Below the pieces are notes generated by a model that saw only the letters and a program-made list of their open reading frames with translations, was not told where the DNA came from and did no database searches. The position numbers and the translations under genes were made by a program. Positions 1 through 64,000 of a DNA stretch of 64,000 nucleotides are shown here, one piece after another. How positions within the stretch are numbered: position 1 is the first letter of the stretch; each line of letters opens with the position of its first letter. This DNA is from Candidatus Methanoplasma termitum (lineage in GTDB: Archaea > Thermoplasmatota > Thermoplasmata > Methanomassiliicoccales > Methanomethylophilaceae), in the NCBI RefSeq assembly GCF_000800805.1, contig NZ_CP010070.1, positions 1,364,001-1,428,000 of the forward strand, read 5' to 3'.

Positions 1-773
1 TCTCTGTCCAGCGCCTCTCCGTTGAGGCCCGATGACTGATATGCGACCGTGGATGCGAAATACCTGTCGCAAATGACTATAAGTCCTTCGAACACCCACT
101 CTATTATCTGCTGCGTGTGCACTGCGCGGTCGGCTGTGAAAAGGAGAGCTTCGGCTTTTTGGGATATGCCCTTTATCTTCCCTCCCCTTATGACGCTGCC
201 TATCTCATCATGTGTGGGTTCCTGGGTGACCTTGACCGAATAACCTTCGGAAGTGAGCCTTTCTTCAAGAATACCGCAGAGTGTGGATTTGCCCGCACCG
301 TCTATGCCTTCGATAACGAGGAACGCACCTGCTTTCAGAGACTCACCATCCGTAACCGTATCATATCCTGATTTAATACCGCTTGTGCCGAAAGACAGCC
401 TTTCCACCAGCGTATCCAGCGATTCTACGTCCTTGATATATTTTTTACACAGATGCGACAGCTTCGCCCTTATTTCCGTGTTGTATGCGGAGTCCAAAGA
501 TGCCAGCTGACGTTCCGTCTCATGAGCTATGACCCCGCCTTTATGATCCCAATCCGTCAGAATGATCGCTTTTTTGCCATGAGCGGAGACATATTCGGCG
601 GCTTTTATAGGCCCGGCCTCGGCCTGTATCATGAAGATGTGCCTGTTTATTCCCAAACGCCGCAAAGCTTTCTTATCTTTGATGCCTTCAACAAGAATAA
701 TGTGGTCCGCCGAGAGTTCCTTTAATTCTTCCAGGATCGCTTCGATCTCGGCCAGCCTCTCTTCGTCATTCAA
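1..773 (-). CDS. tmk: Toprim domain-thymidylate kinase fusion (C-terminus beyond the window)
   Basis: One uninterrupted frame runs from a TTG at 773 off the window edge. The first ~120 residues form a small Toprim domain like COG1658 (ILVEGIKDKKALRRLGI, then LTDWDHKGG). A linker follows, then a thymidylate kinase that phosphorylates dTMP to dTDP: the P-loop reads FIVIEGIDGAGKST, followed by QEPTHDEIG and ICDRYFAST. The TTG overlaps the stop of the upstream DUF167 gene and has a GAGGGG Shine-Dalgarno a few bases before it, inside that gene's end, so the two are probably coupled. No ATG lies upstream of the Toprim motif. The kinase assignment is secure; the role of the Toprim part is unknown. 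Confidence 0.88.
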   Translation of the reverse strand, partial: MNDEERLAEIEAILEELKELSADHIILVEGIKDKKALRRLGINRHIFMIQAEAGPIKAAEYVSAHGKKAIILTDWDHKGGVIAHETERQLASLDSAYNTEIRAKLSHLCKKYIKDVESLDTLVERLSFGTSGIKSGYDTVTDGESLKAGAFLVIEGIDGAGKSTLCGILEERLTSEGYSVKVTQEPTHDEIGSVIRGGKIKGISQKAEALLFTADRAVHTQQIIEWVFEGLIVICDRYFASTVAYQSSGLNGEALDR

Positions 774-1065
774 CTTGACCCCTCAGTTTTGAAACGATCA
801 TTACGGGGTCGCCCTTGATGAAAACGGTCTTCTGCCTGCTCGTGTGCCCCGATAATATTGAGGACGGCGCCCCTGTGACCTCGCTGAAGAGTTCTTCCAC
901 CTCTGCGTTTGCCTTCCCGTCAAGCGGCGGGGCCGTCACTTTCACTGTAAGCCTCTTGCGCCAGCCGTCTATGCCCTCGATACCGTGCCTGCTTGATCCC
1001 GGAGATACCAGCACGTCTGCTTCGACCCCCGACCCCTTTATTCTGATGACATCCTCGATCGGCAT
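766..1065 (-). CDS. DUF167 (YggU) family protein
   Basis: A 99-residue protein of the small DUF167/YggU fold, whose function is unknown. The family signature is clear: VLVSPGSSRHGIEG, then a KVTAPPLDGKANAEV core, then LSGHTSRQKTV. The frame stays open upstream to about 1554, but that stretch is antisense to the GINS gene and has no family similarity, so the ATG at 1065 is taken as the start. The stop TGA overlaps the TTG start of the Toprim-tmk gene, which implies co-transcription. Confidence 0.85.
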   Translation of the reverse strand: MPIEDVIRIKGSGVEADVLVSPGSSRHGIEGIDGWRKRLTVKVTAPPLDGKANAEVEELFSEVTGAPSSILSGHTSRQKTVFIKGDPVMIVSKLRGQVE

Positions 1066-1240
1066 CCTGCGTAAGATGTCTCCGATGGTTATTATCTTTG
1101 TTTCTTCTGAGTTCCCGATATGTAAAAATATGTGTTTAATATGATAAGCCCATACCGTTACAACAGGATGGATGGTTTGTATTTCCCGAGAATTGGGAAA
1201 GAATAAATCATAATTAATTGCAGGGAAAATAGGGGTGCTG

Positions 1241-2065
1241 ATGTTGAAGAATTCGGATTCCATGTCATTCGAGGACCTTGGCGCAATATACAGGGTGGAG
1301 AAGAAATCTCCCACATTATCTCCAATAAGGAAGGATCTGTATCCGGCGATGGCCGGCTTAATAATGACTTTGAAGTCCGAATATGAAGGATGTCTTTCCA
1401 AAGACCCCGACTCGATAATCTGCGAGGGGGCCAACCAACGACGCAAGAAAGCGGTTTCTATGTCCAAAGAGATCACAGAAATGAGGATGGGTAAGATCGC
1501 TTCGCTCGCTCTGATAGGCGCCAGAGGCGGGCAGAATCTCTTGGACCATCTCACTCCCGAAGAGCGCGAATACTATACCATGGTCCTTGACATCTCAAGG
1601 AAGCATGTCGAGATAGTTGACAAACTGAGCGGGAAGAAAAAATATGAGATACCCGAAATAGATGAGAGACCAAAAAAAGAAAGGAAAGCTGCCGAACCGA
1701 TAAAGGAAAAACCTGTCGTTGCAGAGCCGGTGCCGCCTGCGAAACCTGTTTTCAAAGAACCCCTCCGCCCGGAGCCGGAAGCAGAGGTCATACCGGAAGA
1801 CGAGGCCGAGGAACTGCCTCAGGAAGACTACGGTTATGCTCCTGCCGTTGTCAAGGAACATAAACCCGCTAAGAAAGAACAAAAAGAAGAACCGGCAAAG
1901 GAAGATGAGCTTGTCGTGATAAGGATATTGGAGGATCTTCCGCCTTTCTCTGGCCCGGACAGGAATTATGAGCTCACCAAGGAAGATGTGGTCAGGATGC
2001 CGAGGGCAATGGCCATGGCCCTTGTAAACAGAGAAAAGGCCGTGCTGATCAATCCCGGACCTTGA
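1241..2065 (+). CDS. Archaeal GINS subunit (Gins51-like)
   Basis: A 274-residue subunit of the GINS complex, which bridges the MCM helicase to the replisome. An N-terminal helical A-domain (FEDLGAIYRVEKKS, later YYTMVLDISRKHVEIV) is joined by a long charged, proline-rich linker to the small C-terminal B-domain (LEDLPPFSGPDRNYELTKEDVVRMP). The A-then-B order is that of Gins51. The ATG at 1241 is preceded by AGGGG; an in-frame GTG at 1235 is possible. The gene converges on and slightly overlaps the MBL gene downstream. Confidence 0.85.
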   Translation: MLKNSDSMSFEDLGAIYRVEKKSPTLSPIRKDLYPAMAGLIMTLKSEYEGCLSKDPDSIICEGANQRRKKAVSMSKEITEMRMGKIASLALIGARGGQNLLDHLTPEEREYYTMVLDISRKHVEIVDKLSGKKKYEIPEIDERPKKERKAAEPIKEKPVVAEPVPPAKPVFKEPLRPEPEAEVIPEDEAEELPQEDYGYAPAVVKEHKPAKKEQKEEPAKEDELVVIRILEDLPPFSGPDRNYELTKEDVVRMPRAMAMALVNREKAVLINPGP

Positions 2066-2810
2066 TGGTCCTTGTGTCCCCGGGGAACTCAAGACAGTCG
2101 ATATTCAATCTTTTTATCCCGGTCAGCTCCGCAACCGTCTCTCTCGCAATGTCCGGGGCATTGTTGGTCTTGCTCAGATGTGCCAGGAATATCTTTCTGC
2201 GTTCGTTCATTGTCCGTTTTATGGCTCCTGCACAATCGACATTCGCTAAATGCCCCATTTCGCTTGCTATGAGTTTTTTCAGATACGGCGGATAGGGGCC
2301 TTCCGCAAGCATCTTCTTGTCATAGTTGGATTCGATGACGGCCACATCCGCCTGTTTCAATGCATGTTCCACCTGGAACGTAATCTTTCCAGTGTCGGTC
2401 GCGACCAGGACCTTTTTCCCCTCTGCCTCGACAAAAAAGGCGTTCGGATCCACCGCGTTATGGGAGGTGGGAAGTGGGATTACGACCATATTCCCGATAC
2501 AGAACGACCCCATCGTTTTTATCTCGGAATACTCGACATTGCTGAGACCGCTGCTGTCGTATGTGGCTTTGTTGCAGAAAACCGGGATGTTGAACTTCCT
2601 TGATACCGCACCGGCGCCTGCGATGTGATCGGAATGTTCGTGGGTGATAAGCAGCGCTTTCAACGCCCTTTGATCTATGCCTTCTTTCTCCATCAGCTCT
2701 CTGGTCCTCCTGCAGCTGATGCCGGCATCGATCATTATGGCTTCGTCCTCGAACTGTATAATGGTGCAGTTCCCATCGCTTCCGCTTGCGAGTACGTGTA
2801 CCTCAAACAT
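2049..2810 (-). CDS. Metallo-beta-lactamase fold hydrolase (WalJ/YycJ-like)
   Basis: A 253-residue cytoplasmic MBL-fold enzyme. The metal-binding motif H57-E-H59-S-D61-H62 is intact, with supporting histidines and acids at PTSHNAVDP, VATDTGKIT and FLAHLSKTNN. The opening VHVLASGSDGNCTII is typical of the COG1235 YycJ/WalJ branch, whose members are often exonucleases or phosphodiesterases. The substrate cannot be told from sequence. Its 3' end overlaps the end of the GINS gene on the other strand; the CBS gene lies just upstream on the same strand. Confidence 0.85.
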   Translation of the reverse strand: MFEVHVLASGSDGNCTIIQFEDEAIMIDAGISCRRTRELMEKEGIDQRALKALLITHEHSDHIAGAGAVSRKFNIPVFCNKATYDSSGLSNVEYSEIKTMGSFCIGNMVVIPLPTSHNAVDPNAFFVEAEGKKVLVATDTGKITFQVEHALKQADVAVIESNYDKKMLAEGPYPPYLKKLIASEMGHLANVDCAGAIKRTMNERRKIFLAHLSKTNNAPDIARETVAELTGIKRLNIDCLEFPGDTRTIKVRD

Positions 2811-2815
2811 CGCTT

Positions 2816-3301
2816 TCAGATCTTTTTCTTGTAAATGTGGAATATGATGTCAGACCTGGACAGGATACCCACCAGAATACCTTGTTCCAGTACCGGCAGG
2901 CGATTGACGTTGAGCTTCATCATCTTTTGAAGGGCACGGGAGATCACCTCATCCGGTGCTGTGCAGAGGACCGTTCTTATCATTATGTCCTCGACCTTCA
3001 TCTCGGAGATCTCTTTATTCGCTTCCACCAAGGCCGGATCGGCAACGTCACCGTCCATGGGAACGCTCAGAAGGGACTGAGTGGTGCTCGGGTCTTTGTC
3101 CAACTTGTCCTGATACCTTATTATGAGGCTGAGAACATCGAACTCGGTTATCATTCCAATGACATGGTTCCTGTTGTCCACTACCGCTGCGCCGGTCACA
3201 TTATCGACTGCAAGCTTGATTATGGCACGTTTAACTGTATCCGTCGGTTTGACGGTCAGCACCTGTGTGGTCATTAGATCCCTAACCCTTAATTCCTTCA
3301 T
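2816..3301 (-). CDS. Two-CBS-domain protein
   Basis: A 161-residue protein made of two CBS domains, one at the N-terminus (VRDLMTTQVLTVKPTDTVKRA) and one covering the last ~60 residues (VEDIMIRTVLCTAPDEVISRA). Such pairs bind adenine nucleotides or SAM and act as sensors; no effector domain is attached. A TTG at 3325 would add eight residues, but a TATA-like stretch near 3325-3332 lies about 25 nt before the ATG at 3301, which suggests a leaderless mRNA starting at that ATG. The MBL gene follows after 5 nt, so the two likely form an operon. Confidence 0.85.
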   Translation of the reverse strand: MKELRVRDLMTTQVLTVKPTDTVKRAIIKLAVDNVTGAAVVDNRNHVIGMITEFDVLSLIIRYQDKLDKDPSTTQSLLSVPMDGDVADPALVEANKEISEMKVEDIMIRTVLCTAPDEVISRALQKMMKLNVNRLPVLEQGILVGILSRSDIIFHIYKKKI

Positions 3302-3415
3302 TGATTCGTAATATAACCTCGACAATATATGAGTTTGTATACGCTGATTGCCGTACCCCCTGAATAAATAAAAACAGACAGTTTTATCTACAATAATGTA
3401 ATCAAGAGGCTCACG

Positions 3416-3489
3416 GGGCCTGTAGCTCAGCTAGGTAGAGCGATCGACTCTTAATCGATCGGCCAAGGGTTCGAATCCCTTCAGGCCCG
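3416..3489 (+). tRNA. tRNA-Lys (CTT)
   Basis: A 74-nt cloverleaf. The acceptor stem GGGCCTG pairs with CAGGCCC and the discriminator is G. The anticodon loop CTCTTAA gives anticodon CTT. The T-arm GGGTTCGAATCCC is standard. CCA is not encoded. Its 3' end is the apparent target of repeated insertions downstream (imperfect copies at 5031, 5242 and 6301). A possible TATA box TTTTATCT lies about 35 nt upstream. Confidence 0.95.
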
Positions 3490-3492
3490 CTT
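3473..3492 (+). repeat. att-like core at the tRNA-Lys 3' end (reference copy)
   Basis: The last bases of the tRNA plus three bases of flank form a 20-nt segment that recurs imperfectly at 5031-5050 (18/20), in part at 5242-5254, and more loosely at 6301-6319 (15/19). A tRNA 3' end duplicated downstream in the same orientation is the usual footprint of site-specific integration. Confidence 0.6.
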
Positions 3493-3516
3493 TTACAAAA
3501 TCTTGTTTTTTCTGCA

Positions 3517-4779
3517 TTAGTCTTTTAAGCACCCTATCGGCACGACGTGTATCCCGTCCTTGCGTGTGTATGCATATTCTGTGGCTGTTACAACGGCCAG
3601 AAATGATGGTGAACCCATCGTCTCGCTCTCGACCTTTTCTTTTATTTTCAGAAGGTTGTTCGCCGCGTCTTCGATCATTCCGGCTCCGAGCTTGACTTCA
3701 ACCGCCCCCCACTTTCCGTTATGAAGATGAATTATTGCATCCGCTTCCAGCCCGTTGCGGTCGTGATAATGTAACACTTCGCCTCCCAGCGAACTTGCGT
3801 AGACCCTCAGATCCCTAATGACAAGTGATTCGAAAAGAAGTCCGAATGTTCTCGGATCGTTCATCAGGTCTCTCGCCGATGCGCCTAAAAAATATGCTGC
3901 AATGGCCGGATCCGTGAGATGTCTGGTGTCTGTCACTCTGATTGTTGTTCTGGAACGCAGATTCGGCGTCCATGCTGGCAGGTCATCTATGACGTGTATC
4001 TTTCTCAGAGCCTTTTCGTATGACCTCAGAGTATTGATGTGAACCGCCCCTTTATCCTTTTTTTGTAGGTCTGCCACAATAGTCGTATCCGTTGCCGATG
4101 TGGATATGTTCCTTGAAATCGACCTCAGCACCAGACGCATCTTGTCCCGGTCACGTTCCACTCCGTCTGCTGTCTTGACTTCCGATCCGAGTATGGTCTC
4201 GCAGTAACCTTTTATCTGATTATGTGCAACGGATGGGCTTTTTCCGACCGAATTCGGCCATCCTCCCCTTGTGATCCGTTCAGCAATATCCTCTAAGGAA
4301 AGACGAGAGATACCGGACACTTCTTTCCCCAAGAACATTTCCGATAGGGAAACTTCTCCTGTGGAATCACCCGATTCAAAAAGACTCATCGTATACATAC
4401 GCATCCTGCTGATCCTTCCAGCGCCGGAGTGCATTATCTTCGACTCGTCGATAGTGACGGACCCTGTCAATATATACAGGCCCTCCTCAGACAGCTTATC
4501 CACACTGAACCTCACCGCATCCCAGATGTTAGTTTCATCCTGCCACTCATCGATCAGTCTCGGTTTTTCCCCGTCCAAAAGCTGAGAAGGTTTGACGGCG
4601 GCCATCAGTTTGTATGTTTCTTTTTTATCAGGATCTTGCATATAGACGGCACTCTTTGCGACCTGCTCGGCGGTCGTGGTCTTGCCACAATATTTCGGCC
4701 CAACAATAGATACGGCACCGAATGCTTCCAACATATCTCTCAGCTGCCGATCCGCTATTCTAGGCCTGTAGTCTTTCAT
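3517..4779 (-). CDS. AAA-type ATPase with C-terminal DUF4143/PD-(D/E)XK-like region
   Basis: A 420-residue P-loop ATPase. Walker A is G27-PKYC-G32-K33-T34 and the Walker B region is PRLIDEWQ. The C-terminal part has the DUF4143 hallmark FGLLFESLVIRDLRVYA followed by GLEADAIIHLHNGKWGAVEV, a restriction-nuclease-like D...E-x-K pattern. The family is common in archaea and its role is unresolved. The frame could extend to 4956, but that part is translated tandem repeat. The ATG at 4779 has a TATA box (TTATATAT) about 26 nt upstream, so a leaderless start is chosen. It sits between tRNA-Lys and a copy of the tRNA's 3' end. Confidence 0.85.
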   Translation of the reverse strand: MKDYRPRIADRQLRDMLEAFGAVSIVGPKYCGKTTTAEQVAKSAVYMQDPDKKETYKLMAAVKPSQLLDGEKPRLIDEWQDETNIWDAVRFSVDKLSEEGLYILTGSVTIDESKIMHSGAGRISRMRMYTMSLFESGDSTGEVSLSEMFLGKEVSGISRLSLEDIAERITRGGWPNSVGKSPSVAHNQIKGYCETILGSEVKTADGVERDRDKMRLVLRSISRNISTSATDTTIVADLQKKDKGAVHINTLRSYEKALRKIHVIDDLPAWTPNLRSRTTIRVTDTRHLTDPAIAAYFLGASARDLMNDPRTFGLLFESLVIRDLRVYASSLGGEVLHYHDRNGLEADAIIHLHNGKWGAVEVKLGAGMIEDAANNLLKIKEKVESETMGSPSFLAVVTATEYAYTRKDGIHVVPIGCLKD

Positions 4780-4802
4780 ATATCTGTCATTAATATCCAG
4801 AC

Positions 4803-4812
4803 ATATATAATT
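4803..4812 (-). promoter_or_regulatory. TATA box of the first ATPase gene
   Basis: TTATATAT on the minus strand, centred about 26 nt before the ATG at 4779, fits a leaderless archaeal promoter. It lies directly next to the 23-bp repeat array, which would place the array just upstream of the core promoter. Confidence 0.5.
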
Positions 4813-4815
4813 ATT

Positions 4816-4942
4816 GTAATTGACAATGTTTTGTTGTTGTAATTGACAATGTTTTGTTGTTGTAATTGACAATGTTTTGTTGTTGTAATTGACAATGTTT
4901 TGTTGTTGTAATTGACAATGTTTTGTTGTTGTAATTGACAAT
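4816..4942. repeat. Five and a half tandem 23-bp direct repeats (iteron-like or operator array)
   Basis: Five perfect head-to-tail copies of a 23-bp unit beginning GTAATTGACAATG and ending TTGTTGTT start at 4816, 4839, 4862, 4885 and 4908; a sixth stops after 12 bases. Each unit carries TTGT-N5-ACAA, an imperfect dyad. There are no spacers, so it is not CRISPR. The array abuts the promoter of the ATPase gene. Either an operator for autoregulation or plasmid-type replication iterons would fit. Confidence 0.9.
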
Positions 4943-5030
4943 AAAATATTATGCATTTTGAAAATATTTTCTGACTGCGGAATGTGTATCCAATTAATGT
5001 TTAGTTGACTCCAAAATGGAGTCGAAGGTC

Positions 5031-5050
5031 AAATCCCTTCAGGCTCGCTT
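5031..5050 (+). repeat. Copy of the tRNA-Lys 3' end (att-like)
   Basis: This matches 18 of 20 bases of 3473-3492, with an unbroken AATCCCTTCAGGC core. The rest of a tRNA is absent, so this is a 3' fragment. With the intact tRNA it brackets the first ATPase gene and its repeat array, as expected for attL/attR of an integrated element. Confidence 0.65.
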
Positions 5051-5297
5051 GTCGACCACCAAAGATCATTTCATTTCGATTTCAAAAAGAAGCACCGCAG
5101 CAGACAAAGGATAATGCTCTACTCCCCTCCACTCAACAAATATTTTGCCAATAGTAATTATTACTATTTTTTCCCACGAATAATGTGTCAAACTCACCAA
5201 TAAAAGCGCAGCCTCAACTCCACCAGATTCTATACTGTACTAAATCCCTTCTGGCGAATTAACACAAAACGTTCCGCCTATATTTTGACATATTTCG
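5051..5297. other. Non-coding stretch with a palindrome and a second tRNA-end remnant
   Basis: No convincing gene is seen. It holds ATAGTAAT-T-ATTACTAT at 5151-5167, a perfect 8+1+8 inverted repeat followed by a T-run (operator or terminator), and at 5242-5254 AATCCCTTCTGGC, which matches 12 of 13 bases of the tRNA-Lys 3' core. The T-run orientation would suit termination on the plus strand, but no plus-strand gene ends here. Confidence 0.5.
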
Positions 5298-6263
5298 TCA
5301 CTCAAGACGGCTTAACAGCCTGATACATAGGAATGAAAGATACGGCGACACAGTTTTCTTTTGCCCAAAGTCCCAATCCTTACATTTCTGATATACGGAT
5401 TCCGGAATGAACAATCCGTCCGGATCTTGTTTGCTTTTTATGATCTCGATCATTTCACAGAACCTTGTATCCTTCCTCGCACACTCGAACTTACTGAGAC
5501 AGTCTGTGACGCTCACGATGTCATACCACATGGCGGGAGCTTTCAGTTTTCTGAAATCCGTGCCTGTGTAGAACATGTACGGATGTCTTTCGAGACTGTT
5601 CTCCCAAAGGGACAGAATAGCATCTATCCCTCTTTTTGCGACATCGCTTTTTCTGTATTCATCGATCTCTGCGTAAAGATTCAGCATCGAAAGCGTTGCA
5701 AAGGGGCAGCAGTCTCCTTTCCGTCCGGGTCCTCTGAATGAGCCGTGCTCTTCGGAGACCGAACAGGGGAACCCTTGTTCGTTGATCAGTGTCGTTAAAT
5801 GATCGACCCCCTGTTTTACATGCTCTCTGTAGTCGATTTTGGCGAGGAGAAGCGCACGGAGCAGCAAAGGTGCGTCGCACAAGCACCATCCGAACACATC
5901 CTCGCCCTTTCCGCCGTAATGTTTAGGGATGTTGGTCTTGGACTTATAAACTCCAAATTTATCCTTGTGGCTCATTATCTGTTTCACTGCGTTCTCTATT
6001 TCCGTGATCTCTGTGTTGAAGCCATTGTCGAGTAGGAACAGAAGCTGATTTATCGGGAGATCGGGCGCTTTGTGATTGCTTACCAGTATACCATGAAAGT
6101 CTGAAACGCCTTTGAGGTACGCTCGGATCCTCTTGTCTCTCAGTGCTTCACTTTTCAGTTCTGATAACATCTTTTTATCTTCATTCAGAAGATTATGTCT
6201 TATTGAGAATTGAAGCCACGGCTCACTTACAGATAGAAGCTTTTCCGTCCTGAGATCGCCCAT
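5298..6263 (-). CDS. Alpha/alpha-toroid (prenyltransferase/squalene-cyclase-like) protein
   Basis: A 321-residue, probably cytoplasmic protein. It has spaced motifs resembling the helical-toroid repeats of prenyltransferases and terpene cyclases: DVFGWCLCDAPLLLRALLLA, INEQGFPCSV, GPGRKGDCCPFATLSMLNLY, MWYDIVSVTDCLS and KQDPDGLFIPESV. Conserved Cys and His could bind a metal, but no cyclase DXDD is seen, so enzymatic activity is doubtful. A TATA-like stretch near 6283-6295 fits a leaderless ATG at 6263. It sits in the tRNA-Lys accessory zone between tRNA-end remnants. Confidence 0.7.
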   Translation of the reverse strand: MGDLRTEKLLSVSEPWLQFSIRHNLLNEDKKMLSELKSEALRDKRIRAYLKGVSDFHGILVSNHKAPDLPINQLLFLLDNGFNTEITEIENAVKQIMSHKDKFGVYKSKTNIPKHYGGKGEDVFGWCLCDAPLLLRALLLAKIDYREHVKQGVDHLTTLINEQGFPCSVSEEHGSFRGPGRKGDCCPFATLSMLNLYAEIDEYRKSDVAKRGIDAILSLWENSLERHPYMFYTGTDFRKLKAPAMWYDIVSVTDCLSKFECARKDTRFCEMIEIIKSKQDPDGLFIPESVYQKCKDWDFGQKKTVSPYLSFLCIRLLSRLE

Positions 6264-6300
6264 GTGATTATGTACCGTTTGTAACTATAAAAATATGGTA

Positions 6301-6319
6301 AGTCCCTTCGATCCCGCTT
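6301..6319 (+). repeat. Divergent copy of the tRNA-Lys 3' end
   Basis: This matches 15 of 19 bases of the tRNA-Lys end: TCCCTTC and CCCGCTT are conserved and the middle differs. It lies between the toroid gene and the second ATPase gene and, like the copy at 5031, is followed by TTGT or GT. It may be an older attachment-site scar. Confidence 0.4.
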
Positions 6320-6365
6320 GTTATCCGTTTTCCGGACGACTTGGATTCATTTTGCAGAACTGTTG

Positions 6366-7553
6366 TTATTTGCTAAGCAGCCAATCTATGATGTTCACAC
6401 GCTGTATCCCATTATAAGTTCCGAGACCTACCCGGTCCATTGTCAGGATCACTCTTGCGTTCCCGTCATTCATTCCTGCCAGCGGCCTGGTCTCCCTTTT
6501 TTCTATGTTCTCATCCAGAACAGTCATGGATACCTGGTAATACTCCCTTTGTCCGCCTTTGTCCGCAACAAAATCGATCTCTGCATCGCCAAGCTTTCCG
6601 ACCTGTACGTTATATCCCCTTCTGAGAAGTTCCAGGAAGACCAGATTCTCTATGGATCGACCAATGTCCCGGGAATATTCACCTATTGAAGCGTTCCTCA
6701 TTCCCATATCCGTGCAGTAATATTTTGACGGTGTCGTCAGAATCATCTTTCCGCGCATATCATATCGTTTCGCCTGATAGAACATCAGAGCCTCGCATAT
6801 CGCCTCCAGATAACTCTCAGCGGTTTTGTTGTCTATTCTCAGCTGCTTTGAAATGGAGTTCCCTGATATCGGGTTGCCTATCTCAGAAAAAAGATAATCA
6901 ATGACCCTCCGAAGCGTTGACACGTCGGTCATTTTCTTTCTAACAGAGATATCGTTGACCATTATGTCCGAACGTATTGCGCCGAGGATGTCGAATGCGT
7001 CTTCTCCGGACATACTTTTCCTTATGATCGGCATAGAACCTATCGAAAGGTAGTCATTGAATGCACTCTCGTCATCTTTGAGAGCATTCAGTTCTTTGAA
7101 CTCTTTAAATGAAAGAGGAAGCATATTGATCGAGACCGACCTTCCTGTCAAATGTGTAGCCAGCTCAACCGACAGCAGACGTGCGTTCGATCCGGTGAGA
7201 TAGATGTCCGCGTCTGTATCGACCAGCAGAGAGTCGATCACTCTCTCCCATCCGGTCACGTTCTGTATCTCATCCAAAAGGAAATAGCTTCTTTCAACAG
7301 ACACCTTTGACATCAGATGTTCATACAGCGTGTCCGCATCGAGAAGATGTTCGTTGGTCTTCGAGTTGAGATCTATGTTGTGTATGCTCTCTTTACTGAC
7401 ACCATTCTTGACAAGAAGATCTCTGTATTGGCGCATAAGCGTCGATTTTCCGCACCTTCTCATCCCCGTGATTATTTTTACAAGGTCGACCTGATCCTTA
7501 TACCTTGATAATTTTTCCAGATAGTCGCTGCGGATGACGATATCTTTTGCCAT
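6366..7553 (-). CDS. AAA-type ATPase with DUF4143 domain
   Basis: A 395-residue P-loop ATPase. Walker A is G30-MRRC-G35-K36-S37 and Walker B FLLDEIQ spans 91-97. The sensor-like YLTGSNARLLS precedes an HTH-like region (SGNSISKQLRIDNKTAESYL) and the DUF4143 C-terminus ENLVFLELLRRGYNVQVG, whose nuclease-like motif is reduced to AEIDF...YYQV. An ATG at 7565 is in frame, but the TATA box near 7575-7583 sits about 26 nt before the ATG at 7553, which favours that start. Two TAGGA palindromes lie just upstream. It differs from the ATPase at 3517 and was probably gained separately. Confidence 0.87.
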   Translation of the reverse strand: MAKDIVIRSDYLEKLSRYKDQVDLVKIITGMRRCGKSTLMRQYRDLLVKNGVSKESIHNIDLNSKTNEHLLDADTLYEHLMSKVSVERSYFLLDEIQNVTGWERVIDSLLVDTDADIYLTGSNARLLSVELATHLTGRSVSINMLPLSFKEFKELNALKDDESAFNDYLSIGSMPIIRKSMSGEDAFDILGAIRSDIMVNDISVRKKMTDVSTLRRVIDYLFSEIGNPISGNSISKQLRIDNKTAESYLEAICEALMFYQAKRYDMRGKMILTTPSKYYCTDMGMRNASIGEYSRDIGRSIENLVFLELLRRGYNVQVGKLGDAEIDFVADKGGQREYYQVSMTVLDENIEKRETRPLAGMNDGNARVILTMDRVGLGTYNGIQRVNIIDWLLSK

Positions 7554-7585
7554 AGTTGGAGACATGCTTTCAATGATATAAATAT

Positions 7586-7601
7586 TAGGATATCTTTCCT
7601 A
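7586..7601. promoter_or_regulatory. Palindromic operator-like site 1 upstream of the second ATPase
   Basis: TAGGATATCTTTCCTA is an inverted repeat (TAGGA...TCCTA) directly upstream of the TATA box. A near-identical site follows 39 bp away, centre to centre, at 7625-7640. The position suits a transcription factor acting on the ATPase promoter. Confidence 0.6.
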
Positions 7602-7624
7602 AAAGTTTTAAAAAATGAAAAAGA

Positions 7625-7640
7625 TAGGAAATGTTTCCTA
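7625..7640. promoter_or_regulatory. Palindromic operator-like site 2 upstream of the second ATPase
   Basis: TAGGAAATGTTTCCTA has perfect TAGGAAA/TTTCCTA arms around a 2-nt centre. Its 39-bp spacing from site 1 is close to four helical turns, so two dimers would bind the same face of the DNA. Confidence 0.6.
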
Positions 7641-7711
7641 AAAATTTCATTTTTATCAGAATAGGGCCCCGCTTTCTAAAAAATATTATAGATAAGAGCG
7701 GATGACAACCT

Positions 7712-8314
7712 GTGGATAATCACCCGGACCTTGAGACCGATGAGGGACGGCGAGCCCGAATCTATCCTATCATATTGAGTGAGTACGATCCTAAATGGTC
7801 GCAATGGTACGCCGAAGAAAGGACGCGGCTGATCAGCTTGATCGGTGGCGAAAATATCATCCGAATTACACATATCGGAAGCACATCCGTCCCGGGAATG
7901 ACGGCAAAGCCAACGGTGGATATTTTGTTGGAGGTCGCCGAAAGTGTTGATATTGAAGATCTGATCGCCGCTTTGCCGGTGCATGAGTATATCTGCCTTC
8001 GGCAACAGACGATCCCAACTGTTGACCGCGTTATTTTCCTGAAAGGATATGCCAATACTGGCTTCTCTGAAAGAGTGTTCCACATCCATGTGAGAAACCC
8101 CGGCGATTGGGATGAGTTGTATTTCCGTGATTATTTGGCAGCCCGCCCCGACATCGCCTCCGAATACGCTGCTTTGAAGCGAAGATTACTCAATGCTTAT
8201 GAACATGACCGCGACGGATATACGACAGCAAAGGGGGAGTTTGTAAAAGAACATACAAACAGAGCCAGAGAGGAAGCGAAAAGCATCATTAAAGAAGAAA
8301 GTAGACCGCCTTAA
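7712..8314 (+). CDS. GrpB/UPF0157 family nucleotidyltransferase-like protein
   Basis: A 200-residue protein of the GrpB family, which has a nucleotidyltransferase-like fold and no well-defined substrate. The signature HIGSTSVPG (54-62) is followed by KPTVDILLEV with Asp70, and later VFHIHVRN and LYFRDYLAARPD, all typical. The GTG at 7712 lies about 25 nt after a TATA-like AATATTATAG, so a leaderless start is plausible. Such proteins are more common in bacteria, so transfer is possible. Confidence 0.88.
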   Translation: MDNHPDLETDEGRRARIYPIILSEYDPKWSQWYAEERTRLISLIGGENIIRITHIGSTSVPGMTAKPTVDILLEVAESVDIEDLIAALPVHEYICLRQQTIPTVDRVIFLKGYANTGFSERVFHIHVRNPGDWDELYFRDYLAARPDIASEYAALKRRLLNAYEHDRDGYTTAKGEFVKEHTNRAREEAKSIIKEESRPP

Positions 8315-8326
8315 GCTAACTTACTC

Positions 8327-8522
8327 TCAACTCCTCACTTTTATCTCAAATGATGCCTTTATTCCTGTATTCACATACGACCGGAGTGTGCATGTCTGGG
8401 TCAACAATTTTCCCTGATCGTCAACGGTCTGATCTCTTATATCTGCTTTTCATTGGGGTTACTGCCGCGATGATGATCAAGGTGACCGCCACAATGATAA
8501 CAACCCTTACTGCCAGTGTCAT
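8327..8522 (-). pseudogene. Possible small membrane protein gene broken by one frameshift
   Basis: From the ATG at 8522 the frame encodes a membrane segment (VRVVIIVAVTLIIIAAV) and soon stops. Removing one A from the AAAA run after PM lets the reading continue in a protein-like frame (DQTVDDQGKLLTQTCTLRSY...EIKVRS) to TGA at 8327, giving about 64 residues. A TATA-like AAATATATG lies about 40 nt upstream. The protein is not recognised. The alternatives are a decayed gene, a sequencing error, or chance. Confidence 0.35.
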
Positions 8523-8760
8523 AATGTGCACTTCAACATAATGAGTGTTTTATCTTAACATATATTTTTCGACCTATCTATCGCGATCGTATCACTAAAA
8601 TCTCCGGCCAGACATACGATCCTTAACATATCTGGCACTCCGTCGGATGCTGTTAATATAGGTCAACAAACCTTAAATATCCACTCTCTGATGAGATTGC
8701 GTTAATACGAGCTATACAAATTATTTTGACAGTGACGTAATGCTTCAGGAGGAACAGACC

Positions 8761-8973
8761 ATGCAGTTCAAAGGAGAGGGAGACAAGATGCTTGAGATCC
8801 TCTCCAAATACATTGAGGAAAGTGTGGTCGATGAAGCTGACGAAGAAATATTGGACCTGCTGGTCCAGGCAAAATGCATTGAATATTCGCTCAAAGAGGG
8901 CGGCATCGTCTATGCCAAAACGAACCAATTGGGAAAAGAGCTGTTGTCCGGTTCGCAAAAAACTACTTCCTGA
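8761..8973 (+). CDS. Small acidic hypothetical protein
   Basis: A 70-residue soluble protein, not recognised. A strong Shine-Dalgarno (AGGAGG) eight bases before the ATG at 8761 decides this start over the ATG at 8740. It is rich in Glu/Asp (YIEESVVDEADEEILDLLVQA) and probably helical, followed by a short basic C-terminus. It is followed after 23 nt by the tail-anchored protein gene, so the two may work together. The non-coding gap before it (8523-8760) shows nothing more than AT-rich promoter-like sequence. Confidence 0.7.
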   Translation: MQFKGEGDKMLEILSKYIEESVVDEADEEILDLLVQAKCIEYSLKEGGIVYAKTNQLGKELLSGSQKTTS

Positions 8974-8996
8974 GATTTTGATGTGGTGGATTTACA

Positions 8997-9797
8997 ATGT
9001 CGGTGGAAAACATATACGGTTGGGTTCCCAACATAAGAGGCAATGTCTGTAACCCGGCAAATATTAAATCAAAGATTGACGAAGCCTCTTTGAGTTATCC
9101 CAAAAGAGAGAATACGTCGGTCCTGAATATTTTTTGTGAATATGAATACGACATTTCCGGAAATAAGATAGTGGTCTCGAATGACCTATGCGGAACTGTC
9201 GAGATCAATATCCTCCATGAAGGCGGCCTCTGTTCCCTTAACATAACAAAGAATAAAATAAAAAACGATAAGGGAACAAAAGTCTGGATCGCAGAGGTCT
9301 GGAGGGGATTCAGAGAGATGATAGATGGGTGCTCAGACACCGTTTGTGACTGTACCGCCATGGTACCGATCTATCTGAATCCTGGCGAATCGCTCTACGA
9401 AAAGATCGCTGAGGTGTTCATTGAGACAATAGAGCACGAAACTGACTTTGCAAACCGCATAGTCGGGCGCATAATAAGAGAAAAGAATACAAAAACCACC
9501 AGCGGGTGGGAGACCTTGTGGAACAAATCAAGGAATCTGCAAAATGTCTCAAATGCGAACCAACTTTACTTTAGAAGATTTTTGGACATATACCGCAATG
9601 AATTCACGCCCCAAAGAGTGGACGAACTGAATAGAATGATGAACGCTTGGTGCGACAAAGCAAAAATAGCGTACGACGACAATATGCGCGAGTCCGAGTT
9701 CGGATTCAAGAAAGCGTCTGACAGACTCAACCGCCGCCGTTTCTATATCGCCGCAGCTTCGTTGATCATTGCTGTCTTAGCGATCGTTCTGTTCTAA
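8997..9797 (+). CDS. Tail-anchored hypothetical protein
   Basis: A 266-residue protein, not recognised. The soluble N-terminal ~240 residues hold several Cys (LCGTVEI, GGLCSLN, GCSDTVCDCTAM) and a helical region. The last ~18 residues form one membrane segment (FYIAAASLIIAVLAIVLF) ending at the C-terminus, preceded by RLNRRR, so the protein is predicted to be tail-anchored with its bulk in the cytoplasm. GTGGTGG upstream of the ATG could serve as ribosome binding site. Probably co-transcribed with the small gene at 8761. Confidence 0.75.
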   Translation: MSVENIYGWVPNIRGNVCNPANIKSKIDEASLSYPKRENTSVLNIFCEYEYDISGNKIVVSNDLCGTVEINILHEGGLCSLNITKNKIKNDKGTKVWIAEVWRGFREMIDGCSDTVCDCTAMVPIYLNPGESLYEKIAEVFIETIEHETDFANRIVGRIIREKNTKTTSGWETLWNKSRNLQNVSNANQLYFRRFLDIYRNEFTPQRVDELNRMMNAWCDKAKIAYDDNMRESEFGFKKASDRLNRRRFYIAAASLIIAVLAIVLF

Positions 9798-9800
9798 AGA

Positions 9801-9837
9801 TTCGGACCGTGCATAATCAGTGTCCGAACCGGTTCGG
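9801..9837. terminator. Overlapping inverted repeats just after the tail-anchored protein gene
   Basis: TTCGGAC (9801-9807) pairs with GTCCGAA (9822-9828), and the perfect palindrome CCGAACCGGTTCGG (9824-9837) overlaps its second arm, so two mutually exclusive hairpins are possible. It starts three bases after the stop codon and lies upstream of the hom TATA box, so a 3'-end or termination role is likelier than a riboswitch. No T-run follows. Confidence 0.35.
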
Positions 9838-9891
9838 GCCGAGTTTGCGTCCGCAAAATGATGCGAATGTTCATCCCGCGGCAGAGTTGAC

Positions 9892-9900
9892 AATATATAT
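9892..9900 (+). promoter_or_regulatory. TATA box of the homoserine dehydrogenase gene
   Basis: AATATATAT about 62 nt before the ATG at 9962 would give a leader of roughly 35 nt. It lies after the overlapping hairpins at 9801-9837. Confidence 0.45.
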
Positions 9901-9961
9901 CAAAAACACATACGCAACTGGCTAATACGCTTTGGTAAGTGGAAAAATTGAAGTGGGCATC

Positions 9962-10933
9962 ATGATAAACATTGCGATAATCGGGTTTGGTATAGTCGGT
10001 TCCGCCTCATATGAACTTGCGGTTAAGAACGCTAAGTTGATCAGGGAACGTGTAGGCGATTCGGTCAAAGTTAAAAAAATAGTAGATATACTCGACTTTC
10101 CTAATCACCCTGCACCGGAACTTTTGAGTAAGAACTTTGACGATGTTATGAATGACCCCACGATATCGATCGTTATCGAAACGATCGGCGGAGTGCGGGC
10201 CGCCTACGAGTTTACAAAACGTGCGCTGGCAGGCGGCAAAAGCGTTGTAACAAGCAACAAAGAGCTTGTTGCGACGCACGGCGTGGAACTTACGGACCTC
10301 GCGAAGAAGAACAACGTCCACTACCTTTTCGAGGCCAGCGTCGGCGGCGGTGTCCCCATAATCCGCCCGCTCAAACAATGCTTGGCCGCTAACGAATTTG
10401 AAGAGATATACGGCATACTTAACGGAACCACCAACTATATCCTCACAATGATGCGTGAGGAAGGGAAATCCTTTGAAGAAGCTCTTAAGGAAGCACAAGC
10501 CAAAGGCTACGCCGAGAACGACCCCACCGCTGATATCGAAGGTTATGATACAGGCAGAAAAATAGCCATTTTGGCCTGGACCGTTTCCGGACAGCTTGTC
10601 CCTATTGAAAAGATCGACAGGAAAGGGATCTCGAATATCACCGTTGAGGACATTAAAAAAGCAAAAGCCGCCGGTAAAGTGATCAAATTGATCGGCAGGG
10701 CCAAGTTCACTGGCGGAAAGGTCCGCTGCACGGTCGCACCCGAAGTCATACCTCTGAACGATCCGATGGCCATTGCCGACGATGTTTACAACGCCATTGC
10801 CGTCAGAGGCAACTTTATCGGCGACGTGATGTTCTACGGGCCGGGTGCCGGCGGGGCAGCGACCGCCAGCGCGGTCATGGGCGATGTCATCGAGATCGCC
10901 AGGATCACAGCCGCACACAGCAAGAACAAGTGA
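9962..10933 (+). CDS. hom: Homoserine dehydrogenase
   Basis: A 323-residue enzyme that reduces aspartate semialdehyde to homoserine with NAD(P)H for threonine and methionine synthesis. The Rossmann motif GFGIVG is at 8-13. Next come VVTSNKELVA, FEASVGGGVPIIRPL and ILNGTTNYILT, and the catalytic/substrate segment ENDPTADIEGYDTGRKIAIL. It ends after the catalytic domain without an ACT domain, so allosteric threonine control is not expected. A TTG at 9932 would add ten residues; the ATG begins directly at the Rossmann strand and is preferred. No other threonine genes are adjacent. Confidence 0.93.
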   Translation: MINIAIIGFGIVGSASYELAVKNAKLIRERVGDSVKVKKIVDILDFPNHPAPELLSKNFDDVMNDPTISIVIETIGGVRAAYEFTKRALAGGKSVVTSNKELVATHGVELTDLAKKNNVHYLFEASVGGGVPIIRPLKQCLAANEFEEIYGILNGTTNYILTMMREEGKSFEEALKEAQAKGYAENDPTADIEGYDTGRKIAILAWTVSGQLVPIEKIDRKGISNITVEDIKKAKAAGKVIKLIGRAKFTGGKVRCTVAPEVIPLNDPMAIADDVYNAIAVRGNFIGDVMFYGPGAGGAATASAVMGDVIEIARITAAHSKNK

Positions 10934-11297
10934 ATATTACACTCATGCCCGACCCGAATGCAAAAAGGAAATATCAGACACCGTAAAACAGTGCATACAC
11001 TGTGGTTTCGTCATTAATGATTCACCCGAAAAAGAAAAGCTGCATATTTATGGCTACAGAGATGATTTCCTTTCAACCCCAAATGTACAGACATACAAAG
11101 ACAATACATACCCCGTGAATTTAGAAAAAGGGGGCACATGGAACTTGAGATCAAGGAAGATTGCATCATCACCGCAAAATGCAGCTTCAGAAAATGCACT
11201 TACTCGGCAAAAAAAGACAAAGAAAAAAATTCAGCTAACGATGAATCCGTTCACCGGCAAAATGAAATTTTTCGTTGTAAATTATCAGCGCCAGTGA
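10934..11297 (+). pseudogene. Frameshifted zinc-ribbon protein remnant
   Basis: Coding similarity switches frame three times. A zinc-ribbon half (ECKKEISDTVKQCIHCGF) and HIYGYRDDFLSTPNVQTY are in one frame up to the A5G5 run at 11125-11134. MELEIKEDCIITAKCSFRKC is in the next frame up to the A7 run at 11223-11229. IQLTMNPFTGKMKFFVVN is back in the first. The first Cys pair is also out of frame, since TGCCCG and GAATGC are separated by four extra bases. Each shift is +1, two of them in homopolymers. The original was probably a ~110-residue zinc-ribbon/beta protein of unknown function. Sequencing error is the alternative to decay. Confidence 0.6.
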
Positions 11298-11352
11298 CCT
11301 GCACCTATAAATGATTTAAAGGAGAGCCGCATACCCGACCCAGGTGTTACGT

Positions 11353-11817
11353 TTGGAGATAGTGAGGGCTTGCGAAGACGATCTTCCAGAGATACTCGCA
11401 TTGCAGAGGCTGGCATTCTACGATAACAGCATACGTTACGGTGACCCGAACATGCCTCCGATGCCGCAGACCCTTGACGAATTGCGTGCGGAATCCAAGG
11501 GTAAAGTGTTTCTCAAAGCCATTGAGAACGGTAAGATAGTAGGCACCATCAGAGGCCATATGGATGGAGAGATATGCAGAGTAAGTAAGGTTATGGTCCT
11601 TCCTGACCACCAGAACCGAGGCATAGCGCATAAACTCCTGGATGCGATCGAGGATGAATTCAGAGTGCGGGTGTTTGAGCTCAAGACCGGATATCTGGAC
11701 GATAAGAACATCCATCTTTACAAGAAAGTGGGTTACGTTCTCACCGGCGAGAAGTTCTGGGAGACCGAAACGCTTTGCTTCGTCCGTATGAGAAAAGAAA
11801 AGAACAGTCCCCCGTGA
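11353..11817 (+). CDS. GNAT family N-acetyltransferase
   Basis: A 154-residue GCN5-type acetyltransferase. The acetyl-CoA loop is VLPDHQNRGIAHKLLDAIE, preceded by GTIRGHMDGEICRVSKVM and followed by HLYKKVGYVLTGEKFW, the usual motif A/B order. The substrate is unknown. The TTG at 11353 lies six bases after GGTG and starts the protein at EIVRACEDD, where GNAT domains normally begin; GTG at 11344 is also possible. It converges with the cupin gene. Confidence 0.87.
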   Translation: MEIVRACEDDLPEILALQRLAFYDNSIRYGDPNMPPMPQTLDELRAESKGKVFLKAIENGKIVGTIRGHMDGEICRVSKVMVLPDHQNRGIAHKLLDAIEDEFRVRVFELKTGYLDDKNIHLYKKVGYVLTGEKFWETETLCFVRMRKEKNSPP

Positions 11818-11831
11818 TCTTTTCAAAAAGA

Positions 11832-12191
11832 TTATTTTACCGTCGTTACATTGGGTTCGGGGAATGATACCGTTAACATCATTTTGAATCTCTCTTCCGC
11901 AAAGACAGCATGCGGGATCCCGGCAGGCATAATGATCGCTTCGCCTTTTTTGAGGATGTATTCTTTTTTGTCTATCGTGATCTTCCCGACGCCGTCAAGC
12001 GCGAACACCATGGCGTCGCCGCCCGATTTGTGGGCGCTGATCTCTTCGCCCTTATCAAAAGCGAACAATGTCAAACTGTGGCGGCTGTTCTGCGCCAGCG
12101 TTTTGCTTACGACCTGACCCGTTTGGTACCCGACCTGGTCTGCCAAGGGCAGTACCGTGCGGTGATCGATATTTTTGATTAGTTTTTCCAT
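11832..12191 (-). CDS. Cupin-domain protein
   Basis: A 119-residue single-cupin beta barrel. Motif 1 is GEEISAHKSGGDAMVFALDG and motif 2 is PAGIPHAVFAEERFKMM. Metal ligands expected in motif 1 are present (His and Glu), so metal binding is plausible, but the ligand or substrate is not evident. The ATG at 12191 begins at the usual family start; an ATG at 12230 would add 13 residues. It is divergent from the transglutaminase gene, and the shared region contains an inverted repeat. Confidence 0.85.
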   Translation of the reverse strand: MEKLIKNIDHRTVLPLADQVGYQTGQVVSKTLAQNSRHSLTLFAFDKGEEISAHKSGGDAMVFALDGVGKITIDKKEYILKKGEAIIMPAGIPHAVFAEERFKMMLTVSFPEPNVTTVK

Positions 12192-12258
12192 CGGTATCGT
12201 TTTCTGATATTTTTTGGGAGTTATAATCATTGTGAAACTACAGGTTTTTGTGATGGTT

Positions 12259-12298
12259 ACATATTTTCAACCCCAACTTCCCAAAATAGAAAATATGT
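12259..12298. promoter_or_regulatory. 10-bp inverted repeat between divergent genes
   Basis: ACATATTTTC (12259-12268) and GAAAATATGT (12289-12298) are exact reverse complements 20 nt apart. AACTTC inside the spacer also pairs with GAAGTT shortly after. It lies between the divergent cupin and transglutaminase genes and could bind a regulator of both. Confidence 0.4.
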
Positions 12299-12355
12299 TG
12301 TTGAAGTTAAATAACCAAAACAACAATGCCATCAGGAATCTAACGGTGTTCGTCT

Positions 12356-12955
12356 ATGAAATTCATACAAGAAAGCATGGAGATAAAAGATTACCTTAAG
12401 GCAGACGAACACATCGATTTCACAAATAAGTCGATACGGCAAAAGGCAGATGAACTGTTCGTTTCACCTTCGGATATGGAGAACATCAAAACAGCGTACG
12501 AGTTCGTGCGCGATGAGATACGACACTCAAGAGACATAAACAGCGACAGGGTAACGAGGTGCGCCTCCGAGGTGCTGGCTCATAAAGAAGGGCTATGTCT
12601 TTCAAAATCAATGCTTCTGGCCGCTTTGTTAAGGTGTAGCGGTATACCTGCCGGCCTTTGCTACCAAAGATTGGTCGCAGGCAGCAGCCCCAGAGCAGGA
12701 TACTTCGTTCACGGATTGAATGCGGTATTTCTCTCAGATGAGGAGAGATGGATACGTTTGGATGCCAGAGGGAATAAGCAAAATGTAAATGCCCAATTCT
12801 CCACAGAGAATGAAATGATCGCCTATACCGTTCGGATCGGATACGGAGAGATGGATTTCCCGATGATATATGCAAAGCCGCCTTTGTCTGTGATCGAAGC
12901 GCTGGATAAATGCAAGAACCCGATGGAATACAGCTTTGACAGCATCGATCTGTGA
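12356..12955 (+). CDS. Transglutaminase-like cysteine protease/peptidase-fold protein
   Basis: A 199-residue, cytoplasmic protein of the transglutaminase-like superfamily. The triad is Cys81 (HKEGLCLSKSMLLAALLRCSG), His119 (YFVHGLNAVF) and Asp136 (WIRLDARGNK). Archaeal members are generally thought to be peptidases or amide-bond hydrolases; the substrate is unknown. GGTG seven bases before the ATG at 12356 supports this start. No signal peptide is seen. Confidence 0.87.
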   Translation: MKFIQESMEIKDYLKADEHIDFTNKSIRQKADELFVSPSDMENIKTAYEFVRDEIRHSRDINSDRVTRCASEVLAHKEGLCLSKSMLLAALLRCSGIPAGLCYQRLVAGSSPRAGYFVHGLNAVFLSDEERWIRLDARGNKQNVNAQFSTENEMIAYTVRIGYGEMDFPMIYAKPPLSVIEALDKCKNPMEYSFDSIDL

Positions 12956-13121
12956 CCCACTTTATTGCTGGCACTGTGGCAACGGTGAAAATACGATCGC
13001 CATAACAACTGTTCATTCATATCTGTCGAATGCCGCTTAAATATGTATTGAATGATATTGATATATTGCATATGCCTGCTGAATATCGAGGTGGGATTTT
13101 CATGGGCGGTAAGAGGCAAAC

Positions 13122-14297
13122 ATGAAGAAGAAATCTGCGTCTGTCGCTGTTGTTCTGGTGCTCGCTCTGGTAGGGGGCGGTGCCGTATTGGCCACAGATG
13201 TTTTGCCTAACGAAACAGATAGCCCCGAGTCGGCAGATAACACTGACCCGGGACACTTGGATCCCGGCGACACGGATCCGGGTACAACAGTGATCGATGG
13301 CAACGGCATGAGCATCCATTTCTTAGAGTTGGGCACCAAATATACGGGAGATTGCGTCTTTATTGATTATGGGGACATCGATATCCTGATCGACGCAGGT
13401 TCGAAGACCGCTTCATCACCCACGATCATCAATTACATTAGACCTTATATACAAGACAACAAAATAGAATACGTTATCGCGACCCATGCACATGAAGACC
13501 ATATTTCTGGATTCTACAGCACAAAAACCACAACAGGGGTCCTCGACGCTTTTGAAATAGGGACAATAATCGATTATCCCCGTTCGGATAACAGTACTCT
13601 CACCTCTGCCGGCAATCTTACCGTCCGCGGCAACTATGAGACTACAAGAGATAAACTGGTCGCAGAGGATGGCACCGCTCACTATACTGCACTGCAATGT
13701 TACAACAACGAGGACGGTGCACAGCGTGTATACGAGTTGGGTCCCGGTGTGACAATGGAGGTCTTATACCAACCATTCTATGAGAAAAAAGCAACCACCG
13801 AAAATAATTATTCTGTTTGCATAATGATCACAGAAAACGGTAAACAATACCTATTCACGGGCGATCTTGAAAAGGCGGGCGAAGATGCGATGGTGGACTT
13901 CTATAAAAACGACCGCGGCGGCCTGGGTCATTGCGTACTTTACAAAGGGGGACATCACGGCTCGTCGACATCTTCCAACATAAAGTTGTTGGATGCTATC
14001 ACTCCCGATTATGTCATAATCTGTACTTGTGCCGGCTCACCTGAATATTCCTCTACCAAGTCAAATCAGTTCCCAACACAGGAATTCATCAATAGGATCG
14101 CATCGTATACGGATAAAGTCTACATCACAACGCTTATGGTGGATTTCAGCAAAGGCGTCTATGAGTCGTTCAACGGCAATGTCATCTTTTCGGTCAAGGA
14201 CGGGGAGCCGACAGTTACGTGCAGCGGCAGCGACAAAGTGCTGAAAGATACGGATTGGTTCAAAGAGAACAGGGCGGCCCCTGCGGCCTGGACCTGA
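13122..14297 (+). CDS. Secreted ComEC/Rec2-like metallo-beta-lactamase protein
   Basis: A 391-residue exported protein. A lysine start and hydrophobic core (VAVVLVLALVGGGAVLAT) form a signal peptide or N-terminal anchor. An Asp/Pro-rich spacer follows, then an MBL domain with THAHEDH (121-127), LFTGDLEKAGED and KGGHHGSSTSSN. The HHGSSTSS element is typical of the soluble MBL domain of the DNA-uptake protein ComEC, but the ComEC membrane channel is absent. It probably acts outside the membrane on a phosphodiester or phosphate substrate, possibly nucleic acid. AAGAGG upstream supports the ATG. Confidence 0.87.
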   Translation: MKKKSASVAVVLVLALVGGGAVLATDVLPNETDSPESADNTDPGHLDPGDTDPGTTVIDGNGMSIHFLELGTKYTGDCVFIDYGDIDILIDAGSKTASSPTIINYIRPYIQDNKIEYVIATHAHEDHISGFYSTKTTTGVLDAFEIGTIIDYPRSDNSTLTSAGNLTVRGNYETTRDKLVAEDGTAHYTALQCYNNEDGAQRVYELGPGVTMEVLYQPFYEKKATTENNYSVCIMITENGKQYLFTGDLEKAGEDAMVDFYKNDRGGLGHCVLYKGGHHGSSTSSNIKLLDAITPDYVIICTCAGSPEYSSTKSNQFPTQEFINRIASYTDKVYITTLMVDFSKGVYESFNGNVIFSVKDGEPTVTCSGSDKVLKDTDWFKENRAAPAAWT

Positions 14298-14333
14298 CGG
14301 TAGCTTGTTTTGAGTGCACAACCCGCAGTAACG

Positions 14334-15569
14334 TCACTTTCCGCTCCAAAGTTCTTTCAAATTGTTTTTCCATGCTTCGGCGCCCAAGTGGATCACTCTT
14401 CCGACAAAGCTGGAACGCACGTATCTCAGAGCAGCTGTACGCTTAGCCGCCATGAAATAGTCCACATTCTCCGGTTTCCTAAGATCCGCATCAGACATCC
14501 AGATCACCTCGCGCTTGAAGTCGATGGCCTCCAGCGCCCTGTTCAGCTGTCTTGCGAATCTGTTAAAGTCGCCGCCGGTGCGGTAGACGAATGTTGCCGC
14601 ATCTGTTACGGCAAACTCAACGGCGACAAATCTTCCGTCCTGGGACGGTGCGATGAGCCAGAGCAAGAAATCGTTGGGTTTCTGCGCTTCGGTTTCTTCC
14701 CCCTCGCTTGCTTCCGTTGTATTCTCCGCCGAACCTTCTTTCTTCTTGAACCCTACGTAAATCTGGGATGGATTACACATTTCTTTGAACGCTTTGTATG
14801 TTTCCGCGGCCCTTGTCTTTGAGATTCTTTCTTCCATCGCGGCCGCAAAGGGCGGCGCTATTGCGGTTATTTGGCCAAAGGATGCAGCGGCACCTTTCGG
14901 CATGATCTTTGCGATCTGCGACGCCTGCATTGACGTCAGAGATGGACATATCTCCTTGACATCAGCCAGAGACCTATCGCGTATCTCACGCAGATCCTTC
15001 TCCACTGCGTCCGCCACGGGCTCAAAGTCATATCCCATCTTACTGTAGGTGTATGTTTCATCCGCGTCCACTTTCAGTGTAAGCTCGTAGCTTCCTTTTT
15101 CCATTCCGGTGAGAAAACACAAAGGTACGCGCCTGGCCTCAAGGTTCGGCGGGAGCGAGACCACGCTGTTCCCATATACATGCACAGGAGCTGCATTGCT
15201 GCTCTTTGCTCCCGATTCGGTGAATCTTACCTCGCCGTTCGTTCTTACGATCGGGCTGCCTTTTACAAAAAGAGAGCGTAGAACGGCTTTGTTGTACGCC
15301 TCGTACAATTTATCATAGAATGGCTGGCACCAGCTCCCCATCTTTGAGAAGGCATAGTCCCCGCTGTCCGCTTTGACAGTGATCACATAGTTCGCAAGCA
15401 AAAGCGCATTCAGCTCTGCATAAGGTATCTCGAACACATCGAACAATGCCGTTACGATCAGCGCATTCTCCCCGACCTCCATCTTGACCTCGCCTTTTAC
15501 GAGTGATGATTCTAGCTGTGCTGTATATTTGAATCCAGGTTTTTGTTCGTCCTTTGGTGCTGATGCCAT
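14334..15569 (-). CDS. Hypothetical protein with duplicated PH-like units (zinc-ribbon operon)
   Basis: A 411-residue soluble protein, not recognised. Two internal segments resemble each other: DYAFSKMGSW...PFYDKLYEAYNKAVLRSLF, and TYTYSKMGYDFEPVADAV...IRDRSLADV. Each follows a beta-rich stretch, which suggests tandem pleckstrin-like folds; that is an inference from pattern. A third similar unit may lie at the C-terminus (VYRTGGDFNRFARQLNRALEAI). The linker is rich in Glu. It is the last gene of a three-gene operon after two zinc-ribbon proteins. Confidence 0.75.
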   Translation of the reverse strand: MASAPKDEQKPGFKYTAQLESSLVKGEVKMEVGENALIVTALFDVFEIPYAELNALLLANYVITVKADSGDYAFSKMGSWCQPFYDKLYEAYNKAVLRSLFVKGSPIVRTNGEVRFTESGAKSSNAAPVHVYGNSVVSLPPNLEARRVPLCFLTGMEKGSYELTLKVDADETYTYSKMGYDFEPVADAVEKDLREIRDRSLADVKEICPSLTSMQASQIAKIMPKGAAASFGQITAIAPPFAAAMEERISKTRAAETYKAFKEMCNPSQIYVGFKKKEGSAENTTEASEGEETEAQKPNDFLLWLIAPSQDGRFVAVEFAVTDAATFVYRTGGDFNRFARQLNRALEAIDFKREVIWMSDADLRKPENVDYFMAAKRTAALRYVRSSFVGRVIHLGAEAWKNNLKELWSGK

Positions 15570-15617
15570 GTGTTCAACCTCTTTGTCCGATGCTTCGCCG
15601 ACAGTGTATCTGGCTCA

Positions 15618-16379
15618 TCAGCTCAGTTTATTCCCGCATCCGCCGCAGAACTTTGTTCCGGGAGGATTCGCTTGTCCGCAGGCCGAGCATTTTCCCGCTG
15701 GGGCTGACGTCTGCTGAAGGTTCTCGCCGCAGTTGTTGCAGAAACGGACGGACTGTGCATTCTTGGCACCGCATTTCGGACATGTTTTCAGTTCCAAATT
15801 TGCTCCGCAGTTGTTGCAGAACTTGCCGGATCCCGCAGGTTTGCCACATGTTGGGCACATGGTGGTCTTGCTCTCGATCTTCCCTTCCCAGACCTTTGCA
15901 TCCTTGCCCGCTTCGTCGATGTTGCGCCTTGTGGCGTCGGCGTGCACCTTAGCTACATATACTTCAGTCCTTGGGGCGCATTTCGTACAAAGCGTTGCGT
16001 CCTCATTCCAGCATTGGTCGCATGAATATTGATTGCAGCTGGGGCAGCGGTGGAAGTGTTCTTTTGCCTCGTTCTGCGCCTTTACGAACGCATTCTCATG
16101 CTCTTTGTGCCATTCTGGGGTTTTATTCTCGAAGCGTTCGGACAAAACATTTGAACTCTGACTGGCGGTGTTGCCGGCCCTGCCCACTGCACCGCCAATG
16201 GCGCTCCCTATAACGCTGGCACTCTGCCCAAATAGGCGGCTTGCCTTCTTTTTCTTATATGTCTCTGACTCAATGAAACTGGATTTATAGCCGTCATTGC
16301 ATACGTCGCAATAGAACGTGAACTGGAATCCCGCATCCGTACTGTTGTCTTGATAATTTCTTGTGAATGCTTGAAGCAT
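15618..16379 (-). CDS. Multi-zinc-ribbon protein
   Basis: A 253-residue protein with many CxxC knuckles. It has an N-terminal CDVC, a central CPSC-CDQC-CTKC cluster, then three C-terminal zinc ribbons (CPTCGKPAGSGKFCNNCG, CPKCGAK...FCNNCG, CSACGQ...FCGGCG). A glycine/alanine-rich patch (SVIGSAIGGAVGRAG) lies near residue 60. The ribbons probably mediate protein or nucleic-acid contacts. Function unknown; it shares an operon with 16404-16748 and 14334-15569. Confidence 0.82.
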   Translation of the reverse strand: MLQAFTRNYQDNSTDAGFQFTFYCDVCNDGYKSSFIESETYKKKKASRLFGQSASVIGSAIGGAVGRAGNTASQSSNVLSERFENKTPEWHKEHENAFVKAQNEAKEHFHRCPSCNQYSCDQCWNEDATLCTKCAPRTEVYVAKVHADATRRNIDEAGKDAKVWEGKIESKTTMCPTCGKPAGSGKFCNNCGANLELKTCPKCGAKNAQSVRFCNNCGENLQQTSAPAGKCSACGQANPPGTKFCGGCGNKLS

Positions 16380-16403
16380 GTTTTGGTCCCCTTTTCTTAT
16401 TTC

Positions 16404-16748
16404 TTAAACGAATTCCTTCTTTTTGATCTTCTTTCCGCATACAGTGCATTTTGTGTTCTCGAAGAACTGCAACTCCCCGCAGCGTTTGTTCTCGCACTTT
16501 ATCAAAATCGATTTGCCGCAACTGCCGCATTTCTCATCGCCTGCGAACAGGCTTCCGCTGCAGAACGGACATTTTACTGTCAGTGCCCTGCCGCATCCCG
16601 AACATATCGCATCGCCTCTTACAATCGGTTTCAGACATGTCGGGCAGTGATATCCGAACGGACTCCTGCTGCCGCATTTGGGGCAGTAGTGGCCGTCTCT
16701 CTCTATCATCTCGCCGCAGCGGATACATGGTTGTTTATATGTTGCCAT
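16404..16748 (-). CDS. Small multi-zinc-ribbon protein
   Basis: A 114-residue protein built almost entirely of zinc knuckles: CIRCGE, CPKCGS, CPTCLK, CSGCGR, CPFCSG, CGSCGK, CENKRCG and CTVCGK, eight CxxC-type pairs. This would bind about four zinc ions as stacked ribbons. AAAGGAAA before the ATG may serve as ribosome binding site. It is the first gene of the zinc-ribbon operon, 24 nt ahead of the next gene. Confidence 0.82.
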   Translation of the reverse strand: MATYKQPCIRCGEMIERDGHYCPKCGSRSPFGYHCPTCLKPIVRGDAICSGCGRALTVKCPFCSGSLFAGDEKCGSCGKSILIKCENKRCGELQFFENTKCTVCGKKIKKKEFV

Positions 16749-16976
16749 TTTCCTTTGAGACCTCCCTGTGAATTTTTTACGTTTGTTGAAACTCTCGGTC
16801 TCCCCCTATATCGTTGATAAGAACTCCCAAAAAGGCGTTCGGCTTCATCAAAAGACCCCGTACTTTGCTCCATATTTGGCCGGAAAACTTGGAACATTGG
16901 TTATCTCAATATGTAATCTTCATAGCAGATATAATACCATTCTCTCCGCCTTCGGTTCTGACATTGCCCTGATGTC

Positions 16977-17429
16977 TCAGACATCTATCGTAAAGGTGAA
17001 GGCGCGCTTGTGGAAGCCATAGTGCTCATAGAACTCGTGCGCCGCGAGTCTGTGGAAGTTCGAGTCGAGCTCGACCGAATTACAGCCGTTCTTCTTTGCA
17101 TATTCAATGACCTCATCTAAAAGACGAGTGCCGACGTGCGTACCTCTTTTTGTCCCGTCCACAATGAGGACGTGTAAGTGAATGTATTTCCCCACGTGGT
17201 AGAAATTCTCGTTCGTGTTTCCCGCCAGATATCCGACGATGTCCGAGCCTGACCATGCACAAAGCATGATCGCTTTATCGTTGGCGAGTTCGTTTTTGTA
17301 TATCTGCCCAAGCGCATCGTAGTTTAATTTCCTATCCGGCCAAAGCTGTTCCAGAAGCGGGAAGATCTTCTCAAAATCCGCTTTCTCGGCTTCCTTCACC
17401 TTTATCGCATCGGTGCTCCCTGCGGGCAT
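16977..17429 (-). CDS. GNAT family N-acetyltransferase
   Basis: A 150-residue acetyltransferase. The acetyl-CoA binding segment is GTKRGTHVGTRLLDEVIEYAKKNG, followed by VELDSNFHRLAAHEFYEHYGFHKRAF, the standard C-terminal motif of the family. The N-terminus KVKEAEKADFEKIFPLL is also typical. The acceptor substrate is unknown and the neighbours give no clue. The 228-nt gap to the zinc-ribbon operon shows no gene. Confidence 0.87.
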   Translation of the reverse strand: MPAGSTDAIKVKEAEKADFEKIFPLLEQLWPDRKLNYDALGQIYKNELANDKAIMLCAWSGSDIVGYLAGNTNENFYHVGKYIHLHVLIVDGTKRGTHVGTRLLDEVIEYAKKNGCNSVELDSNFHRLAAHEFYEHYGFHKRAFTFTIDV

Positions 17430-17532
17430 GAAGGTTCATTCTTATGCCTGTTTATAAAGACTTACCGGATACGACGCACCCTTTCAGCTTATTCAACGAA
17501 ACTCAAAAATATTGACACCATATCATGTGTAC

Positions 17533-18138
17533 ATGGAAAGCACTAAGGCCTGGGCCATATTCAGCATATTTGCCGCTATCATAGCCCTTGCGTTTGGAAT
17601 ATGGGGGCGGGACGGTGCGATGATCGCCCTGTCATGCTTTGCCGTGGTCTTTTCGATCGTGTCTTTGATGCGCTGTTCCGAGACCGTTTACAAATATTCC
17701 GTGATAATGTCCGTGTCCGTGCTCATCTGCACTATCCTGATGATCACTGTCGCCTCATACGATACGCTTGTGAACGGGAAGGCGATGTCTGACTATTGGT
17801 GGATATACCTGTCTGGCGCCATCCACGGAGCGGCGATGATCCCGCTCACCGTCATGTTCTTTTTCGTGACCGCGGCTCTCTTCGACGCATCATACAACTG
17901 GGTGTTGATGCCCGGACTGAGTTGGTTAGTGGGAACGGGTTTCCAGGTCCCTAAGTATCTTATGGTCTACGTTGTGCAATATTCGGATTTTGAAAGCGGG
18001 GTCATCTCGAACACCACCCTCACATTAACTATGTTAGTGAACATGGTCATGTTCATTGTATTCTCTCTATACCTCCGCCGGGTTTTCAAGAAGAACTTAT
18101 ACCTCATAACAAAGAACGGGTTGGTGAGAAGACAATGA
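17533..18138 (+). CDS. Six-helix membrane protein
   Basis: A 201-residue integral membrane protein with about six hydrophobic segments (for example AIFSIFAAIIALAFGIW, SVIMSVSVLICTILMITVA, LTMLVNMVMFIVFSLYL) and a basic C-terminal tail (VFKKNLYLITKNGLVRRQ). Not recognised. The ATG at 17533 precedes MESTKAW; an upstream TTG at 17512 is in frame but less likely. Its stop overlaps the next gene's ATG by four bases, so the two membrane proteins are translationally coupled. Confidence 0.75.
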   Translation: MESTKAWAIFSIFAAIIALAFGIWGRDGAMIALSCFAVVFSIVSLMRCSETVYKYSVIMSVSVLICTILMITVASYDTLVNGKAMSDYWWIYLSGAIHGAAMIPLTVMFFFVTAALFDASYNWVLMPGLSWLVGTGFQVPKYLMVYVVQYSDFESGVISNTTLTLTMLVNMVMFIVFSLYLRRVFKKNLYLITKNGLVRRQ

Positions 18139-18803
18139 ACGCCTTTGATAAAAAAGAAAGGCGCGTCGCTTGGGCGATGCTCATCCTTTGTCCGCTGACC
18201 ATGGCCCTGATGTTCATATATGTGACACTGGGATATGCCCGCGGTCTCGCCGCCGGACATCCCGAAGAGTATCTGCAAATGACCTGCTTCCTATGGGGAG
18301 TGATCATGACGATCCTGCCGATTATGCGCCTCATCCGATTGGTCGCGCTTCCGTACTGGTTCCTGGCGTTGTTGTATGCGAATATGTATCTGTATGTTAT
18401 CAGTCTCTGCGAGGGTTTCTACTTTAATCTTGAATGGTGGGCAAACTTCACGCATGTGATCTCCACAATGGTCGTTGCATCGATAATCTTCATCGCATTG
18501 TGTGCCGTGCAGGCCCGCTCGCCTTCGCATGTTACTCAGGGAACAAGGGGCGGCACCATACTGATGATGCTCATGCTGGCACTTAGCTTCGGAGCCGTTT
18601 GGGAAGTAATGGAAGGTATGACGGATATCCTCACTGGCATCGACTACATGTCGTACGGCGCACAGCATACGATGGGCAACCTTGCCGCGGATGCTTTGGG
18701 CGCGGTGTTTATGACGGGCATTGCGTGGCTGATGCTTGGCATCAGAACCCCAAAAGAGATCGCGATTATGGTGCGCCTTGGCAGAAAGCACATCGAACAT
18801 TGA
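18135..18803 (+). CDS. YjdF/DUF2238-like membrane protein
   Basis: A 222-residue protein with about six membrane helices. The segment LALSFGAVWEVMEGMTD followed by QHTMGNLAADALGAVFMTGI resembles the conserved acidic motifs of the DUF2238/YjdF family, whose function is unknown. It overlaps the preceding membrane-protein gene by ATGA, so the pair probably forms a complex. It converges on the MgtA-type ATPase gene 18 nt away. Confidence 0.72.
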   Translation: MNAFDKKERRVAWAMLILCPLTMALMFIYVTLGYARGLAAGHPEEYLQMTCFLWGVIMTILPIMRLIRLVALPYWFLALLYANMYLYVISLCEGFYFNLEWWANFTHVISTMVVASIIFIALCAVQARSPSHVTQGTRGGTILMMLMLALSFGAVWEVMEGMTDILTGIDYMSYGAQHTMGNLAADALGAVFMTGIAWLMLGIRTPKEIAIMVRLGRKHIEH

Positions 18804-18821
18804 TCGATCCGACTGCGCTGA

Positions 18822-21479
18822 TCACAACAATTCCGAATATCTTCTTACGAACTGCCTCTTCACGATCGTTACAAGTATCATATACCCGAGTATCGTCAGC
18901 AGCAAGAGAGGATAGAACATTCCCGGAAGCGGCGACATGTTGAGGGCATCGCCCACGGCCGTATACGGGATGACCGTGCCTACGGTGATCCCTATTGTTG
19001 TTCCGAGGAGGAGCGGCAGCGAAGCACGGCTCTGCAGGAAGGGGATCTTCGGCGTGCGGATCATGTGTACAACGAACATCTGCGTCCAAAGTGATTCGAC
19101 GAACCATCCGGTCGTGAACAGCACTGCGAATGCCGCCTGCTGTTCGGCCCCGATAGCACCGTAGGCGCCGCCTATTGCCGCGGGGCATACAACGAAGAAT
19201 AACAGAATATATGTGGTAATATCAAAAACAGAGCTGGTCGGGCCTATCCAAAGCATGAATCTGCTTATAGAAGAGGCGTCCCACTTCCTCGGGACCTTGA
19301 GGTATTCTTTATCCACATTGTCCCAGGGGATCACAATACATGATATATCATAGATCAGATTGAGCATCAGTATCTGTATCGCTAGCATCGGCAGGAACGG
19401 CAGGAAGACGCTTGCGACCAGAACGGAGAACATGTTCCCGAAATTCGAGCTCGCGGTCATCTTGATGTATTTGATCGTGTTCGCATAGATTATGCGTCCT
19501 TCGATCACCCCTTTCTCAAGCACCATCAGGTCCTTCTTGAGCAGGATTATGTTCGCTGATTCCTTTGCGATATCAACGGCCGTGTCCACAGATATCCCGA
19601 CGTCCGCCGCCTTCATGGCGGTCGCATCGTTGATCCCGTCACCCATGAACCCGACCGTGTGACCGTTTTTGCGAAGCGTTGTCACGATGCGCGATTTTTG
19701 ATCGGGAGATAACTTTGCGAACACGTCCGACCTTTCGACAACTTCGCTGAGCGTCTTGTCGTCCATGTTCTCAATATCCGACCCCAGAGTGACCGTTTCG
19801 GAGAGTATGCCTATATGCTGGCATATGCACTTTGTGACCGCATCGTTGTCCCCGGTCAGCACCTTTACCCCTACGCCGTACTCGTTCAGAGAGCGTATTG
19901 CCTCTGCGGCACTCTTTTTCGGCGGGTCAAGGAAGGCCAGATACCCGATGAGCGTCATGCCTGTCTCGTCGTCGGAGTTGAATGTGCCTGCCGACGGCGG
20001 ATTATTCTTATGGGCAAGTCCGAGCACCCGCATCCCGCCTCTGTTGTAGCCGTTGACCTTCTTCATTATCTCTTCCTTGAGACTGTTCGTCATTGGCTCC
20101 AACACACCCTTATATTCGGCATCCGAACATATCATCAGCATCTCCTCTATCGCACCCTTAGTGATAAGCTGGGTCTTACCTTTTCCATCTGATACGACGA
20201 CGCTCATCCTTCTTCTGTTAAAGTCAAAAGGGATCTCGTCCACTTTTTTGTATTTCTCGAATACGTTCGACAGATTCTCGGCAATGGCGCGCTCTATAAT
20301 CGCTATGTCCATCTGCGTCTTCAGGCCTGTTTGATAATAGCTGTTGAGGTAAGCATGACGCAATACTCGCAGATCCTCGTCGCCGTTTATGTTCAGATGG
20401 AGCTCCAATATTATCTTGTCATAAGTGAGCGTTCCTGTCTTGTCGGTGCACAGAATATCCATGGCGCCGAAGTTCTGGATGGAGTTCAGGTCCTTCACGA
20501 TCACGTCTTTCTTTGACATGGAGACCGCTCCCTTTGCAAGGTTTGTGGAGACGATAAGAGGGAGCATTTCCGGCGTAAGGCCGATCGCAACAGACAAAGC
20601 GAACATAAGGGCCTGCGTCCAGTCCCCTTTTGTGAAACCGTTAATGAAAAGCACTATAGGCACCATCACCAGCATAAAGCGTATGAACACCCACGATACC
20701 GACGATACTCCTTTCTCAAAGCTTGTCGGCTCCTTCTTAGCGACGAGCTTTTTCGCTATTCCTCCGAATATTGTCGAATCCCCGACCGAACACACGATGG
20801 CTATGGCGGAGCCGCTCACAACGGTGGTCCCCATGAATGCCAAATTATCATAGTCAAGAGGATTCTTTGATAACTTTTCTGATATCTTCGAGAACTTTTC
20901 GACGGGCTCGCTCTCACCTGTCATCGATGACTGGCTTACGAAAAGATCCCTTGCTTTGAGTATTCGCACGTCGGCGGGTATCATATCTCCGGCAACAAGC
21001 CGTATTACGTCACCCACAACAAGCTCATCAATAGGTATCTCATGGTACTCTGAGGAGCCGCGGTAAGTTGCGATGGTGGTCTCGACCATCTCCGACAGTT
21101 TGTCGGCGGCCTTGTTGCTCCTGCCCTCCTGGATGAACCTGAGCGTTCCGCTTAACACGACCATGACGGTTATAATGGAGACGGTCGGGATGTCCCGTTC
21201 CGTAACGAAAGATATCACCGCAAGGACGATGAGGACCATTGTGAATGGGCTGACGAACGCCCCGAACAACTGCACGGGTACGGAGGTCCTTTTTGCCTTT
21301 GTAATCACGTTCCTTCCGTACTTGTCGCGCGAGGCCTCTACCGATTCTTCCGTGAATCCGTCAAAAGTGTTTCCGTACTCGCTCAGAACATCGTCTGGGG
21401 TCTTATGCGCCGCAGAGAGGAGATTCTTGTTTGATCCCGCTTGCGTAGCGGTCTTGGCAATAGTTTTCCTCCCCAGCAT
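18822..21479 (-). CDS. mgtA: Magnesium-translocating P-type ATPase (MgtA-like)
   Basis: An 885-residue P-type (IIIB) ATPase importing Mg2+. The phosphorylated Asp346 is in [17 protein letters not shown] is present ([14 protein letters not shown]), as are the hinge [22 protein letters not shown] and the membrane motif IPVLVA-like region around [19 protein letters not shown]. Ten membrane helices are expected. AGGAG before the ATG is a good ribosome binding site. The family is usual in bacteria and sporadic in archaea. The 5' region (about 140 nt) shows no recognisable Mg riboswitch. Confidence 0.9.
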
Positions 21480-21620
21480 TCAGACTCCTCCCTTTTTGAA
21501 CGCACCTCGTGTGTGTAACCCTGTATTCCCTGAACATATATACGCTCTCTGAGCCGATGTGGCACGTGCTCTGGAAAGATTAATCATCGATGTTACATTT
21601 ATCCTGTCTGGGCACACATT

Positions 21621-22871
21621 TTGGACGCGATACTTGTTACGGCGGCAGTATTCCTCTTCACTTACGCTCTTATTTCAATGGGTAACGTTCCTAAGTTAAG
21701 GATCAACCGCGGTCTTGCGGCGGCTCTGGGCGGCATCCTGCTGATCCTGCTCGGCATAGTTCCGATCTTCGATGTGCTCGGTCTCATTAATTTCAACGTG
21801 ATCTTTCTTCTGCTGGGCATGATGATGCTCGTTGCGGGCCTTGAGTTCTCCGGATTTTTCCACATTGTTTCCAACATGCTTGTGGCGCGTTCGGGAAGCA
21901 AGGTGAAATTGCTCGGATACGTCATGGTCCTGTGTGCGGTGCTCTCGGCCGTCGCTCTGAACGATGCTATTGTCCTGATATTCACTCCGATCGTCATAAG
22001 ATGCTGCCGTATCACCGATTCCAACCCCATCCCTTACCTGATCGGCGTTATGTTCTCCGCGAACATCGGAAGCCTTTCCACAGCTATCGGCAATCCGCAG
22101 AACGCATACATCGCCTCCAAGGCGGGGCTCTCCTTCATCCAGTTCTCCGCACACGCTCTCCCGATATCATTGGTGTGTCTGCCGGTAGCATTCTTGATGA
22201 TATACCTGATATTCAGAAAGAAGCTTTCCTCAGAAGAGATCGTTCCGCCTGCCGACATAGAGATGGAGGTCGACCGCAACAGACTCTGGGCGGTCATTAT
22301 TATCCTGCTCGGCGCGCTGGCCGGCTTTATCGTTTCAAGCAGTATCGGGATCTCTACCGGAGCAATAGCCCTTGTCGCGGGCATTCTGGCACTTGTAGTA
22401 GTTATGACGAGGGCTCCGAAGAACATCGTTTGGGTCGCAAAGAAGGTGGACTGGCGCATTCTTTTGTTCTTCATTGGTCTGTTCATAATAATGGGCGCTG
22501 TCGAAAAATCAGGATTGCTGGCTCAGATCGCATCGTTTTTCCCGGGGTTCGGACCGGGCGAGACGCCTTCACTGGTCGGTGTGGCAGGATTCTCAGCGCT
22601 TCTTTCCAACCTTGTAAGCAATGTTCCCGGTGTAATGCTTCTCGGAAGTATGATCCCTCCCAATGACACAATGCTTTGGTTCGCTTTGGCTGCATTTTCG
22701 ACGCTTGCGGGCAACGCAACGATCATCGGCTCCGCCGCCAACGTGATCGTTTCCGAACGCGCAGAGAGCCACAACGTCCATTTCAACTTCTGGAAGTTCG
22801 CATTGATAGGTGTTCCGGTCGCTTTCGTGACCTTGCTTATTGCAATCGGCCTTCTTACGCTGATGTTCTGA
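21621..22871 (+). CDS. ArsB/CitM-type anion permease
   Basis: A 416-residue transporter of the ion-transporter superfamily (SLC13/ArsB/NhaD type) with about eleven helices. Typical features are two similar halves, each with a hairpin motif: LNDAIVLIFTPIVIR...SANIGSLSTAIGNPQN in the first, and LSNLVSNVPGVMLL...STLAGNATIIGSAANVIV in the second. The GNPQN and GSAAN motifs are the anion-binding loops. Arsenite, dicarboxylate or another anion is possible; no ars genes are adjacent. The TTG at 21621 follows a TATA-like TTACATTTATCC. Confidence 0.88.
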   Translation: MDAILVTAAVFLFTYALISMGNVPKLRINRGLAAALGGILLILLGIVPIFDVLGLINFNVIFLLLGMMMLVAGLEFSGFFHIVSNMLVARSGSKVKLLGYVMVLCAVLSAVALNDAIVLIFTPIVIRCCRITDSNPIPYLIGVMFSANIGSLSTAIGNPQNAYIASKAGLSFIQFSAHALPISLVCLPVAFLMIYLIFRKKLSSEEIVPPADIEMEVDRNRLWAVIIILLGALAGFIVSSSIGISTGAIALVAGILALVVVMTRAPKNIVWVAKKVDWRILLFFIGLFIIMGAVEKSGLLAQIASFFPGFGPGETPSLVGVAGFSALLSNLVSNVPGVMLLGSMIPPNDTMLWFALAAFSTLAGNATIIGSAANVIVSERAESHNVHFNFWKFALIGVPVAFVTLLIAIGLLTLMF

Positions 22872-22918
22872 ACACATCCGGCCAATAATTTTATCTCTCT
22901 CAGACAATAACCCCGCCA

Positions 22919-23578
22919 ATGAGGAAATACGACCTTGTATGCTTCGACATGGATGGAGTCTTGACATCCATAAGGAGCTCGTGGCATTGGATCAACCTGT
23001 GCCTTAACATCAATAACGATGATACTTTCTTTGCTTTCGTCACAGGTCAGATCGATCAATCCGAATTCATGAGAAGGGATATAGCCAGATGGAAAGAGGT
23101 CAAGCCTGATATCCGGGTTCTGGACATCATAAGATTCCTTCAGGAACTTCCGCTCAACGAGGGGATACAGGAAACGATCGCATGCCTGAACAGCAGCGGA
23201 ATAAAGTGCGTGATAGTCAGCGGAGGCATTGACCTTGCGGCGAGAATGATCAAAGAAGAATTCGGATTCGACGACTACGCAGCGGACGAGATATGCTGTA
23301 CTGCCAACGGGGTCCTTGTCGGCGAGGGCAAGCTCCACGTGGATCTGAAAGACAAGGGCATCACGGTCAGACATTTCATCGAAAAGTACGGCACAACGAA
23401 GGAAAGGACGGTCTCCATCGGAAATTCGCACACAGACATACCGATGTTCAGGAACTCCGGGATGTCGATAGCTTTCAACCCCACCGACGACTCCACTAGA
23501 GAGGCCGCCACGTACGTTGTGGAATCGAAGAACATCTCGGACGTTCTCGATTATATTATTCCGCAGGAAGAGCCTTAA
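22919..23578 (+). CDS. HAD-superfamily phosphatase (SerB-like)
   Basis: A 219-residue HAD hydrolase. The nucleophile motif is CFDMDGVLTS, with IVSGGIDLAARM as motif II, then a lysine in the KDKGITVRHFIEKYG region, and motif IV is SIGNSHTDIPMFRNSGMSIAF. Organisation and the GNSHTD motif resemble phosphoserine phosphatases, but the substrate is not certain. A TATA-like TTTTATC about 27 nt upstream suggests a leaderless start at the ATG. Its end overlaps the convergent zinc-finger gene by four bases. Confidence 0.86.
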   Translation: MRKYDLVCFDMDGVLTSIRSSWHWINLCLNINNDDTFFAFVTGQIDQSEFMRRDIARWKEVKPDIRVLDIIRFLQELPLNEGIQETIACLNSSGIKCVIVSGGIDLAARMIKEEFGFDDYAADEICCTANGVLVGEGKLHVDLKDKGITVRHFIEKYGTTKERTVSIGNSHTDIPMFRNSGMSIAFNPTDDSTREAATYVVESKNISDVLDYIIPQEEP

Positions 23579-24237
23579 TCATCGTCGAAGTCAAAACCGT
23601 CGGGATCATTGTCCTCTTCGAGATCGAGTACCTCGTATCTCTTCTTGCGCATCTTTCCGTATATCCTCGTGATTTCCCTTGCCTCTGCGGTCCCGTTCTT
23701 GATGAGTTTTTCCTTCGTTTTTATCGCGTGGACAATAGTGTCAAAGTTCTCGAAGGATAGGATCATGCCTGTGGCGAACTCATCGTCCGGCTCTGCGGGA
23801 GTTCTTACCGAATATGTCTTTTGCCCGTCGTTGACGGACACCTTGACGCTGAGCACATCGAACTGCTTTACCCAAAGGGCCTTTATCTGGTCCGCTTGGA
23901 ATTTTTTACCGTTCTTGCCGTCGATCGCCTCGATCTGAGTGATGCATACTCTCCTTCCGTCCTCGAGATAGAATTCGTCGCCGATCCTCAGGATCTCGTT
24001 CGATTCCAGTTCCGTATCGATCGTCTCTGTTTTATCTGCATCGCTGAAAAGCACCTTCACCTTCAGGATCCTCGGGATCCTGACCGTATCCGAGAATACC
24101 CTGCCGCACTCGGTGCACCTGAATGTTCCGGTGATGTTGTCCTTACCCATCCTCCCCTTCAGTATATCATGCTCTGTGATGTCTTCACAGTCGGGACATT
24201 TTATGTACAGACTCTCCGGCATCTCTCTGTTCTTCAT
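23575..24237 (-). CDS. HVO_0476-family zinc finger protein
   Basis: A 220-residue archaeal protein. A four-cysteine zinc finger (CPDCEDITEHD...FRCTECGRVF) is near the N-terminus. A beta-rich domain (FYLEDGRRVCITQIEAIDG) and a basic helical segment (ITRIYGKMRKKRY) follow, ending in an acidic tail. The family is widespread in Euryarchaeota with unknown function. GGTGATAAA just before the ATG at 24237 decides this start over the GTG at 24246, which overlaps the stop of the upstream MBL gene. The pair forms an operon. Confidence 0.83.
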   Translation of the reverse strand: MKNREMPESLYIKCPDCEDITEHDILKGRMGKDNITGTFRCTECGRVFSDTVRIPRILKVKVLFSDADKTETIDTELESNEILRIGDEFYLEDGRRVCITQIEAIDGKNGKKFQADQIKALWVKQFDVLSVKVSVNDGQKTYSVRTPAEPDDEFATGMILSFENFDTIVHAIKTKEKLIKNGTAEAREITRIYGKMRKKRYEVLDLEEDNDPDGFDFDDD

Positions 24238-24242
24238 TTTTA

Positions 24243-24818
24243 TCACCTGTTCACCAAGAAGGGGGGGTCGTGCCCCGGTATTATCACATCGGCATACTTG
24301 GTTATCATCTTTATACTTTCCATCGCCAGGCCGGGGTCGATGTTGATCATGGGTGGTGTCATTTTCTCATAATTTCCGTGTCTGGGTAATGCGTCGCCCG
24401 AGATCACGTACTTCTGATCCGCTTTTACGAAAATGCTTATCGAACCTTCCGTGTGCCCGGGTGTGTGAACGATCTTCACTCCGGGGAGTATCTCTTTGTT
24501 TATCTCTATCGGCTTCGCTCCGCTAACGTTGCCTTGTTCGGCCGGATGCATTAGGATCTCAGCGTTCTCGAACATGTCGTTGTTTCCGATGTGATCGTGG
24601 TGGGAATGCGTCAATATTATCGTGTCAATGTCCTTCGGAAAAACACCTATCTGCTTGAATGAGGTTTTTATCGCAGGCTTCATGAACGGCGTGCTGGTGT
24701 CGACCACGATGATCCTTTCATCGGTTCGTATCAGGACGGATGTGGAGAACGCATCATACACCTTCCCCTCTTCATCTCTTTTGAGACCCCCGATCGCCAG
24801 TACGTCCAGTTTTATCAT
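24243..24818 (-). CDS. Metallo-beta-lactamase fold hydrolase (glyoxalase II-like)
   Basis: A 191-residue MBL-fold hydrolase. The metal ligands are H71-S-H73-H74-D75-H76, then VHTPGHTEGSISIF, ISGDALPRH and IIPGHDPPF, i.e. all expected glyoxalase II/AHL-lactonase type motifs. The substrate is not evident. The stop codon is embedded in the ribosome-binding region of the zinc-finger gene downstream, so the two are probably coupled. Confidence 0.87.
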   Translation of the reverse strand: MIKLDVLAIGGLKRDEEGKVYDAFSTSVLIRTDERIIVVDTSTPFMKPAIKTSFKQIGVFPKDIDTIILTHSHHDHIGNNDMFENAEILMHPAEQGNVSGAKPIEINKEILPGVKIVHTPGHTEGSISIFVKADQKYVISGDALPRHGNYEKMTPPMINIDPGLAMESIKMITKYADVIIPGHDPPFLVNR

Positions 24819-24903
24819 CGCACTCTGAATGTCTTTGCATATAGAAGTGTGTTGTTGACTTTACGGAAATAAGTCTGGAGACCTATAAACCACTGCAGAA
24901 GAA

Positions 24904-25065
24904 TCATTTTCGTACAAGTTTCCCTGCATCGATGTAAACTTTCCCGTCCTCTTCGAAGAACAGGATGTAATCTCCTTCTTCAACGTTCAACATATCTTTT
25001 ATCTTCTTAGGTATCATTATCTGAAGTTTCCCAGAGACAAGCGCCTGAGCGATATGTTCGTCCAT
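24904..25065 (-). CDS. AbrB/SpoVT-type DNA-binding protein
   Basis: A 53-residue swapped-hairpin protein: a beta strand (SGKLQIMIPKKIKDML), then VEEGDYILFFEEDGKVYID, as in AbrB/MazE. Such proteins are small regulators or antitoxins. No toxin gene is adjacent on the same strand. The ATG at 25065 is preceded on the sense strand by CCTCCT, the opposite of a Shine-Dalgarno, while TTTAAAATA lies about 30 nt upstream, so it is probably leaderless. It sits at the edge of an AT-rich cassette read the other way. Confidence 0.75.
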   Translation of the reverse strand: MDEHIAQALVSGKLQIMIPKKIKDMLNVEEGDYILFFEEDGKVYIDAGKLVRK

Positions 25066-25200
25066 AGGAGGCTATCGCACTTCCTACTGATATTTTAAAT
25101 GCAAAGTAACAAAGAAACAAATAAACAAGTAATAAATTTATACTTTGTTTCCCTTCATGTTTTAGATTGGAGCATATCTAATACAAAGGAAGTTGAGGAC

Positions 25201-25791
25201 ATGACATTAAGGCCTGGAGGACTTAGAAATAAAAAATATTTTTATGGCGGAGGGTGCGGCTTTTCAAGCAGAGGCAATTCAAGGATTGAGAAAGATATTG
25301 ATTTAATAAATATATCTGAGGCTCCAAAATTCATTGATGCGCTCAACAAATGGGGTTTTGATAGAAAGGAGATGAACCTCATCGAACCAATCGTCATTAC
25401 GGGTCCGATAGAAGCTACTGAAACCATCCATTTACAAAACGGTGGAATAAAAAAAAGGGCTCTTTTTAAAGTAGGACGAGATGGCATAATGAGGGGGTAT
25501 TCCTCGAGCACATACATTATGGGATTTACAGAAAAACAAATTGCATTATACATTAAGGTTTGGAACGTTGAAGATTTCGACATTAGTGTCAGAACAGAGG
25601 AAATATTCTACAGAGATGTTGTATCAATTAATGTAAGGGATGAAACTGTGGGTGATAGAAAATATTGTATACTTACACTGCAAGTGCCAGGGAGTGATAG
25701 TTTCTCATCCGGCTATGTGCCCCAAGGAAAATTGAATGACCGGCACATCCAGGCTGTAAAGAATCTAATACGCGACAAAAAGATGCAATGA
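25201..25791 (+). CDS. Hypothetical protein, possibly PH-like fold (AT-rich cassette)
   Basis: A 196-residue soluble protein, not recognised. The C-terminal half (RTEEIFYRDVVSINVRDE, LQVPGSDSFSSGYVP, HIQAVKNLIRDKK) has the strand pattern and last helix of small bacterial pleckstrin-like domains; this is inference. GAGG before the ATG at 25201 favours this start over the ATG at 25099. The GTG of the next gene follows its stop directly. Codon use is AT-rich compared with neighbouring housekeeping genes, which points to acquisition by transfer. Confidence 0.65.
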   Translation: MTLRPGGLRNKKYFYGGGCGFSSRGNSRIEKDIDLINISEAPKFIDALNKWGFDRKEMNLIEPIVITGPIEATETIHLQNGGIKKRALFKVGRDGIMRGYSSSTYIMGFTEKQIALYIKVWNVEDFDISVRTEEIFYRDVVSINVRDETVGDRKYCILTLQVPGSDSFSSGYVPQGKLNDRHIQAVKNLIRDKKMQ

Positions 25792-26418
25792 GTGTTTAGC
25801 TTGAATGTCTTTACGCTTGTTTGTCCCTACTGTGCTGCACCAATATCCAACAATTCAATAAAATGCGAATATTGTGGTAGAGAATATGTTATCTCCTCTT
25901 TTTCTTCACTTTCAAAAAATAGCATGTCGGAAATCAAAAAAATTGGAGATGCGTTTTCCAAAGCATTAGCTAACAATCCGATAGATTCTACATTGAATCG
26001 ATCAATGGGTATTTGCTTTACTTACCTTGGACTATACGAAAAAGCATGTGCGTGCTTTGAAAAAGTCATTGATATCAACCCAGAAGGGAGTTTCGGATAC
26101 TATGCCATGGCAATATGCTTATTAAAGGGAAAGCCAGCATTTTTGTGTGAGAAGAAAACAATAGATAAGTCGATAGAATATCTAAACGCAGCAATAATGA
26201 TTGAAGATTTTGGGATTTTTCAATATTTGATGGCGTATATCAAATATGATTATTATAGCCGTAAATTTCTCAACATAAAGCCTGATTACCAACATCACCT
26301 CGATCGTGCACACTCGATTGGCATTTCCAAGGAAGATGTGTACAGCATTTTTGATCTGTTAAAAGTAGAAATGCCAGATTGCTTCGAAGATCGCGCTGGT
26401 TTTGCTAGCAATAAATAA
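25792..26418 (+). CDS. Zinc-ribbon plus TPR-like protein (AT-rich cassette)
   Basis: A 208-residue protein. An N-terminal zinc ribbon (CPYCAAPISNNSIKCEYCGREY) is followed by helical repeats of TPR type (NRSMGICFTYLGLYEKACACFEKVIDINPEGSFGYYAMAICLLKG). It is probably a protein-protein adaptor. The GTG start lies immediately after the stop of the preceding gene, and the downstream YidD-like gene starts one base after its own stop, so the three genes form one tight operon. Confidence 0.75.
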   Translation: MFSLNVFTLVCPYCAAPISNNSIKCEYCGREYVISSFSSLSKNSMSEIKKIGDAFSKALANNPIDSTLNRSMGICFTYLGLYEKACACFEKVIDINPEGSFGYYAMAICLLKGKPAFLCEKKTIDKSIEYLNAAIMIEDFGIFQYLMAYIKYDYYSRKFLNIKPDYQHHLDRAHSIGISKEDVYSIFDLLKVEMPDCFEDRAGFASNK

Positions 26419-26419
26419 T

Positions 26420-26659
26420 ATGGATGCAAGCTCAATGATGAATCCTTTAAATTATTATGCAATTGGATTAATAAAGATGTATCAACTACTAACTCATGAT
26501 AGGGACCATAGGTGTTTGCATTATCCCTCGTGTACTGAATATATGATACTTGCATGGAAAAAATATGGGTTCCTTAAGGCGTTGTATAAATCAATCTACC
26601 GATGGATGAATTGTAGGCCAGATTCAAAGGCAGATATCCCCTATGAAGATTGGCCATAA
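26420..26659 (+). CDS. yidD: YidD-like membrane protein insertion efficiency factor
   Basis: A 79-residue protein. The YidD core is recognisable: IGLIKMYQLL, then H-RCLHYPSCTEYMILAWKKYG (Cys32, Cys38), then LYKSIYRWMNCRP (Cys65). Bacterial YidD is an amphipathic membrane-associated factor helping YidC insert proteins. The usual C-terminal GxDPVP is replaced by ADIPYEDWP. The ATG at 26420 overlaps no gene and follows the previous stop by one base. YidD is rare in archaea; with the AT-rich context this indicates transfer from bacteria, perhaps with a new role. Confidence 0.75.
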   Translation: MDASSMMNPLNYYAIGLIKMYQLLTHDRDHRCLHYPSCTEYMILAWKKYGFLKALYKSIYRWMNCRPDSKADIPYEDWP

Positions 26660-26743
26660 AAATTATCCAAACAACAAATTGTAGATTAATTAAGCGACTT
26701 TGCCGTTATGTTCTTTTTTATCTCTGGAATTTCATTACTTAGC

Positions 26744-27310
26744 ATGGAATACCGCCCAGATCTTATCGTGGAAAAGGATGATGAGGTCTACCCTCCTTCA
26801 GATGACAGCATCCTCCTGATAGGATCTTTTGATGTGAAAGAAGGAGAAAGGATACTGGAGATCGGGTGCGGTTCCGGGATTGTTTCGATGCATTGTGTTC
26901 TTTACGGCGGAGTTGTAACGTGCGGGGATATCAACGAAAAAGCCGTGGCCTTGACAAAAAAGAACATGAAACTCAATTCGCTTTATGCAAGCGTCGTCGA
27001 GACCGACGTATATTCCGGCGTAAATTCAAGATTCAACACGATCATATTCAATCTCCCGTATCTTCCGGTCAATGAGAAGGGAAAATTGGCAAAGGCATGG
27101 TCCGGGGGAGAGGACGGTCTCGGGCCGCTTCCGAAGCTGCTCTATGGTGCGCCGAGCCACCTTCTGCCCGGCGGGCGGATAATTGTTGTTGTCTCGTCGT
27201 TGATGGACCAGGAAGCTCTGCGATCTATACTTGAAGGCTTTGAGGTAAGGACCTTGGCGGAGCTGCCTCTCTTCTTTGAGGAACTCAGCGTCCTTGAGAT
27301 CATCCCATGA
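26744..27310 (+). CDS. HemK/PrmC-type release-factor glutamine methyltransferase
   Basis: A 188-residue SAM-dependent methyltransferase. The SAM motif is EIGCGSG (39-45), the acidic motif CGDIN, and the catalytic N-[P/L]-P-Y motif NLPYLP (103-108). It is short and lacks the N-terminal domain of bacterial PrmC, as in archaeal/eukaryotic Mtq2, which modifies the GGQ motif of aRF1. The frame opens at 26708, but the ATG at 26744 begins the family-like sequence. Its 3' end overlaps the convergent gatE by 11 nt. Confidence 0.86.
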   Translation: MEYRPDLIVEKDDEVYPPSDDSILLIGSFDVKEGERILEIGCGSGIVSMHCVLYGGVVTCGDINEKAVALTKKNMKLNSLYASVVETDVYSGVNSRFNTIIFNLPYLPVNEKGKLAKAWSGGEDGLGPLPKLLYGAPSHLLPGGRIIVVVSSLMDQEALRSILEGFEVRTLAELPLFFEELSVLEIIP

Positions 27311-29165
27311 GCTTCTTTATCTCTTGTGCCAGCAGCTCGTTCGCCTGCTTGCCGTCTATCTTTCCTCTCAGAGCGGCCATTACCGGTCCCATCAGAGGTC
27401 CGATGGCATCCATGCCTTTCGATCTCACGAATTCCTCGCGTTCTTTTATGATCGATGCGATGATCTTCGAGGCCTCGCCGCAATCGACAGCCTCCAATCC
27501 TAACTTACAGACCGCCTCTTTTATCTCTGTCCCTTCGGCGATCTCTCTCAATAAAGACGGCAATGCTTCCTTCGAGAATTTGTTCTCTTTCAACAGTTTG
27601 AACAGTTCTATGATCTTTGCTTCGCTTATCGAATCCGGATCTATATTCTCGCGTTCCAGCTCAGTGTAAGTGTTCGTCAGCGTGGTGGCCGCCGCCGCGG
27701 TCATTCCTGTCTTCTCGGCAACCTTTACGAACAACTCATCGCGGCTCTGCCTTACTATCTGTGCGGCCTGTTGTATGTTTATACCGTATGTCGATCCAAG
27801 CCTCTTGGCTATCTCTTCGGGATACTCCGGCATATTCTCTTTCAGGCGTTTCATTCTTTCTTCGGTGATCGATATCGGCGGAACATCCGTTTCCGGGTAC
27901 ATCCTTGCGGCTCCGGGAAGCGGCCTTGAGAACCTTGTCGTACCGTCCGGGAGAGGATCCCTGGTCTCTTCGGGCACGCCGTTAATGGCGAAGTTCGCTC
28001 TCATAACCGCTACTTTCAACGCATCGGTGGCTTTCTTCTCTTTCTCTGCGCATATTACGAACGCATCTTCGGAAGACAGTTTGAAATGTGCTCTCAGCGC
28101 GTCGACATATTCCTTCTCTATCCCATAATTGGGAAGTTCGTCCGAATGGAATATTCCTTTCACTCCTCTGGTCCTGGCATATTGGGCCATCTCCGAACCG
28201 AGTCTGAGTTTTCCGTTGTCTCCGTTCAGTACGCCGGCGAACCCCGGAAGTTTTACGGCGATGACCTTTCCCTTGTCACTGAGTGCGCTTTTGATAACTT
28301 TGGAGGAACTCCTTGAGAACATTTCAGTAACATCGACGGGCAGGAACTCGACGGTCTTCGCTTTCCTCTCGCTCAGGATGCTCTTTATTTTTATGAGCAT
28401 CTTCTGCCTCTCCATCTCATTCCTTACATAGTCTGGAAGCAGCCTGAGCTCCTGAGCTCCTTTGATCTCGACCCTTGCCCCTCCCGGGATCGAGATGTTT
28501 ATGTCCTCTCTTATTGTTCCTATTCCGCGTTTTACCTTCTTCGTCGCTCTCAGAATGGAACCGAGTCTGAGTGCGACCTCCATGACCTCCTCGGGGGTCT
28601 CCATGTCCGGTGCCGTCGCCACTTCGATAAGCGGTATCCCAAGCCTGTCCATCCTCCATAATACGACATTCCCGGATGCTTCGACCTTCCTTGCGGAATC
28701 CTCTTCCAGACAGACCGATGATATCCCTATTTTCTTACCATTGACCTCGACAGCTCCGTCCATTGATATCAGTGCCGTTCTTTGATAGCCTGTGGTGTTG
28801 GAGCCGTCTATGGCGATCTTCCTCATGAAATGCACTTCATCCACAATGTTAGCGTTCAGCATCATCGAGAATGTCAGCGAAGTGTCCATAGCCTCCTCGT
28901 TCACATTGTGCGGCGGCTCTTCATCAAGCTCGCAGAGACAGGTACATCTCTCGCAGCATTGGTATCTGAAACCTTCGCCTTTTTCGTATTGTGCCAGCGC
29001 GGCTCTGTCGATCTCTCCGGACTCGCCTGCCGTGGGCCTCAGTCTGCGGTAGAATGCGCCGTACCCTTCATCCATAAGGGTGCTTTCGCAGTCGCAGAAC
29101 AGCTTTTTCGTGTCAAGCTGCTGATGGATCTCTATGCCGCATTTGAGCTCTCTCTCTTTACTCAT
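27300..29165 (-). CDS. gatE: Glu-tRNA(Gln) amidotransferase subunit E
   Basis: A 621-residue GatE, the tRNA-binding kinase/amidotransferase subunit of the archaeal GatDE complex that turns Glu-tRNA(Gln) into Gln-tRNA(Gln). The N-terminal cradle (KCGIEIHQQLDTKKLFC) has the CERCTCLCELDEEPP cysteine cluster, followed by FSRPLPGAARMYPETDVPP and the C-terminal YqeY-like tail (GPLMGPVMAALRGKIDGK). A strong AGGAGG lies seven bases before the ATG inside the 3' end of gatD, and the genes overlap by 8 nt, ensuring stoichiometric expression. Confidence 0.96.
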   Translation of the reverse strand: MSKERELKCGIEIHQQLDTKKLFCDCESTLMDEGYGAFYRRLRPTAGESGEIDRAALAQYEKGEGFRYQCCERCTCLCELDEEPPHNVNEEAMDTSLTFSMMLNANIVDEVHFMRKIAIDGSNTTGYQRTALISMDGAVEVNGKKIGISSVCLEEDSARKVEASGNVVLWRMDRLGIPLIEVATAPDMETPEEVMEVALRLGSILRATKKVKRGIGTIREDINISIPGGARVEIKGAQELRLLPDYVRNEMERQKMLIKIKSILSERKAKTVEFLPVDVTEMFSRSSSKVIKSALSDKGKVIAVKLPGFAGVLNGDNGKLRLGSEMAQYARTRGVKGIFHSDELPNYGIEKEYVDALRAHFKLSSEDAFVICAEKEKKATDALKVAVMRANFAINGVPEETRDPLPDGTTRFSRPLPGAARMYPETDVPPISITEERMKRLKENMPEYPEEIAKRLGSTYGINIQQAAQIVRQSRDELFVKVAEKTGMTAAAATTLTNTYTELERENIDPDSISEAKIIELFKLLKENKFSKEALPSLLREIAEGTEIKEAVCKLGLEAVDCGEASKIIASIIKEREEFVRSKGMDAIGPLMGPVMAALRGKIDGKQANELLAQEIKKLMG

Positions 29166-30456
29166 CGACGAACCTCCTGTCTCCCATTTCCTCTGCGATA
29201 GGGGCCATCATAAGCTTCTTCGCTCCTTCGGCGTTCTTTGAGTTGGCCAATGCCCACATGAGTTTTACGTAAGCTGTTTCGGGGAGCATGTCGAGTACCG
29301 CTATCGCACCCGCGGTGAGCATGTCCCTTCCCGTGTCGTATACATTGAGATTGGTGCGGCCGTTCAGGCATTGCGATGTTATCACTACGACCGAGCCGTT
29401 GTCGCAGGCCTTCTTTATCAGCGGGACCATGCTTTCACCCACATGCCCGAGGCCTGTTCCTGAAATTACGATACCTTTGCTCTTCATCATGATCCCTTCA
29501 AAGAGTGCGGGATCCATACCGGGATAATATTGCAGGAGTATCGTCGATCTCTCCATCTTCGTCTTTGCGACAACCTTCTCCGAAGTGACATCCTTTCCTT
29601 TCATTTTGAATTCGATCTTTCCGTTCTCGTCGACGATCGCAACCGGCGGAACGTTAATGCTTTCGAACGCGTCGCGCCTGGACGTGTGCATCTTCCTTAC
29701 TCTTGTTCCCGCATGGACCGCGAACAGATCGTCCCCGAGACCTTTATGCATTACAACGAACACACCTGCCGTCCTTCCGCTGACGCAGAACCTTGCCGCA
29801 GCGAGTATGTTGGACGGAGCGTCCGAGGACGGTCTGTCCGGAGAACGCTGCGCTCCGACGAGTACGACCGGTTTCGGGACGTCTCCGAGCATGAAAGATA
29901 GTGCGGCGGCTGTGTATCCCATGGTATCCGTCCCATGAAGTATGATGACCGCGTCTGCGCCGCCGTTAATCTCGCTTGCCACAGCTTCGGCAAGTTTCTG
30001 CCAATGTTCCACACTCATATTTTCTGAGAATACCGAGAACAGCATCTTTGCCGAGATGTTGGCAACATCTCTTAGTCCCGGCACGATGTCAACGATCTCC
30101 GACGCTGAGAGTGCGGGATGCAGTGCCCCTGTCCTATAATCTGTATTAGATGCTATGGTGCCGCCTGTACCGATGAAAGATATCTTTGGAAGTCCGGGTT
30201 TGCCCTCCTCTTTGCTTTCCTTTATCCGGCGGGGCTCCTGCTGTCCCAGGACCTTTATTTCAGTTCCCGGTTCTACCTTTACGCCTACGTTGTAGCCGCT
30301 GCTTAGTTTCAGTACGATGATATCTTTGCCGCTGAAATCATGATGCGGCATAAGTATGCCTGTGTATGTCTTGCCTTTGGATGCCACCGATAGTTTGGAA
30401 CCTTCCTTAGCTCCGATGCCTTCCAGCAATTTGGATAAAGAGACCGAATAGCTCAT
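29158..30456 (-). CDS. gatD: Glu-tRNA(Gln) amidotransferase subunit D
   Basis: A 432-residue GatD, the asparaginase-like glutaminase subunit supplying ammonia to GatE. An N-terminal ~75-residue beta domain (LSVASKGKTYTGILMPHH) precedes the L-asparaginase fold. The nucleophile motif TGGTIAS is at 97-103 and the second motif LHGTDTMGYTAAALSFML carries the catalytic Thr/Asp, followed by VVLVGAQRSPDRPSSDAP. The gene is first in a two-gene operon with gatE. Full length for the family. Confidence 0.96.
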   Translation of the reverse strand: MSYSVSLSKLLEGIGAKEGSKLSVASKGKTYTGILMPHHDFSGKDIIVLKLSSGYNVGVKVEPGTEIKVLGQQEPRRIKESKEEGKPGLPKISFIGTGGTIASNTDYRTGALHPALSASEIVDIVPGLRDVANISAKMLFSVFSENMSVEHWQKLAEAVASEINGGADAVIILHGTDTMGYTAAALSFMLGDVPKPVVLVGAQRSPDRPSSDAPSNILAAARFCVSGRTAGVFVVMHKGLGDDLFAVHAGTRVRKMHTSRRDAFESINVPPVAIVDENGKIEFKMKGKDVTSEKVVAKTKMERSTILLQYYPGMDPALFEGIMMKSKGIVISGTGLGHVGESMVPLIKKACDNGSVVVITSQCLNGRTNLNVYDTGRDMLTAGAIAVLDMLPETAYVKLMWALANSKNAEGAKKLMMAPIAEEMGDRRFVDE

Positions 30457-30526
30457 TTGCTCACTTCGCGTAGTACTGTCTAATGTATAAGGATAGTGTT
30501 TTTATTATAGAAGACATCCTACCCTT

Positions 30527-31177
30527 ATGCACATTGTCCAAGTAGGTATGGAATACGATGTTCTCAGAGAGAACAACAAGATCGCTAATTCCAATTACCG
30601 CCTGCTTAAGGATCACGGCATCAAGACGATAGAGTTCATGGGTTCGATCGGATCCGGCAAGACCGCTCTGATAATAAAATTGGCAGAGAAGATGAGAAAG
30701 AAGGGCCTCAAAGCATGTGCTATCGCAGGGGACGTTACGGGGGACGATGACCAAAGGAGAATGAAAGCGTCCGGCCTCGAATCCGTTAACTGCAACACCG
30801 GCCACGAATGCCATCTTGATGCGAACCTGATCAAGAAGAGCCTTGAGAAAATAGATCTGGACAGATATGATGTCATACTTATCGAGAACGTAGGGAATTT
30901 GGTGTGTCCCGCCGACTTTCCGTTGGGGGCTGATTACAGGGTCGTTGTTATCTCAACGACGGAAGGGGACGACATGGTGAGAAAACACCACGACATATTC
31001 CTGCATTCGGATGTTGCGATCTTGAATAAAATGGACATTGCCGATGCCGTGGGAGTCGACCCGGAGATCATTTTGAACGATTACAGAAAACTCACCGGCG
31101 GACTGAAGACCATGTACAGATGCAGTGTGAGAACAGAGGACGGCCTGGACGAGATAATGTCTGCGCTGGGATTGTGA
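30527..31177 (+). CDS. hypB: Hydrogenase nickel incorporation GTPase HypB
   Basis: A 216-residue SIMIBI GTPase that loads nickel into [NiFe] hydrogenases. The P-loop GSIGSGKT is at 39-46, with AIAGDVTGDDD, the metal-site motif NTGHECHLD, ILIENVGNLVCP and the NKMDIAD base-recognition motif. The N-terminal His-rich nickel store of some bacteria is absent. hypA is not adjacent. Its presence supports a hydrogen-using lifestyle. Divergent from gatD; likely co-transcribed with purD, which follows after 9 nt. Confidence 0.95.
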   Translation: MHIVQVGMEYDVLRENNKIANSNYRLLKDHGIKTIEFMGSIGSGKTALIIKLAEKMRKKGLKACAIAGDVTGDDDQRRMKASGLESVNCNTGHECHLDANLIKKSLEKIDLDRYDVILIENVGNLVCPADFPLGADYRVVVISTTEGDDMVRKHHDIFLHSDVAILNKMDIADAVGVDPEIILNDYRKLTGGLKTMYRCSVRTEDGLDEIMSALGL

Positions 31178-31186
31178 GGTGGAACT

Positions 31187-32497
31187 ATGAGGATCTTAAC
31201 TGTCGGCGGAGGAGGGAGAGAACATGCCGCTGTTGAGGCATTGTTCCGCTCCGGCGCCGAGATATATTCGGTGATGAGGAATGTCAACCCCGGAATAATA
31301 GGCAGAGCAAAAAAATATAAGATCGTCGACGAAAAACGTATCGACGACATCTGCGAGTTTGCAATAGAACACGATATCAATTACGCATTCATCGGACCGG
31401 AAGCTCCCTTAGAGGTCGGCCTCGTTGATGCCCTGGAGAATATAGGGGTGAAATGTGCCGCACCTACGAAAGCGGCGGCAAGGATAGAGACCTCCAAGGC
31501 TTTCATGAGAGAGCTTGTTTCGAAGCATAACATCGATGGTAACCTCAAATACGCATCATTCAACAATGCGAGCGATGCCGAGAAATACATCAGAGCGCAG
31601 GCCTCCGAGATCGTCGTCAAGCCGATCGGATTGACGGGGGGGAAGGGAGTGAAGGTCCAGGGAGAACACCTCCACAACCATGAAGAGACGATGGCGTACG
31701 TCAGAGAAGTTCTGAGCGTAAGCAGTATGGGCGGCGTTATCATCGAAGAGAAGGCGGTCGGTGAAGAGTTCACCCAGATGGTCTTCGTCGACGGCAAGCA
31801 CATAGCGCCGATGCCTTTGGTACAAGATCACAAAAGGGCCTATGAGGGAGATGTCGGCCCCAACACCGGGGGAATGGGTTCATATTCTGATGCGAACCAC
31901 CTTCTTCCGTTCGTTCCCGAAGAAGCCAGGAAGAAGTCCCTGGCGATACTTCAGCAAATAGTCAACGCAATGAGTGCCGAAGGATGCCCTTATGTCGGCC
32001 CGATGTACGGTCAGTTCATGCTCACAAAGAACGGCCCAAAGATCATAGAGATCAACGCAAGATTCGGAGACCCGGAGGCAATGAATGTCCTTCCCATATT
32101 GGAGACCGGGTTCTTTTCCATCATCAAGGATATGGTATCCGGAAAGCTCAAGGATGACATAAAGTTCAAGCCTCTTGCCACAGTGTGCAAATACATTGTC
32201 CCTATCGGCTACGGGACATCTCCCCAGTCCGGGCATGAGATAAGCGTTAACGAGAAAGGCGTCAGTGAATGCGGTGCGGAAATGTTCTATGCCAATGTGG
32301 ATATGGTCGACGGTAAACTTCTGACAGGGACATCCAGAGCGATCGGTTTGGTCGGGATCGGTGCGACGATCGAGGAAGCTGAGCAAAGATGCGAATCTGC
32401 CCTGAAATTCATTTCAGGCAGCGGCATCTGCGTACGTCATGACATAGGCAAACGCAGTTTGATCCAGAAAAGAGTGGATCACATGAAGAGTCTCTGA
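31187..32497 (+). CDS. purD: Phosphoribosylamine-glycine ligase
   Basis: A 436-residue ATP-grasp enzyme of purine synthesis, joining phosphoribosylamine and glycine. It starts MRILTVGGGGREHA, with FIGPEAPLEVGLVDAL, VVKPIGLTGGKGVKV, HKRAYEGDVGPNTGGMGSYSD and EINARFGDPEAM, the characteristic PurD motifs. GAGGTG six bases before the ATG is a good ribosome binding site. The genes on both sides are tightly spaced (hypB 9 nt, truA 2 nt), so it belongs to a mixed operon. Confidence 0.96.
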   Translation: MRILTVGGGGREHAAVEALFRSGAEIYSVMRNVNPGIIGRAKKYKIVDEKRIDDICEFAIEHDINYAFIGPEAPLEVGLVDALENIGVKCAAPTKAAARIETSKAFMRELVSKHNIDGNLKYASFNNASDAEKYIRAQASEIVVKPIGLTGGKGVKVQGEHLHNHEETMAYVREVLSVSSMGGVIIEEKAVGEEFTQMVFVDGKHIAPMPLVQDHKRAYEGDVGPNTGGMGSYSDANHLLPFVPEEARKKSLAILQQIVNAMSAEGCPYVGPMYGQFMLTKNGPKIIEINARFGDPEAMNVLPILETGFFSIIKDMVSGKLKDDIKFKPLATVCKYIVPIGYGTSPQSGHEISVNEKGVSECGAEMFYANVDMVDGKLLTGTSRAIGLVGIGATIEEAEQRCESALKFISGSGICVRHDIGKRSLIQKRVDHMKSL

Positions 32498-32499
32498 TC

Positions 32500-33276
32500 A
32501 TGATCAGAACCGCTGTGAAAATAGCCTATCTCGGGGAATGCTTCTCCGGTTCCCAGATGCAGCCCGGCTTCAGGACTGTCGGGGGCGACATCCTCTCCGA
32601 CCTGAAGACGATCACAAAGATGCATGATGAAGAGATAGATCTTAAACTCGCAAGCAGAACAGACAAAGGAGTCAACGCTCTGGGCAACGTCGCTGTGTTC
32701 AGCAGTAACATCGAAGACCCAGACATAATACTGAAGGCGTTGAATGCGGTTTCAAAGGACATTTTCTACAGAAGCGTCGCCTTCGTCAATGACGATTTCA
32801 ATCCGAGATTCGCCGAAATGAGGCGGTACAGATATGTTCTCCGTTCCGACGGAATGGATCTGCCTGCAATGAGAGAATGCGCCGAGCTGTTCGTGGGGGA
32901 ACATGATTTCGTAAGATTCTGCAAGCCTGACGGGAAGTCCACAACAGCTGTGCTGAACTCCGTCGACATACGGAAAGAAGATGGTGTGATCATTTTGGAC
33001 TTCGCCGCCCGGTATTTTCTTTGGAACATGGTGCGTCGCATAGTTGCCGCCATCGCATCGGTGGGAGGGGGGGATTCGTCCTTGTCCGACGTAAAGGATG
33101 TGCTTGACGGAAAGGACATGACCTTCGGCATCGCAAGACCAGATGCGCTTACACTCACCGATGTCTATTACAAAAATGTTGAATTCATGACGCCTTCGGC
33201 AGATGTTTTGGATCGAAGGATCGAAGAAGAGATGTTCAAAGATAAATTAAAGAATCTGTTCTTTGCATCATTGTAA
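32500..33276 (+). CDS. truA: tRNA pseudouridine synthase A
   Basis: A 258-residue TruA family enzyme modifying uridines 38-40 of tRNA. The catalytic Asp lies in ASRTDKGVNALGNVAVF, followed by RYRYVL and FCKPDGKSTTAV and the C-terminal RYFLWNMVRRIVAAIASVG. Length and motif order are standard. The ATG is two bases after the purD stop. The translin-family gene begins 25 nt after its stop. Confidence 0.94.
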   Translation: MIRTAVKIAYLGECFSGSQMQPGFRTVGGDILSDLKTITKMHDEEIDLKLASRTDKGVNALGNVAVFSSNIEDPDIILKALNAVSKDIFYRSVAFVNDDFNPRFAEMRRYRYVLRSDGMDLPAMRECAELFVGEHDFVRFCKPDGKSTTAVLNSVDIRKEDGVIILDFAARYFLWNMVRRIVAAIASVGGGDSSLSDVKDVLDGKDMTFGIARPDALTLTDVYYKNVEFMTPSADVLDRRIEEEMFKDKLKNLFFASL

Positions 33277-33301
33277 TAATCCCGGATGCGATTATCGCTT
33301 C

Positions 33302-33886
33302 ATGAATAAACTTGCAGAGACCGCCGAGGAAGCGGTTGCGATATTTCGCAATGCCGAATCTAAAAGAGAGAATACGATCCGATGTTCCAGATCGATAATC
33401 CGAGAGACAAAGAGAATGATCCATTCGATACACAACTCCGAAGATTGTTCTGTCAACAAAGAGAACCTGCGCAAACTTGTCGCCGATCTCGTCGGATATA
33501 TGGACGGAGGTTTGTTTGAGAACGGTCCTGCAGATGATGCGTTGGCAGAATATGCCGAAGCGATCATATTCGAGTCTGTCATCAATGGCGATGATATGCC
33601 TTCGTTCAAAGAGCTTGGGATCGGTCCCGGGCCGTGGATCCTGGGCCTTGCTGATTGCCTCGGCGAGATGAGACGTATTGTATTAACGTCGCTTGTCTCG
33701 GAGGATATGCAGCGTGCAACGTCGGTATTTTCGGAAATGGAAGAGATATTCTATGTGATAATGATGTTCGACATACCTGACCAAATACTTCCAATCAGAA
33801 GGAAACAGGACATAGCCAGAGGTGTTATGGAAAGAACACGCACCGACATCACAAATGCAATAATCATGCTGAAAGTAAAAAGTTAA
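33302..33886 (+). CDS. Translin-family protein
   Basis: A 194-residue all-helical protein of the translin/TRAX family (COG2178): RENTIRCSRSIIRETKRMIHSI, YAEAIIFESVINGDDMPSF, then PGPWILGLADCLGEMRRIVL, which matches the family's conserved block. Archaeal translins bind RNA or single-stranded DNA and some assemble into nucleases. The frame is open from 33263 inside truA, but MNKLAETAEEA at 33302 is the likelier start. Probably in an operon with truA. Confidence 0.87.
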   Translation: MNKLAETAEEAVAIFRNAESKRENTIRCSRSIIRETKRMIHSIHNSEDCSVNKENLRKLVADLVGYMDGGLFENGPADDALAEYAEAIIFESVINGDDMPSFKELGIGPGPWILGLADCLGEMRRIVLTSLVSEDMQRATSVFSEMEEIFYVIMMFDIPDQILPIRRKQDIARGVMERTRTDITNAIIMLKVKS

Positions 33887-33906
33887 AATGTTTTTAAGGG
33901 GCGCGT

Positions 33907-34731
33907 TCAGCGCCTTGACTTCGGCTTGCCGTAGTTCTTGACCGGTTTGCGGTACAGATAGATCACAACAATGAGAAGCACTATCAACAGTATGAACAAC
34001 AGGATGTTGAACAGACCGTAGTCGGAGTGACCGACATAGAATGTGTCGTGCCCGCCGACGAATGACGCTTGCCCTCCGATGTTCTCGGTCCCCGCCACGA
34101 GTTCATAGTCGTGCCTGCCGCTTGACAGATTGTCCACTACCAGATTGTATGTCACTGTGGTCGTACTGCCCGCAGTGGCTGATACCAAGGTCTTGCTTTC
34201 TTCCAACAACTTTCCGTCTAATTTGAAGTAGACGGCAAAGTCGGTAAAGTCCACATTGCCATTGTTACGCGCTGGCGCACTCAACACGATCGGATTCACG
34301 ACCGATATTGTCTGGGTCCTCTCTGTGTTCTCTGCAGCGGCTCCATCGATGGCAACCTTGAATGTGACCACAAGAGTGTACTTTCCTGCTGTCGCGGGTG
34401 CGGTGATGGTAAGGGTCGACTCCACGCCGTTGGTCAGCGACCCAGATGAGGGAGATACTGCATTGGGTTGAGCATTACCTCTACTGTCATTCAGCACAGC
34501 CGTATAGTTAATGCTGATCGTTGTGGCTTCCGGTTCAAAGAACATTATCTGATGTGTCAGACTGCCTTTGACCGCCACCACATTTGTATCTCCGTGGATG
34601 TAAGATGTCGATGCATCTACATTCGATGATTCTTCGACCAGGACCGCTCCTGCTACGAAGATCATTACCAGAACTGCGATAGCAGCGATTATCTTCTGCG
34701 TACGAACACCCCCTTCTTCATCCCGAGCCAT
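33907..34731 (-). CDS. Surface protein with Ig-like domains and C-terminal anchor
   Basis: A 274-residue exported protein. An N-terminal hydrophobic segment (IIAAIAVLVMIFVAGAVLV) serves as signal or anchor, two beta-sandwich (CARDB/Ig-like) stretches follow (TLTITAPATAGKYTLVVTFKV; TTTVTYNLVVDNLSSGRHDYEL), and it ends with a membrane segment (LFNILLFILLIVLLIVVIYLY) and a basic tail. It resembles the tail end of the neighbouring STT3-like protein. Its ATG at 34731 lies inside that gene, a 43-nt overlap, indicating translational coupling. Possibly a partner of the STT3-like protein. Confidence 0.8.
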   Translation of the reverse strand: MARDEEGGVRTQKIIAAIAVLVMIFVAGAVLVEESSNVDASTSYIHGDTNVVAVKGSLTHQIMFFEPEATTISINYTAVLNDSRGNAQPNAVSPSSGSLTNGVESTLTITAPATAGKYTLVVTFKVAIDGAAAENTERTQTISVVNPIVLSAPARNNGNVDFTDFAVYFKLDGKLLEESKTLVSATAGSTTTVTYNLVVDNLSSGRHDYELVAGTENIGGQASFVGGHDTFYVGHSDYGLFNILLFILLIVLLIVVIYLYRKPVKNYGKPKSRR

Positions 34732-37700
34732 ACCATTGCAATCACCAATACGATTAACAGCACTATCAACACGAGTGTCAGGATCGGCACTCCGCTCGGT
34801 TCGTTGTATATGTTGTCCCCTGATGCAGACATTTCTTGCACCTCCAGCGTAGCGGGAAGCGCTTCCAGTCCGCTTATACTGACAGTTGTGCCGTCAGACG
34901 TTCCGCCGATGCTGCTGGTCTTAAGAGATTGACCGGGCGTCAGCATTGTGACCGATATATTGACCTTCGGGACGCTTGTATCCGATGCATCCGTTGACAT
35001 GACCTTCACATATACAACGGTGGCTCCGAAGCCGTTGACATTGAACGTGTTCGTTCCTGTCGCCGGCGCAATGTTGCCTCCGTTTTTGTCGGAGTATACC
35101 ATCGACCAGCTGCCGCTAGCACCTACCATTGTTGCAGTGACTGACACTGCCTTGAGATAGCTGTCGTTGTTGGTTATCGTCACTGCATACATGTATTCAA
35201 AGCTGTTAACCGCATCTGCACTGGCTCCTGCGGTCCCTCTTATGTCTGCGTATGTATCCGTTGTTGTTACATTGGTACCGGTTCTCGGGAACGCACCGGC
35301 ATCCAACACATATGTTCCGACCGATGTTCCGTTTATCGATGTTACCGTTACAGAAAGATTGGGGTTGCCCGCACCTACTGTTCTGGCATCGTAACGACCT
35401 TCAATCAATATTGTGGCAGTCTGCCCTTTGTCTACAACGACCGAATACGCTTTGTTAAGAACCCATGCCGGCCCCGCAGTAATATTGTATGTAGCTTTGA
35501 CTGTACCAGTGTTTTTTATGCTCAGTGTGAACGAACCGCGCCCATCGGCAAAGTTGAATCCCGTTCCGGTAAGTTCGGGGACTGTGCTGACAGATGAGGA
35601 TGTCGTCGAGTGGAAGCGCACATCGGCACCGTCCTTCACTTGGCTGGCTGTCAATGATTTTGCTCCTGTGTATGTATATTTCATGCCGCCGATCGTCTGG
35701 CTTAGGTTCGAAGTGAGCGTCATCGCTGTTCCGGAAGGCACAACAATGTCGAATGTTCCTCCGGACACTGTGAACGGGACCCTTACGTTGCCATATGTCA
35801 TTGTAAGCGTTCCGTCCGCAATGACTCCCATATATCCTTTTATCTCCGCTTTGGCCACGCCTGTAAGATCCAGGGTCAGCGGACCCGAGACATTTGTTGC
35901 GGTCGCATAAGCGATCTTCTTATTGTCGTTAGATACTGAGGTGAAGTAGAAACTCTTGCCCCTTTGGAGATAGTAAACGGATGGAGCGTTTGCGTCTTTA
36001 TAATATGCTCCTTTATCATCGTCTGTTGGCGTTACTGCGATTTTGTCCGTGTCCGAGGTCCCGGTGAGCGTGACCTTCGCCACGCTAGTAGCCTGTATGT
36101 TGAGGGATCCTTTCTGTCCGGGATAAATATAGACCGTTCCGTTGAAATAGGAACCGGTGCTGCCGTCGATGACCGCGGTGTACTGTCCCGGTTGGATGTT
36201 TGCAAAGCTTGTACCTGTGTAGGTGACGTTTGAGTTGCCGTAAAGCGTTAACTTCACCGTTACGCCGTTTGTCACGCTGACCGACCTAACATATCCGTTC
36301 GTTGCGGCATTGGTGTTTGTGCTTGAACCGTCCGCTTCGAGTGTGAACGTATATGATGCCGCCCCTGTGCCTGGAACGAAGTCGTTCGATCTGGCAGGCA
36401 TATTGAATTTTTCTGTGCTGAATCCTGCGGATGTCACCTTTGCGGCAACATTCTGTGGGATGGTGAATACTGCTTTTCCTGTCGAGTCGGTCTTCGCGAC
36501 TATGCTGTAGTCATGGCCATCGACGTTGAGTACCAGCAGAGTGAGATCGACGAACCCGATCCCTCTTGTCGACGGGGATGACATATTCGTCTTGTAGTTC
36601 ACCGTAACGGTCAGGTCGCGTGATCTCGATGTCGAAATGTTGCCCATATCCTGATTACCGGAAATGGTCACTGTCGACAGCGATGCGCTCATGCTAGTGG
36701 AACTGAAGATATACATCGTATATGTTCCGGCAGGCAGAGTGACATTGAATTTACCATCCGAGCCTGTGGCAAATATGAACGTTGTACCGTTCGACATTAT
36801 GAATGAAACGGTTCCTGTGAACACACCGTCGCTGCTGCTCTTCACAGTACCTGATACATTATATCCGGTTGCCTGGCTGAGTGATATGCTGGTGCCGTTG
36901 GTCACGCCATAGTAAACATTGCCGCCGCTTACTGCGTATGCGGTGTATGTCTCGTTGGTGCTTCCGCCGCTCATCGGTACTGCGATCGGCGATGTTGTCG
37001 AAGATGTGGTGAATCCGTATGACATGACCGTCACAAGGCTTCCGGCCGGGGCCCCTGAGACAGATATGTTCTTTGCATCGAACACTGTCAGGGATGCCGA
37101 CGATGACCCGCCGCTGGACACCGTCGATGACGGGTTTGTGGTCGAGATCTTTGAACCTGCCGCATACACAATATATGTTGCCGGCACGACCTGGATCGTT
37201 GCCTTGCCGTCGGCCACGGTTCCGGTGTACACGATACCCGTGAGAGTATCTTTAGCCGAAATGACCGTTCCGTCTGGTGCGCTCGCACCTACGTCGTTTG
37301 TCACGGTCACAGTTATGGTACCGGACGTTGCGGATATCTGATACCCTGAGTTGTCCCCTACGTTCACTGTAACGGTTGCGGAGTTGATCACCGTCCCGTT
37401 GGGAGAGAACACCGTAATCTTGTATATATCTGGAACGATGTTGCCGAAACTGAATCCTGCTGTCGCCGTGTTGACGTTAGACTGATATTTCATTCCGGAT
37501 GCTTTTCCTTCTATAACAACATACGAGTTTTGTGTGTATAGGCCGTCTTTGACGGTGACCGTACCTGACAGGTTTGTTGCCGGGATGTTCAGATTTGCAT
37601 TGGACTGGGTCATGTTCCAGCGTGTCTCGATTATGGAACCTGTTGCAATCGTGCTTGTTCCTGATGAGAATACTACATAATAAGAGGTGCCGTCATTCGG

Positions 37701-40427
37701 AACCGATATTGCATAGTTTCCATTTGAGTCGGTGAATGCGGTCGATCTCTTCACGTATCCGGCCTCTCCGGATGCCGAAGAGCCGGAGGCAGACTCGACG
37801 AATACAGAGACCTGTATTCCGTTTGCACCGATGTTTCCTGTCGACGATTCGTAGTTCACTGTCCCAGTGACCGTATTGGTTGCAGAAGTGTCATACTCAA
37901 GCACGACCACTCCGTTAACATAGTTGATCAGCCCTCCCTTTTCGCTCTGGAGTGCTATCGCGCCCTCGGGACCGAGTGCGTCCATGTCGACCCACCCGCT
38001 TGATGCGCCCGTCGCATTTTTGTCTGGGTTGTAGTAAACATGCCAGTAAGAGATCTTGTAGTTGGAGAGCCCATATCCGGGGTTGGCCTTCACCGTCCCA
38101 TCGCTGACCGCAAGAGCATTCAGATATGCCACGGCTGAGGAGTATCCCGCTTCAGATGGGGACATTCCGATCAGCGACTTCCAGAAGAACGTTGTGTACA
38201 TTGCGTCTGTGTAGGTTGCATAACCTGTTGTTGTATCGTATGAGAAGAACTGTGTCGGCGCACCGTATGCTCCGATGGTATAGCTTCCCAAGTATGCGAC
38301 CGTCGCAAAGTTCGAGTTGTCCCTGTAGTACAGCGGAAGCATTGTCATGTCGACCGCCACATATCTTATCGACTCGCCGCTCTTGTCGCATATCTTATCA
38401 TAAAGTGTGCCTATGCTCGGCTCCGGGATGGTGGTCGTGATGTAGTTCGTGACCGCAAGATAAACGGCATTCTCATCCGTTACGTTGGGGCTTATTCCGC
38501 TGAATACGTCAAAATTGTCTTTAACGAACTGAGCGGCGGAAGATGGGTCGCTGATGTATCCGTTTATCTTATCGAACGACAGGCCTGCATCGGTTATGAT
38601 CCCTGAATAATCTGACAGATTCTTACTCATCAGCAAACGCACGGCCATGGCTGCCGTGGCTGCGGCGCTGCTGCTTGCCAGCAATACTGCCGACATGGCT
38701 GATGCACCGCCCCCGTATGCATCCGTAACGGAATCGAATCCGCCGTTGGAGACCGCGGTGGTGGAATTACCGAACCAGGTTATTATTGCGCCTTCTGTGT
38801 CTGTGCCTTGGAAGTCGCTCCACATTTTGTTGATAGAATTCACATCGTCTGTCATTATCGTATATCCGAGACCGCCGAAGTACCCGCCGTTCTCAGAGTT
38901 CGTCGGGGTGCTTGCATCCACAGCATATATGAGATTGGGTGCTGCGATCAATGCGACGACCGCAATGACCGTTACAAGCGGTATAGGCTTCAGAGCTTTC
39001 TTCAAAGCGAATTTCACTCCGTTACCTCTCATGTCGTGGAAGTAGGTCTTCAGGCCGGCCATTCTCATGACCATGAGTATCAGCGCCGAGCCTGCTACTG
39101 CGAACCCGGCGCCTGCTACCGCCGCATAGGATGACGAATACCATCCGATGCAGAACATTGCCATAATCCACAGCATGATGAAAGTGTATTTTCTCGAGTC
39201 CATGTTCTTGCGGTACTTGTACAACATATACAGGAACATCACAAGAGGTAACCAGACAGTTACCCATCCGAAGAATGCCGCCATTGATGAGACCGATGTG
39301 GTCGTTGACCGCGACGACAGGCTGGCCATCAACGGATTAGTGTATAATGAATTGCCGTTTATGACGGCGGAGAATATGTCCCCGGCAAAGACAGCAAGAA
39401 CAGCGAACACGACCACGGCGATTATTATCGTCACCGGGATCATAATCACCCACGACCTTTTTGCGGTGAGTGCGAAGAACAAGCTGAGTGCGACAGTAAT
39501 TATTCCAAGTACGAACGGCCCCGAGAACGCAAGGTTCCAAAGGCCCGCCATAAGATAGTACGGGAGAGATATCAAAAGTCCGATCAGTACGATCACCGAA
39601 TAGACCATGACCGTCGGCATGACCTCTTTTCCCCTGATACGGTCAACTATCGCCTGGAAGACCATGAACAACAGAAGCATCAGGAGTATCACGCGGAACT
39701 GGCTCCATGAAAGCGCTATAAGCAGGAACAACACTCCTGCGATGATCGTGTATTTTAGTACTCCTCTGCTTGCGAACACGCCGAATCCGCTCGGCTGATC
39801 CTTATCGACGCCTTCCAGAGCTTTGAGCACGAAGTATATCATGAATGCGAACAGGAACCCGACAAATGCGAATTCCGTACCGTTGGAGAAGACGGTTGTC
39901 ATTATCATCAGCGCAAAGAATGCGTACAAGAGCGCTGCGAGGAGACCTATCTTCTCATCATTGAACATCTTCCTTCCGATCAGATAGACCGGCCAGCATG
40001 TAAGGGCCGCAAATATGGGCGCCGCAAATGCCAGAGTTCCCGCCGCAGCGGTTCCTGCGGATACACCGAACATGGACACTACGCCTGCGACGCCTGCGAG
40101 GATGACATCCATGAACACAGGGTAGACGACGGTTGATCCGTACGGATAGTTAAGTGCCGGGTCGGTGAAAGAGAACGAACCGTTCAGCATATTTCCGATT
40201 ATGTGTGCGTGGCTTGATGCACCGGTTCCGCCGGACAGAGCAAAATCGTTGCCCGCAGAAATGCCGAAAGCGAAAATGAACCTTATGATAAAGGCCACCA
40301 CCATTATCGCTAAAAGTGCTATCAGGCGCCACTCTCTTTTGAACCATGACTCCTGGGAATCATCCGATGCCGGCAGGAAGCCCCCATCCGAAGTGGGTTT
40401 GGCTGACTTAGTTGTAGATTTGCGCAT
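34689..40427 (-). CDS. STT3/AglB-like membrane protein with giant extracellular tail
   Basis: A 1912-residue protein. Roughly the first 500 residues form about a dozen membrane helices of the oligosaccharyltransferase STT3/AglB type (LNYPYGSTVVYPVFMDV and LIGRKMFNDEKIGLLAALLYA are recognisable). The catalytic signatures are missing: the luminal DxD region reads GGTGASSHAHI, and the WWDYG motif is replaced by TWFGNST (W551). Residues ~850-1880 are Ser/Thr/Gly-rich beta repeats of carboxypeptidase-regulatory type (VSGTVKSS...FNVTLPAGTYTMYIF) with many N-glycosylation sequons. A final membrane helix and MKKGVFVRRR tail follow. It is probably a surface protein on an inactive or specialised STT3 scaffold. 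Confidence 0.82.
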   Translation of the reverse strand: MRKSTTKSAKPTSDGGFLPASDDSQESWFKREWRLIALLAIMVVAFIIRFIFAFGISAGNDFALSGGTGASSHAHIIGNMLNGSFSFTDPALNYPYGSTVVYPVFMDVILAGVAGVVSMFGVSAGTAAAGTLAFAAPIFAALTCWPVYLIGRKMFNDEKIGLLAALLYAFFALMIMTTVFSNGTEFAFVGFLFAFMIYFVLKALEGVDKDQPSGFGVFASRGVLKYTIIAGVLFLLIALSWSQFRVILLMLLLFMVFQAIVDRIRGKEVMPTVMVYSVIVLIGLLISLPYYLMAGLWNLAFSGPFVLGIITVALSLFFALTAKRSWVIMIPVTIIIAVVVFAVLAVFAGDIFSAVINGNSLYTNPLMASLSSRSTTTSVSSMAAFFGWVTVWLPLVMFLYMLYKYRKNMDSRKYTFIMLWIMAMFCIGWYSSSYAAVAGAGFAVAGSALILMVMRMAGLKTYFHDMRGNGVKFALKKALKPIPLVTVIAVVALIAAPNLIYAVDASTPTNSENGGYFGGLGYTIMTDDVNSINKMWSDFQGTDTEGAIITWFGNSTTAVSNGGFDSVTDAYGGGASAMSAVLLASSSAAATAAMAVRLLMSKNLSDYSGIITDAGLSFDKINGYISDPSSAAQFVKDNFDVFSGISPNVTDENAVYLAVTNYITTTIPEPSIGTLYDKICDKSGESIRYVAVDMTMLPLYYRDNSNFATVAYLGSYTIGAYGAPTQFFSYDTTTGYATYTDAMYTTFFWKSLIGMSPSEAGYSSAVAYLNALAVSDGTVKANPGYGLSNYKISYWHVYYNPDKNATGASSGWVDMDALGPEGAIALQSEKGGLINYVNGVVVLEYDTSATNTVTGTVNYESSTGNIGANGIQVSVFVESASGSSASGEAGYVKRSTAFTDSNGNYAISVPNDGTSYYVVFSSGTSTIATGSIIETRWNMTQSNANLNIPATNLSGTVTVKDGLYTQNSYVVIEGKASGMKYQSNVNTATAGFSFGNIVPDIYKITVFSPNGTVINSATVTVNVGDNSGYQISATSGTITVTVTNDVGASAPDGTVISAKDTLTGIVYTGTVADGKATIQVVPATYIVYAAGSKISTTNPSSTVSSGGSSSASLTVFDAKNISVSGAPAGSLVTVMSYGFTTSSTTSPIAVPMSGGSTNETYTAYAVSGGNVYYGVTNGTSISLSQATGYNVSGTVKSSSDGVFTGTVSFIMSNGTTFIFATGSDGKFNVTLPAGTYTMYIFSSTSMSASLSTVTISGNQDMGNISTSRSRDLTVTVNYKTNMSSPSTRGIGFVDLTLLVLNVDGHDYSIVAKTDSTGKAVFTIPQNVAAKVTSAGFSTEKFNMPARSNDFVPGTGAASYTFTLEADGSSTNTNAATNGYVRSVSVTNGVTVKLTLYGNSNVTYTGTSFANIQPGQYTAVIDGSTGSYFNGTVYIYPGQKGSLNIQATSVAKVTLTGTSDTDKIAVTPTDDDKGAYYKDANAPSVYYLQRGKSFYFTSVSNDNKKIAYATATNVSGPLTLDLTGVAKAEIKGYMGVIADGTLTMTYGNVRVPFTVSGGTFDIVVPSGTAMTLTSNLSQTIGGMKYTYTGAKSLTASQVKDGADVRFHSTTSSSVSTVPELTGTGFNFADGRGSFTLSIKNTGTVKATYNITAGPAWVLNKAYSVVVDKGQTATILIEGRYDARTVGAGNPNLSVTVTSINGTSVGTYVLDAGAFPRTGTNVTTTDTYADIRGTAGASADAVNSFEYMYAVTITNNDSYLKAVSVTATMVGASGSWSMVYSDKNGGNIAPATGTNTFNVNGFGATVVYVKVMSTDASDTSVPKVNISVTMLTPGQSLKTSSIGGTSDGTTVSISGLEALPATLEVQEMSASGDNIYNEPSGVPILTLVLIVLLIVLVIAMVWLGMKKGVFVRRR

Positions 40428-40533
40428 TCTAATTGTCTCCGTTTATTAGAGTGGTGGCTCATACCTGACTGCGTATTTATAGCTTTATAGAGATTCGCGC
40501 GCATTAATTTTAACAAAACTCCTGCCGCGACCT

Positions 40534-41178
40534 TCACAAGAACGGCTTTATCTCATCTCTTATGACGGCCGCCTCGCGTGCTGGGTCTTTTGCACCGTAT
40601 ATCGTCCTTCCGACTATCACATAATCCGCGCCTGCGGATATCGCCGAAGCTGCGCTTCCTCCTTGCGCCCCAACACCGGGAGAAAGTATCTTCAGATCCC
40701 CTATCATCGACCTTATGGCCTGGACCCTTTCGGGCCTGGTCGCCGGAGCGATGAAACCCGCCACTCCGCACCTTACACCTAACTCCGCCATCTCCTCCGC
40801 GTGGAGTGCGGTGAACTCCGCGCCGCCGGGATGGCTCATCTCCGTCACAGCGAATATATCGGCCTTTCCCGCCGCTTTGACGGCCTCTCTGAGAGAGTCC
40901 TCTCCCGTGAATACGTGCACTATCACCCCGGAAGCTTTCCTTGACACCGCTCCTTCGACGATCAGGCGCACCGTGTTCGGGATATCGGCGACCTTGAAAT
41001 CACATATAACGTCGGAGAACTCAGACAGCTGGGTAATCATATTCGGTCCCGCAGACAGAACGAGCGGCCAATTGATCTTGATCGCATCGACCATACCGGA
41101 GACCGCCTTCGCTGTCTTGAGCGCCTTTGCCGGATCGGTCTCGTCCAATGCGATTATGAGTCCCGTCTCTCTCCTCAT
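40534..41178 (-). CDS. pyrF: Orotidine 5'-phosphate decarboxylase
   Basis: A 214-residue TIM-barrel enzyme making UMP. The catalytic D-K-D cluster is in VICDFKVADIPNT. IALDETDPAKAL, AIKINWPLVL and LSPGVGAQGGSA (phosphate loop), then GADYVIVGRTIYGAKDP, complete the archaeal PyrF pattern. The ATG at 41178 (MRRETGL) is chosen over 41226, which would reach into the promoter region shared with the divergent radical SAM gene. Confidence 0.95.
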   Translation of the reverse strand: MRRETGLIIALDETDPAKALKTAKAVSGMVDAIKINWPLVLSAGPNMITQLSEFSDVICDFKVADIPNTVRLIVEGAVSRKASGVIVHVFTGEDSLREAVKAAGKADIFAVTEMSHPGGAEFTALHAEEMAELGVRCGVAGFIAPATRPERVQAIRSMIGDLKILSPGVGAQGGSAASAISAGADYVIVGRTIYGAKDPAREAAVIRDEIKPFL

Positions 41179-41236
41179 TGCTATCTCAATCCCTCCAATA
41201 TTTATTAAGACATCGCACCATCTCATATCGATCGAG

Positions 41237-42295
41237 TTGAAGATCTACGACTATGGCTCAGCCTCCAACTGCCCTCTTCCGGAAGGGTGCAAACACTGTG
41301 TGAACGGATCGAAGATGGTCCTTTTCATTACAGGAAAATGCGGCACGGATTGTTTCTACTGTCCAGTTTCTCCGGAAAAGAAAGGGAAGGATGTCATATT
41401 CGCCAACGAAAGAAGGATCTCTGAACTGAGCGAAATGCTGGAAGAGGCGGAATCAATGGATGCCGCAGGCACCGGGATAACCGGCGGAGATCCTCTTTCC
41501 AATATGGATCGAACCATAACGGCAATAAAAATGCTCAAAGAACATTTCGGGTCGGAACACCATATCCACCTTTACACTTCGATGATCGACCTTGACAAAG
41601 CGAAGAAGCTCTGCGACGCGGGCCTTGATGAGATAAGGTTCCATCCTCCCATGAGCCAGTGGGAGACAATGAGCTTCGACGTTGTGTCAAAGATCATCTC
41701 GGATACTTCATTGGATGTCGGTATGGAAGTGCCGGCGATACCCGGAAACGAAGAAAAACTCGAGAAGGTCGTCGTCGCTGCGGCAAAGGCAGGCATCGGT
41801 TGCATCAATATCAATGAGTTCGAGTTCTCCGAAAGCAACTGGAATATGATGGAAGATCTGGGCTTCAGGGTCAAAGACGACCTGTCTTCGGCGGTTGCCG
41901 GTTCAGAAGAGATGACAATAGCTTTGATGAAGAAATATCCCGAGATACCGATCCATTTCTGCTCATCCACATTCAAGGACGGCGTACAGCTTAGGAACCG
42001 ATTCATCAGAAGGGCCAACGTGATCGCAAAGGAATATGATGTCATAACAGAGGACGGCACAATCCTGAAAGGTGTTGTTTATGCCGATGATCTGCGGGAG
42101 GCCGCCGAAGCTTTGATAAGATTGAGGGTCCCGAAGGATCTGATGTTCGTTGATGAGGAAAGGAACAGGATAGAGGTGGCGTCTTGGAAATTGAAAAAGA
42201 TAGCGAAAAAGCTGCCATACAAGTCGTACATAGTAGAAGAGTATCCGACCTTCGATAGGATGGAAGTTGAAAGGATGCCTTTGGGTCATGAATGA
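41237..42295 (+). CDS. Radical SAM protein (COG2108-like)
   Basis: A 352-residue radical SAM protein. The cluster motif is C35-GTD-C39-FY-C42, preceded by another Cys set (NCPLPEGCKHC) and followed by GTGITGGDPLSNMD, the GGE-like SAM contact. The middle holds IHLYTSMIDL and MEVPAIPGNEEKL, and the C-terminus a substrate domain. It resembles COG2108, related to pyruvate-formate-lyase-activating enzymes; the reaction is unknown. No ATG is available; the TTG at 41237 sits about 28 nt after the TATA-like ATTTATTAA. Divergent from pyrF; its end overlaps the next convergent gene by 10 nt. Confidence 0.82.
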   Translation: MKIYDYGSASNCPLPEGCKHCVNGSKMVLFITGKCGTDCFYCPVSPEKKGKDVIFANERRISELSEMLEEAESMDAAGTGITGGDPLSNMDRTITAIKMLKEHFGSEHHIHLYTSMIDLDKAKKLCDAGLDEIRFHPPMSQWETMSFDVVSKIISDTSLDVGMEVPAIPGNEEKLEKVVVAAAKAGIGCININEFEFSESNWNMMEDLGFRVKDDLSSAVAGSEEMTIALMKKYPEIPIHFCSSTFKDGVQLRNRFIRRANVIAKEYDVITEDGTILKGVVYADDLREAAEALIRLRVPKDLMFVDEERNRIEVASWKLKKIAKKLPYKSYIVEEYPTFDRMEVERMPLGHE

Positions 42296-42906
42296 CTTGT
42301 TCGTTTGACTCCTGTATCAATAAGACGGTATCTTTTAAATGCACTGAAGTAAGGGTGACTTTTTGAATAAGAATAAGCTTCAAAATAGTTAGTATCATCG
42401 GGCCAGTTGTTATTCAAAGTCATTTCGTCTGGGAACGTATCAATGAAAGACTGCGGACAATGCCAATGATCACCTTCGCCATTAACATCTATCATCCAAA
42501 CCACCTTTGGCTCATAGGCGGATGAAGGGACTGGCTCAAAATCCCTTATGTCTACAGTTATCTCCGGCATAATGGAGTACGGGGGTATTGGGTGCCCTAG
42601 ACACACCTCGATAACAATAACTGTATCACCTACTCTTTTCAGATATTCCTTTGCAAAATCAAAAATTGACCAACTTGTTGATCCGTATGCGATCCAGTAT
42701 TCAAACATATCAGGAATGGATCTATCTCTAATGCCGTTTGGGTTCCAGTATTCAATCTGATCGGGAGTAATATCGTTTATGCTTGCAGTATGGAATCTCG
42801 TATCTCTGTACTCAAAAAGCGTATAGTCATCATTTTTTTCGATTAGTGATGCCACATCATCCACTTGTTTATCGGTTAAGAACACTATTTGAAAAGTCAC
42901 GCACAA
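42286..42906 (-). CDS. Hypothetical protein, paralogue of the 43680 gene (possible immunity protein)
   Basis: A 206-residue cytoplasmic protein, not recognised. It is clearly related to the product of 43680-44168: FQIVFLTDKQVDDVASLI, IFDFAKEYLK, VIVIEVCLGHPIPPYSIMPEITVDI and PYFSAFKRYRLIDTGVK all align with counterparts there. It is longer in the middle and rich in Trp and acidic residues. No signal or membrane segment. It is last in the AT-rich four-gene operon. Duplicated small acidic cytoplasmic genes after a secreted toxin-like gene are typical of immunity genes; this is inference. Confidence 0.72.
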   Translation of the reverse strand: MCVTFQIVFLTDKQVDDVASLIEKNDDYTLFEYRDTRFHTASINDITPDQIEYWNPNGIRDRSIPDMFEYWIAYGSTSWSIFDFAKEYLKRVGDTVIVIEVCLGHPIPPYSIMPEITVDIRDFEPVPSSAYEPKVVWMIDVNGEGDHWHCPQSFIDTFPDEMTLNNNWPDDTNYFEAYSYSKSHPYFSAFKRYRLIDTGVKRTSHS

Positions 42907-42991
42907 TGATTTAATCGTACATAAATAAACATACGTATAAGCATCAGAAATAAGATTCGTTCTGGAAAAAAATGGAATGAACCTCTTTATT

Positions 42992-43678
42992 TCATAACGA
43001 ATCGAGATATTTTTGAATAACGTCTGAGGGTATTGCGTAGCTCATTCCTTGTACTAAGTAATCGCCGCCGTTGAGCCTGAAAGTCATCATTCCGATCACT
43101 TTCCCTCCTTCGTCAAGCAACGGTCCGCCGCTCCCTCCCCTGTTGAGTCCTATGTCGACCTGTATCATCAGTCTTTCATTCCCTGAATATTTGACATTTA
43201 TCAGAGGAACAGATATTATTCCTTTAGAAAGAGACAGTCCATAACCCATTGAGTTGCCTATCGCATAAACGTTCTGACCGTAGCTAAGTCTGCCGCTCTC
43301 TCCGAAAATGAATACATTGGTTTTGATTGCGTTGTCAAACTTTAACACTGCAATGTCTAAGGCCTCATCGAACGATATTACGGAAAGAGGATACTTTTCT
43401 TCACTGTTGTAAAACACAGCAAAGATATTTTCATTCACAACTCCGTTCGTAACAACAACGTGACTGTTGGAAATGACGATCGGTCCGTTGTGGTCGATAA
43501 TGAACCCTGTCCCAGTTACTTCGTTTATCCCCTCTCCGCATATGATCTCAACGGCGGATGCCATCGCATCATTGCCGGAGAAAGGTTTCTCATCATTGTT
43601 TGTCACGTAAACAATTACACAGGAAACCAAGATTGCGGATAAAAAAATAGAAATGGGGATCAAATAATCTTTTTTCAT
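42992..43678 (-). CDS. Membrane-anchored trypsin-like serine protease
   Basis: A 228-residue chymotrypsin-fold protease of HtrA type without a PDZ domain. An N-terminal membrane anchor (IPISIFLSAILVSCVIVYV) puts the catalytic domain outside. The triad is His73 (ISNSHVV), Asp108 (ALDIAVLKFD) and Ser183 (NRGGSGGPLLDEGG). It starts one base after the stop of the 43680 gene, so the two are co-translated. Within this operon it could mature or degrade the exported toxin-like protein; that is inference. Confidence 0.85.
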   Translation of the reverse strand: MKKDYLIPISIFLSAILVSCVIVYVTNNDEKPFSGNDAMASAVEIICGEGINEVTGTGFIIDHNGPIVISNSHVVVTNGVVNENIFAVFYNSEEKYPLSVISFDEALDIAVLKFDNAIKTNVFIFGESGRLSYGQNVYAIGNSMGYGLSLSKGIISVPLINVKYSGNERLMIQVDIGLNRGGSGGPLLDEGGKVIGMMTFRLNGGDYLVQGMSYAIPSDVIQKYLDSL

Positions 43679-43679
43679 A

Positions 43680-44168
43680 TCACTTGATCCCCGAGTCGAT
43701 TAAACGATATTTTGTGAACCATTCAAAATATGGATTTGTTTTTGTTGGAGTATACCCAAAGAAATCTTCAGCACCTTTTTCTAGCCTATAATCTTTCAAC
43801 AATTTTTCATCAGGTAGTGTGTCTATTAGAGGCTTCGGCCATTTACCTGAAACATGATCTTTTAAATCAATTGTAGTCTCGTGCATCAGAGTGTGGGGCG
43901 GTATGGGATATCCCAACCAAATTTCAACCACAATAAATTGTCCTTTATTTTTTTCATAATATTCTTTAGCCAGATCGAATATACGCAGAACATCTGCCCA
44001 TAATGCTAAACCATGTTGTATCATGCCCGGAATTATCTCTACAGGCTCTATCAAACCAGGCTGACTGAACACCATGCCCTTGTAATCATAGTTTGGGTAC
44101 TCCCCCCCAATATACCTTGCCAGTTCCGTCACGGATTCGTCTGTAAAGAACATTACTTGTGAAGACAT
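43680..44168 (-). CDS. Hypothetical protein (possible immunity protein)
   Basis: A 162-residue soluble protein, not recognised. Features: QVMFFTDESVTELARYI at the N-terminus, IFDLAKEYYEKN, FIVVEIWLGYPIPPHTLMHE and PYFEWFTKYRLIDSGIK at the end, all shared with the 42286-42906 product. It starts eight bases after the stop of the secreted toxin-like gene, the position usually taken by an immunity gene. AT-rich like the rest of the operon. Confidence 0.72.
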   Translation of the reverse strand: MSSQVMFFTDESVTELARYIGGEYPNYDYKGMVFSQPGLIEPVEIIPGMIQHGLALWADVLRIFDLAKEYYEKNKGQFIVVEIWLGYPIPPHTLMHETTIDLKDHVSGKWPKPLIDTLPDEKLLKDYRLEKGAEDFFGYTPTKTNPYFEWFTKYRLIDSGIK

Positions 44169-44176
44169 CTACTATC

Positions 44177-45241
44177 TTAACTCCTTATTTTTGGGAATCC
44201 AAAGAATGCATGTATATGGTTAGTGCGGCTCTTATGGTAGTGGTCATAATAATACCCTTTGTTCGTATTATTAAAATAGTGATTTTCTGGCCCAACTAAA
44301 TCAGCGCCCAAATTTGCTGCCCTGAGGGCTATATTCCTGGCATCCATTTCCTTTAGCGAATAAACTCCTATCAAATCAGCGGTTAGCTCAATCTTCATGA
44401 TCGAGAGTGCAGCTTGTTCGGAAATACTCACAGTTGAAATGTATACAAAGCCATTTGCTGTATTAATCGCAGCAAAATAGTATTTTCCTGTCTGTGGGTT
44501 ACTGCTTTGAATCGTTACTAGATTATACTTTACGCCATCTACTTCTGCAGTATTGTCGGAAAAATTCACTTTAAGCTTTGCAACTGTCTTTTCAGAACCA
44601 TCGTTATATTTTTCTTTTTGTTCAATGATGTATCCGGTTGCCACGTAAGCGATAGCTGCTACAACTGCAACGACAACTAACGGGACAATTATAGGAGCCA
44701 AAACTGCCACAATTACTGGTATAAGAACAATAAGAAATGCAAAGCACTCTTCAACGCCTTCTTGTAATTGAACCTCTTTAACAGAGTATGTGACCCCGCC
44801 TATTGAGAATAGAACGTCGTCGGGGACGCTCCATGCTATGAAGGATACTGTCTCGAGGAGTTCTCCATCCTGATAAACATCCGCACTTCCTTCGGCACTT
44901 GTTCTTTTTGAGCTGGTTTTCAATTTGACATCGATATGATTTTTATCGTTGTTTGTTTTTTCATTCTTCATTTGTTCCGTTGATAGGTCTGAAGGGTTTG
45001 ACGGCGTGCTTCCAACAAAGGTCATTGAGCCGTCATCGTTTGTTGAGAGATCGTATTCTGTGAATTTTTCAAATGCAGATGGATCGATTTGTTGTATAGG
45101 TGTGTCAAAATCTACTGTTTTGACATATTGTTCGCCAACAATATTCTCATTGTTGATATTCGGTACTATTGCTCCAAGAAATGCTGCTGAAAGCAGCAAC
45201 ACGGAGGCAAGAATCGTGAAGTTGACGGTGGTTGCCTTCAT
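44177..45241 (-). CDS. Exported protein with toxin-like C-terminal His motif
   Basis: A 354-residue protein. An N-terminal signal or anchor (FTILASVLLLSAAFLGAIV) precedes a soluble region, then a long hydrophobic stretch near 168-208 (CFAFLIVLIPVIVAVLAPII...), a beta-rich domain, and a C-terminal helix (DARNIALRAANLGADLVGPE). It ends with GYYYDHYHKSRTNHIHAFFG, with His334, His336, His342 and His344. This ending resembles short C-terminal signatures of bacterial putative toxins (such as the SAR2788-type family, from memory). A run of alternating TA at 45257-45276 supplies the promoter. First gene of the AT-rich operon. Confidence 0.75.
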   Translation of the reverse strand: MKATTVNFTILASVLLLSAAFLGAIVPNINNENIVGEQYVKTVDFDTPIQQIDPSAFEKFTEYDLSTNDDGSMTFVGSTPSNPSDLSTEQMKNEKTNNDKNHIDVKLKTSSKRTSAEGSADVYQDGELLETVSFIAWSVPDDVLFSIGGVTYSVKEVQLQEGVEECFAFLIVLIPVIVAVLAPIIVPLVVVAVVAAIAYVATGYIIEQKEKYNDGSEKTVAKLKVNFSDNTAEVDGVKYNLVTIQSSNPQTGKYYFAAINTANGFVYISTVSISEQAALSIMKIELTADLIGVYSLKEMDARNIALRAANLGADLVGPENHYFNNTNKGYYYDHYHKSRTNHIHAFFGFPKIRS

Positions 45242-45256
45242 GATAATTATAGAACT

Positions 45257-45276
45257 ATATTATATATATATATAAT
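45257..45276 (-). promoter_or_regulatory. Long TA-rich promoter of the toxin-like operon
   Basis: An ATATTATATATATATA tract ends about 15 nt before the ATG at 45241. On the minus strand it provides a very strong TATA box for the AT-rich operon. The remaining ~165 nt up to nusA hold nothing else recognisable. Confidence 0.5.
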
Positions 45277-45440
45277 CTTATTGTGTTTACCAAAAACAAT
45301 AACCACCATAATTGTGATAATCCTTAAAGTAAATTATGCGCAAGCAATTTGCCGCCTAAGGCCATGCTGGATAAAGAGAAACGTAGAAATAAAGAAAGGT
45401 ATTGAAAGAGGTTTTTCACACCGGTCGGCGGGGGAGTCCT

Positions 45441-45869
45441 TCAATCTACGCTGATGCTCTGGATCTCGTGGTGTCTGTTCACGATATCCCTTGCGATGCG
45501 AAGATTCTTTCCGGCCTTACCGATCGCACGCCCCTTGAGCTTGGGGTCCACTGTGATCGTGGCATGGGTGATGTTCCCGCGTTGCTCGATAACGACCTTT
45601 TGAGGATTGTATATGTGGAACACGTTTTTCACAAACTGCTCGGGATCCTCCGAATACTCTACGACCTGGATGTTCTTCCCGGTCTTTTCTTTCAGTTTTA
45701 TGACGTGTTCCCCTTTCTTTCCGACCGCGATGTTCCCCTGTCCTTTCTCCACCACGAACACCAATTTATCATCGGCATCCATGCAGTCGATCGGGCTGGC
45801 CTTGGTTATTGCTGAGAACAGCGCTATGTATCTGAGGGTATCCTCATTTAGTACGATATCTGTTGACAT
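45441..45869 (-). CDS. nusA: NusA-like transcription factor
   Basis: A 142-residue archaeal NusA made of two KH domains with GxxG loops NIAVGKKGEHVIKLKEK and GRAIGKAGKNLRIARDIVN; it lacks the N-terminal domain and S1 of bacterial NusA, as usual in archaea. It binds RNA during elongation or termination. A GTG at 45878 overlaps the rpl30e stop; the ATG at 45869 is preferred because GTGAG precedes it. Last gene of the polymerase operon here. Confidence 0.9.
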   Translation of the reverse strand: MSTDIVLNEDTLRYIALFSAITKASPIDCMDADDKLVFVVEKGQGNIAVGKKGEHVIKLKEKTGKNIQVVEYSEDPEQFVKNVFHIYNPQKVVIEQRGNITHATITVDPKLKGRAIGKAGKNLRIARDIVNRHHEIQSISVD

Positions 45870-45874
45870 GGCTC

Positions 45875-46159
45875 TCACAGCGTTAAGATGTTGGAAGAAC
45901 CCTTGTCAATGACGGCCAGGGCTGAAACTGAGAATGGTTTACCGCAAAGGGCTCCCAACTCCATATTGTTTCCTTCGAAGACGTGGACTTTCACGTCTAT
46001 GTCCCCCGTCAGCATCTTGCTGGGGCAGTTCCTTGACAGGATGACCATTTGGGCCTTTCCCGCCTTTATTGCTTTCTCTGTCTGGTCGATCCCGAACTCC
46101 ACCTTTCCGGTGGTGATCGCGGACTTCAATGCTCTGCTTATATCGATTTTCTCGCTCAT
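45875..46159 (-). CDS. rpl30e: Ribosomal protein L30e
   Basis: A 94-residue member of the L7Ae/L30e fold: DISRALKSAITTGKVEFGIDQTEKAIKAGKAQMVILSRNCP, with the C-terminal GALCGKPFSVSALAVIDKGSS. It is a large-subunit protein that binds kink-turns. The ATG overlaps the rpoA2 stop by four bases (ATGA), with GGGGGAG upstream. Its position between rpoA2 and nusA is the usual archaeal order. Confidence 0.94.
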   Translation of the reverse strand: MSEKIDISRALKSAITTGKVEFGIDQTEKAIKAGKAQMVILSRNCPSKMLTGDIDVKVHVFEGNNMELGALCGKPFSVSALAVIDKGSSNILTL

Positions 46160-47598
46160 TCATTCTCCCCCTTTTTGGGTGTGTAAATAAGGTTTACTGC
46201 GCCGGTCCCTAACGTTACCGGCTGTCCTACTATGATGTTTTCGGTCACTCCTTCCAGACTGTCGACCTCTCCGACCATCGCCGCATGCAACAAGTGCGCG
46301 GCGGTGATCTCGAATGCCGCTCTGGCCAGGACCGATGACTTCTTTCCGGATACTCCGTGCCTTCCGATCGCTTTGACCTGACCGTCATTGGTCATGAGGT
46401 CTGCCACCAGCATGATGTGTCTTATATCCACATCCAGACCGGCTTCGCCCAGAGTTCCCATGGCCTCGCGGATGATGGAGTTCCTCGCCGCCTCTATTCC
46501 CAGGACGTCGGCCACTTCGAGTATGCTGTTAGTCATGACCTTGTTGGCGTTCACCCCTTCTATCTTGAGAACTTCTTTCAGATTGCTTCCTTCGGTGATG
46601 ATCTTCCAGGATCCCCCGACCCTGCTGAGGACCGCTCTGGATATTCCGTCTATTCCCTTTATCTTGGCGGTCTTGACGGCATCGTACATCGCCTGCAGCT
46701 TTTTGTATGAAGGTTCGTCGGAGGTTATCACTATCTGGTATCCCGAAAGTTTTACCATTCCGCGTACCTGTTTTATTTTATTCAGGCGGTCGACTATGTC
46801 CTCGGCCTCCAGGCCGCGCTGCTCCATCTTCCTTGTGTTCGGCGTGACAACTAAGCGCATATTCGTTATGTCCGTCTCGACAGAAGCGATATCAAGGAGC
46901 GACGTAACCTCTATCTCCGATGCTACGTGCCTTGCCACTCCCTCATCCTCTGCGGCCATTCCCGTAAGCGGGATGTCCATGGACGGCGTGCTGGGAACGC
47001 GTCTCGCATCCACGATCTCGATCAGCCTGGGCAGACCCTGAGTAACGTTGATGTTCGCCACACCGGCGTAGTGGAAGGTACGCATGTTCATCTGTGTACC
47101 CGGTTCTCCGAGCGAGTGCGCCGCCATCACTCCGGTGGACTCGTTCTTGTCCATCAGGTGGGATGTGTACATACGGTTAGCGGTCACGATCAGTTTTTCG
47201 CATATCTCATCGCTGAGATCCGCCGCCTCGATCGCACTCGAAATGTCGGTTACGATCTTCATCGGGAGGAATATCCCAAGCTTTTTGATGATGGCATTGA
47301 GCCTGTTCTCGGTTACCGAGAACACATACTCGCGGTAAACCTCCTCCATTACCTCGTTCTTCGGTTCGGGTACCGGTTTCTTAGTCTTCACGGGTGCTGC
47401 GGCAGTGCGTGTGGTGCGCTTGCCTATCTTTGACTGGGTCGCCTCCGCTTCCGCCTCCGATATTCCGAGAGCGACGAGTTCCTCGATGCTTGCCGCGGAA
47501 ATGGCGCTCAGGGTGCTGTATTTGGTCAGAAGAAGCACTGCGACCTCTTCGCTGATATCTCTGCTTGTAAGTGCTTTAAGCGTATCCTTCTTTGCCAT
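46156..47598 (-). CDS. rpoA2: DNA-directed RNA polymerase subunit A''
   Basis: A 480-residue A'' subunit, the C-terminal part of the largest polymerase subunit. It begins with an unusual ~80-residue extension containing helix-hairpin-helix-like KYSTLSAISAASIEELVALGISEAEA and a basic linker. The conserved block GVMAAHSLGEPGTQMNMRTFHYAGVANINVTQGLPRLIEI (bridge/trigger-loop region) follows, and ends with the jaw and clamp part. The start overlaps the rpoA1 stop by one base. Confidence 0.95.
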   Translation of the reverse strand: MAKKDTLKALTSRDISEEVAVLLLTKYSTLSAISAASIEELVALGISEAEAEATQSKIGKRTTRTAAAPVKTKKPVPEPKNEVMEEVYREYVFSVTENRLNAIIKKLGIFLPMKIVTDISSAIEAADLSDEICEKLIVTANRMYTSHLMDKNESTGVMAAHSLGEPGTQMNMRTFHYAGVANINVTQGLPRLIEIVDARRVPSTPSMDIPLTGMAAEDEGVARHVASEIEVTSLLDIASVETDITNMRLVVTPNTRKMEQRGLEAEDIVDRLNKIKQVRGMVKLSGYQIVITSDEPSYKKLQAMYDAVKTAKIKGIDGISRAVLSRVGGSWKIITEGSNLKEVLKIEGVNANKVMTNSILEVADVLGIEAARNSIIREAMGTLGEAGLDVDIRHIMLVADLMTNDGQVKAIGRHGVSGKKSSVLARAAFEITAAHLLHAAMVGEVDSLEGVTENIIVGQPVTLGTGAVNLIYTPKKGENE

Positions 47599-50399
47599 TA
47601 TTCGCTCCCTCCTTCAAAGTCCGTCTCGATGTCGTCGTACTCTTCCCCTTCTTCCTCTTCCGTATATTCCATTTCGTCCTTCTCCCTCGATCCGTAGTCG
47701 TCCCCGGAGGCCGAATTATCTATCTTGAGAAGGGTGTCCGCTTCGTCGCCGAGCACTTCCGCGAATAGATCATCGAGATCTATCGCTTTTCCCCTTACGG
47801 TCCTGGACGGATCCACTCCGTCCTCTCCGTACTTGAACTGTATGACCGTGCCGACTGTGTTCCTGACGGTGCCGTCCGCTGTCAGTTTGAGATCTTCAAG
47901 CGCGGAAACAAGCCTTCTCTGCATGTAACCGGACCTTGACGTCCTGACCGCGGTATCGACAAGTCCCTCTCTTCCTCCCATAGCATGGAAGAAGAACTCC
48001 GTAGGCGTCAGACCCGATTTATATGAGTTCGAACAGAAGCCTCTCGCATGTGCTCCGAGATCCCCTTTCTGGAAGTGGGGGAGTGTTCTGTTCCAGTATC
48101 CTCTGGACAGCCTTTCTCCACGAACTGCCTGCTGACCGACGCAGCCTGCCATTTGCGATAGGTTGAGCATCGATCCGCGGGCGCCCGCTTTCGCCATCAC
48201 TACTGCGGGGTTGGAAAGACCCAGATGAGTTCCTGCGATCTTTCCCGCCTGGTCACGCGCCTGGCCGAGTTCGCTCATCACTCTTACCTCAAGCGTCTCC
48301 CTGAGAGAACGTCCGGGCATCTGGTCGAGGGTCCCGTTCTGATATGATTCGACGAGTTCCGTCACGCTGTCGACGCGTTCCTGGATGTTGATCGCTATCT
48401 GCAGCGCCGCCTCTTCCGGGATGTCCTCGTCCCCGATGCCTGTGCTGAACCCGTGGTTCATAAGTGCGCCGAGAGCCAGCCTCGTTACTTCGTTGATGAA
48501 CTTGGCCGCTCTTTCGGAGCCGTAGTCGCGTGCGATCCTGTCCAGGATCTTTCCTTTACTGTTACCTATCCCCTTTACATCGATCGTACCGCACAGCAGC
48601 TGTCCGTTGCGTATCTTCACATATGCATCGAACTCGCAGTTCTCCCTCTTGCATACGTTGCAGTTCTGGCAGATGTTCGCTTTGAAGGTGGTCCTGAAGT
48701 CGCTGGGAAGTACTATCGAGAACAACTGCCTCCCGGTCCAGTACTCATTCCCTTTTTCGTCGACCATAGGCTTGGGTATCTCTATGTCTTTGAGCTTAGA
48801 GAGTATGTCCATAGCCTCTGCGCTGCCGAACTTCGGGTTGTTGTGTGTAAGGAAATACGCCCCGGTGATGTGATCGTGGATGGCGCCTATGATCGGTCCG
48901 CCGTATCTCGGAGAGAGGATGTTCTCTTGGACCTGCATCAGAATGCGTGCCTCCGCGCGTGCCTCGTCCGACTGCAGGACGTGAAGGTTCATCTCGTCCC
49001 CGTCGAAATCCGCATTGTACGGCGGGCAGTCGCAAAGGTTGAACCTGAAGGTCCTTCCGTCCATTATCCTGACGCGATGCGCCATCATGGACATCCTGTG
49101 AAGCGACGGCTGCCTGTTGAACAGAACAACGTCCCCGTCCATCAGCTGCCTCTCTATCACATAATCGACGGCGATGTTCTCGGCGACCTCCGCCGCATTA
49201 CGTTCCGTGACCCTGATCCTCCTTCCGTCGGACCTTATCACATAGTTCACGCCGGGAACATAGCCTTTCTCCATAGAGGGTTCGGGCCCGCGTGCGATGA
49301 GCGTCCTGAGTTTTCCGATGTTGTGCTCGTTGACATGTACCGGAACGGTCAGCTCCCTCGCCGCAAGGTATGGGACTCCTACTTCGTTAATAGAAAGAAG
49401 GGGGTCGGGAGATATCACTGTACGGGCCGAGAAATTGACACGCTTACCCGATAGGTTCGACCTGAAACGCCCCTCTTTGCCTTTCAGCCTCTGTGCCAGC
49501 GTCTTAAGCGGACGGCCGGACCTGTGCCTTGCCGGAGGTATTCCCGATGTCTGGTTGTCGAAGTATGTTGTAACGTGGTATTGCAGAAGCTCCCAAAGAT
49601 CTTCGACGATCAGCTGAGGCGCGCCTGCGTCACGGTTCTCTCTCAGCCTCTGGTTGATCCTCAGGACATCCACGAGCTTGTGCGTGAGGTCATCCTCTGA
49701 CCTGTCTCCGGAATCCAGAGTGATCGACGGCCTTACCGTCACCGGGGGCACGGCGAGAGCTGTCAGCACCATCCATTCAGGTCTGCAGGTCGCCGGGTCC
49801 ATTCCGAGCGTCTTCAGATCCTCGTCGGGAATGCGTTCCAACCTTTCGCGCACTTCTTTCGGTGTGAGTTTGTGGTTATCGTCCACTTCCCTGAATGTCG
49901 TGGGCTTGTCGAGTTTGATCTTGATCTGTTCTGCTCCGCAGTGCGGGCAGATGCCTTTGGTCGATGCGTCCTTTGCCGTCTCTTTGGAGAAGTTCTTCAG
50001 ATCGATCGTTCCGCCGCCGAGGTCCTTCATTTCGGACATGTCGTCTCTGCGGGACTCTATCTGTTCGGCTGTGAGCATGATCCTGCCGCAGTTGCGGCAT
50101 GTGCTCTCAAGCATCAGTTTTATATCTTTTATGAAACCGACGTGGATCACCGGCATGGCCAGATCGATGTGGCCGAAGTGTCCGGGGCACTCGTCGACCT
50201 TGCGTCCGCAGGTCTTACACCTGAGTCCGGGCTCGATCACACCCATGTGCGAATCCATCAATCCCATCTCGATGGGGTATCCCTCGTCATCGTACGTGTC
50301 CGCGGTGATGATCTTCGTTGCGGACATCTTCCTTATCTCGTCGGGCGAGACGCAGGAGAACTTTATCGACCCTATCCTTTTCGTTATACCGCGCATCAT
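47598..50399 (-). CDS. rpoA1: DNA-directed RNA polymerase subunit A'
   Basis: A 933-residue A' subunit. The active-site motif YNADFDGDEMNLH has its Asp triplet in N462-A-D-F-D-G-D468 and chelates catalytic Mg2+. Zinc clamp motifs CKTCGRKVDECPGHFGHI and CPHCGAEQ are near the N-terminus, and FNRQPSLHRMSMMAHRV is typical. The C-terminal tail is very acidic (EYTEEEEGEEYDDIE). GGAGG lies seven bases before the ATG, which overlaps the rpoB stop by four bases. Confidence 0.97.
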   Translation of the reverse strand: MMRGITKRIGSIKFSCVSPDEIRKMSATKIITADTYDDEGYPIEMGLMDSHMGVIEPGLRCKTCGRKVDECPGHFGHIDLAMPVIHVGFIKDIKLMLESTCRNCGRIMLTAEQIESRRDDMSEMKDLGGGTIDLKNFSKETAKDASTKGICPHCGAEQIKIKLDKPTTFREVDDNHKLTPKEVRERLERIPDEDLKTLGMDPATCRPEWMVLTALAVPPVTVRPSITLDSGDRSEDDLTHKLVDVLRINQRLRENRDAGAPQLIVEDLWELLQYHVTTYFDNQTSGIPPARHRSGRPLKTLAQRLKGKEGRFRSNLSGKRVNFSARTVISPDPLLSINEVGVPYLAARELTVPVHVNEHNIGKLRTLIARGPEPSMEKGYVPGVNYVIRSDGRRIRVTERNAAEVAENIAVDYVIERQLMDGDVVLFNRQPSLHRMSMMAHRVRIMDGRTFRFNLCDCPPYNADFDGDEMNLHVLQSDEARAEARILMQVQENILSPRYGGPIIGAIHDHITGAYFLTHNNPKFGSAEAMDILSKLKDIEIPKPMVDEKGNEYWTGRQLFSIVLPSDFRTTFKANICQNCNVCKRENCEFDAYVKIRNGQLLCGTIDVKGIGNSKGKILDRIARDYGSERAAKFINEVTRLALGALMNHGFSTGIGDEDIPEEAALQIAINIQERVDSVTELVESYQNGTLDQMPGRSLRETLEVRVMSELGQARDQAGKIAGTHLGLSNPAVVMAKAGARGSMLNLSQMAGCVGQQAVRGERLSRGYWNRTLPHFQKGDLGAHARGFCSNSYKSGLTPTEFFFHAMGGREGLVDTAVRTSRSGYMQRRLVSALEDLKLTADGTVRNTVGTVIQFKYGEDGVDPSRTVRGKAIDLDDLFAEVLGDEADTLLKIDNSASGDDYGSREKDEMEYTEEEEGEEYDDIETDFEGGSE

Positions 50400-53300
50400 G
50401 TTAGGTCCTCCAGCTGAAGCCTCATAGCAACACCGAGAGACAGAAGTTCATCCATCAGCAGTTTGAAGGCATAGGATGTCTGCACGAGATATATGCTTGA
50501 ATTGTTCTTACATACGGGACAGTACAGCGAGCCGTGCCTGTCCATTATTGCGATGTGCCCGCATGTGGCGTTGCCGCAGATGTACTGCTGTGTGCCGTCC
50601 GACTCATCGAGCAGGCGGTCCTTGATCACCATTGCGGCGCCGTGACCGATCAGACAGTCACGCTCCATCTCACCGAATCTTAGACCTCCCTGTCTGGAGC
50701 GTCCCTCGGTGGGCTGCCTTGTGAGTATTTGGACCGGCCCTCTGGAACGTACATGCAGCTTTCCGCTGACCATGTGGTGCAGCTTCTCGTAGAAGATCAC
50801 TCCCGTGTAGACCTCGGTCTGGATCAGTTTTCCTGTCCTTCCGTCGTACATCGCTTCCTTCCCGTGCATGCCGAAACCGTTCCTTACCAACGCATCGCGT
50901 ATCGCACCCTCTCTTTCTCCGGAGAATGCCGTTCCGTCGATGATGCGGCCTTCCATCGCACCGACCTTACCTGCTATCATTTCCAGTACGTGTCCGATGG
51001 TCATACGGGACGGTATCCCGTGGGGGTTGACAACAAGATCCGGAGTCACACCTTCCGCTGTGAACGGCATGTCGCACTGGTCCACCAGTCTTCCAATGAC
51101 ACCTTTCTGTCCGAATCTGGAACAGAACTTGTCGCCGAGCTCCGGGATCCTTTCGTCCCTTACTTTAACACGCACAAGTCTTGAACCGTTCTCCGACTCA
51201 GTCACCATCACAGAGTCGACGTATCCTTTTTCTCCGGGCCTTACGGTCACGGATGTTTCCCTTCTTTTCTGAGGGGTCAGGAAGTCCGTCTCTTCCTCCA
51301 GGAATCTGGGGGGAGATGTTTTTCCTATCAGGACATCGCTTCCGGAAACTTCCGATTCCGGAGATATGAGTCCGTCCTCGCCGAGCGACGCGTATGCGAA
51401 GTCGGCACGCGCACCCATTATGTCGGGCGACGGGATCTCGAAATGATCCTCCTGTCCGCCCGGGTAGCGGCGCTCTTCCGCACGGTACGATCTGAGGAAG
51501 CTTGACCTTCCGAGACCTCTCTGCACCGAGCTCCTGTTCATGACCAATGCATCTTCGATGTTGTAGCCGTGGTATGACAGGACGGCAACGCAGAAGTTCT
51601 GCCCCGCGGGCCTGTGGCTGTATCCCATGAACTCCATTGTCTGGGTCTGTACCATCGGTACCTCCGGGTAATGCATAACATGTCCCCTTGTGTCCGGCCT
51701 GATACGGTAGTTCGATGCGGGTATACCGAGAGCCTGCTTCGCCATTCCCGCCCCCATTGTCACACGGGGTGCGGAGTTGTATTCCGGATACGGGACTATT
51801 CCCGACGCAACGCCGAGTATGACCATCGGGTCTATCTCCATGTGCGTGTGGTCCCTTGTTATCTTCGCTTTGACCGCGAAATCCTCTCCGCACCACTTAC
51901 ACCTGAGAACGGGGGATTCCTCCTGTCCGGGGTTCAGCCAGTCGACGTCCATTTCCGACAGGGCATGTTTACAGTGCTCGCATCTCTTAGGTACGTCATA
52001 GGCGTCCACGACAACGAGTGTGTCCTCTTCTTCCTCGGCGTCCATCCACTCGACTATCCCTTCTTTGAAGAGGGTGTTCCATGTGACCTTTCCTTCGCGT
52101 ATTCCCTCGAGGTGCTTCCTCGTGAGCATGGTTCTGCCGTCCTTTAGGATCAGGAGCGGACGTCTCAGACGTCCCTCGTCGCAGTTGATGATCACTTCTT
52201 TCATTTCATCGTCGTGGCGTATGTTGATGCAGTTCGAAAGGAGACCGTATCTTCTGCGGTCCCTTATCTCCGACACGAGTTTGTCGGCATCCCTGTGTGT
52301 TCCGACCAGGTCACCGTTGATGTATATCCTGGTCCCTTCCTCTTTAACGGGACCGAGACCGAGCTCCCTGAGCATCCATTTCACATCTTTCTCGGAGAAT
52401 CCTTCCGAGACATCTATTATCAATGCAACGTTCTTGACAAGACCGCAGTTCTGTCCTTCGGGGGTCTCCGACGGGCACAGTCTGCCCCATTGAGTGGGGT
52501 GCAGGTCACGAGCCTCGAAGTGAGGCTGGCTTCTTGTAAGGGAGGATGTCACCCTTCTCAGGTGGGACATCGCCGACAGATTCGATGTTCTGTCCAGAAG
52601 CTGAGATACACCGGCGCGTCCGCCCACCCAGTTACCCGTTGCGAGCGCGTGAAGCAGTTTGTGCGTCAGAAGATCCGGCCTTATCGATGAGGATATGTTC
52701 AACTCGCTCTTCTTCCTGCCCCAGTTCCTTTCCAGCTGATATTTAAGGTCCTTCATCAAGCTGCTGAAGCTTGTTCTGAACAGGTCTTCCATCAGATCGC
52801 CGGAGAGTTTCAGCCTCTTGTTCGCATAGTGGTCCTTGTCATCCTCTTTCCTCTTTTTGAGCGACAGCTCGAGTACTGATCTGGCTATGCGTCCGAGGAA
52901 GATCGCTTTCTTCATGCGGTCGGCCTCTGTGTCCCCGAGGTGGGGCAGAAGCGAGCGGTCCAGGATGCTTTCGACCTTCTTTGTCCTGTATTCCTTTGCC
53001 TGCCCGGCGGCGAAGTTCCTCTCAAGGAAGAGTATCGCATCTTCTTTTGTGTGGTATCCGTTCGGCGGGTAGGCTTTCTTGTCAAGCGAGTTCTCGATGT
53101 TCGCATAGACTATGTTGGCCATCGCATCGTCCGAGACTATTGTATCATAAATTTCCGCATCGGACTCCATTCCGAGCGCTTTCATAAGAGCGATAAGAGG
53201 TATCGAGCCGGATGCGACAGGGACAGATACCATGACCATCCCGTCCTTCTTCTTCTCGACGAGCGTCAGCGCACGGTATCCGTCCTTCTGGGAGAACACT

Positions 53301-53995
53301 TTTGCCAGCTCTACGGAGGCTCCGTACTTGTCGTTGTATTCGACCATCACTCTATTGGGGGCCAGATCCTCAAGCGTGATCAGGACCCTCTCTGTCCCGC
53401 CGATAATGAAGTACCCTCCGGGTTCTTTGGGATCCTCTTTCTGTTTCACCAACTCGGCCAGATATTCATCCTCGGAGAGTTTGCGTTCCATGTTCTCCTC
53501 CATGACCTTGTGGTTGAGGTTGCATCCGTTCGACTTCACCATCATCGGAAGGTCGCCGACATGGACCCATCTCTCGTTCTCCGGCATTTCTTTTTCAACG
53601 CCGTCCTCGTAAACTTCGAATCTGACGAAAACAGGCGAAAGATAGTTGAGGTTCCTGAGCCTGGCCTCCATAGGTGTGAGCTCGTGGCTGTAGCCGTTGG
53701 CCTCCATGACCTTCGGCTGGTCTATTTTGATAGTGGGCTTCGACTGGGGGTCGATGTGTCCGTCCTCATCCCTCTTCCTTCCGATCCTTATCTCTATGTT
53801 CTTCCCGCCTGTGCGTTCGGGATCTAACTTAATTACACCGCGCTCGGCGTCGTCCGTGGGGACCCTGATGTCGTCCACGATCTTCTGCATCCTGCTGTTC
53901 GGGTTCCTGTTTGTGGCGAGGAAATCATCGAACGATGCGATATGGTGGTTCACAATGTTCTTCTCTGCGAAATATAACTTAACCAACTCTCTCAA
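50396..53995 (-). CDS. rpoB: DNA-directed RNA polymerase subunit B (unsplit)
   Basis: A 1199-residue RpoB as a single chain; many methanogens instead split it into B'' and B'. It contains the catalytic-site segment [48 protein letters not shown], a central zinc site ([10 protein letters not shown]...CKWCGEDF) and a C-terminal one ([23 protein letters not shown]). The unsplit form is what is expected in Thermoplasmata. It starts 4 nt after the rpoH stop. Confidence 0.97.
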   Translation of the reverse strand: [1199 protein letters not shown]

Positions 53996-53999
53996 ATGA

Positions 54000-54266
54000 T
54001 CACCCCTTCGTCACAAGCCTGTAGGCCACAAATTCCTGCGTTGTCTCGCTTTTTCTCACGATCTTGACCACGCGCCCTTCGGCTATCGGCCCATGTATGC
54101 TTTCAAGCACCCTGATGCCCGCATCATTGTTCCTTATCTTCGGAAGCTGGTCGTAAGTCATCCCCATTTCTGTAAGGATCTTCTTGGCCTCTTCCTCCGA
54201 TAAAAGATGGTGTTCGGGTACAAGGTCGTGCTTGAGCACGTTAAATGAAATATTGTCTGCTGCCAC
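54000..54266 (-). CDS. rpoH: DNA-directed RNA polymerase subunit H
   Basis: An 88-residue RpoH (Rpb5 C-terminal homologue): FNVLKHDLVPEHHLLSEEEAKKIL, LPKIRNNDAGIRVL, GRVVKIVRKSETTQEFVAYRLV, i.e. the complete family signature. The frame opens at a GTG at 54281, but GGTGTAAAA stands as ribosome binding site in front of the GTG at 54266, which gives the usual family length. First gene of the RNA polymerase operon. Confidence 0.92.
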   Translation of the reverse strand: MAADNISFNVLKHDLVPEHHLLSEEEAKKILTEMGMTYDQLPKIRNNDAGIRVLESIHGPIAEGRVVKIVRKSETTQEFVAYRLVTKG

Positions 54267-54387
54267 TTTTACACCTGCCACTATTAATATCCGCTTTGTC
54301 AGCGGGAACCCCCGTTTAAGAAATACGCTTTTGTCATTCCTTTCCTCATACTTGATCTTGCCACTGATCGCTCATGAAGACTCTCAG

Positions 54388-54461
54388 CGGGCCTGAAGGG
54401 ATTCGAACCCTTGACCACCTGATTAAAAGTCAGATGCTCTACCTAGCTGAGCTACAGGCCC
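54388..54461 (-). tRNA. tRNA-Lys (TTT)
   Basis: A 74-nt cloverleaf with acceptor GGGCCTG/CAGGCCC, discriminator G, anticodon loop CTTTTAA giving TTT, and T-arm GGGTTCGAATCCC. It differs from the tRNA-Lys(CTT) at 3416 mainly in the anticodon arm. CCA is not encoded. With 3416 it gives the two lysine isoacceptors. Confidence 0.95.
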
Positions 54462-54624
54462 TTAGATATCTTAAGCTTGTAATGCGTGAGCAATCCTTCA
54501 TTGTATATAATATCTCGCTGAAGTTTTTGCCGTTCCATGCAAACAAAACAAAGTAAAGCGCCACCGAGGACATCTTTTATCGTCAACCTCTGTTTCTTAC
54601 AATTCGCTTAACAGGAAGATTAGG

Positions 54625-54698
54625 TGGGCCCAGCCGGATTTGAACCGGCGACCACTCGGTTATGAGCCGAGCGCTCTACCTGTCTAAGCTATGAGCCC
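54625..54698 (-). tRNA. tRNA-Met (CAT), probably elongator
   Basis: A 74-nt cloverleaf with acceptor GGGCTCA pairing TGGGCCC (one G-U), anticodon CAT in the loop CTCATAA and discriminator A. The acceptor lacks the A1-U72 pair of archaeal initiator tRNA, so it is elongator Met or, less likely, the lysidine/agmatidine-type Ile(CAU). CCA is not encoded. Confidence 0.9.
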
Positions 54699-54714
54699 CT
54701 TAAAAGGAGTATGG

Positions 54715-54787
54715 CGCCGTCGCACGGGATCGAACCGTGGACCTTGTGATTAACAGTCACACGCTCTACCTACTGAGCTACAACGGC
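54715..54787 (-). tRNA. tRNA-Asn (GTT)
   Basis: A 73-nt cloverleaf with acceptor GCCGTTG pairing CGACGGC, anticodon loop CTGTTAA giving GTT, and discriminator G. The three bases after it on the sense strand read CCA (54712-54714), so here the 3' CCA is encoded, unlike in the other tRNAs of the window. Confidence 0.94.
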
Positions 54788-54902
54788 CTGTGGAAAAAGC
54801 GAAAGTGTGCCGCATATTAAATAATTACGTTCACCGCCGGCACCTTGAGCATTAAAAAATACATAAACCCAACAATATGCACATTAAAATAAAGGTTCCG
54901 TG

Positions 54903-55817
54903 ATGCTGACCCCAAGTGAATATTTGATCTTTGAAAAGGAAAGACTGCCGTATCTGTCAGCATTTCTGACGATATGTATGGTATGGGGCCTCAGCCTCGT
55001 CGTTGCATATGACCTTCTCGATACCGGGATCCCGCCGATATTTTTGATAGCGGTGACATACGGCCTCGGTGCGGTGACCCTTATTCCCGCGAAGTTCGCA
55101 TTCAGGTCCGTCCCGAAAATAAGCAGGGACGAATGGAGATACGGAGCGTTGGTCGGGGCGATAATCTTCCTGGCCTTCGGGCTCCAGACAGTGGGACTTT
55201 TGTATACGACACCTGCCAAAAGCGGCCTTTTGACCGTACTGTATGTTCTGTTCGTTCCGATAATAATCGCGTTGATCCAGAAAAAAATATCATGGCTTTC
55301 CGTCTTATTTGCGTTAATTGGCTTCATGGGAGTGCTGATCATGTCCGGGATCACCGGCGGTGATGCTTCGATGAACATCGGGGATGTTCTGACGATAATC
55401 TGCGCCGTGATGTTCGCCATGCAGTTCGTAGCCCTTGAGAAATATTCTCCCCGCCTTAATGCCGTGAATTTTACGCTGGTGCAGATGATCACGGCCGCGG
55501 CCATAGGTATAGCCGTCAGTCTGGTCTTCGAGAACGGCCAATACAACAATATGGGCCTGATAGGGTCCTGGCTCGGTCTTGTTTTCATGGGTTTCATCGT
55601 CACCGGTCTTGGGTTCTATGTGCAGACCGCGGCCCAAAAGAAGATCCCTTCGACGACGATAGCGATAATGTGCTGCACAGAGTCGGTCTTCGCAGTGATA
55701 TTCTCATGGGCGCTCGGTTACGACATCATAACCATACCTCTGTTCGTAGGCGCTGTTCTGATCGTCGCCTCCACCGTCCTTTCGTCGATATATGAGAGAA
55801 GAACTCTTATTTCCTAA
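54903..55817 (+). CDS. EamA/DMT-family transporter
   Basis: A 304-residue ten-helix protein with the duplicated EamA fold. The first half opens with AFLTICMVWGLSLVVAYDLL and holds FLAFGLQTVGLLYTTPAKSGLLTVLYVLFVPI; the second half holds GFIVTGLGFYVQTAAQKKIPSTTIAIMCCTESVFAVIFSWAL. This is the typical drug/metabolite exporter pattern. The substrate is unknown. The ATG at 54903 follows a GTG at 54900; either works. It is divergent from the tRNA cluster. Confidence 0.88.
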   Translation: MLTPSEYLIFEKERLPYLSAFLTICMVWGLSLVVAYDLLDTGIPPIFLIAVTYGLGAVTLIPAKFAFRSVPKISRDEWRYGALVGAIIFLAFGLQTVGLLYTTPAKSGLLTVLYVLFVPIIIALIQKKISWLSVLFALIGFMGVLIMSGITGGDASMNIGDVLTIICAVMFAMQFVALEKYSPRLNAVNFTLVQMITAAAIGIAVSLVFENGQYNNMGLIGSWLGLVFMGFIVTGLGFYVQTAAQKKIPSTTIAIMCCTESVFAVIFSWALGYDIITIPLFVGAVLIVASTVLSSIYERRTLIS

Positions 55818-55826
55818 AAACTAAGA

Positions 55827-56129
55827 TCATTTCTGTTTTATTTTGTTGATCCGTTCTATCAACTCGTCAAATCTGACAGACACTTCTTCCATGAACTCTT
55901 CGTACTTATCGGACACCATCGCACCGTCGTTCGTCGCAATGATCAGACCTTCCTGTTCAAGGAGCCTGAGCGAATACCTTACTTTATGTTTAGGTATCCC
56001 AAGGACCTCTGAAAGCTTGATTATCCCGATCGGCTGCTTCTCTTTGGTGACCTTGAGCATCTCGATGTGCCTTTCGATAAGGTCGACCTCTTCAAAAGCA
56101 CGATCGAAGATAGATGCCACTCCCGCCAT
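55827..56129 (-). CDS. Winged-helix transcriptional regulator
   Basis: A 100-residue DNA-binding protein. The helix-turn-helix IIKLSEVLGIPKHKVRYSLRLLEQEGLI is followed by a wing (ATNDGAMVSDKY) and a C-terminal coiled coil (EEFMEEVSVRFDELIERINKIKQ) for dimerisation. The start at MAGVASI (56129) is chosen over the ATG at 56144. It lies 10 nt from the end of the transporter gene on the other strand; target unknown. Confidence 0.78.
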   Translation of the reverse strand: MAGVASIFDRAFEEVDLIERHIEMLKVTKEKQPIGIIKLSEVLGIPKHKVRYSLRLLEQEGLIIATNDGAMVSDKYEEFMEEVSVRFDELIERINKIKQK

Positions 56130-56194
56130 GATAATGAATAGCACTGTTTGTTATTAATCATAGTGCCAACGGTGTAACGCCCGCTTGACGATCT

Positions 56195-56362
56195 TCAGCG
56201 GCCGTACCACTTCTGTGTGCCCCACTTCGTATAATTCACCCAATATCCTTGCGTGAACGATCCGCAGCAGTCCAATGCTTTCTTCTCGGCATTCGGACCG
56301 CGGTGGGTCTTATAGCAGCCTAAGCACTGCCATCTCAGTTCAAGGGGCTTGTTCTTCGCCAT
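56195..56362 (-). CDS. Small Cys-rich protein
   Basis: A 55-residue protein with CLGCYKTHRGPNAEKKALDCCG, a likely one-zinc knuckle, and a Tyr/Trp-rich C-terminus (TQGYWVNYTKWGTQKWYGR). The ATG at 56362 (MAKNKPLELRWQC) is the probable start, since the residues before it read through the divergent promoter region. Function unknown; such small zinc proteins are common in archaea. Confidence 0.65.
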   Translation of the reverse strand: MAKNKPLELRWQCLGCYKTHRGPNAEKKALDCCGSFTQGYWVNYTKWGTQKWYGR

Positions 56363-56474
56363 CGTCCCTAAATCATTGATTCCGTTAATAAAACTTGGCA
56401 AGCTGTCCTACCAAAAATATAGTAATTTATTTAAGAACTGTTATATACGTTTATTCAGATTAGGGAGAACCTTT

Positions 56475-56975
56475 ATGAACAGAATCAAGGTCATTAATGA
56501 ACCGTCAGAGCTTGTTCCGATGCTGAGGTCAGTTGATACTCCCATAAAAAGAGATGTATTGAAAGAGGTGACCTTGGAATGGAGGACCGCGGACGACATT
56601 GAGAAAAAGTTCGGCCCGGCGGGCAGGGATGCCTTGGTATTTTTTGAGAAGATGAAACTTGTTGAAACACGTTGGCTTTCCGTGAACGGCGGATATCCAG
56701 AAAAATCATACCACACATATTACACATCGTTCAACATAAACGCACAGTGGCCCGTCTATGAGATAAGCGACGTTCTGACCGCGGCGATGATGAATGATGA
56801 AGAATATGCGGAGATAGAAACAAAGATCCTTGCGGAAGTGGGGAAGAGCGGTCGTTTCTCGGGAGATGTGGCGGAGGTCCTCGGGCTCTCTTCGACAATG
56901 CTGAAGAGCCTCGTAAGAAGGTCTGTGAAAATGGACTATCGCGGCCACAGGATAGAACCTATCAGAGAAGAGTAA
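56475..56975 (+). CDS. ArsR-like winged-helix regulator
   Basis: A 166-residue protein. The N-terminal segment PIKRDVLKEVTLEWRTADDIEKKFGPAGRDALVFFEKMKLVETRW is an ArsR/MarR-like winged helix. A central beta part (SYHTYYTSFNINAQWP) and a second helix-turn-helix-like region (GDVAEVLGLSSTMLKSLVRRSV) follow. Stop and the trm56 ATG are one base apart, so they share an operon. GGGAGAACC precedes the ATG at 56475. Confidence 0.75.
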   Translation: MNRIKVINEPSELVPMLRSVDTPIKRDVLKEVTLEWRTADDIEKKFGPAGRDALVFFEKMKLVETRWLSVNGGYPEKSYHTYYTSFNINAQWPVYEISDVLTAAMMNDEEYAEIETKILAEVGKSGRFSGDVAEVLGLSSTMLKSLVRRSVKMDYRGHRIEPIREE

Positions 56976-56976
56976 G

Positions 56977-57495
56977 ATGCCGAACATCTGGATATTGAGG
57001 ATTGGCCATCGTCCGCAGAGAGATAAAAGAGTTACAACGCATGTTGCCCTCTCATCGCGTGCGCTTGGCGCCTCCGGAATATATGTTGACACAGCGGATC
57101 GTGTTCTTGAAGAGAACATCCGCAGCGTGGTGGACAGGTTCGGAGGGGATTACACTATTGAGACCGGCATCCAATGGAAAAAATTGCTGAAGGATTTCGA
57201 CGGAGAGATAGTGCATCTCACAATGTACGGGCAGAGGTTCGATGAGTCTTTGCCGAAAATATCCAGAGAAAAGGATCTGCTTATCGTTGTGGGAGCGGAG
57301 AAGGTCCCTCCCGAGGTATATCAAGCGGCGGATTTCAACATATCTGTCGGGAATCAGCCGCACTCGGAGATCGCGGCGCTGGCGATATTACTTTACTCAT
57401 TCACGGACGGCAGAAATCTATACTCAGACCGCAATGGGAACCTGACGGTAATACCGAACGAAAGAGGGAAGACAGTTGTCGAAAAACATTCCTGA
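56977..57495 (+). CDS. trm56: tRNA (cytidine(56)-2'-O)-methyltransferase
   Basis: A 172-residue SPOUT methyltransferase that methylates C56 of the T-loop, a modification special to archaea. It starts IWILRIGHRPQRDKRVTTHVALSSRALGA, and the SAM-binding knot is formed by LLIVVGAEKVPPEVYQAADFNISVGNQPHSEIAALAILL. Length and motifs match aTrm56. It overlaps the HD-domain gene by 20 nt. Confidence 0.93.
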   Translation: MPNIWILRIGHRPQRDKRVTTHVALSSRALGASGIYVDTADRVLEENIRSVVDRFGGDYTIETGIQWKKLLKDFDGEIVHLTMYGQRFDESLPKISREKDLLIVVGAEKVPPEVYQAADFNISVGNQPHSEIAALAILLYSFTDGRNLYSDRNGNLTVIPNERGKTVVEKHS

Positions 57496-58039
57496 CGGAC
57501 CGAGCTGCGTCAACATCCTCAAAAAAGCAGGATGCAGAGACAGAGTGATTATCCACTGCTGTACGGTCTGCGCCGTAGCGGAAGAGATGCTCGGTAAGAT
57601 CGATGCCGACAAAGAACTGGTGATTGCCGGTTCTCTCCTGCATGACATAGGGCGTTCCAAAGACCACAGCATTACGCATGCGATGACCGGCGGGGATATG
57701 TTAAGCAGCCTGGGGCTCCCAGAGGATCTGGTCAAGATCGTAAAAAAGCACACAGGCGCCGGGCTGGATTCCATTGACGTTGCTGAAATGAACCTCCCTC
57801 CCGGCGATTATATTCCGAGGACTATAGAAGAGAAGCTCGTCGCACATGCGGATAACCTCGTCAGCGACAACAGAGTGATATCGCATAAACAATCCGTCGA
57901 CAGATTAAGGGAGAGGGGTGCGCTCAGAGGCGCCGACAGGATGGAGGCCCTTCATTGGGAACTCTCAAAGCTTTACGGAATGGATCTGGACATCATCCGC
58001 GACATTATCGGAGAATACCCGAAGCTCAAGTGGATATAG
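57476..58039 (+). CDS. HD-domain phosphohydrolase (TIGR00295 family)
   Basis: A 187-residue HD-superfamily protein: the first His lies in IIHCCTVCAVAEEM, then GSLLHDIGRSKDHSITHA supplies the HD pair, and VAHADNLVSD the last Asp. The archaeal family TIGR00295 has no settled substrate. The TTG at 57476 is used because no ATG exists before the domain; the 20-nt overlap with trm56 implies coupling. Confidence 0.85.
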   Translation: MSKNIPDGPSCVNILKKAGCRDRVIIHCCTVCAVAEEMLGKIDADKELVIAGSLLHDIGRSKDHSITHAMTGGDMLSSLGLPEDLVKIVKKHTGAGLDSIDVAEMNLPPGDYIPRTIEEKLVAHADNLVSDNRVISHKQSVDRLRERGALRGADRMEALHWELSKLYGMDLDIIRDIIGEYPKLKWI

Positions 58040-58045
58040 AACCGG

Positions 58046-58291
58046 TCAGCCGCATATCCTCTCATTCGGAAATCTGTTAAGAATGATCACGTCGCCGATG
58101 CTCTGGACCCATCTCAACGGGATGCTGATCGAAACATCATCTTCGACGAGCGCCGGATTCGCATCGGAAACGAATAACCCTTTTATGCCCATCTCCGAAA
58201 TGTCGATCACTACCTCATCGACTATCCCTACGAATATGCCTTCGGGGGTGTATATTTCCAACCCTTTTATGTTGCCGACGCTCTCCAGCAT
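58046..58291 (-). CDS. PRC-barrel domain protein
   Basis: An 81-residue single PRC-barrel: GLEIYTPEGIFVGIVDEVVIDI...GIKGLFVSDANP...SIPLRWVQSIGDVIILN. In archaea these small beta barrels, related to RimM, are linked to RNA metabolism and cell division (CdpB type). GGAGAGAGG before the ATG is a good ribosome binding site. A second PRC-barrel gene is at 62121. Confidence 0.85.
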   Translation of the reverse strand: MLESVGNIKGLEIYTPEGIFVGIVDEVVIDISEMGIKGLFVSDANPALVEDDVSISIPLRWVQSIGDVIILNRFPNERICG

Positions 58292-58366
58292 CCTCTCTCC
58301 TCTTTTGTTGTCCCTTCTAAACTTATTTAACTATTAATAATAATCACTCAGAAGAGGCGAAAACAT

Positions 58367-58678
58367 ATGGTAACAGAACTTACAGACAGCACTTTTGACA
58401 AATTTGTCAAAGATAACAGAATAGCGGTAATAGACTGTTGGGCACCTTGGTGCGGCCCGTGCAGAAGAATGGGCCCCATAATCGAAGAACTTTCGAACGA
58501 TCTTAAAGGAAAAGCCGGCGTTGCGAAACTCAACGTTGACAATAACCAGGCGATATCGGCAAGGTTCGGTATAAGGGCCATACCTACCGTCCTTCTGTTC
58601 AAGGACGGCGTCCCGGTTGAGACCCTCGTCGGACTGAGAGGGAAAGAAGACTTCCTTGACATCATACGTTCGTTATGA
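58367..58678 (+). CDS. trxA: Thioredoxin
   Basis: A 103-residue thioredoxin with W-C29-G-P-C32 (DCWAPWCGPCRRMGP) and the cis-proline motif GIRAIPTVLLFKDG. It reduces protein disulfides in the cytoplasm. Its stop overlaps the ATG of the thioredoxin-reductase-like gene (ATGA), so both are expressed together as a redox pair. Confidence 0.95.
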   Translation: MVTELTDSTFDKFVKDNRIAVIDCWAPWCGPCRRMGPIIEELSNDLKGKAGVAKLNVDNNQAISARFGIRAIPTVLLFKDGVPVETLVGLRGKEDFLDIIRSL

Positions 58679-59562
58679 ACGCAGACGTCGTGGTGATAGG
58701 CTGCGGTCCCGCGGGTCTGCAGGCGGGCATACACTCTTCCCGAAGGAAAGCGGATACAGTGATAGTCGGCAAGCTGAAGAACAGCGCTCTTTCCGGCGCA
58801 CATATCGAGAATTACTTCGGACTCGGCGGGAAGACCGACGGCTCGGTACTGTTAAAGGCCGGGTTAGAACAGGCATTATCTTTCGGATGCAGACACATCG
58901 ACCGAAATGTCATCGGCGCCAGTGCGGACGGCGATGGATTCAGAGTGACGATCGAATCCGGAGAGAATATACACTGCAGATCGGTCGTGATCGCAACGGG
59001 CGTCTCCAGAATGAAACTGAACATCCCCGGTGAGAAAGAATTCTTCGGCAAGGGAGTTAGCTATTGCGCAGAGTGCGATTGCAATTTCTTTAAAGGCCTG
59101 AGGGTTGCTGTGATCGGAAACGAGTCAAAGGCTGCGATATCTTCCGAGCTCATGACGAAGTATGCCTCAAAGGTGTACTGGGTAACTAAGAACAGCTCGG
59201 CAGACAGGAAGCTTGTGGACAAAGCATTGGCCGCAGGAGTTGAGATCATCGACAGGGGGGCAAAAGAGATCATCGGAAAAGAGAATGTGAGCTCCCTGCT
59301 TCTCGACAACGGCAGTGCGATCGGCGTCGACGGCGTGTTCATTGAATTGGGAGGAAGATCGTCCTCCGATATAGCGATGGATCTGGGAGTTGTGCCGGAG
59401 GTCGATGACTCGATCAAAGTCAACAAAAAAGCAGAAACCTCGGTTGCGGGCGTATTCGCATGCGGGGACATAACGGGAGAACCGTGGCAGCTGGCCAAAG
59501 CCGTCGGCGAGGGGGCGGTTGCCGGAAACAACGCCGCAGGCAGAGCAAAGGGCATAAAATGA
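58675..59562 (+). CDS. Thioredoxin reductase-like flavoprotein without NADPH motif
   Basis: A 295-residue FAD-dependent disulfide reductase. The FAD motif is VIGCGPAGLQAG, the active-site disulfide C131-A-E-C134, and the C-terminal FAD site ACGDITGEPWQLAKAVGEGAVAG. The second nucleotide domain has VIGNESKAAISSELMTKYASKVYWVTKNSS, lacking the GGGDSA and HRR motifs that bind NADPH. It may use another donor, such as F420H2 or ferredoxin, as known for methanogen relatives. Overlaps trxA and the next gene by four bases each. Confidence 0.87.
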   Translation: MNADVVVIGCGPAGLQAGIHSSRRKADTVIVGKLKNSALSGAHIENYFGLGGKTDGSVLLKAGLEQALSFGCRHIDRNVIGASADGDGFRVTIESGENIHCRSVVIATGVSRMKLNIPGEKEFFGKGVSYCAECDCNFFKGLRVAVIGNESKAAISSELMTKYASKVYWVTKNSSADRKLVDKALAAGVEIIDRGAKEIIGKENVSSLLLDNGSAIGVDGVFIELGGRSSSDIAMDLGVVPEVDDSIKVNKKAETSVAGVFACGDITGEPWQLAKAVGEGAVAGNNAAGRAKGIK

Positions 59563-60071
59563 CCGTCGAGGACATTATCTCCAGCATGCTCAGGGAAGAA
59601 GGCGGGTTCCAGAAAGCCTTCAAGAGCATGCTTGACGAAGAATTGGAAATATCGCTGAGCGAGTTCTGCTCGATATCCGGCATCTCCCAAAGCACGATGT
59701 ACAAGATACTTGAAGAGAACCGCGAGCCAAATCTGAGAACCATACGGCAGATAATCCATGCCCTGAATGTCATCAGCAGGTCCGAGGACGATAATTTCGT
59801 TGCGGTCATCGCATCGTCCACTTTCTTTGAGTCCCTTCCGAAGACAATGGAGGTTGAAGGCCGGACGATAAAGATCAAAGAATACCCCATTTCAACAGTG
59901 GAGGACGCAATAATAGCGGCCGTGAGAGCAGAGCGCGACGGCGCGCTGGCTATAGTGTGTGCGCCCATAATAGCGGTCACTGTGAAGAAGATCCTGCGCA
60001 TCCCGGTCTCGCCGGTCATGCCCCTCGGAAGCGTCCTCAAAGCACTTGATATCGTTAAAGGTCTGGTCTGA
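59559..60071 (+). CDS. COG1709-like transcriptional regulator
   Basis: A 170-residue protein with an N-terminal XRE-type helix-turn-helix (ISLSEFCSISGISQSTMYKILEENREPNLRTIRQIIHAL) and a C-terminal alpha/beta domain (IVCAPIIAVTVKKILRIPVSPVMP) as in archaeal COG1709. Its ATG overlaps the reductase stop, so it is third in the trxA operon and may sense a ligand linked to redox state. Confidence 0.82.
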   Translation: MTVEDIISSMLREEGGFQKAFKSMLDEELEISLSEFCSISGISQSTMYKILEENREPNLRTIRQIIHALNVISRSEDDNFVAVIASSTFFESLPKTMEVEGRTIKIKEYPISTVEDAIIAAVRAERDGALAIVCAPIIAVTVKKILRIPVSPVMPLGSVLKALDIVKGLV

Positions 60072-60158
60072 ACAAATTAAAATACCAGCTTAACTATTTA
60101 ATCGACAATAGGGGAGTGTGTAATTCTGTTCGAATTACAGGTTGTCAGCAATACACCG

Positions 60159-60581
60159 ATGAATGCAGTAGCGGACAAAGACATTGTCGCAGAGACCTTC
60201 TTGGTACAGATCGGGTACATACCTAAAGGATATGATCCGAAAACATCGGCCTCGAGCGTGAGGGACAGCGTCCCTTACAGACTTTTTATGGATTTCTTCA
60301 TGAAGAACATGGGCAAAGCGTGGGCGGTCGAAGAGCTTGCCGCTCTTTTGGAAACAACGAAACCTACGATCTACCGCCACATAAACAAACTGAAATCAAT
60401 GGATCTTTTGGAAAGCATCGACGTTGAATTCGACGGGGCGATGAGGAAAGGATACAGGATCAGATACGGGGATCTCTCCAAGGCGTGGAGTTTCACCGAG
60501 GCCAATGTGAACATGGCAATGGAGAACTATAAGCGGACCGTGTCTCATTTTCAATCCCTTGCGAAGGCAGAGAAAGAATGA
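60159..60581 (+). CDS. Winged-helix regulator
   Basis: A 140-residue DNA-binding protein: AWAVEELAALLETTKPTIYRHINKLKSMDLLES is a clear helix-turn-helix, followed by a wing (FDGAMRKGYRIRYGD) and a C-terminal helix. Upstream codons up to about 60121 stay open and look protein-like but offer no standard start, so the ATG at 60159 is used with some doubt. Its stop overlaps the elp3 ATG. Confidence 0.8.
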   Translation: MNAVADKDIVAETFLVQIGYIPKGYDPKTSASSVRDSVPYRLFMDFFMKNMGKAWAVEELAALLETTKPTIYRHINKLKSMDLLESIDVEFDGAMRKGYRIRYGDLSKAWSFTEANVNMAMENYKRTVSHFQSLAKAEKE

Positions 60582-62128
60582 GCCAGGATGAAAAGATCAA
60601 AGAACTCGGCCTGAGGATCATCACGGCAATCAAGAAGGGGGATGTAAAGGATCGGGAAGCCGTCCAAAGAATGAAGATCGAGCTCTGCGGAGAACTCGGT
60701 CTCACCGATGTGCCAGCTAACTCAAGCATCCTCAAAGAGGTTGCTCCGCAGGACAGAAAGTTGATAGAGCCCTTCTTAATAAAAAAGCCGATGCGGACCA
60801 TGAGCGGCGTTGCCGTCGTTGCCGTTATGACCTCCCCCCATCCGTGCCCGCACGGAAAATGCGCATACTGCCCGGGAGGGGTCGACAGCGGCTCTCCTCA
60901 ATCATATACAGGGAAAGAGCCTGCCGCAAGAAGAGCGGAGCGGAACAACTTCGATCCGTTCCTTCAGGTAAAGGACAGGATAGACCAACTGACCGCCATC
61001 GGCCATAAGACTGACAAAATAGACCTTATCATAATGGGCGGCACCTTTACTTCGAGAGAAAGAGAATACCAAGAGTGGTTCGTAAAAAGATGTCTTGATG
61101 CGATGAACGGAGAGGATTCGGAGGATATCAAAAATGCAAAGCAAAGGAACGAGACCTCCGAACACAGGTGCATCGGCCTGACAGTGGAGACCCGGCCGGA
61201 TGTCTTCGGCGATGAACAAATTGAAATGGCGATGATGCTCGGCGCGACGAGGGTTGAACTCGGCGTACAGATACTTGACGATGATGTCCTGGCACTGTCA
61301 AAAAGAGGCCATGGTGTAAAAGAGATAATCGATTCCACCAGGTCGTGTAAGGACCATGGCCTGAAGGTCTGCTACCACATAATGCCCGGACTGCCGGGCT
61401 CGACCCCGGAAAAGGACCTGGAATGTTTTAAGCGAGTGTTCGAAGATCCGGACTTCCGCCCGGATATGCTGAAATTCTACCCGACGCTTGTTATATCCGG
61501 CACAGAACTTTTTGACCTGTGGAAGAAAGGAGAATACACTCCATACGACGAGAGTACGGCGGTCGACCTCCTGTCAAAGATGAAGTCGATCGTTCCCGAA
61601 TACACCAGGATACAGAGGGTGGAAAGGGACATCCCGGCACCGCAGATAACAGCGGGTATAAAGACCAGTAACATACGCCAGGTGGTCCAGGAGAACATGG
61701 CCGCCCATGGGATGTCCTGCAGGTGCATCAGGTGCAGAGAAGTGGGACATACTAACCAAGTTCTTGATGACCCAGATCTTGTCAACCAAAAGGCTATGGA
61801 GTATGAAGCGAGCGAGGGGTTTGAAAGGTTCGTCTCGTTGGAATACAATGATTCGCTCATCGGTTATGTCAGACTGAGAACAGATGATACCGATACCGCA
61901 ACGATCAGAGAATTGAAAGTTTTCGGAAAGATCGCCTCTATCGGCTCCGAAGGAGAGGACTGGCAGCACAGAGGGTTCGGAAAGGAGCTGATGCTTGAGG
62001 CTGAACGTCTAGCAGTTCTTGACGGTAAGAAAAGGATGAGGATCAACAGCGGCATCGGCGTAAGAGGATACTACAGGGCATTGGGGTACGTGTTGGAAGA
62101 GCCGTATATGGTCAAGGACCTCAGTTGA
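60578..62128 (+). CDS. elp3: Elp3-type tRNA uridine(34) acetyltransferase
   Basis: A 516-residue archaeal Elp3 that makes cm5U at the wobble position. The radical SAM cluster is C90-PHGK-C95-AY-C98, with IIMGGTFTSRE and the Elp3 core LTVETRPDVFGDEQIEMAMMLGATRVELGVQ. The C-terminal GNAT domain ends in HRGFGKELMLEAERLA...GYYRALGYVLEEPYM. The central QITAGIKTSNIRQVV...CRCIRCREVGH is typical. It overlaps the regulator gene upstream by ATGA. Confidence 0.95.
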   Translation: MSQDEKIKELGLRIITAIKKGDVKDREAVQRMKIELCGELGLTDVPANSSILKEVAPQDRKLIEPFLIKKPMRTMSGVAVVAVMTSPHPCPHGKCAYCPGGVDSGSPQSYTGKEPAARRAERNNFDPFLQVKDRIDQLTAIGHKTDKIDLIIMGGTFTSREREYQEWFVKRCLDAMNGEDSEDIKNAKQRNETSEHRCIGLTVETRPDVFGDEQIEMAMMLGATRVELGVQILDDDVLALSKRGHGVKEIIDSTRSCKDHGLKVCYHIMPGLPGSTPEKDLECFKRVFEDPDFRPDMLKFYPTLVISGTELFDLWKKGEYTPYDESTAVDLLSKMKSIVPEYTRIQRVERDIPAPQITAGIKTSNIRQVVQENMAAHGMSCRCIRCREVGHTNQVLDDPDLVNQKAMEYEASEGFERFVSLEYNDSLIGYVRLRTDDTDTATIRELKVFGKIASIGSEGEDWQHRGFGKELMLEAERLAVLDGKKRMRINSGIGVRGYYRALGYVLEEPYMVKDLS

Positions 62129-62360
62129 TTATTATTTTGTTCCCGTCGAATCTTATACGGTCCGTCTCGACCACCAACCTGCCTTTGTCGTCGACCTTGT
62201 GCTCTTCTCCGATGACTTTCCCGGATGCCGAGACCAGGAGATATTTGATCGAACCATCGACGGTATCGATGACCAGATCCTCGAGCTTTCCCACCGTCCG
62301 TCCGGTGATGGTCTCCACTTCCTTGCCGATAATTTCTCTGCTGAAGATCTTATTGTCCAT
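62121..62360 (-). CDS. PRC-barrel domain protein
   Basis: A 79-residue PRC-barrel: FSREIIGKEVETITGRTVGKLEDLVIDTVDGSIKYLLVSASG...VETDRIRFDGNKIIIN. GGTGATCC, an almost complete anti-16S match, directly precedes the ATG at 62360 and overlaps the cdc48 stop, which decides this start over 62372. It is read right after cdc48, so it may be translationally coupled to it. Convergent with elp3 by 8 nt. Confidence 0.85.
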   Translation of the reverse strand: MDNKIFSREIIGKEVETITGRTVGKLEDLVIDTVDGSIKYLLVSASGKVIGEEHKVDDKGRLVVETDRIRFDGNKIIIN

Positions 62361-62364
62361 TGGA

Positions 62365-64000
62365 TCACCCATAGAATGGCTGGTCCTTCCAGCCAGTGTG
62401 AAGCTTTCTCATCTCTTTGCTCAGTGTTTCATACTTGACGAACGTTGATTCGTCGACAGATTGGTGCACCCTTTCCATTGCGTCCTTGAAATCCCTTTCG
62501 GTCACATACTGTGCGTTGTTGTCCCTGCGGTATGCGGATAATCCCGCCTCTCTGCACAATGCGGCGATGTCCGCTCCCACAAACCCATCGGTCATCTTTG
62601 CTATTGCAACAAGATCCACGTCCTTCAGCGGCATCTTCTCAGTGTGTACTTTGAGTATGCTCTTCCTTGCTTCCAGGTCCGGTTTCCCAACCAGTATCAT
62701 GCGGTCCATCCTGCCTGGCCTGAGAAGCGCCGGATCTATCATGTCAGGACGGTTGGTGGCCGCCATTATCATCACTCTGTTCATGCTTTCAATGCCGTCC
62801 ATTGAAGTAAGGAGCTGCGCAACGACCCTTTCCCAAGTCTGGGAGTCACCCTCCCCCCTTATGGGCGCTATTGAATCGATCTCGTCGAAGAAGATTATGC
62901 ACGGAGCCATCTGTTTGGCTTTTTTGAATATTTTTCTGATGGCTTGCTCCGACTCTCCCATCCACTTGCTGGCTATCTCCGGGCCGCTGATCGAAATGAA
63001 GTTCGCGCCGGACTCGTTCGCCACGGCCTTGGCGATCAGCGTCTTACCGGTACCCGGGGGGCCATATAGAAGGACGGCCTTGCCCGGCTCTATGCCGAGT
63101 CTCTCGAATGATTTTTGGCCCTCTATGGGGATGAACACTTCCTGTATCTCCTTTTTAATGTGTTCCAACCCACCGATATCCTTCCAGCGGACCTTCGGGA
63201 TCTCAACGAACAATTCTCTCATTCCGCTAGGTTCAACTTCCGCAAGAGCGTCGGCGAAGTCCGCCATGTCGACCTTCATAGCTTCTAATGTGGACTGCGG
63301 CACCGGCTTGTCAAGGTCCAGTTTGGACATGTGCTTGCTGAGACACTTCATTGCGGATTCCCTTGCAAGCGACGCAAGATCCGCGCCCACGAACCCCTGT
63401 GTCATCGAGGCGATCTCGTCTATCTTCACATCATCGGCCAACGGCATGTCCCTTGTATGGACTTCGAGGATGCTCTTCCTTCCCTGCATGTTCGGAACAC
63501 CGATCTCAATCTCCCGATCGAATCTTCCCGGCCTTCTCAGTGCCGGATCTATGGAATCCTCTCTGTTGGTCGCCCCTATCACGATCACGTTCCCCCTGCC
63601 GCCCATGCCGTCCATCAGCGTAAGGAGTTGAGCAACTACGCGCCTTTCCACTTCCCCATATGTGGAATCCCTGTTCGGTGCGATCGAATCTATCTCATCC
63701 AAGAAGATTATGCTCGGAGCCTTGTCCTCGGCGTTCTCAAATATCTTCCTAAGCCTTTCTTCGCTTTGGCCGTAGTATTTGCCCATGATCTCCGGCCCGC
63801 GTATCGAGTAGAACGATGCGCCTGACTCATTGGCGACGGCTTCTGCGATCAGGGTCTTTCCGGTACCGGGCGGCCCGTAAAGGAGCACACCTTTCGGCGC
63901 CGATATCCCCATCCTGTCGAACAGTTCCGGATGCTTGAGCGGGAGCTCGATCATCTCCCTTATCCTTTTCAATTCGTCATCCAATCCGCCTATGTCGTCA
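62365..64000 (-). CDS. cdc48: Cdc48/VCP-type AAA+ ATPase (N-terminus beyond the window)
   Basis: 545 residues of an archaeal Cdc48 (VAT) unfoldase. Both AAA modules are visible. D1 has [34 protein letters not shown] and [20 protein letters not shown]2 has [32 protein letters not shown] and [18 protein letters not shown]. The frame continues past the window edge ([20 protein letters not shown]), so the N-domain lies outside. It extracts and unfolds proteins with ATP, feeding the proteasome. The PRC-barrel gene follows directly. Confidence 0.96.

What the first reader, a model, noticed from the sequence alone, without database searches (positions are those of the whole stretch)
3416..6319. tRNA-Lys(CTT) is an integration hotspot with several attachment-site-like scars
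The tRNA 3' end (3473-3492) recurs at 5031-5050 (18/20), 5242-5254 (12/13) and 6301-6319 (15/19), all in the same orientation. The segments between them hold one DUF4143-type ATPase with a repeat array, a non-coding stretch, and a toroid gene. This looks like successive insertions of very small elements without any integrase gene.
Basis: partly seen in the sequence, partly recalled or inferred. Interest (0 to 1): 0.68.

Follow-up and report, generated by a model that had tools for sequence, protein, structure and literature searches.

The report
Single-gene cassettes stacked behind tRNA genes
In a gut methanogen and its relatives, small inserts of mostly one gene each (many of them candidate virus-defence genes) are stacked in tandem behind tRNA genes, each bounded by a copy of the tRNA's tail, although this genome has no detectable integrase of the usual kind that could have put them there.

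Summary
Of three proposed scars, 5029-5050 is certain. 5243-5255 and 6301-6319 are each near chance (P about 0.06 and 0.20, jointly about 0.01); 5243-5255 is rescued because it sits where a decayed unit should end. Congeneric genomes show that tRNA-Lys(CTT) is a genuine hotspot: one has tRNA-[Fic]-att-[DUF4143]-att-[DUF4143]-att-hom with clear att copies; others carry different small inserts. In the window's own genome (1,488,669 bp, consistent with Ca. Methanoplasma termitum), a survey of 44 tRNAs found such scars also at tRNA-Arg(CCT), tRNA-Gly(TCC) and tRNA-Arg(TCG), the first two with single ATPase-gene units. No tyrosine recombinase was detected in this genome, but two relatives have one beside the same tRNA or beside an att copy. 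Best explanation: 0.9-2 kb integrase-less units inserted successively at tRNA 3' ends by an integrase acting in trans, older units decaying. Closest known kind: tandem att-bounded islands lacking an integration module (CIME-like; Dehalococcoides ssrA islands). Unusual here: one-gene size, defence-candidate cargo, and array form in archaea. The mechanism is inferred, not shown.

The parts
3416..3490 (+). tRNA-Lys(CTT), intact; the target gene
   Evidence: ARAGORN
3471..3492 (+). tRNA-side copy of the attachment site (tRNA 3' end plus TT)
   Evidence: matched by the downstream copy 5029-5050; extent by inspection
3517..4956 (-). unit 1: AAA_14-DUF4143 ATPase (PADLOC candidate PDC-S01), 3' end facing the tRNA; the ORF reads through the repeats, so the real start is probably near 4779
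   Evidence: start codon inferred from the sequence
4814..4942 (.). 5.6 copies of a 23-nt repeat, in the promoter region of unit 1
   Evidence: TRF; the same kind of repeat precedes most other DUF4143 genes of this genome
5029..5050 (+). att copy 1, certain
   Evidence: score 17, 0 of 300 shuffles
5051..5242 (.). remnant of a deleted DUF4143 unit
   Evidence: both ends align to the ends of one DUF4143 unit of G001
5243..5255 (+). att copy 2, weak; lies at the far end of the remnant
   Evidence: score 10.5, P 0.06 alone; position
5298..6263 (-).
6301..6319 (+). att copy 3, weak
   Evidence: 15/19, P 0.20 alone
6366..7565 (-). second AAA_14-DUF4143 ATPase (PDC-S01) with a 39-nt-period repeat upstream; its far boundary is not defined
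9932..10933 (+). homoserine dehydrogenase, right flank shared with G001; about 60 nt before it are conserved in G001 and G005
   Evidence: gene name from its sequence

Best explanation
tRNA-Lys(CTT), and at least two other tRNA genes of this archaeon, are targets where small units of mostly one gene (0.9-2 kb) inserted one after another. Each unit brought a piece homologous to the tRNA 3' end, so the tRNA stays intact and a tail copy marks the far end of the unit. The recombination was most likely catalysed in trans by a tyrosine integrase of a passing tRNA-targeting element, of the kind seen at the same tRNA in relatives; the units encode none. Older units are pushed outward and decay. Shown: the certain att copy, the same architecture at other tRNAs and in relatives, the varying cargo, a decayed unit, no tyrosine recombinase detected in this genome, and tyrosine recombinases beside the same tRNA or an att copy in two relatives. 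Inferred: catalysis in trans, order of insertion, continuing mobility.
For: Certain copy 5029-5050. Survey of 44 tRNAs: strong same-strand tail copies at only four, none on the opposite strand except real tRNA genes. Arg(CCT): DUF4143 gene, promoter repeats, then a near-complete 34-nt tail copy. Gly(TCC): AAA_16 ATPase, att, remnant, att. G001: three tandem units with clear att copies before the shared right flank. Units in another genus: G046, G047, G044. The Fic unit of G001 at tRNA-Lys recurs, 70% identical, behind tRNA-Arg(CCG) in G047. Integrase at the same tRNA in G011 and at an att copy in G002. No PF00589 or PF16795 match in the own genome. Unrelated genes (DUF4143, AAA_16, Fic, nucleotidyltransferase, OmdA) occupy the same kind of slot, so the cargo is unlikely to be the enzyme.
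Against: No clean empty site; right flanks are rearranged in relatives. Two of the three window scars are weak. No circular form or recombination was observed. At least six of the 11 DUF4143 genes of this genome are not near a tRNA in the stretches fetched. Some relatives' inserts are larger (G008, about 4 kb) and most relatives are draft genomes.
Confidence: 0.55

Rival explanations
1. The units are leftovers of larger integrase-bearing elements that each integrated normally and then lost almost everything by deletion (CIME-type decay); they never moved as one-gene units.
For: Integrase-bearing insertions exist at the same tRNA in G011 and at an att copy in G002. Deletion within units is seen: the 5051-5242 remnant, the remnant at tRNA-Gly, and shortened DUF4143 units in G006 and G011. 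G001 has an integrase fragment near an att copy downstream of tRNA-Gly(TCC).
Against: Repeated independent deletion would have to leave one intact gene with its promoter between two att copies at several tRNAs. The same Fic gene lies between tRNA and att at two different tRNAs in two genera, both without integrase.
Confidence: 0.28
2. The cargo ATPases (AAA plus DUF4143) themselves drive integration, as a minimal one-gene mobile element.
For: ATPase units are the commonest cargo here, DUF4143 genes are amplified to 5-49 copies per genome, and most carry phased repeats upstream.
Against: Units with unrelated genes have the same boundaries; none of 80 relatives from other taxa shows a tRNA with tail copies; most copies in this genome are not at tRNAs.
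Confidence: 0.06
3. Chance resemblance plus ordinary tandem decay of tRNA genes and gene turnover at a tolerant site.
For: Two of the three window matches are within chance range; the Arg(TCG) copy resembles a decayed tandem tRNA.
Against: Strong copies all on the same strand with no opposite-strand equivalents, repeated in relatives with different cargo between them.
Confidence: 0.05

Closest known systems
Dehalococcoides ssrA-specific genomic islands, including those without an integration module (PMC3146451)
   Same: Tandem inserts downstream of an RNA gene, each bounded by a short copy of its 3' end; some lack integration genes and are called possible cis-mobilizable elements
   Different: Those islands are larger, use one target (ssrA) and a serine recombinase present in the same arrays; here units are 0.9-2 kb, use several tRNA genes, and no tyrosine recombinase is detectable in the genome
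Integrated mobile elements of Thaumarchaeota (PMC6563490)
   Same: Archaeal elements at tRNA 3' ends with short att sites
   Different: Those are whole elements with integrases and many genes; the passages read describe no one-gene arrays
PDC-S01 and SoFic defence candidates (PADLOC)
   Same: Cargo proteins match these models
   Different: The match concerns the cargo only, not the integration; activity is untested
Integron gene cassettes (general knowledge)
   Same: Works alike in outline: single genes stacked at one site by site-specific recombination
   Different: No integron integrase or attC site was seen; the boundaries are tRNA tails

Membership tests
CIME-like att-bounded elements without an integrase | Flanked by two related att sites in direct orientation | tested here: met
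   Certain for unit 1 of the window and for the units at Arg(CCT) and Gly(TCC) and in G001; weak for the later window units
CIME-like att-bounded elements without an integrase | No integrase or transfer gene inside | tested here: met
   Window units hold only the listed genes; no PF00589 match in the genome
CIME-like att-bounded elements without an integrase | Mobilised together with, or by, a neighbouring integrase-bearing element | not testable with these tools
   Integrases at the same site in relatives, but no recombination could be observed
tRNA-targeting island with its own tyrosine integrase | Integrase gene within the element next to the att site | tested here: not met
   Absent in the window and its genome; present in G011 and beside an att copy in G002
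PDC-S01 defence candidate (cargo) | Match to the PADLOC model | tested here: met
   E 1.6e-60 and 1.3e-139 for the two window ATPases
PDC-S01 defence candidate (cargo) | Anti-virus activity | not testable with these tools
   Needs an experiment; the PDC label itself is only a candidate
Integron | Integron integrase and attC recombination sites | not tested
   No tyrosine recombinase in the genome, but attC sites were not searched for

The most novel reading that the evidence does not exclude
A tRNA-tail cassette system in Methanomassiliicoccales: single defence or accessory genes circulate between tRNA genes, genomes and genera as 1-2 kb units and are captured in tandem arrays by integrases supplied from outside, working like an integron without an integron platform.
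Probability: 0.25. Interest if true: 0.8.

Novelty: new variant of a known kind. Interest (0 to 1): 0.6.

Why it matters
Islands at tRNA genes are textbook, but they are usually large and carry their own integrase. Stacks of one-gene units bounded by tRNA tails would show how single defence genes can be exchanged between archaea without an element of their own, and would give short, precise markers of such transfers. The arrays in several genomes and two genera make the question testable now, by comparing strains and by assaying the integrases found next to the same tRNA.

Tried and rejected
Whether DUF4143 genes are tRNA-lodged in general: no. At least six of the 11 in this genome have no tRNA within the stretches fetched, and none of 80 relatives from other taxa shows the pattern. 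Empty sites at tRNA-Arg(CCT) and tRNA-Gly(TCC): homology in relatives mostly stops at the tRNA end, but the right flanks have moved or were not found, so no clean empty site. Viral contigs: neither integrase nor the exact 22-nt tail found. SSV-type integrase in the own genome: none. Three serine recombinases exist far from this locus and were not linked to it. A degenerate att at about 7664-7676 was noticed by eye and is not claimed. Only one paper in the library mentions DUF4143. No structure prediction was run, so the 'toroid' fold was not tested. A first upload of this report was malformed and not accepted.

Full report
What was claimed.

Checking the repeats. The tRNA is at 3416-3490. Scanning with the tRNA tail finds 5029-5050 (score 17), 5243-5255 (10.5) and 6303-6319 (9.5) on the + strand. 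In 300 dinucleotide shuffles of the 2.9 kb downstream, 17 was never reached, 10.5 was reached in 6% and 9.5 in 20%; both weak ones together in 1%. So one scar is certain and two are only suggestive. Matches as good as the weak ones occur elsewhere in the first 20 kb.

What the segments are. Unit 1 is an AAA_14-DUF4143 ATPase with a 23-nt tandem repeat in its promoter region; the mechanical ORF reads through these repeats, so the real start is probably near 4779 (inference). The 200-bp 'non-coding stretch' is a deleted DUF4143 unit: its left part aligns to an att copy plus gene end of a unit in relative G001, and its right part to the promoter end of that same unit. The weak scar at 5243-5255 is therefore where that unit should end. 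Then come a 321-aa gene without a Pfam family, the weak scar at 6301-6319, and a second DUF4143 ATPase. The right flank shared with G001 is homoserine dehydrogenase.

Relatives at the same tRNA. The genome is one 1,488,669-bp contig; this and the window GC of 49.2% agree with the reported 1.49 Mb and 49% of Ca. Methanoplasma termitum MpT1 (PMC5011839). The identification is an inference. In most of the 16 congeners the left flank and tRNA are found, and the right side varies. G001 shows tRNA-[Fic]-att-[DUF4143]-att-[DUF4143]-att-hom with clear copies, one of them 59 nt long. G008 has two copies, G009 and G007 one each, and G002 has one next to an integrase gene on another contig. In G007 the copy lies 16 bp before homology with G010 begins. 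G011 has a tyrosine recombinase directly behind the tRNA, pointing at it.

Other tRNAs in the same genome. I examined 5 kb downstream of 44 tRNAs. Strong same-strand tail copies stand out at four: Lys(CTT), Arg(CCT), Gly(TCC) and Arg(TCG); on the opposite strand nothing exceeds 12.5 except genuine tRNA genes. Arg(CCT) is followed by a DUF4143 gene pointing at it, promoter repeats, and a 34-nt tail copy carrying a 3-nt insertion. Gly(TCC) is followed by an AAA_16 ATPase, an att copy, a remnant of about 140 bp and another att copy. The remnant's repeats match sequence in other genomes, in G005 placed where the promoter of a DUF4143 gene would be (position reckoned from the domain hit). Arg(TCG) has only a long decayed tRNA-like copy 262 bp away, with no gene between.

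Beyond the genus. A family-wide search for the tail found extra copies in another genus. There, tRNA-Lys is followed by a 105-aa nucleotidyltransferase in G046 and by a Fic-domain gene plus a 170-aa gene in G047, each group ending in an att copy; in G044 two att copies flank another Fic-domain gene, on a contig without the tRNA. In G047 a Fic protein 70% identical to that of G001 sits behind tRNA-Arg(CCG), with an att copy beyond it. That att differs from the tail of tRNA-Arg(CCG) at 3 of 23 positions, from the G047 tRNA-Lys tail at 2, and from the tRNA-Lys tail of the window's genus at 1 (my count on the sequences). This is what one expects if the unit brought a Lys-type att and crossed over in the shared last nucleotides, but with so few positions it is only suggestive.

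Enzyme. No PF00589 match exists in the window's genome at E<=0.001, while all 14 control genomes ring. No SSV-type integrase was found either (this model rings in only 5 controls). Three serine recombinases lie far away. Six congeners have PF00589 recombinases, including those at tRNA-Lys in G011 and at the att copy in G002. Because unrelated genes fill the same kind of slot, the cargo is unlikely to be the enzyme, and an integrase in trans is the simplest account. This step is inferred.

Cargo. The DUF4143 units match PADLOC's phage-defence candidate PDC-S01, and the Fic unit of G001 matches SoFic. DUF4143 genes are amplified, 5 to 49 per genome. Among 80 relatives from other taxa none is flanked by a tRNA with tail copies, so lodging at tRNAs is a property of these archaeal loci and not of the gene family.

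Comparison with what is known. Tandem islands bounded by copies of an RNA gene's 3' end, some without integration modules, are described for Dehalococcoides ssrA (PMC3146451), where the latter are called possible cis-mobilizable elements. Thaumarchaeal elements also use tRNA 3' ends and short att sites (PMC6563490). The ATPase-plus-nuclease kind of gene has been listed as 'likely involved in defense (or some plasmid gene)' under arCOG03166 (PMC4158269); that the DUF4143 genes here belong to that arCOG was not tested. The case here differs in one-gene size, several tRNA targets, defence-candidate cargo, and absence of a detectable tyrosine recombinase in the genome. I rate it a new variant of a known kind.

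Limits. No clean empty site, no sequencing reads, mostly draft relatives, and weak second and third scars in the window itself.

Noticed in passing
L113 (G000:C1:349000-359000), 4426-5888: tRNA-Arg(CCT) followed by a single DUF4143 ATPase gene, phased promoter repeats and a 34-nt copy of the tRNA tail: the same architecture at a second tRNA of this genome.
   Followed up: yes
L170 (G000:C1:779800-785000), 111-1824: tRNA-Gly(TCC) followed by an AAA_16 ATPase gene, an att copy, a short remnant with repeats and a second att copy.
   Followed up: yes
L168 (G000:C1:18100-28000), about 5040-5100: A long decayed copy of tRNA-Arg(TCG) 262 bp downstream of the intact gene, with no gene between.
   Followed up: partly
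window 4814-4942 and 7578-7660; L109, L112, L113, L114, L115: Most of the 11 DUF4143 genes of this genome have short tandem, often palindromic repeats just upstream with periods of 23, 33, 39-42 or 46 nt, near multiples of a DNA helical turn. They may be operators; unexplained.
   Followed up: partly
genus-wide, G000-G016: DUF4143 ATPase genes occur in 5 to 49 copies per genome, an unusual amplification.
   Followed up: no
G006:C89:13321-13501 and G011:C58:479-591: Shortened DUF4143 units that keep both ends but have lost most of the gene; the one in G006 lies near tRNA-Arg(TCG).
   Followed up: partly
L366 (G047:C66:4000-12000), 3716-5064: A Fic unit at tRNA-Arg(CCG) in another genus whose far att resembles a tRNA-Lys tail more than the tail of its own tRNA.
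   Followed up: partly
L090 (G007:C78), 3194-4025; L093 (G014:C129), 8122-8701: Tyrosine recombinase genes or fragments pointing at the 3' ends of tRNA-Pro(CGG) and tRNA-Ala(CGC): further tRNA-targeting elements in the genus.
   Followed up: no
window 7712-8314: A GrpB-family gene lies in the variable region between the second DUF4143 unit and homoserine dehydrogenase; not at that place in G001.
   Followed up: no

What the first reader, a model, noticed from the sequence alone, without database searches (positions are those of the whole stretch)
4816..4942. 23-bp tandem repeat array abutting the promoter of a DUF4143-type ATPase gene
Five perfect units plus a half unit, each with a TTGT-N5-ACAA dyad, end just upstream of the TATA box. 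Perfect identity means recent expansion or strong selection. It could be an autoregulatory operator, or iterons of a mini-replicon whose ATPase acts as replication or partition protein; the bracketing by tRNA-end copies fits a mobile unit.
Basis: partly seen in the sequence, partly recalled or inferred. Interest (0 to 1): 0.65.

Follow-up and report, generated by a model that had tools for sequence, protein, structure and literature searches.

The report
Defence ATPase gene's self-read DNA repeats
A perfect 23-bp repeat next to an ATPase gene turns out to be one case of a rule that holds across bacteria and archaea: each branch of a very common suspected virus-defence ATPase family carries its own repeat array, with its own fixed spacing, at its own promoter, and sequence covariation indicates that in the 23-bp branch the protein itself reads that array.

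Summary
The array is real: 23 bp, 5.6 copies, 100% identical (window 4814-4942), ending at the TATA box of a leaderless AAA_14/DUF4143 ATPase gene (3517-4779, minus). It is not a one-off. In the home archaeon and its relatives most genes of this family have their own upstream array, differing in sequence, but with a period set by the protein clade: 22-24 bp in 46 of 49 clade C genes, 31-34 bp in 31 of 40 clade B, 38-43 bp in 38 of 62 clade A; control genes 0, 2 and 3 of 81. Bacterial relatives follow the same rule. In clade C, protein residue 249 (recognition helix of the winged helix) covaries with unit positions 11-12 and residue 341 with positions 1-2; both are top-ranked columns in thinned data, and 249 (positions 11-12) and 341 (position 2) predict best in a held-out set. 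In Bacteroidota-type promoters the last unit lies in helical register with the -7 element. So the array is most likely a cognate autoregulatory operator. PADLOC calls the family PDC-S01, an abundant, untested defence candidate. Sign of regulation and the nuclease's role are open.

The parts
4814..4942 (-). 23-bp tandem operator array: five full units (pos 1 of the clade register at 4939, 4916, 4893, 4870, 4847) plus a promoter-proximal half unit
   Evidence: TRF 100% identity; clade C register; coordinates read
4814..4824 (-). terminal half unit GTCAATTACAA, i.e. positions 1-11, nearly the whole stretch that covaries with the protein
   Evidence: sequence; read positions
4803..4810 (-). TATA box TTATATAT, 24-31 nt before the start codon (leaderless arrangement)
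   Evidence: sequence; inference from archaeal promoter geometry
3517..4779 (-). ATPase gene, 420 aa, AAA_14 + winged helix + DUF4143 (PD-(D/E)XK-type); PADLOC PDC-S01, model PDLC04790
   Evidence: AlphaFold2 model pLDDT 94, pTM 0.93
4000..4149 (-). residues 211-260, three-helix winged-helix-type segment; residue 249 (4033-4035) at the N-terminus of helix 248-260 covaries with unit positions 11-12
   Evidence: secondary structure; covariation
3691..3831 (-). residues 317-363 of the nuclease-type domain: E317, D347, E361 invariant, K363 at least 90% conserved; residue 341 (3757-3759) covaries with unit positions 1-2
3416..3490 (+). tRNA-Lys(CTT), its 3' end facing the 3' end of the ATPase gene
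5032..5050 (+). copy of the tRNA-Lys 3' end (3474-3492) beyond the array, 18 of 19 identical; possible insertion scar
   Evidence: sequence
6366..7565 (-). second family member, clade A (PDLC04787), 399 aa
7586..7640 (-). its own array: two dyad units TAGGA-N6-TCCTA-like, 39 bp apart
   Evidence: sequence

Best explanation
The array is the cognate operator of the ATPase gene that it abuts. Inferred mechanism: copies of the ATPase bind the tandem units side by side, the recognition helix of the winged helix (residue 249 above all) reading unit positions about 9-12 and a part of the nuclease-type domain (residue 341) reading positions 1-2; the bound row sits on or next to the upstream core promoter element and sets the rate of transcription of its own gene. 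Each protein clade binds at its own pitch (about 23, 33 or 40 bp, i.e. about two, three or four helical turns), and each paralogue has its own unit sequence, which would keep 10-50 paralogues in one cell from cross-talking. Shown in silico: the arrays, the clade-specific period, the covariation, the helical register to the promoter. Inferred: binding itself, the oligomer on DNA, autoregulation, its sign, and the defence role.
For: Period x clade matrix (C 46/49 at 22-24; B 31/40 at 31-34; A 38/62 at 38-43; off-diagonal at most 4; controls 0, 2, 3 of 81). Same in bacteria: clade C 73 of 85 examined loci with significant period 23, 24 or 46; clade B 15 of 25 at 32/33/66; clade A 14 of 28 at 39-42. 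Covariation: 249 x 11, 249 x 12, 341 x 1, 341 x 2 lead all column-position pairs and rank 1 of 376 columns in 43 proteins under 60% identity. Held-out set of 29: 249 is the best of about 418 columns for positions 9-12 and 341 for position 2; the 249 rule scores 66% and 72% at positions 11 and 12 against 52% and 45% for the nearest-neighbour protein. Rules are chemically sensible, e.g. K249 with G at position 11 in 20 of 21 and in 8 of 8 held-out. Distance from last unit to TANNTTTG clusters near 20, 30, 41, 52. The unit occurs nowhere else in the home genome.
Against: No binding or expression data. A relative about 72% identical (L050) shows no significant periodicity, and 3 of 49 C, 9 of 40 B and 24 of 62 A genes fail the test. 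At 25 representatives under 55% identity only 249 x 12 (4 of 5000 permutations) and 230 x 7 (22 of 5000) stand out. In the held-out MI ranking 249 x 12 is 43rd and 341 x 1 628th of 9614; 232 x 10 did not replicate. No covariation signal was found in clade B. Sign of regulation undetermined.
Confidence: 0.78

Rival explanations
1. Iterons of a mini-replicon: the ATPase is a replication initiator and the array its origin.
For: Foldseek ranks Cdc6/Orc1 bound to origin DNA (2qby) second; tandem direct repeats next to an initiator-like gene; relatives on plasmids and viral contigs.
Against: Arrays are locked in helical register to the core promoter, which an origin does not need; up to 48-49 family genes in one 1.6-Mb genome; the gene is chromosomal here.
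Confidence: 0.07
2. Self-targeting nuclease or recombination site: the array is a cleavage substrate by which a mobile unit spreads, with tRNA 3' ends as insertion points.
For: Nuclease-type residues conserved and residue 341 of that domain covaries with the unit; tRNA 3'-end copies bracket 4 of 139 units; tRNAs listed near family genes in 20 rows, one of them for an outgroup gene, mostly with the tRNA 3' end facing the unit.
Against: Array on one side only; no integrase of PF00589 in the genome; most units lack flanking repeats.
Confidence: 0.1
3. The array is read by another regulator, and the ATPase is only the regulated gene.
For: No direct binding evidence exists.
Against: Residues of the ATPase covary with the unit and rank first among its columns; the period follows the ATPase clade over two domains of life.
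Confidence: 0.04
4. Neutral slippage repeats near AT-rich promoters.
For: Perfect copies; short unit.
Against: Clade-specific periods with 0-3 of 81 control genes positive; shared clade consensus across phyla.
Confidence: 0.01

Closest known systems
PDC-S01 (PADLOC phage defence candidate)
   Same: The protein matches its models: clade C PDLC04790 E 5e-60, clade A PDLC04787 1e-139, clade B PDLC04786 1e-156. PMC12988326 (passages read) calls it the fourth most common defence across prokaryotes, an ATPase fused to PD-(D/E)XK.
   Different: The passages read and word searches mention no operator array; defence is unproven.
RptR repressor of a phage-defence island (PMC12255303, abstract read)
   Same: Direct repeats in a defence promoter bound by the regulator.
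Orc1/Cdc6 and STAND/NLR ATPases; archaeal ATPases PABY2304 (2qen), SSO1545 (2fna)
   Same: Fold of ATPase plus winged helix: VIA Z 15.0 and 14.3 for 2qen and 2fna; NLRs and CED-4 about 11-12.
   Different: Added nuclease-type domain; no origin or resistosome function known here.
Iteron-Rep plasmid systems (recalled)
   Same: Tandem direct repeats of about 22 bp near the gene of an initiator that binds them.
   Different: No sign of origin function; repeats locked to the promoter.

Membership tests
AAA_14 / DUF4143 (Pfam) | Score above curated cut-offs | tested here: met
   PF13635 89 bits (cut-off 28.1), PF13173 47.7 (27)
PDC-S01 | Match to PADLOC models over the whole protein | tested here: met
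   PDLC04790, E 5.2e-60, residues 1-418
PDC-S01 | Protects against phage | not testable with these tools
   no experiment; [quoted passage not shown]
Autoregulatory operator system | Regulator binds specific sites at its own promoter | tested here: inconclusive
   strong residue-base covariation but no binding assay
Autoregulatory operator system | Sites placed relative to core promoter elements | tested here: met
   abuts TATA here; quantised distances to TANNTTTG in 35 genes
Autoregulatory operator system | Expression responds to own protein | not testable with these tools
   no expression data
Iteron-type replicon | Array works as origin of an independent replicon | not testable with these tools
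   location in a 1.49-Mb single contig
Orc1/Cdc6 initiators | Shared fold beyond the ATPase core | tested here: inconclusive
   Foldseek 2qby E 4.6e-6, TM 0.29; the VIA match to ORC (7tjf) covers 120 residues
tRNA-targeted integrative element | Direct repeats of the tRNA 3' end on both sides | tested here: met
   3474-3492 and 5032-5050
tRNA-targeted integrative element | Carries or uses a tyrosine integrase | tested here: not met
   no PF00589 match in the genome; none in the unit
PD-(D/E)XK nucleases | D...(E)xK catalytic residues conserved | tested here: met
   E317, D347, E361 invariant, K363 in 90% or more of 48 clade C proteins; superfamily assignment from PMC12988326

The most novel reading that the evidence does not exclude
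The array is at once operator and self-tag of an immune nuclease. Residue 341, which covaries with unit positions 1-2, lies in the nuclease-type domain a few residues before the conserved D347, so a bound protein would hold an intact nuclease on its own promoter. Each ATPase-nuclease would be parked, inactive, on its private array; invasion that strips or titrates it off would both free the nuclease and change transcription of its gene. Rapidly diverging, non-cross-reacting protein-array pairs would then act as many independent tripwires in one cell.
Probability: 0.15. Interest if true: 0.92.

Novelty: new variant of a known kind. Interest (0 to 1): 0.82.

Why it matters
The family is among the most frequent candidate defence genes of prokaryotes, yet nothing was found in print on what controls it or what DNA it touches (searches; open-access papers only). 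The arrays give most members a testable cognate DNA site, a residue-to-base rule that can be checked by swaps, and clade-specific pitches that constrain how the protein assembles on DNA. They also give annotators a simple marker for the true promoter and start of these genes, and a natural system of dozens of possibly orthogonal protein-operator pairs.

Tried and rejected
Exact search for the unit pair in genome contigs and viral contigs found nothing (the home genome may be left out there). Literature searches on DUF4143, AAA_14, DUF234 and word sets gave no paper on the arrays; the AAA_14 and DUF234 hits listed were unrelated word matches. No PDB chain matches the clade C profile by sequence. 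No Rfam family but the tRNA. A clade B residue-base code was sought twice: the first run collapsed to 5 sequences, the second, with 51 of 65 arrays at 31-34 bp, gave no outstanding pair. The VIA list barely tests residues beyond 329, so it says nothing on the nuclease-type domain; Foldseek lists Card1 and Cdn1 with low TM. Iteron and neutral-slippage readings were considered and set low.

Dropped rows: of 186 distinct family genes 164 were kept (P-loop found, at least 330 aa beyond it, enough upstream DNA). For covariation, 86 of 111 chains were used (units at least 60% alike; three further genes, C_L121, C_L060 and C_L064, barred by name as poor chains). Held-out: 83 candidates, 39 under 90% identity to the first set and to each other, 34 with array, 29 used. 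In one search one row (L243) was anchored wrongly and is counted among the 73; some of the 88 loci repeat genes already fetched or each other (such as L208 and L049, L289 and L295). Rayleigh p values ignore relatedness.

Full report
WHAT IS THERE. The window holds a perfect 23-bp tandem array, 5.6 copies, at 4814-4942. It lies on the promoter side of a minus-strand gene for a 420-aa AAA_14/DUF4143 ATPase (3517-4779). The array ends at 4814, TTATATAT follows at 4810-4803 and the start codon at 4779, the spacing expected of a leaderless archaeal gene (general knowledge). The home genome is a single 1.49-Mb contig and the 13-mer core is found in it exactly only in this array. The array therefore has no other obvious target in that genome.

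IT IS A FAMILY RULE. The home genome has 11 DUF4143 genes. Looking upstream of each showed that nearly all have repeats of their own, with different sequence (and inspection of its output). One clade B gene (L012) has its 33-bp array about 1.1 kb away, with transposase-like ORFs between. In 41 genomes searched (the home genome and 40 relatives) 27 have such genes, up to 48 and 49 in one 1.6-Mb genome. From the stretches fetched, 186 distinct family genes were found and 164 full-length ones put in a tree. It gives an outgroup of 13 and clades C (49), B (40) and A (62), each monophyletic, with support 0.99, 0.55, 1.0 and 0.95 (clade C is weakly supported as one group). The strongest mean self-match of the upstream DNA is at lags 23, 46, 69 for C, at 33 and 66 for B and at 39 and 40 for A.

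THE CONTROL. Against 100 dinucleotide shuffles of each region, genes beating all shuffles were: period 22-24: C 46/49, B 0/40, A 4/62, outgroup 1/13, control genes 0/81; period 31-34: 3, 31, 3, 0, 2; period 38-43: 0, 1, 38, 0, 3; two off-target ranges gave 0-3 in every group. Two of the three controls at 38-43 (L015, L016) share an intergenic region with a family gene. So the period tracks the protein clade. Exceptions exist: three C genes, among them a relative of the window's gene about 72% identical (L050), nine B and 24 A genes.

ACROSS DOMAINS. Of 88 loci, 85 could be examined, 76 had a significant array and 73 of these a period of 23, 24 or 46. Bacterial clade B relatives: 15 of 25 examined at 32, 33 or 66; clade A: 14 of 28 at 39-42. 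Many clade A units are dyads by eye, as at window 7586-7640; clade C units are not.

WHO READS THE ARRAY. Clade C units fit one register, GCCAAATNNCNNAATAAAANNNN, in 111 of 129 genes: CAA at 3-5 and A at 13 nearly fixed, 7-12 variable. Mutual information between 86 proteins and their units put residue 249 with positions 11 and 12 and residue 341 with positions 1 and 2 far above the rest (Z 10-12; next 7.0 for residue 247 with position 12). In the AlphaFold2 model (pLDDT 94) residue 249 is at the start of helix 248-260, the third of three helices (211-223, 231-239, 248-260) that look like a winged helix; residue 341 is in the DUF4143 part, just before the conserved D347. The pairings look like a code: N249 with C at 12 (20 of 22), K249 with G at 11 (20 of 21), E249 with GG (9 of 12), D249 with CG (8 of 14), P249 with AA (4 of 4), H247 with AC (11 of 11), K341 with GC at 1-2 (43 of 51).

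REPLICATION. A second set, 29 proteins under 90% identity to any in the first, kept K249 with G at 11 in 8 of 8; 341 x 2 ranked 2nd and 249 x 11 4th of 9614 pairs, 230 x 7 27th, 249 x 12 43rd, 247 x 12 74th; 341 x 1 (628th) and 232 x 10 (7486th) did not hold. Trained on the first set and tested on the second, residue 249 is the best single column of about 418 for positions 9, 10, 11 and 12, and 341 for position 2; at 11 and 12 it scores 66% and 72%, against 52% and 45% when copying from the nearest protein. After thinning the pooled 115 to 43 proteins under 60% identity, 249 ranks first of 376 for 11 and 12 and 341 first for 1 and 2, with no permutation of 2000 reaching them. With only 25 left under 55%, 249 x 12 still stands (4 of 5000) and 230 x 7 (22 of 5000), the others not. 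I take this as good evidence that the ATPase itself reads the unit.

WHAT THE ARRAY ACTS ON. Among 109 clade C genes with arrays in loci L208-L397, 35 have a Bacteroidota-type -7 element (TANNTTTG; motif recalled) close downstream, against 6.75 expected from shuffles. The distance from position 1 of the last unit or half unit falls in groups: 16-24 (6 genes), 29-31 (7), 41-42 (8), 50-53 (13), 62 (1); Rayleigh R 0.78 at 10.5 bp (relatedness of the genes makes the p value too small). In the window, the last half unit, carrying the read positions, abuts the TATA box. A site fixed in helical register to the promoter, over several distances, argues for contact with, or hindrance of, the transcription machinery, not for an origin. 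The several allowed distances resemble activators that touch RNA polymerase, but looped or occluding repressors would also do; I leave the sign open.

WHAT THE PROTEIN IS. The ATPase and winged-helix part is nearest the archaeal ATPases PABY2304 and SSO1545 (VIA Z 15.0 and 14.3), then NLR and CED-4 proteins, with Orc1/Cdc6 on origin DNA high in Foldseek. E317, D347 and E361 are invariant and K363 nearly so in 48 clade C proteins, so the nuclease site looks intact. PADLOC names all three clades PDC-S01. PMC12988326 (passages) counts 9986 in archaea and 29,494 in bacteria, ranks it the fourth most common defence of prokaryotes, and says validation is pending for most such candidates; PMC13356809 (passages) finds it the most frequent individual locus in rumen genomes. 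Neither text mentions the arrays in the passages seen; in PMC12988326 'tandem' and 'promoter' occur 0 times.

MOBILITY. tRNA 3'-end copies bracket the window's unit and three others (L015 at tRNA-Arg, L157 and L170 with an end like that of this tRNA-Lys) among 139 units examined; one more unit has a 27-base flanking repeat without tRNA likeness. tRNAs lie near family genes in 20 listed rows for 164 genes, and mostly their 3' ends face the unit (no formal test). The nearest relative (78%, L049) has a like array and no tRNA within the limits used. The home genome has no PF00589 recombinase. So units seem to land at tRNA ends at times, by an unknown route. This is a side result.

VERDICT. The kind, an operator array at a promoter, is known; what is new is a self-read, clade-pitched array in a hugely common unproven defence family, with a code that can be tested at once.

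Noticed in passing
L012 3426-4465: Two transposase-like ORFs (IS630-like by eye) sit between a clade B ATPase gene and its 33-bp array at 4539-4631: a natural separation of gene and array.
   Followed up: partly
L011 6035-6120: Orphan 33-bp array, alike in sequence to the array of the clade B gene nearby, lying behind a clade C gene that is flanked by duplicated 3' ends of a membrane-protein-like gene.
   Followed up: partly
window 5298-6263: 321-aa gene without Pfam, PADLOC or NCBIfam match, between the two ATPase genes and next to a degenerate tRNA-end-like stretch near 6300-6320.
   Followed up: no
related genomes G001 and G003: 48 and 49 DUF4143 matches in 1.6-Mb genomes of the same genus, an extreme expansion.
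   Followed up: no
L118 and L193: A clade A and a clade C gene stand head to head and the clade C array lies in their shared upstream region, so one array may serve two genes.
   Followed up: no
L326-L329: Collinsella aerofaciens copies: two nearly identical pairs (99.8% and 96% protein identity), each pair with much the same upstream arrangement.
   Followed up: partly
L099, upstream of the gene: A long CTCA run, a simple repeat unlike the operator arrays, upstream of a clade A gene.
   Followed up: no
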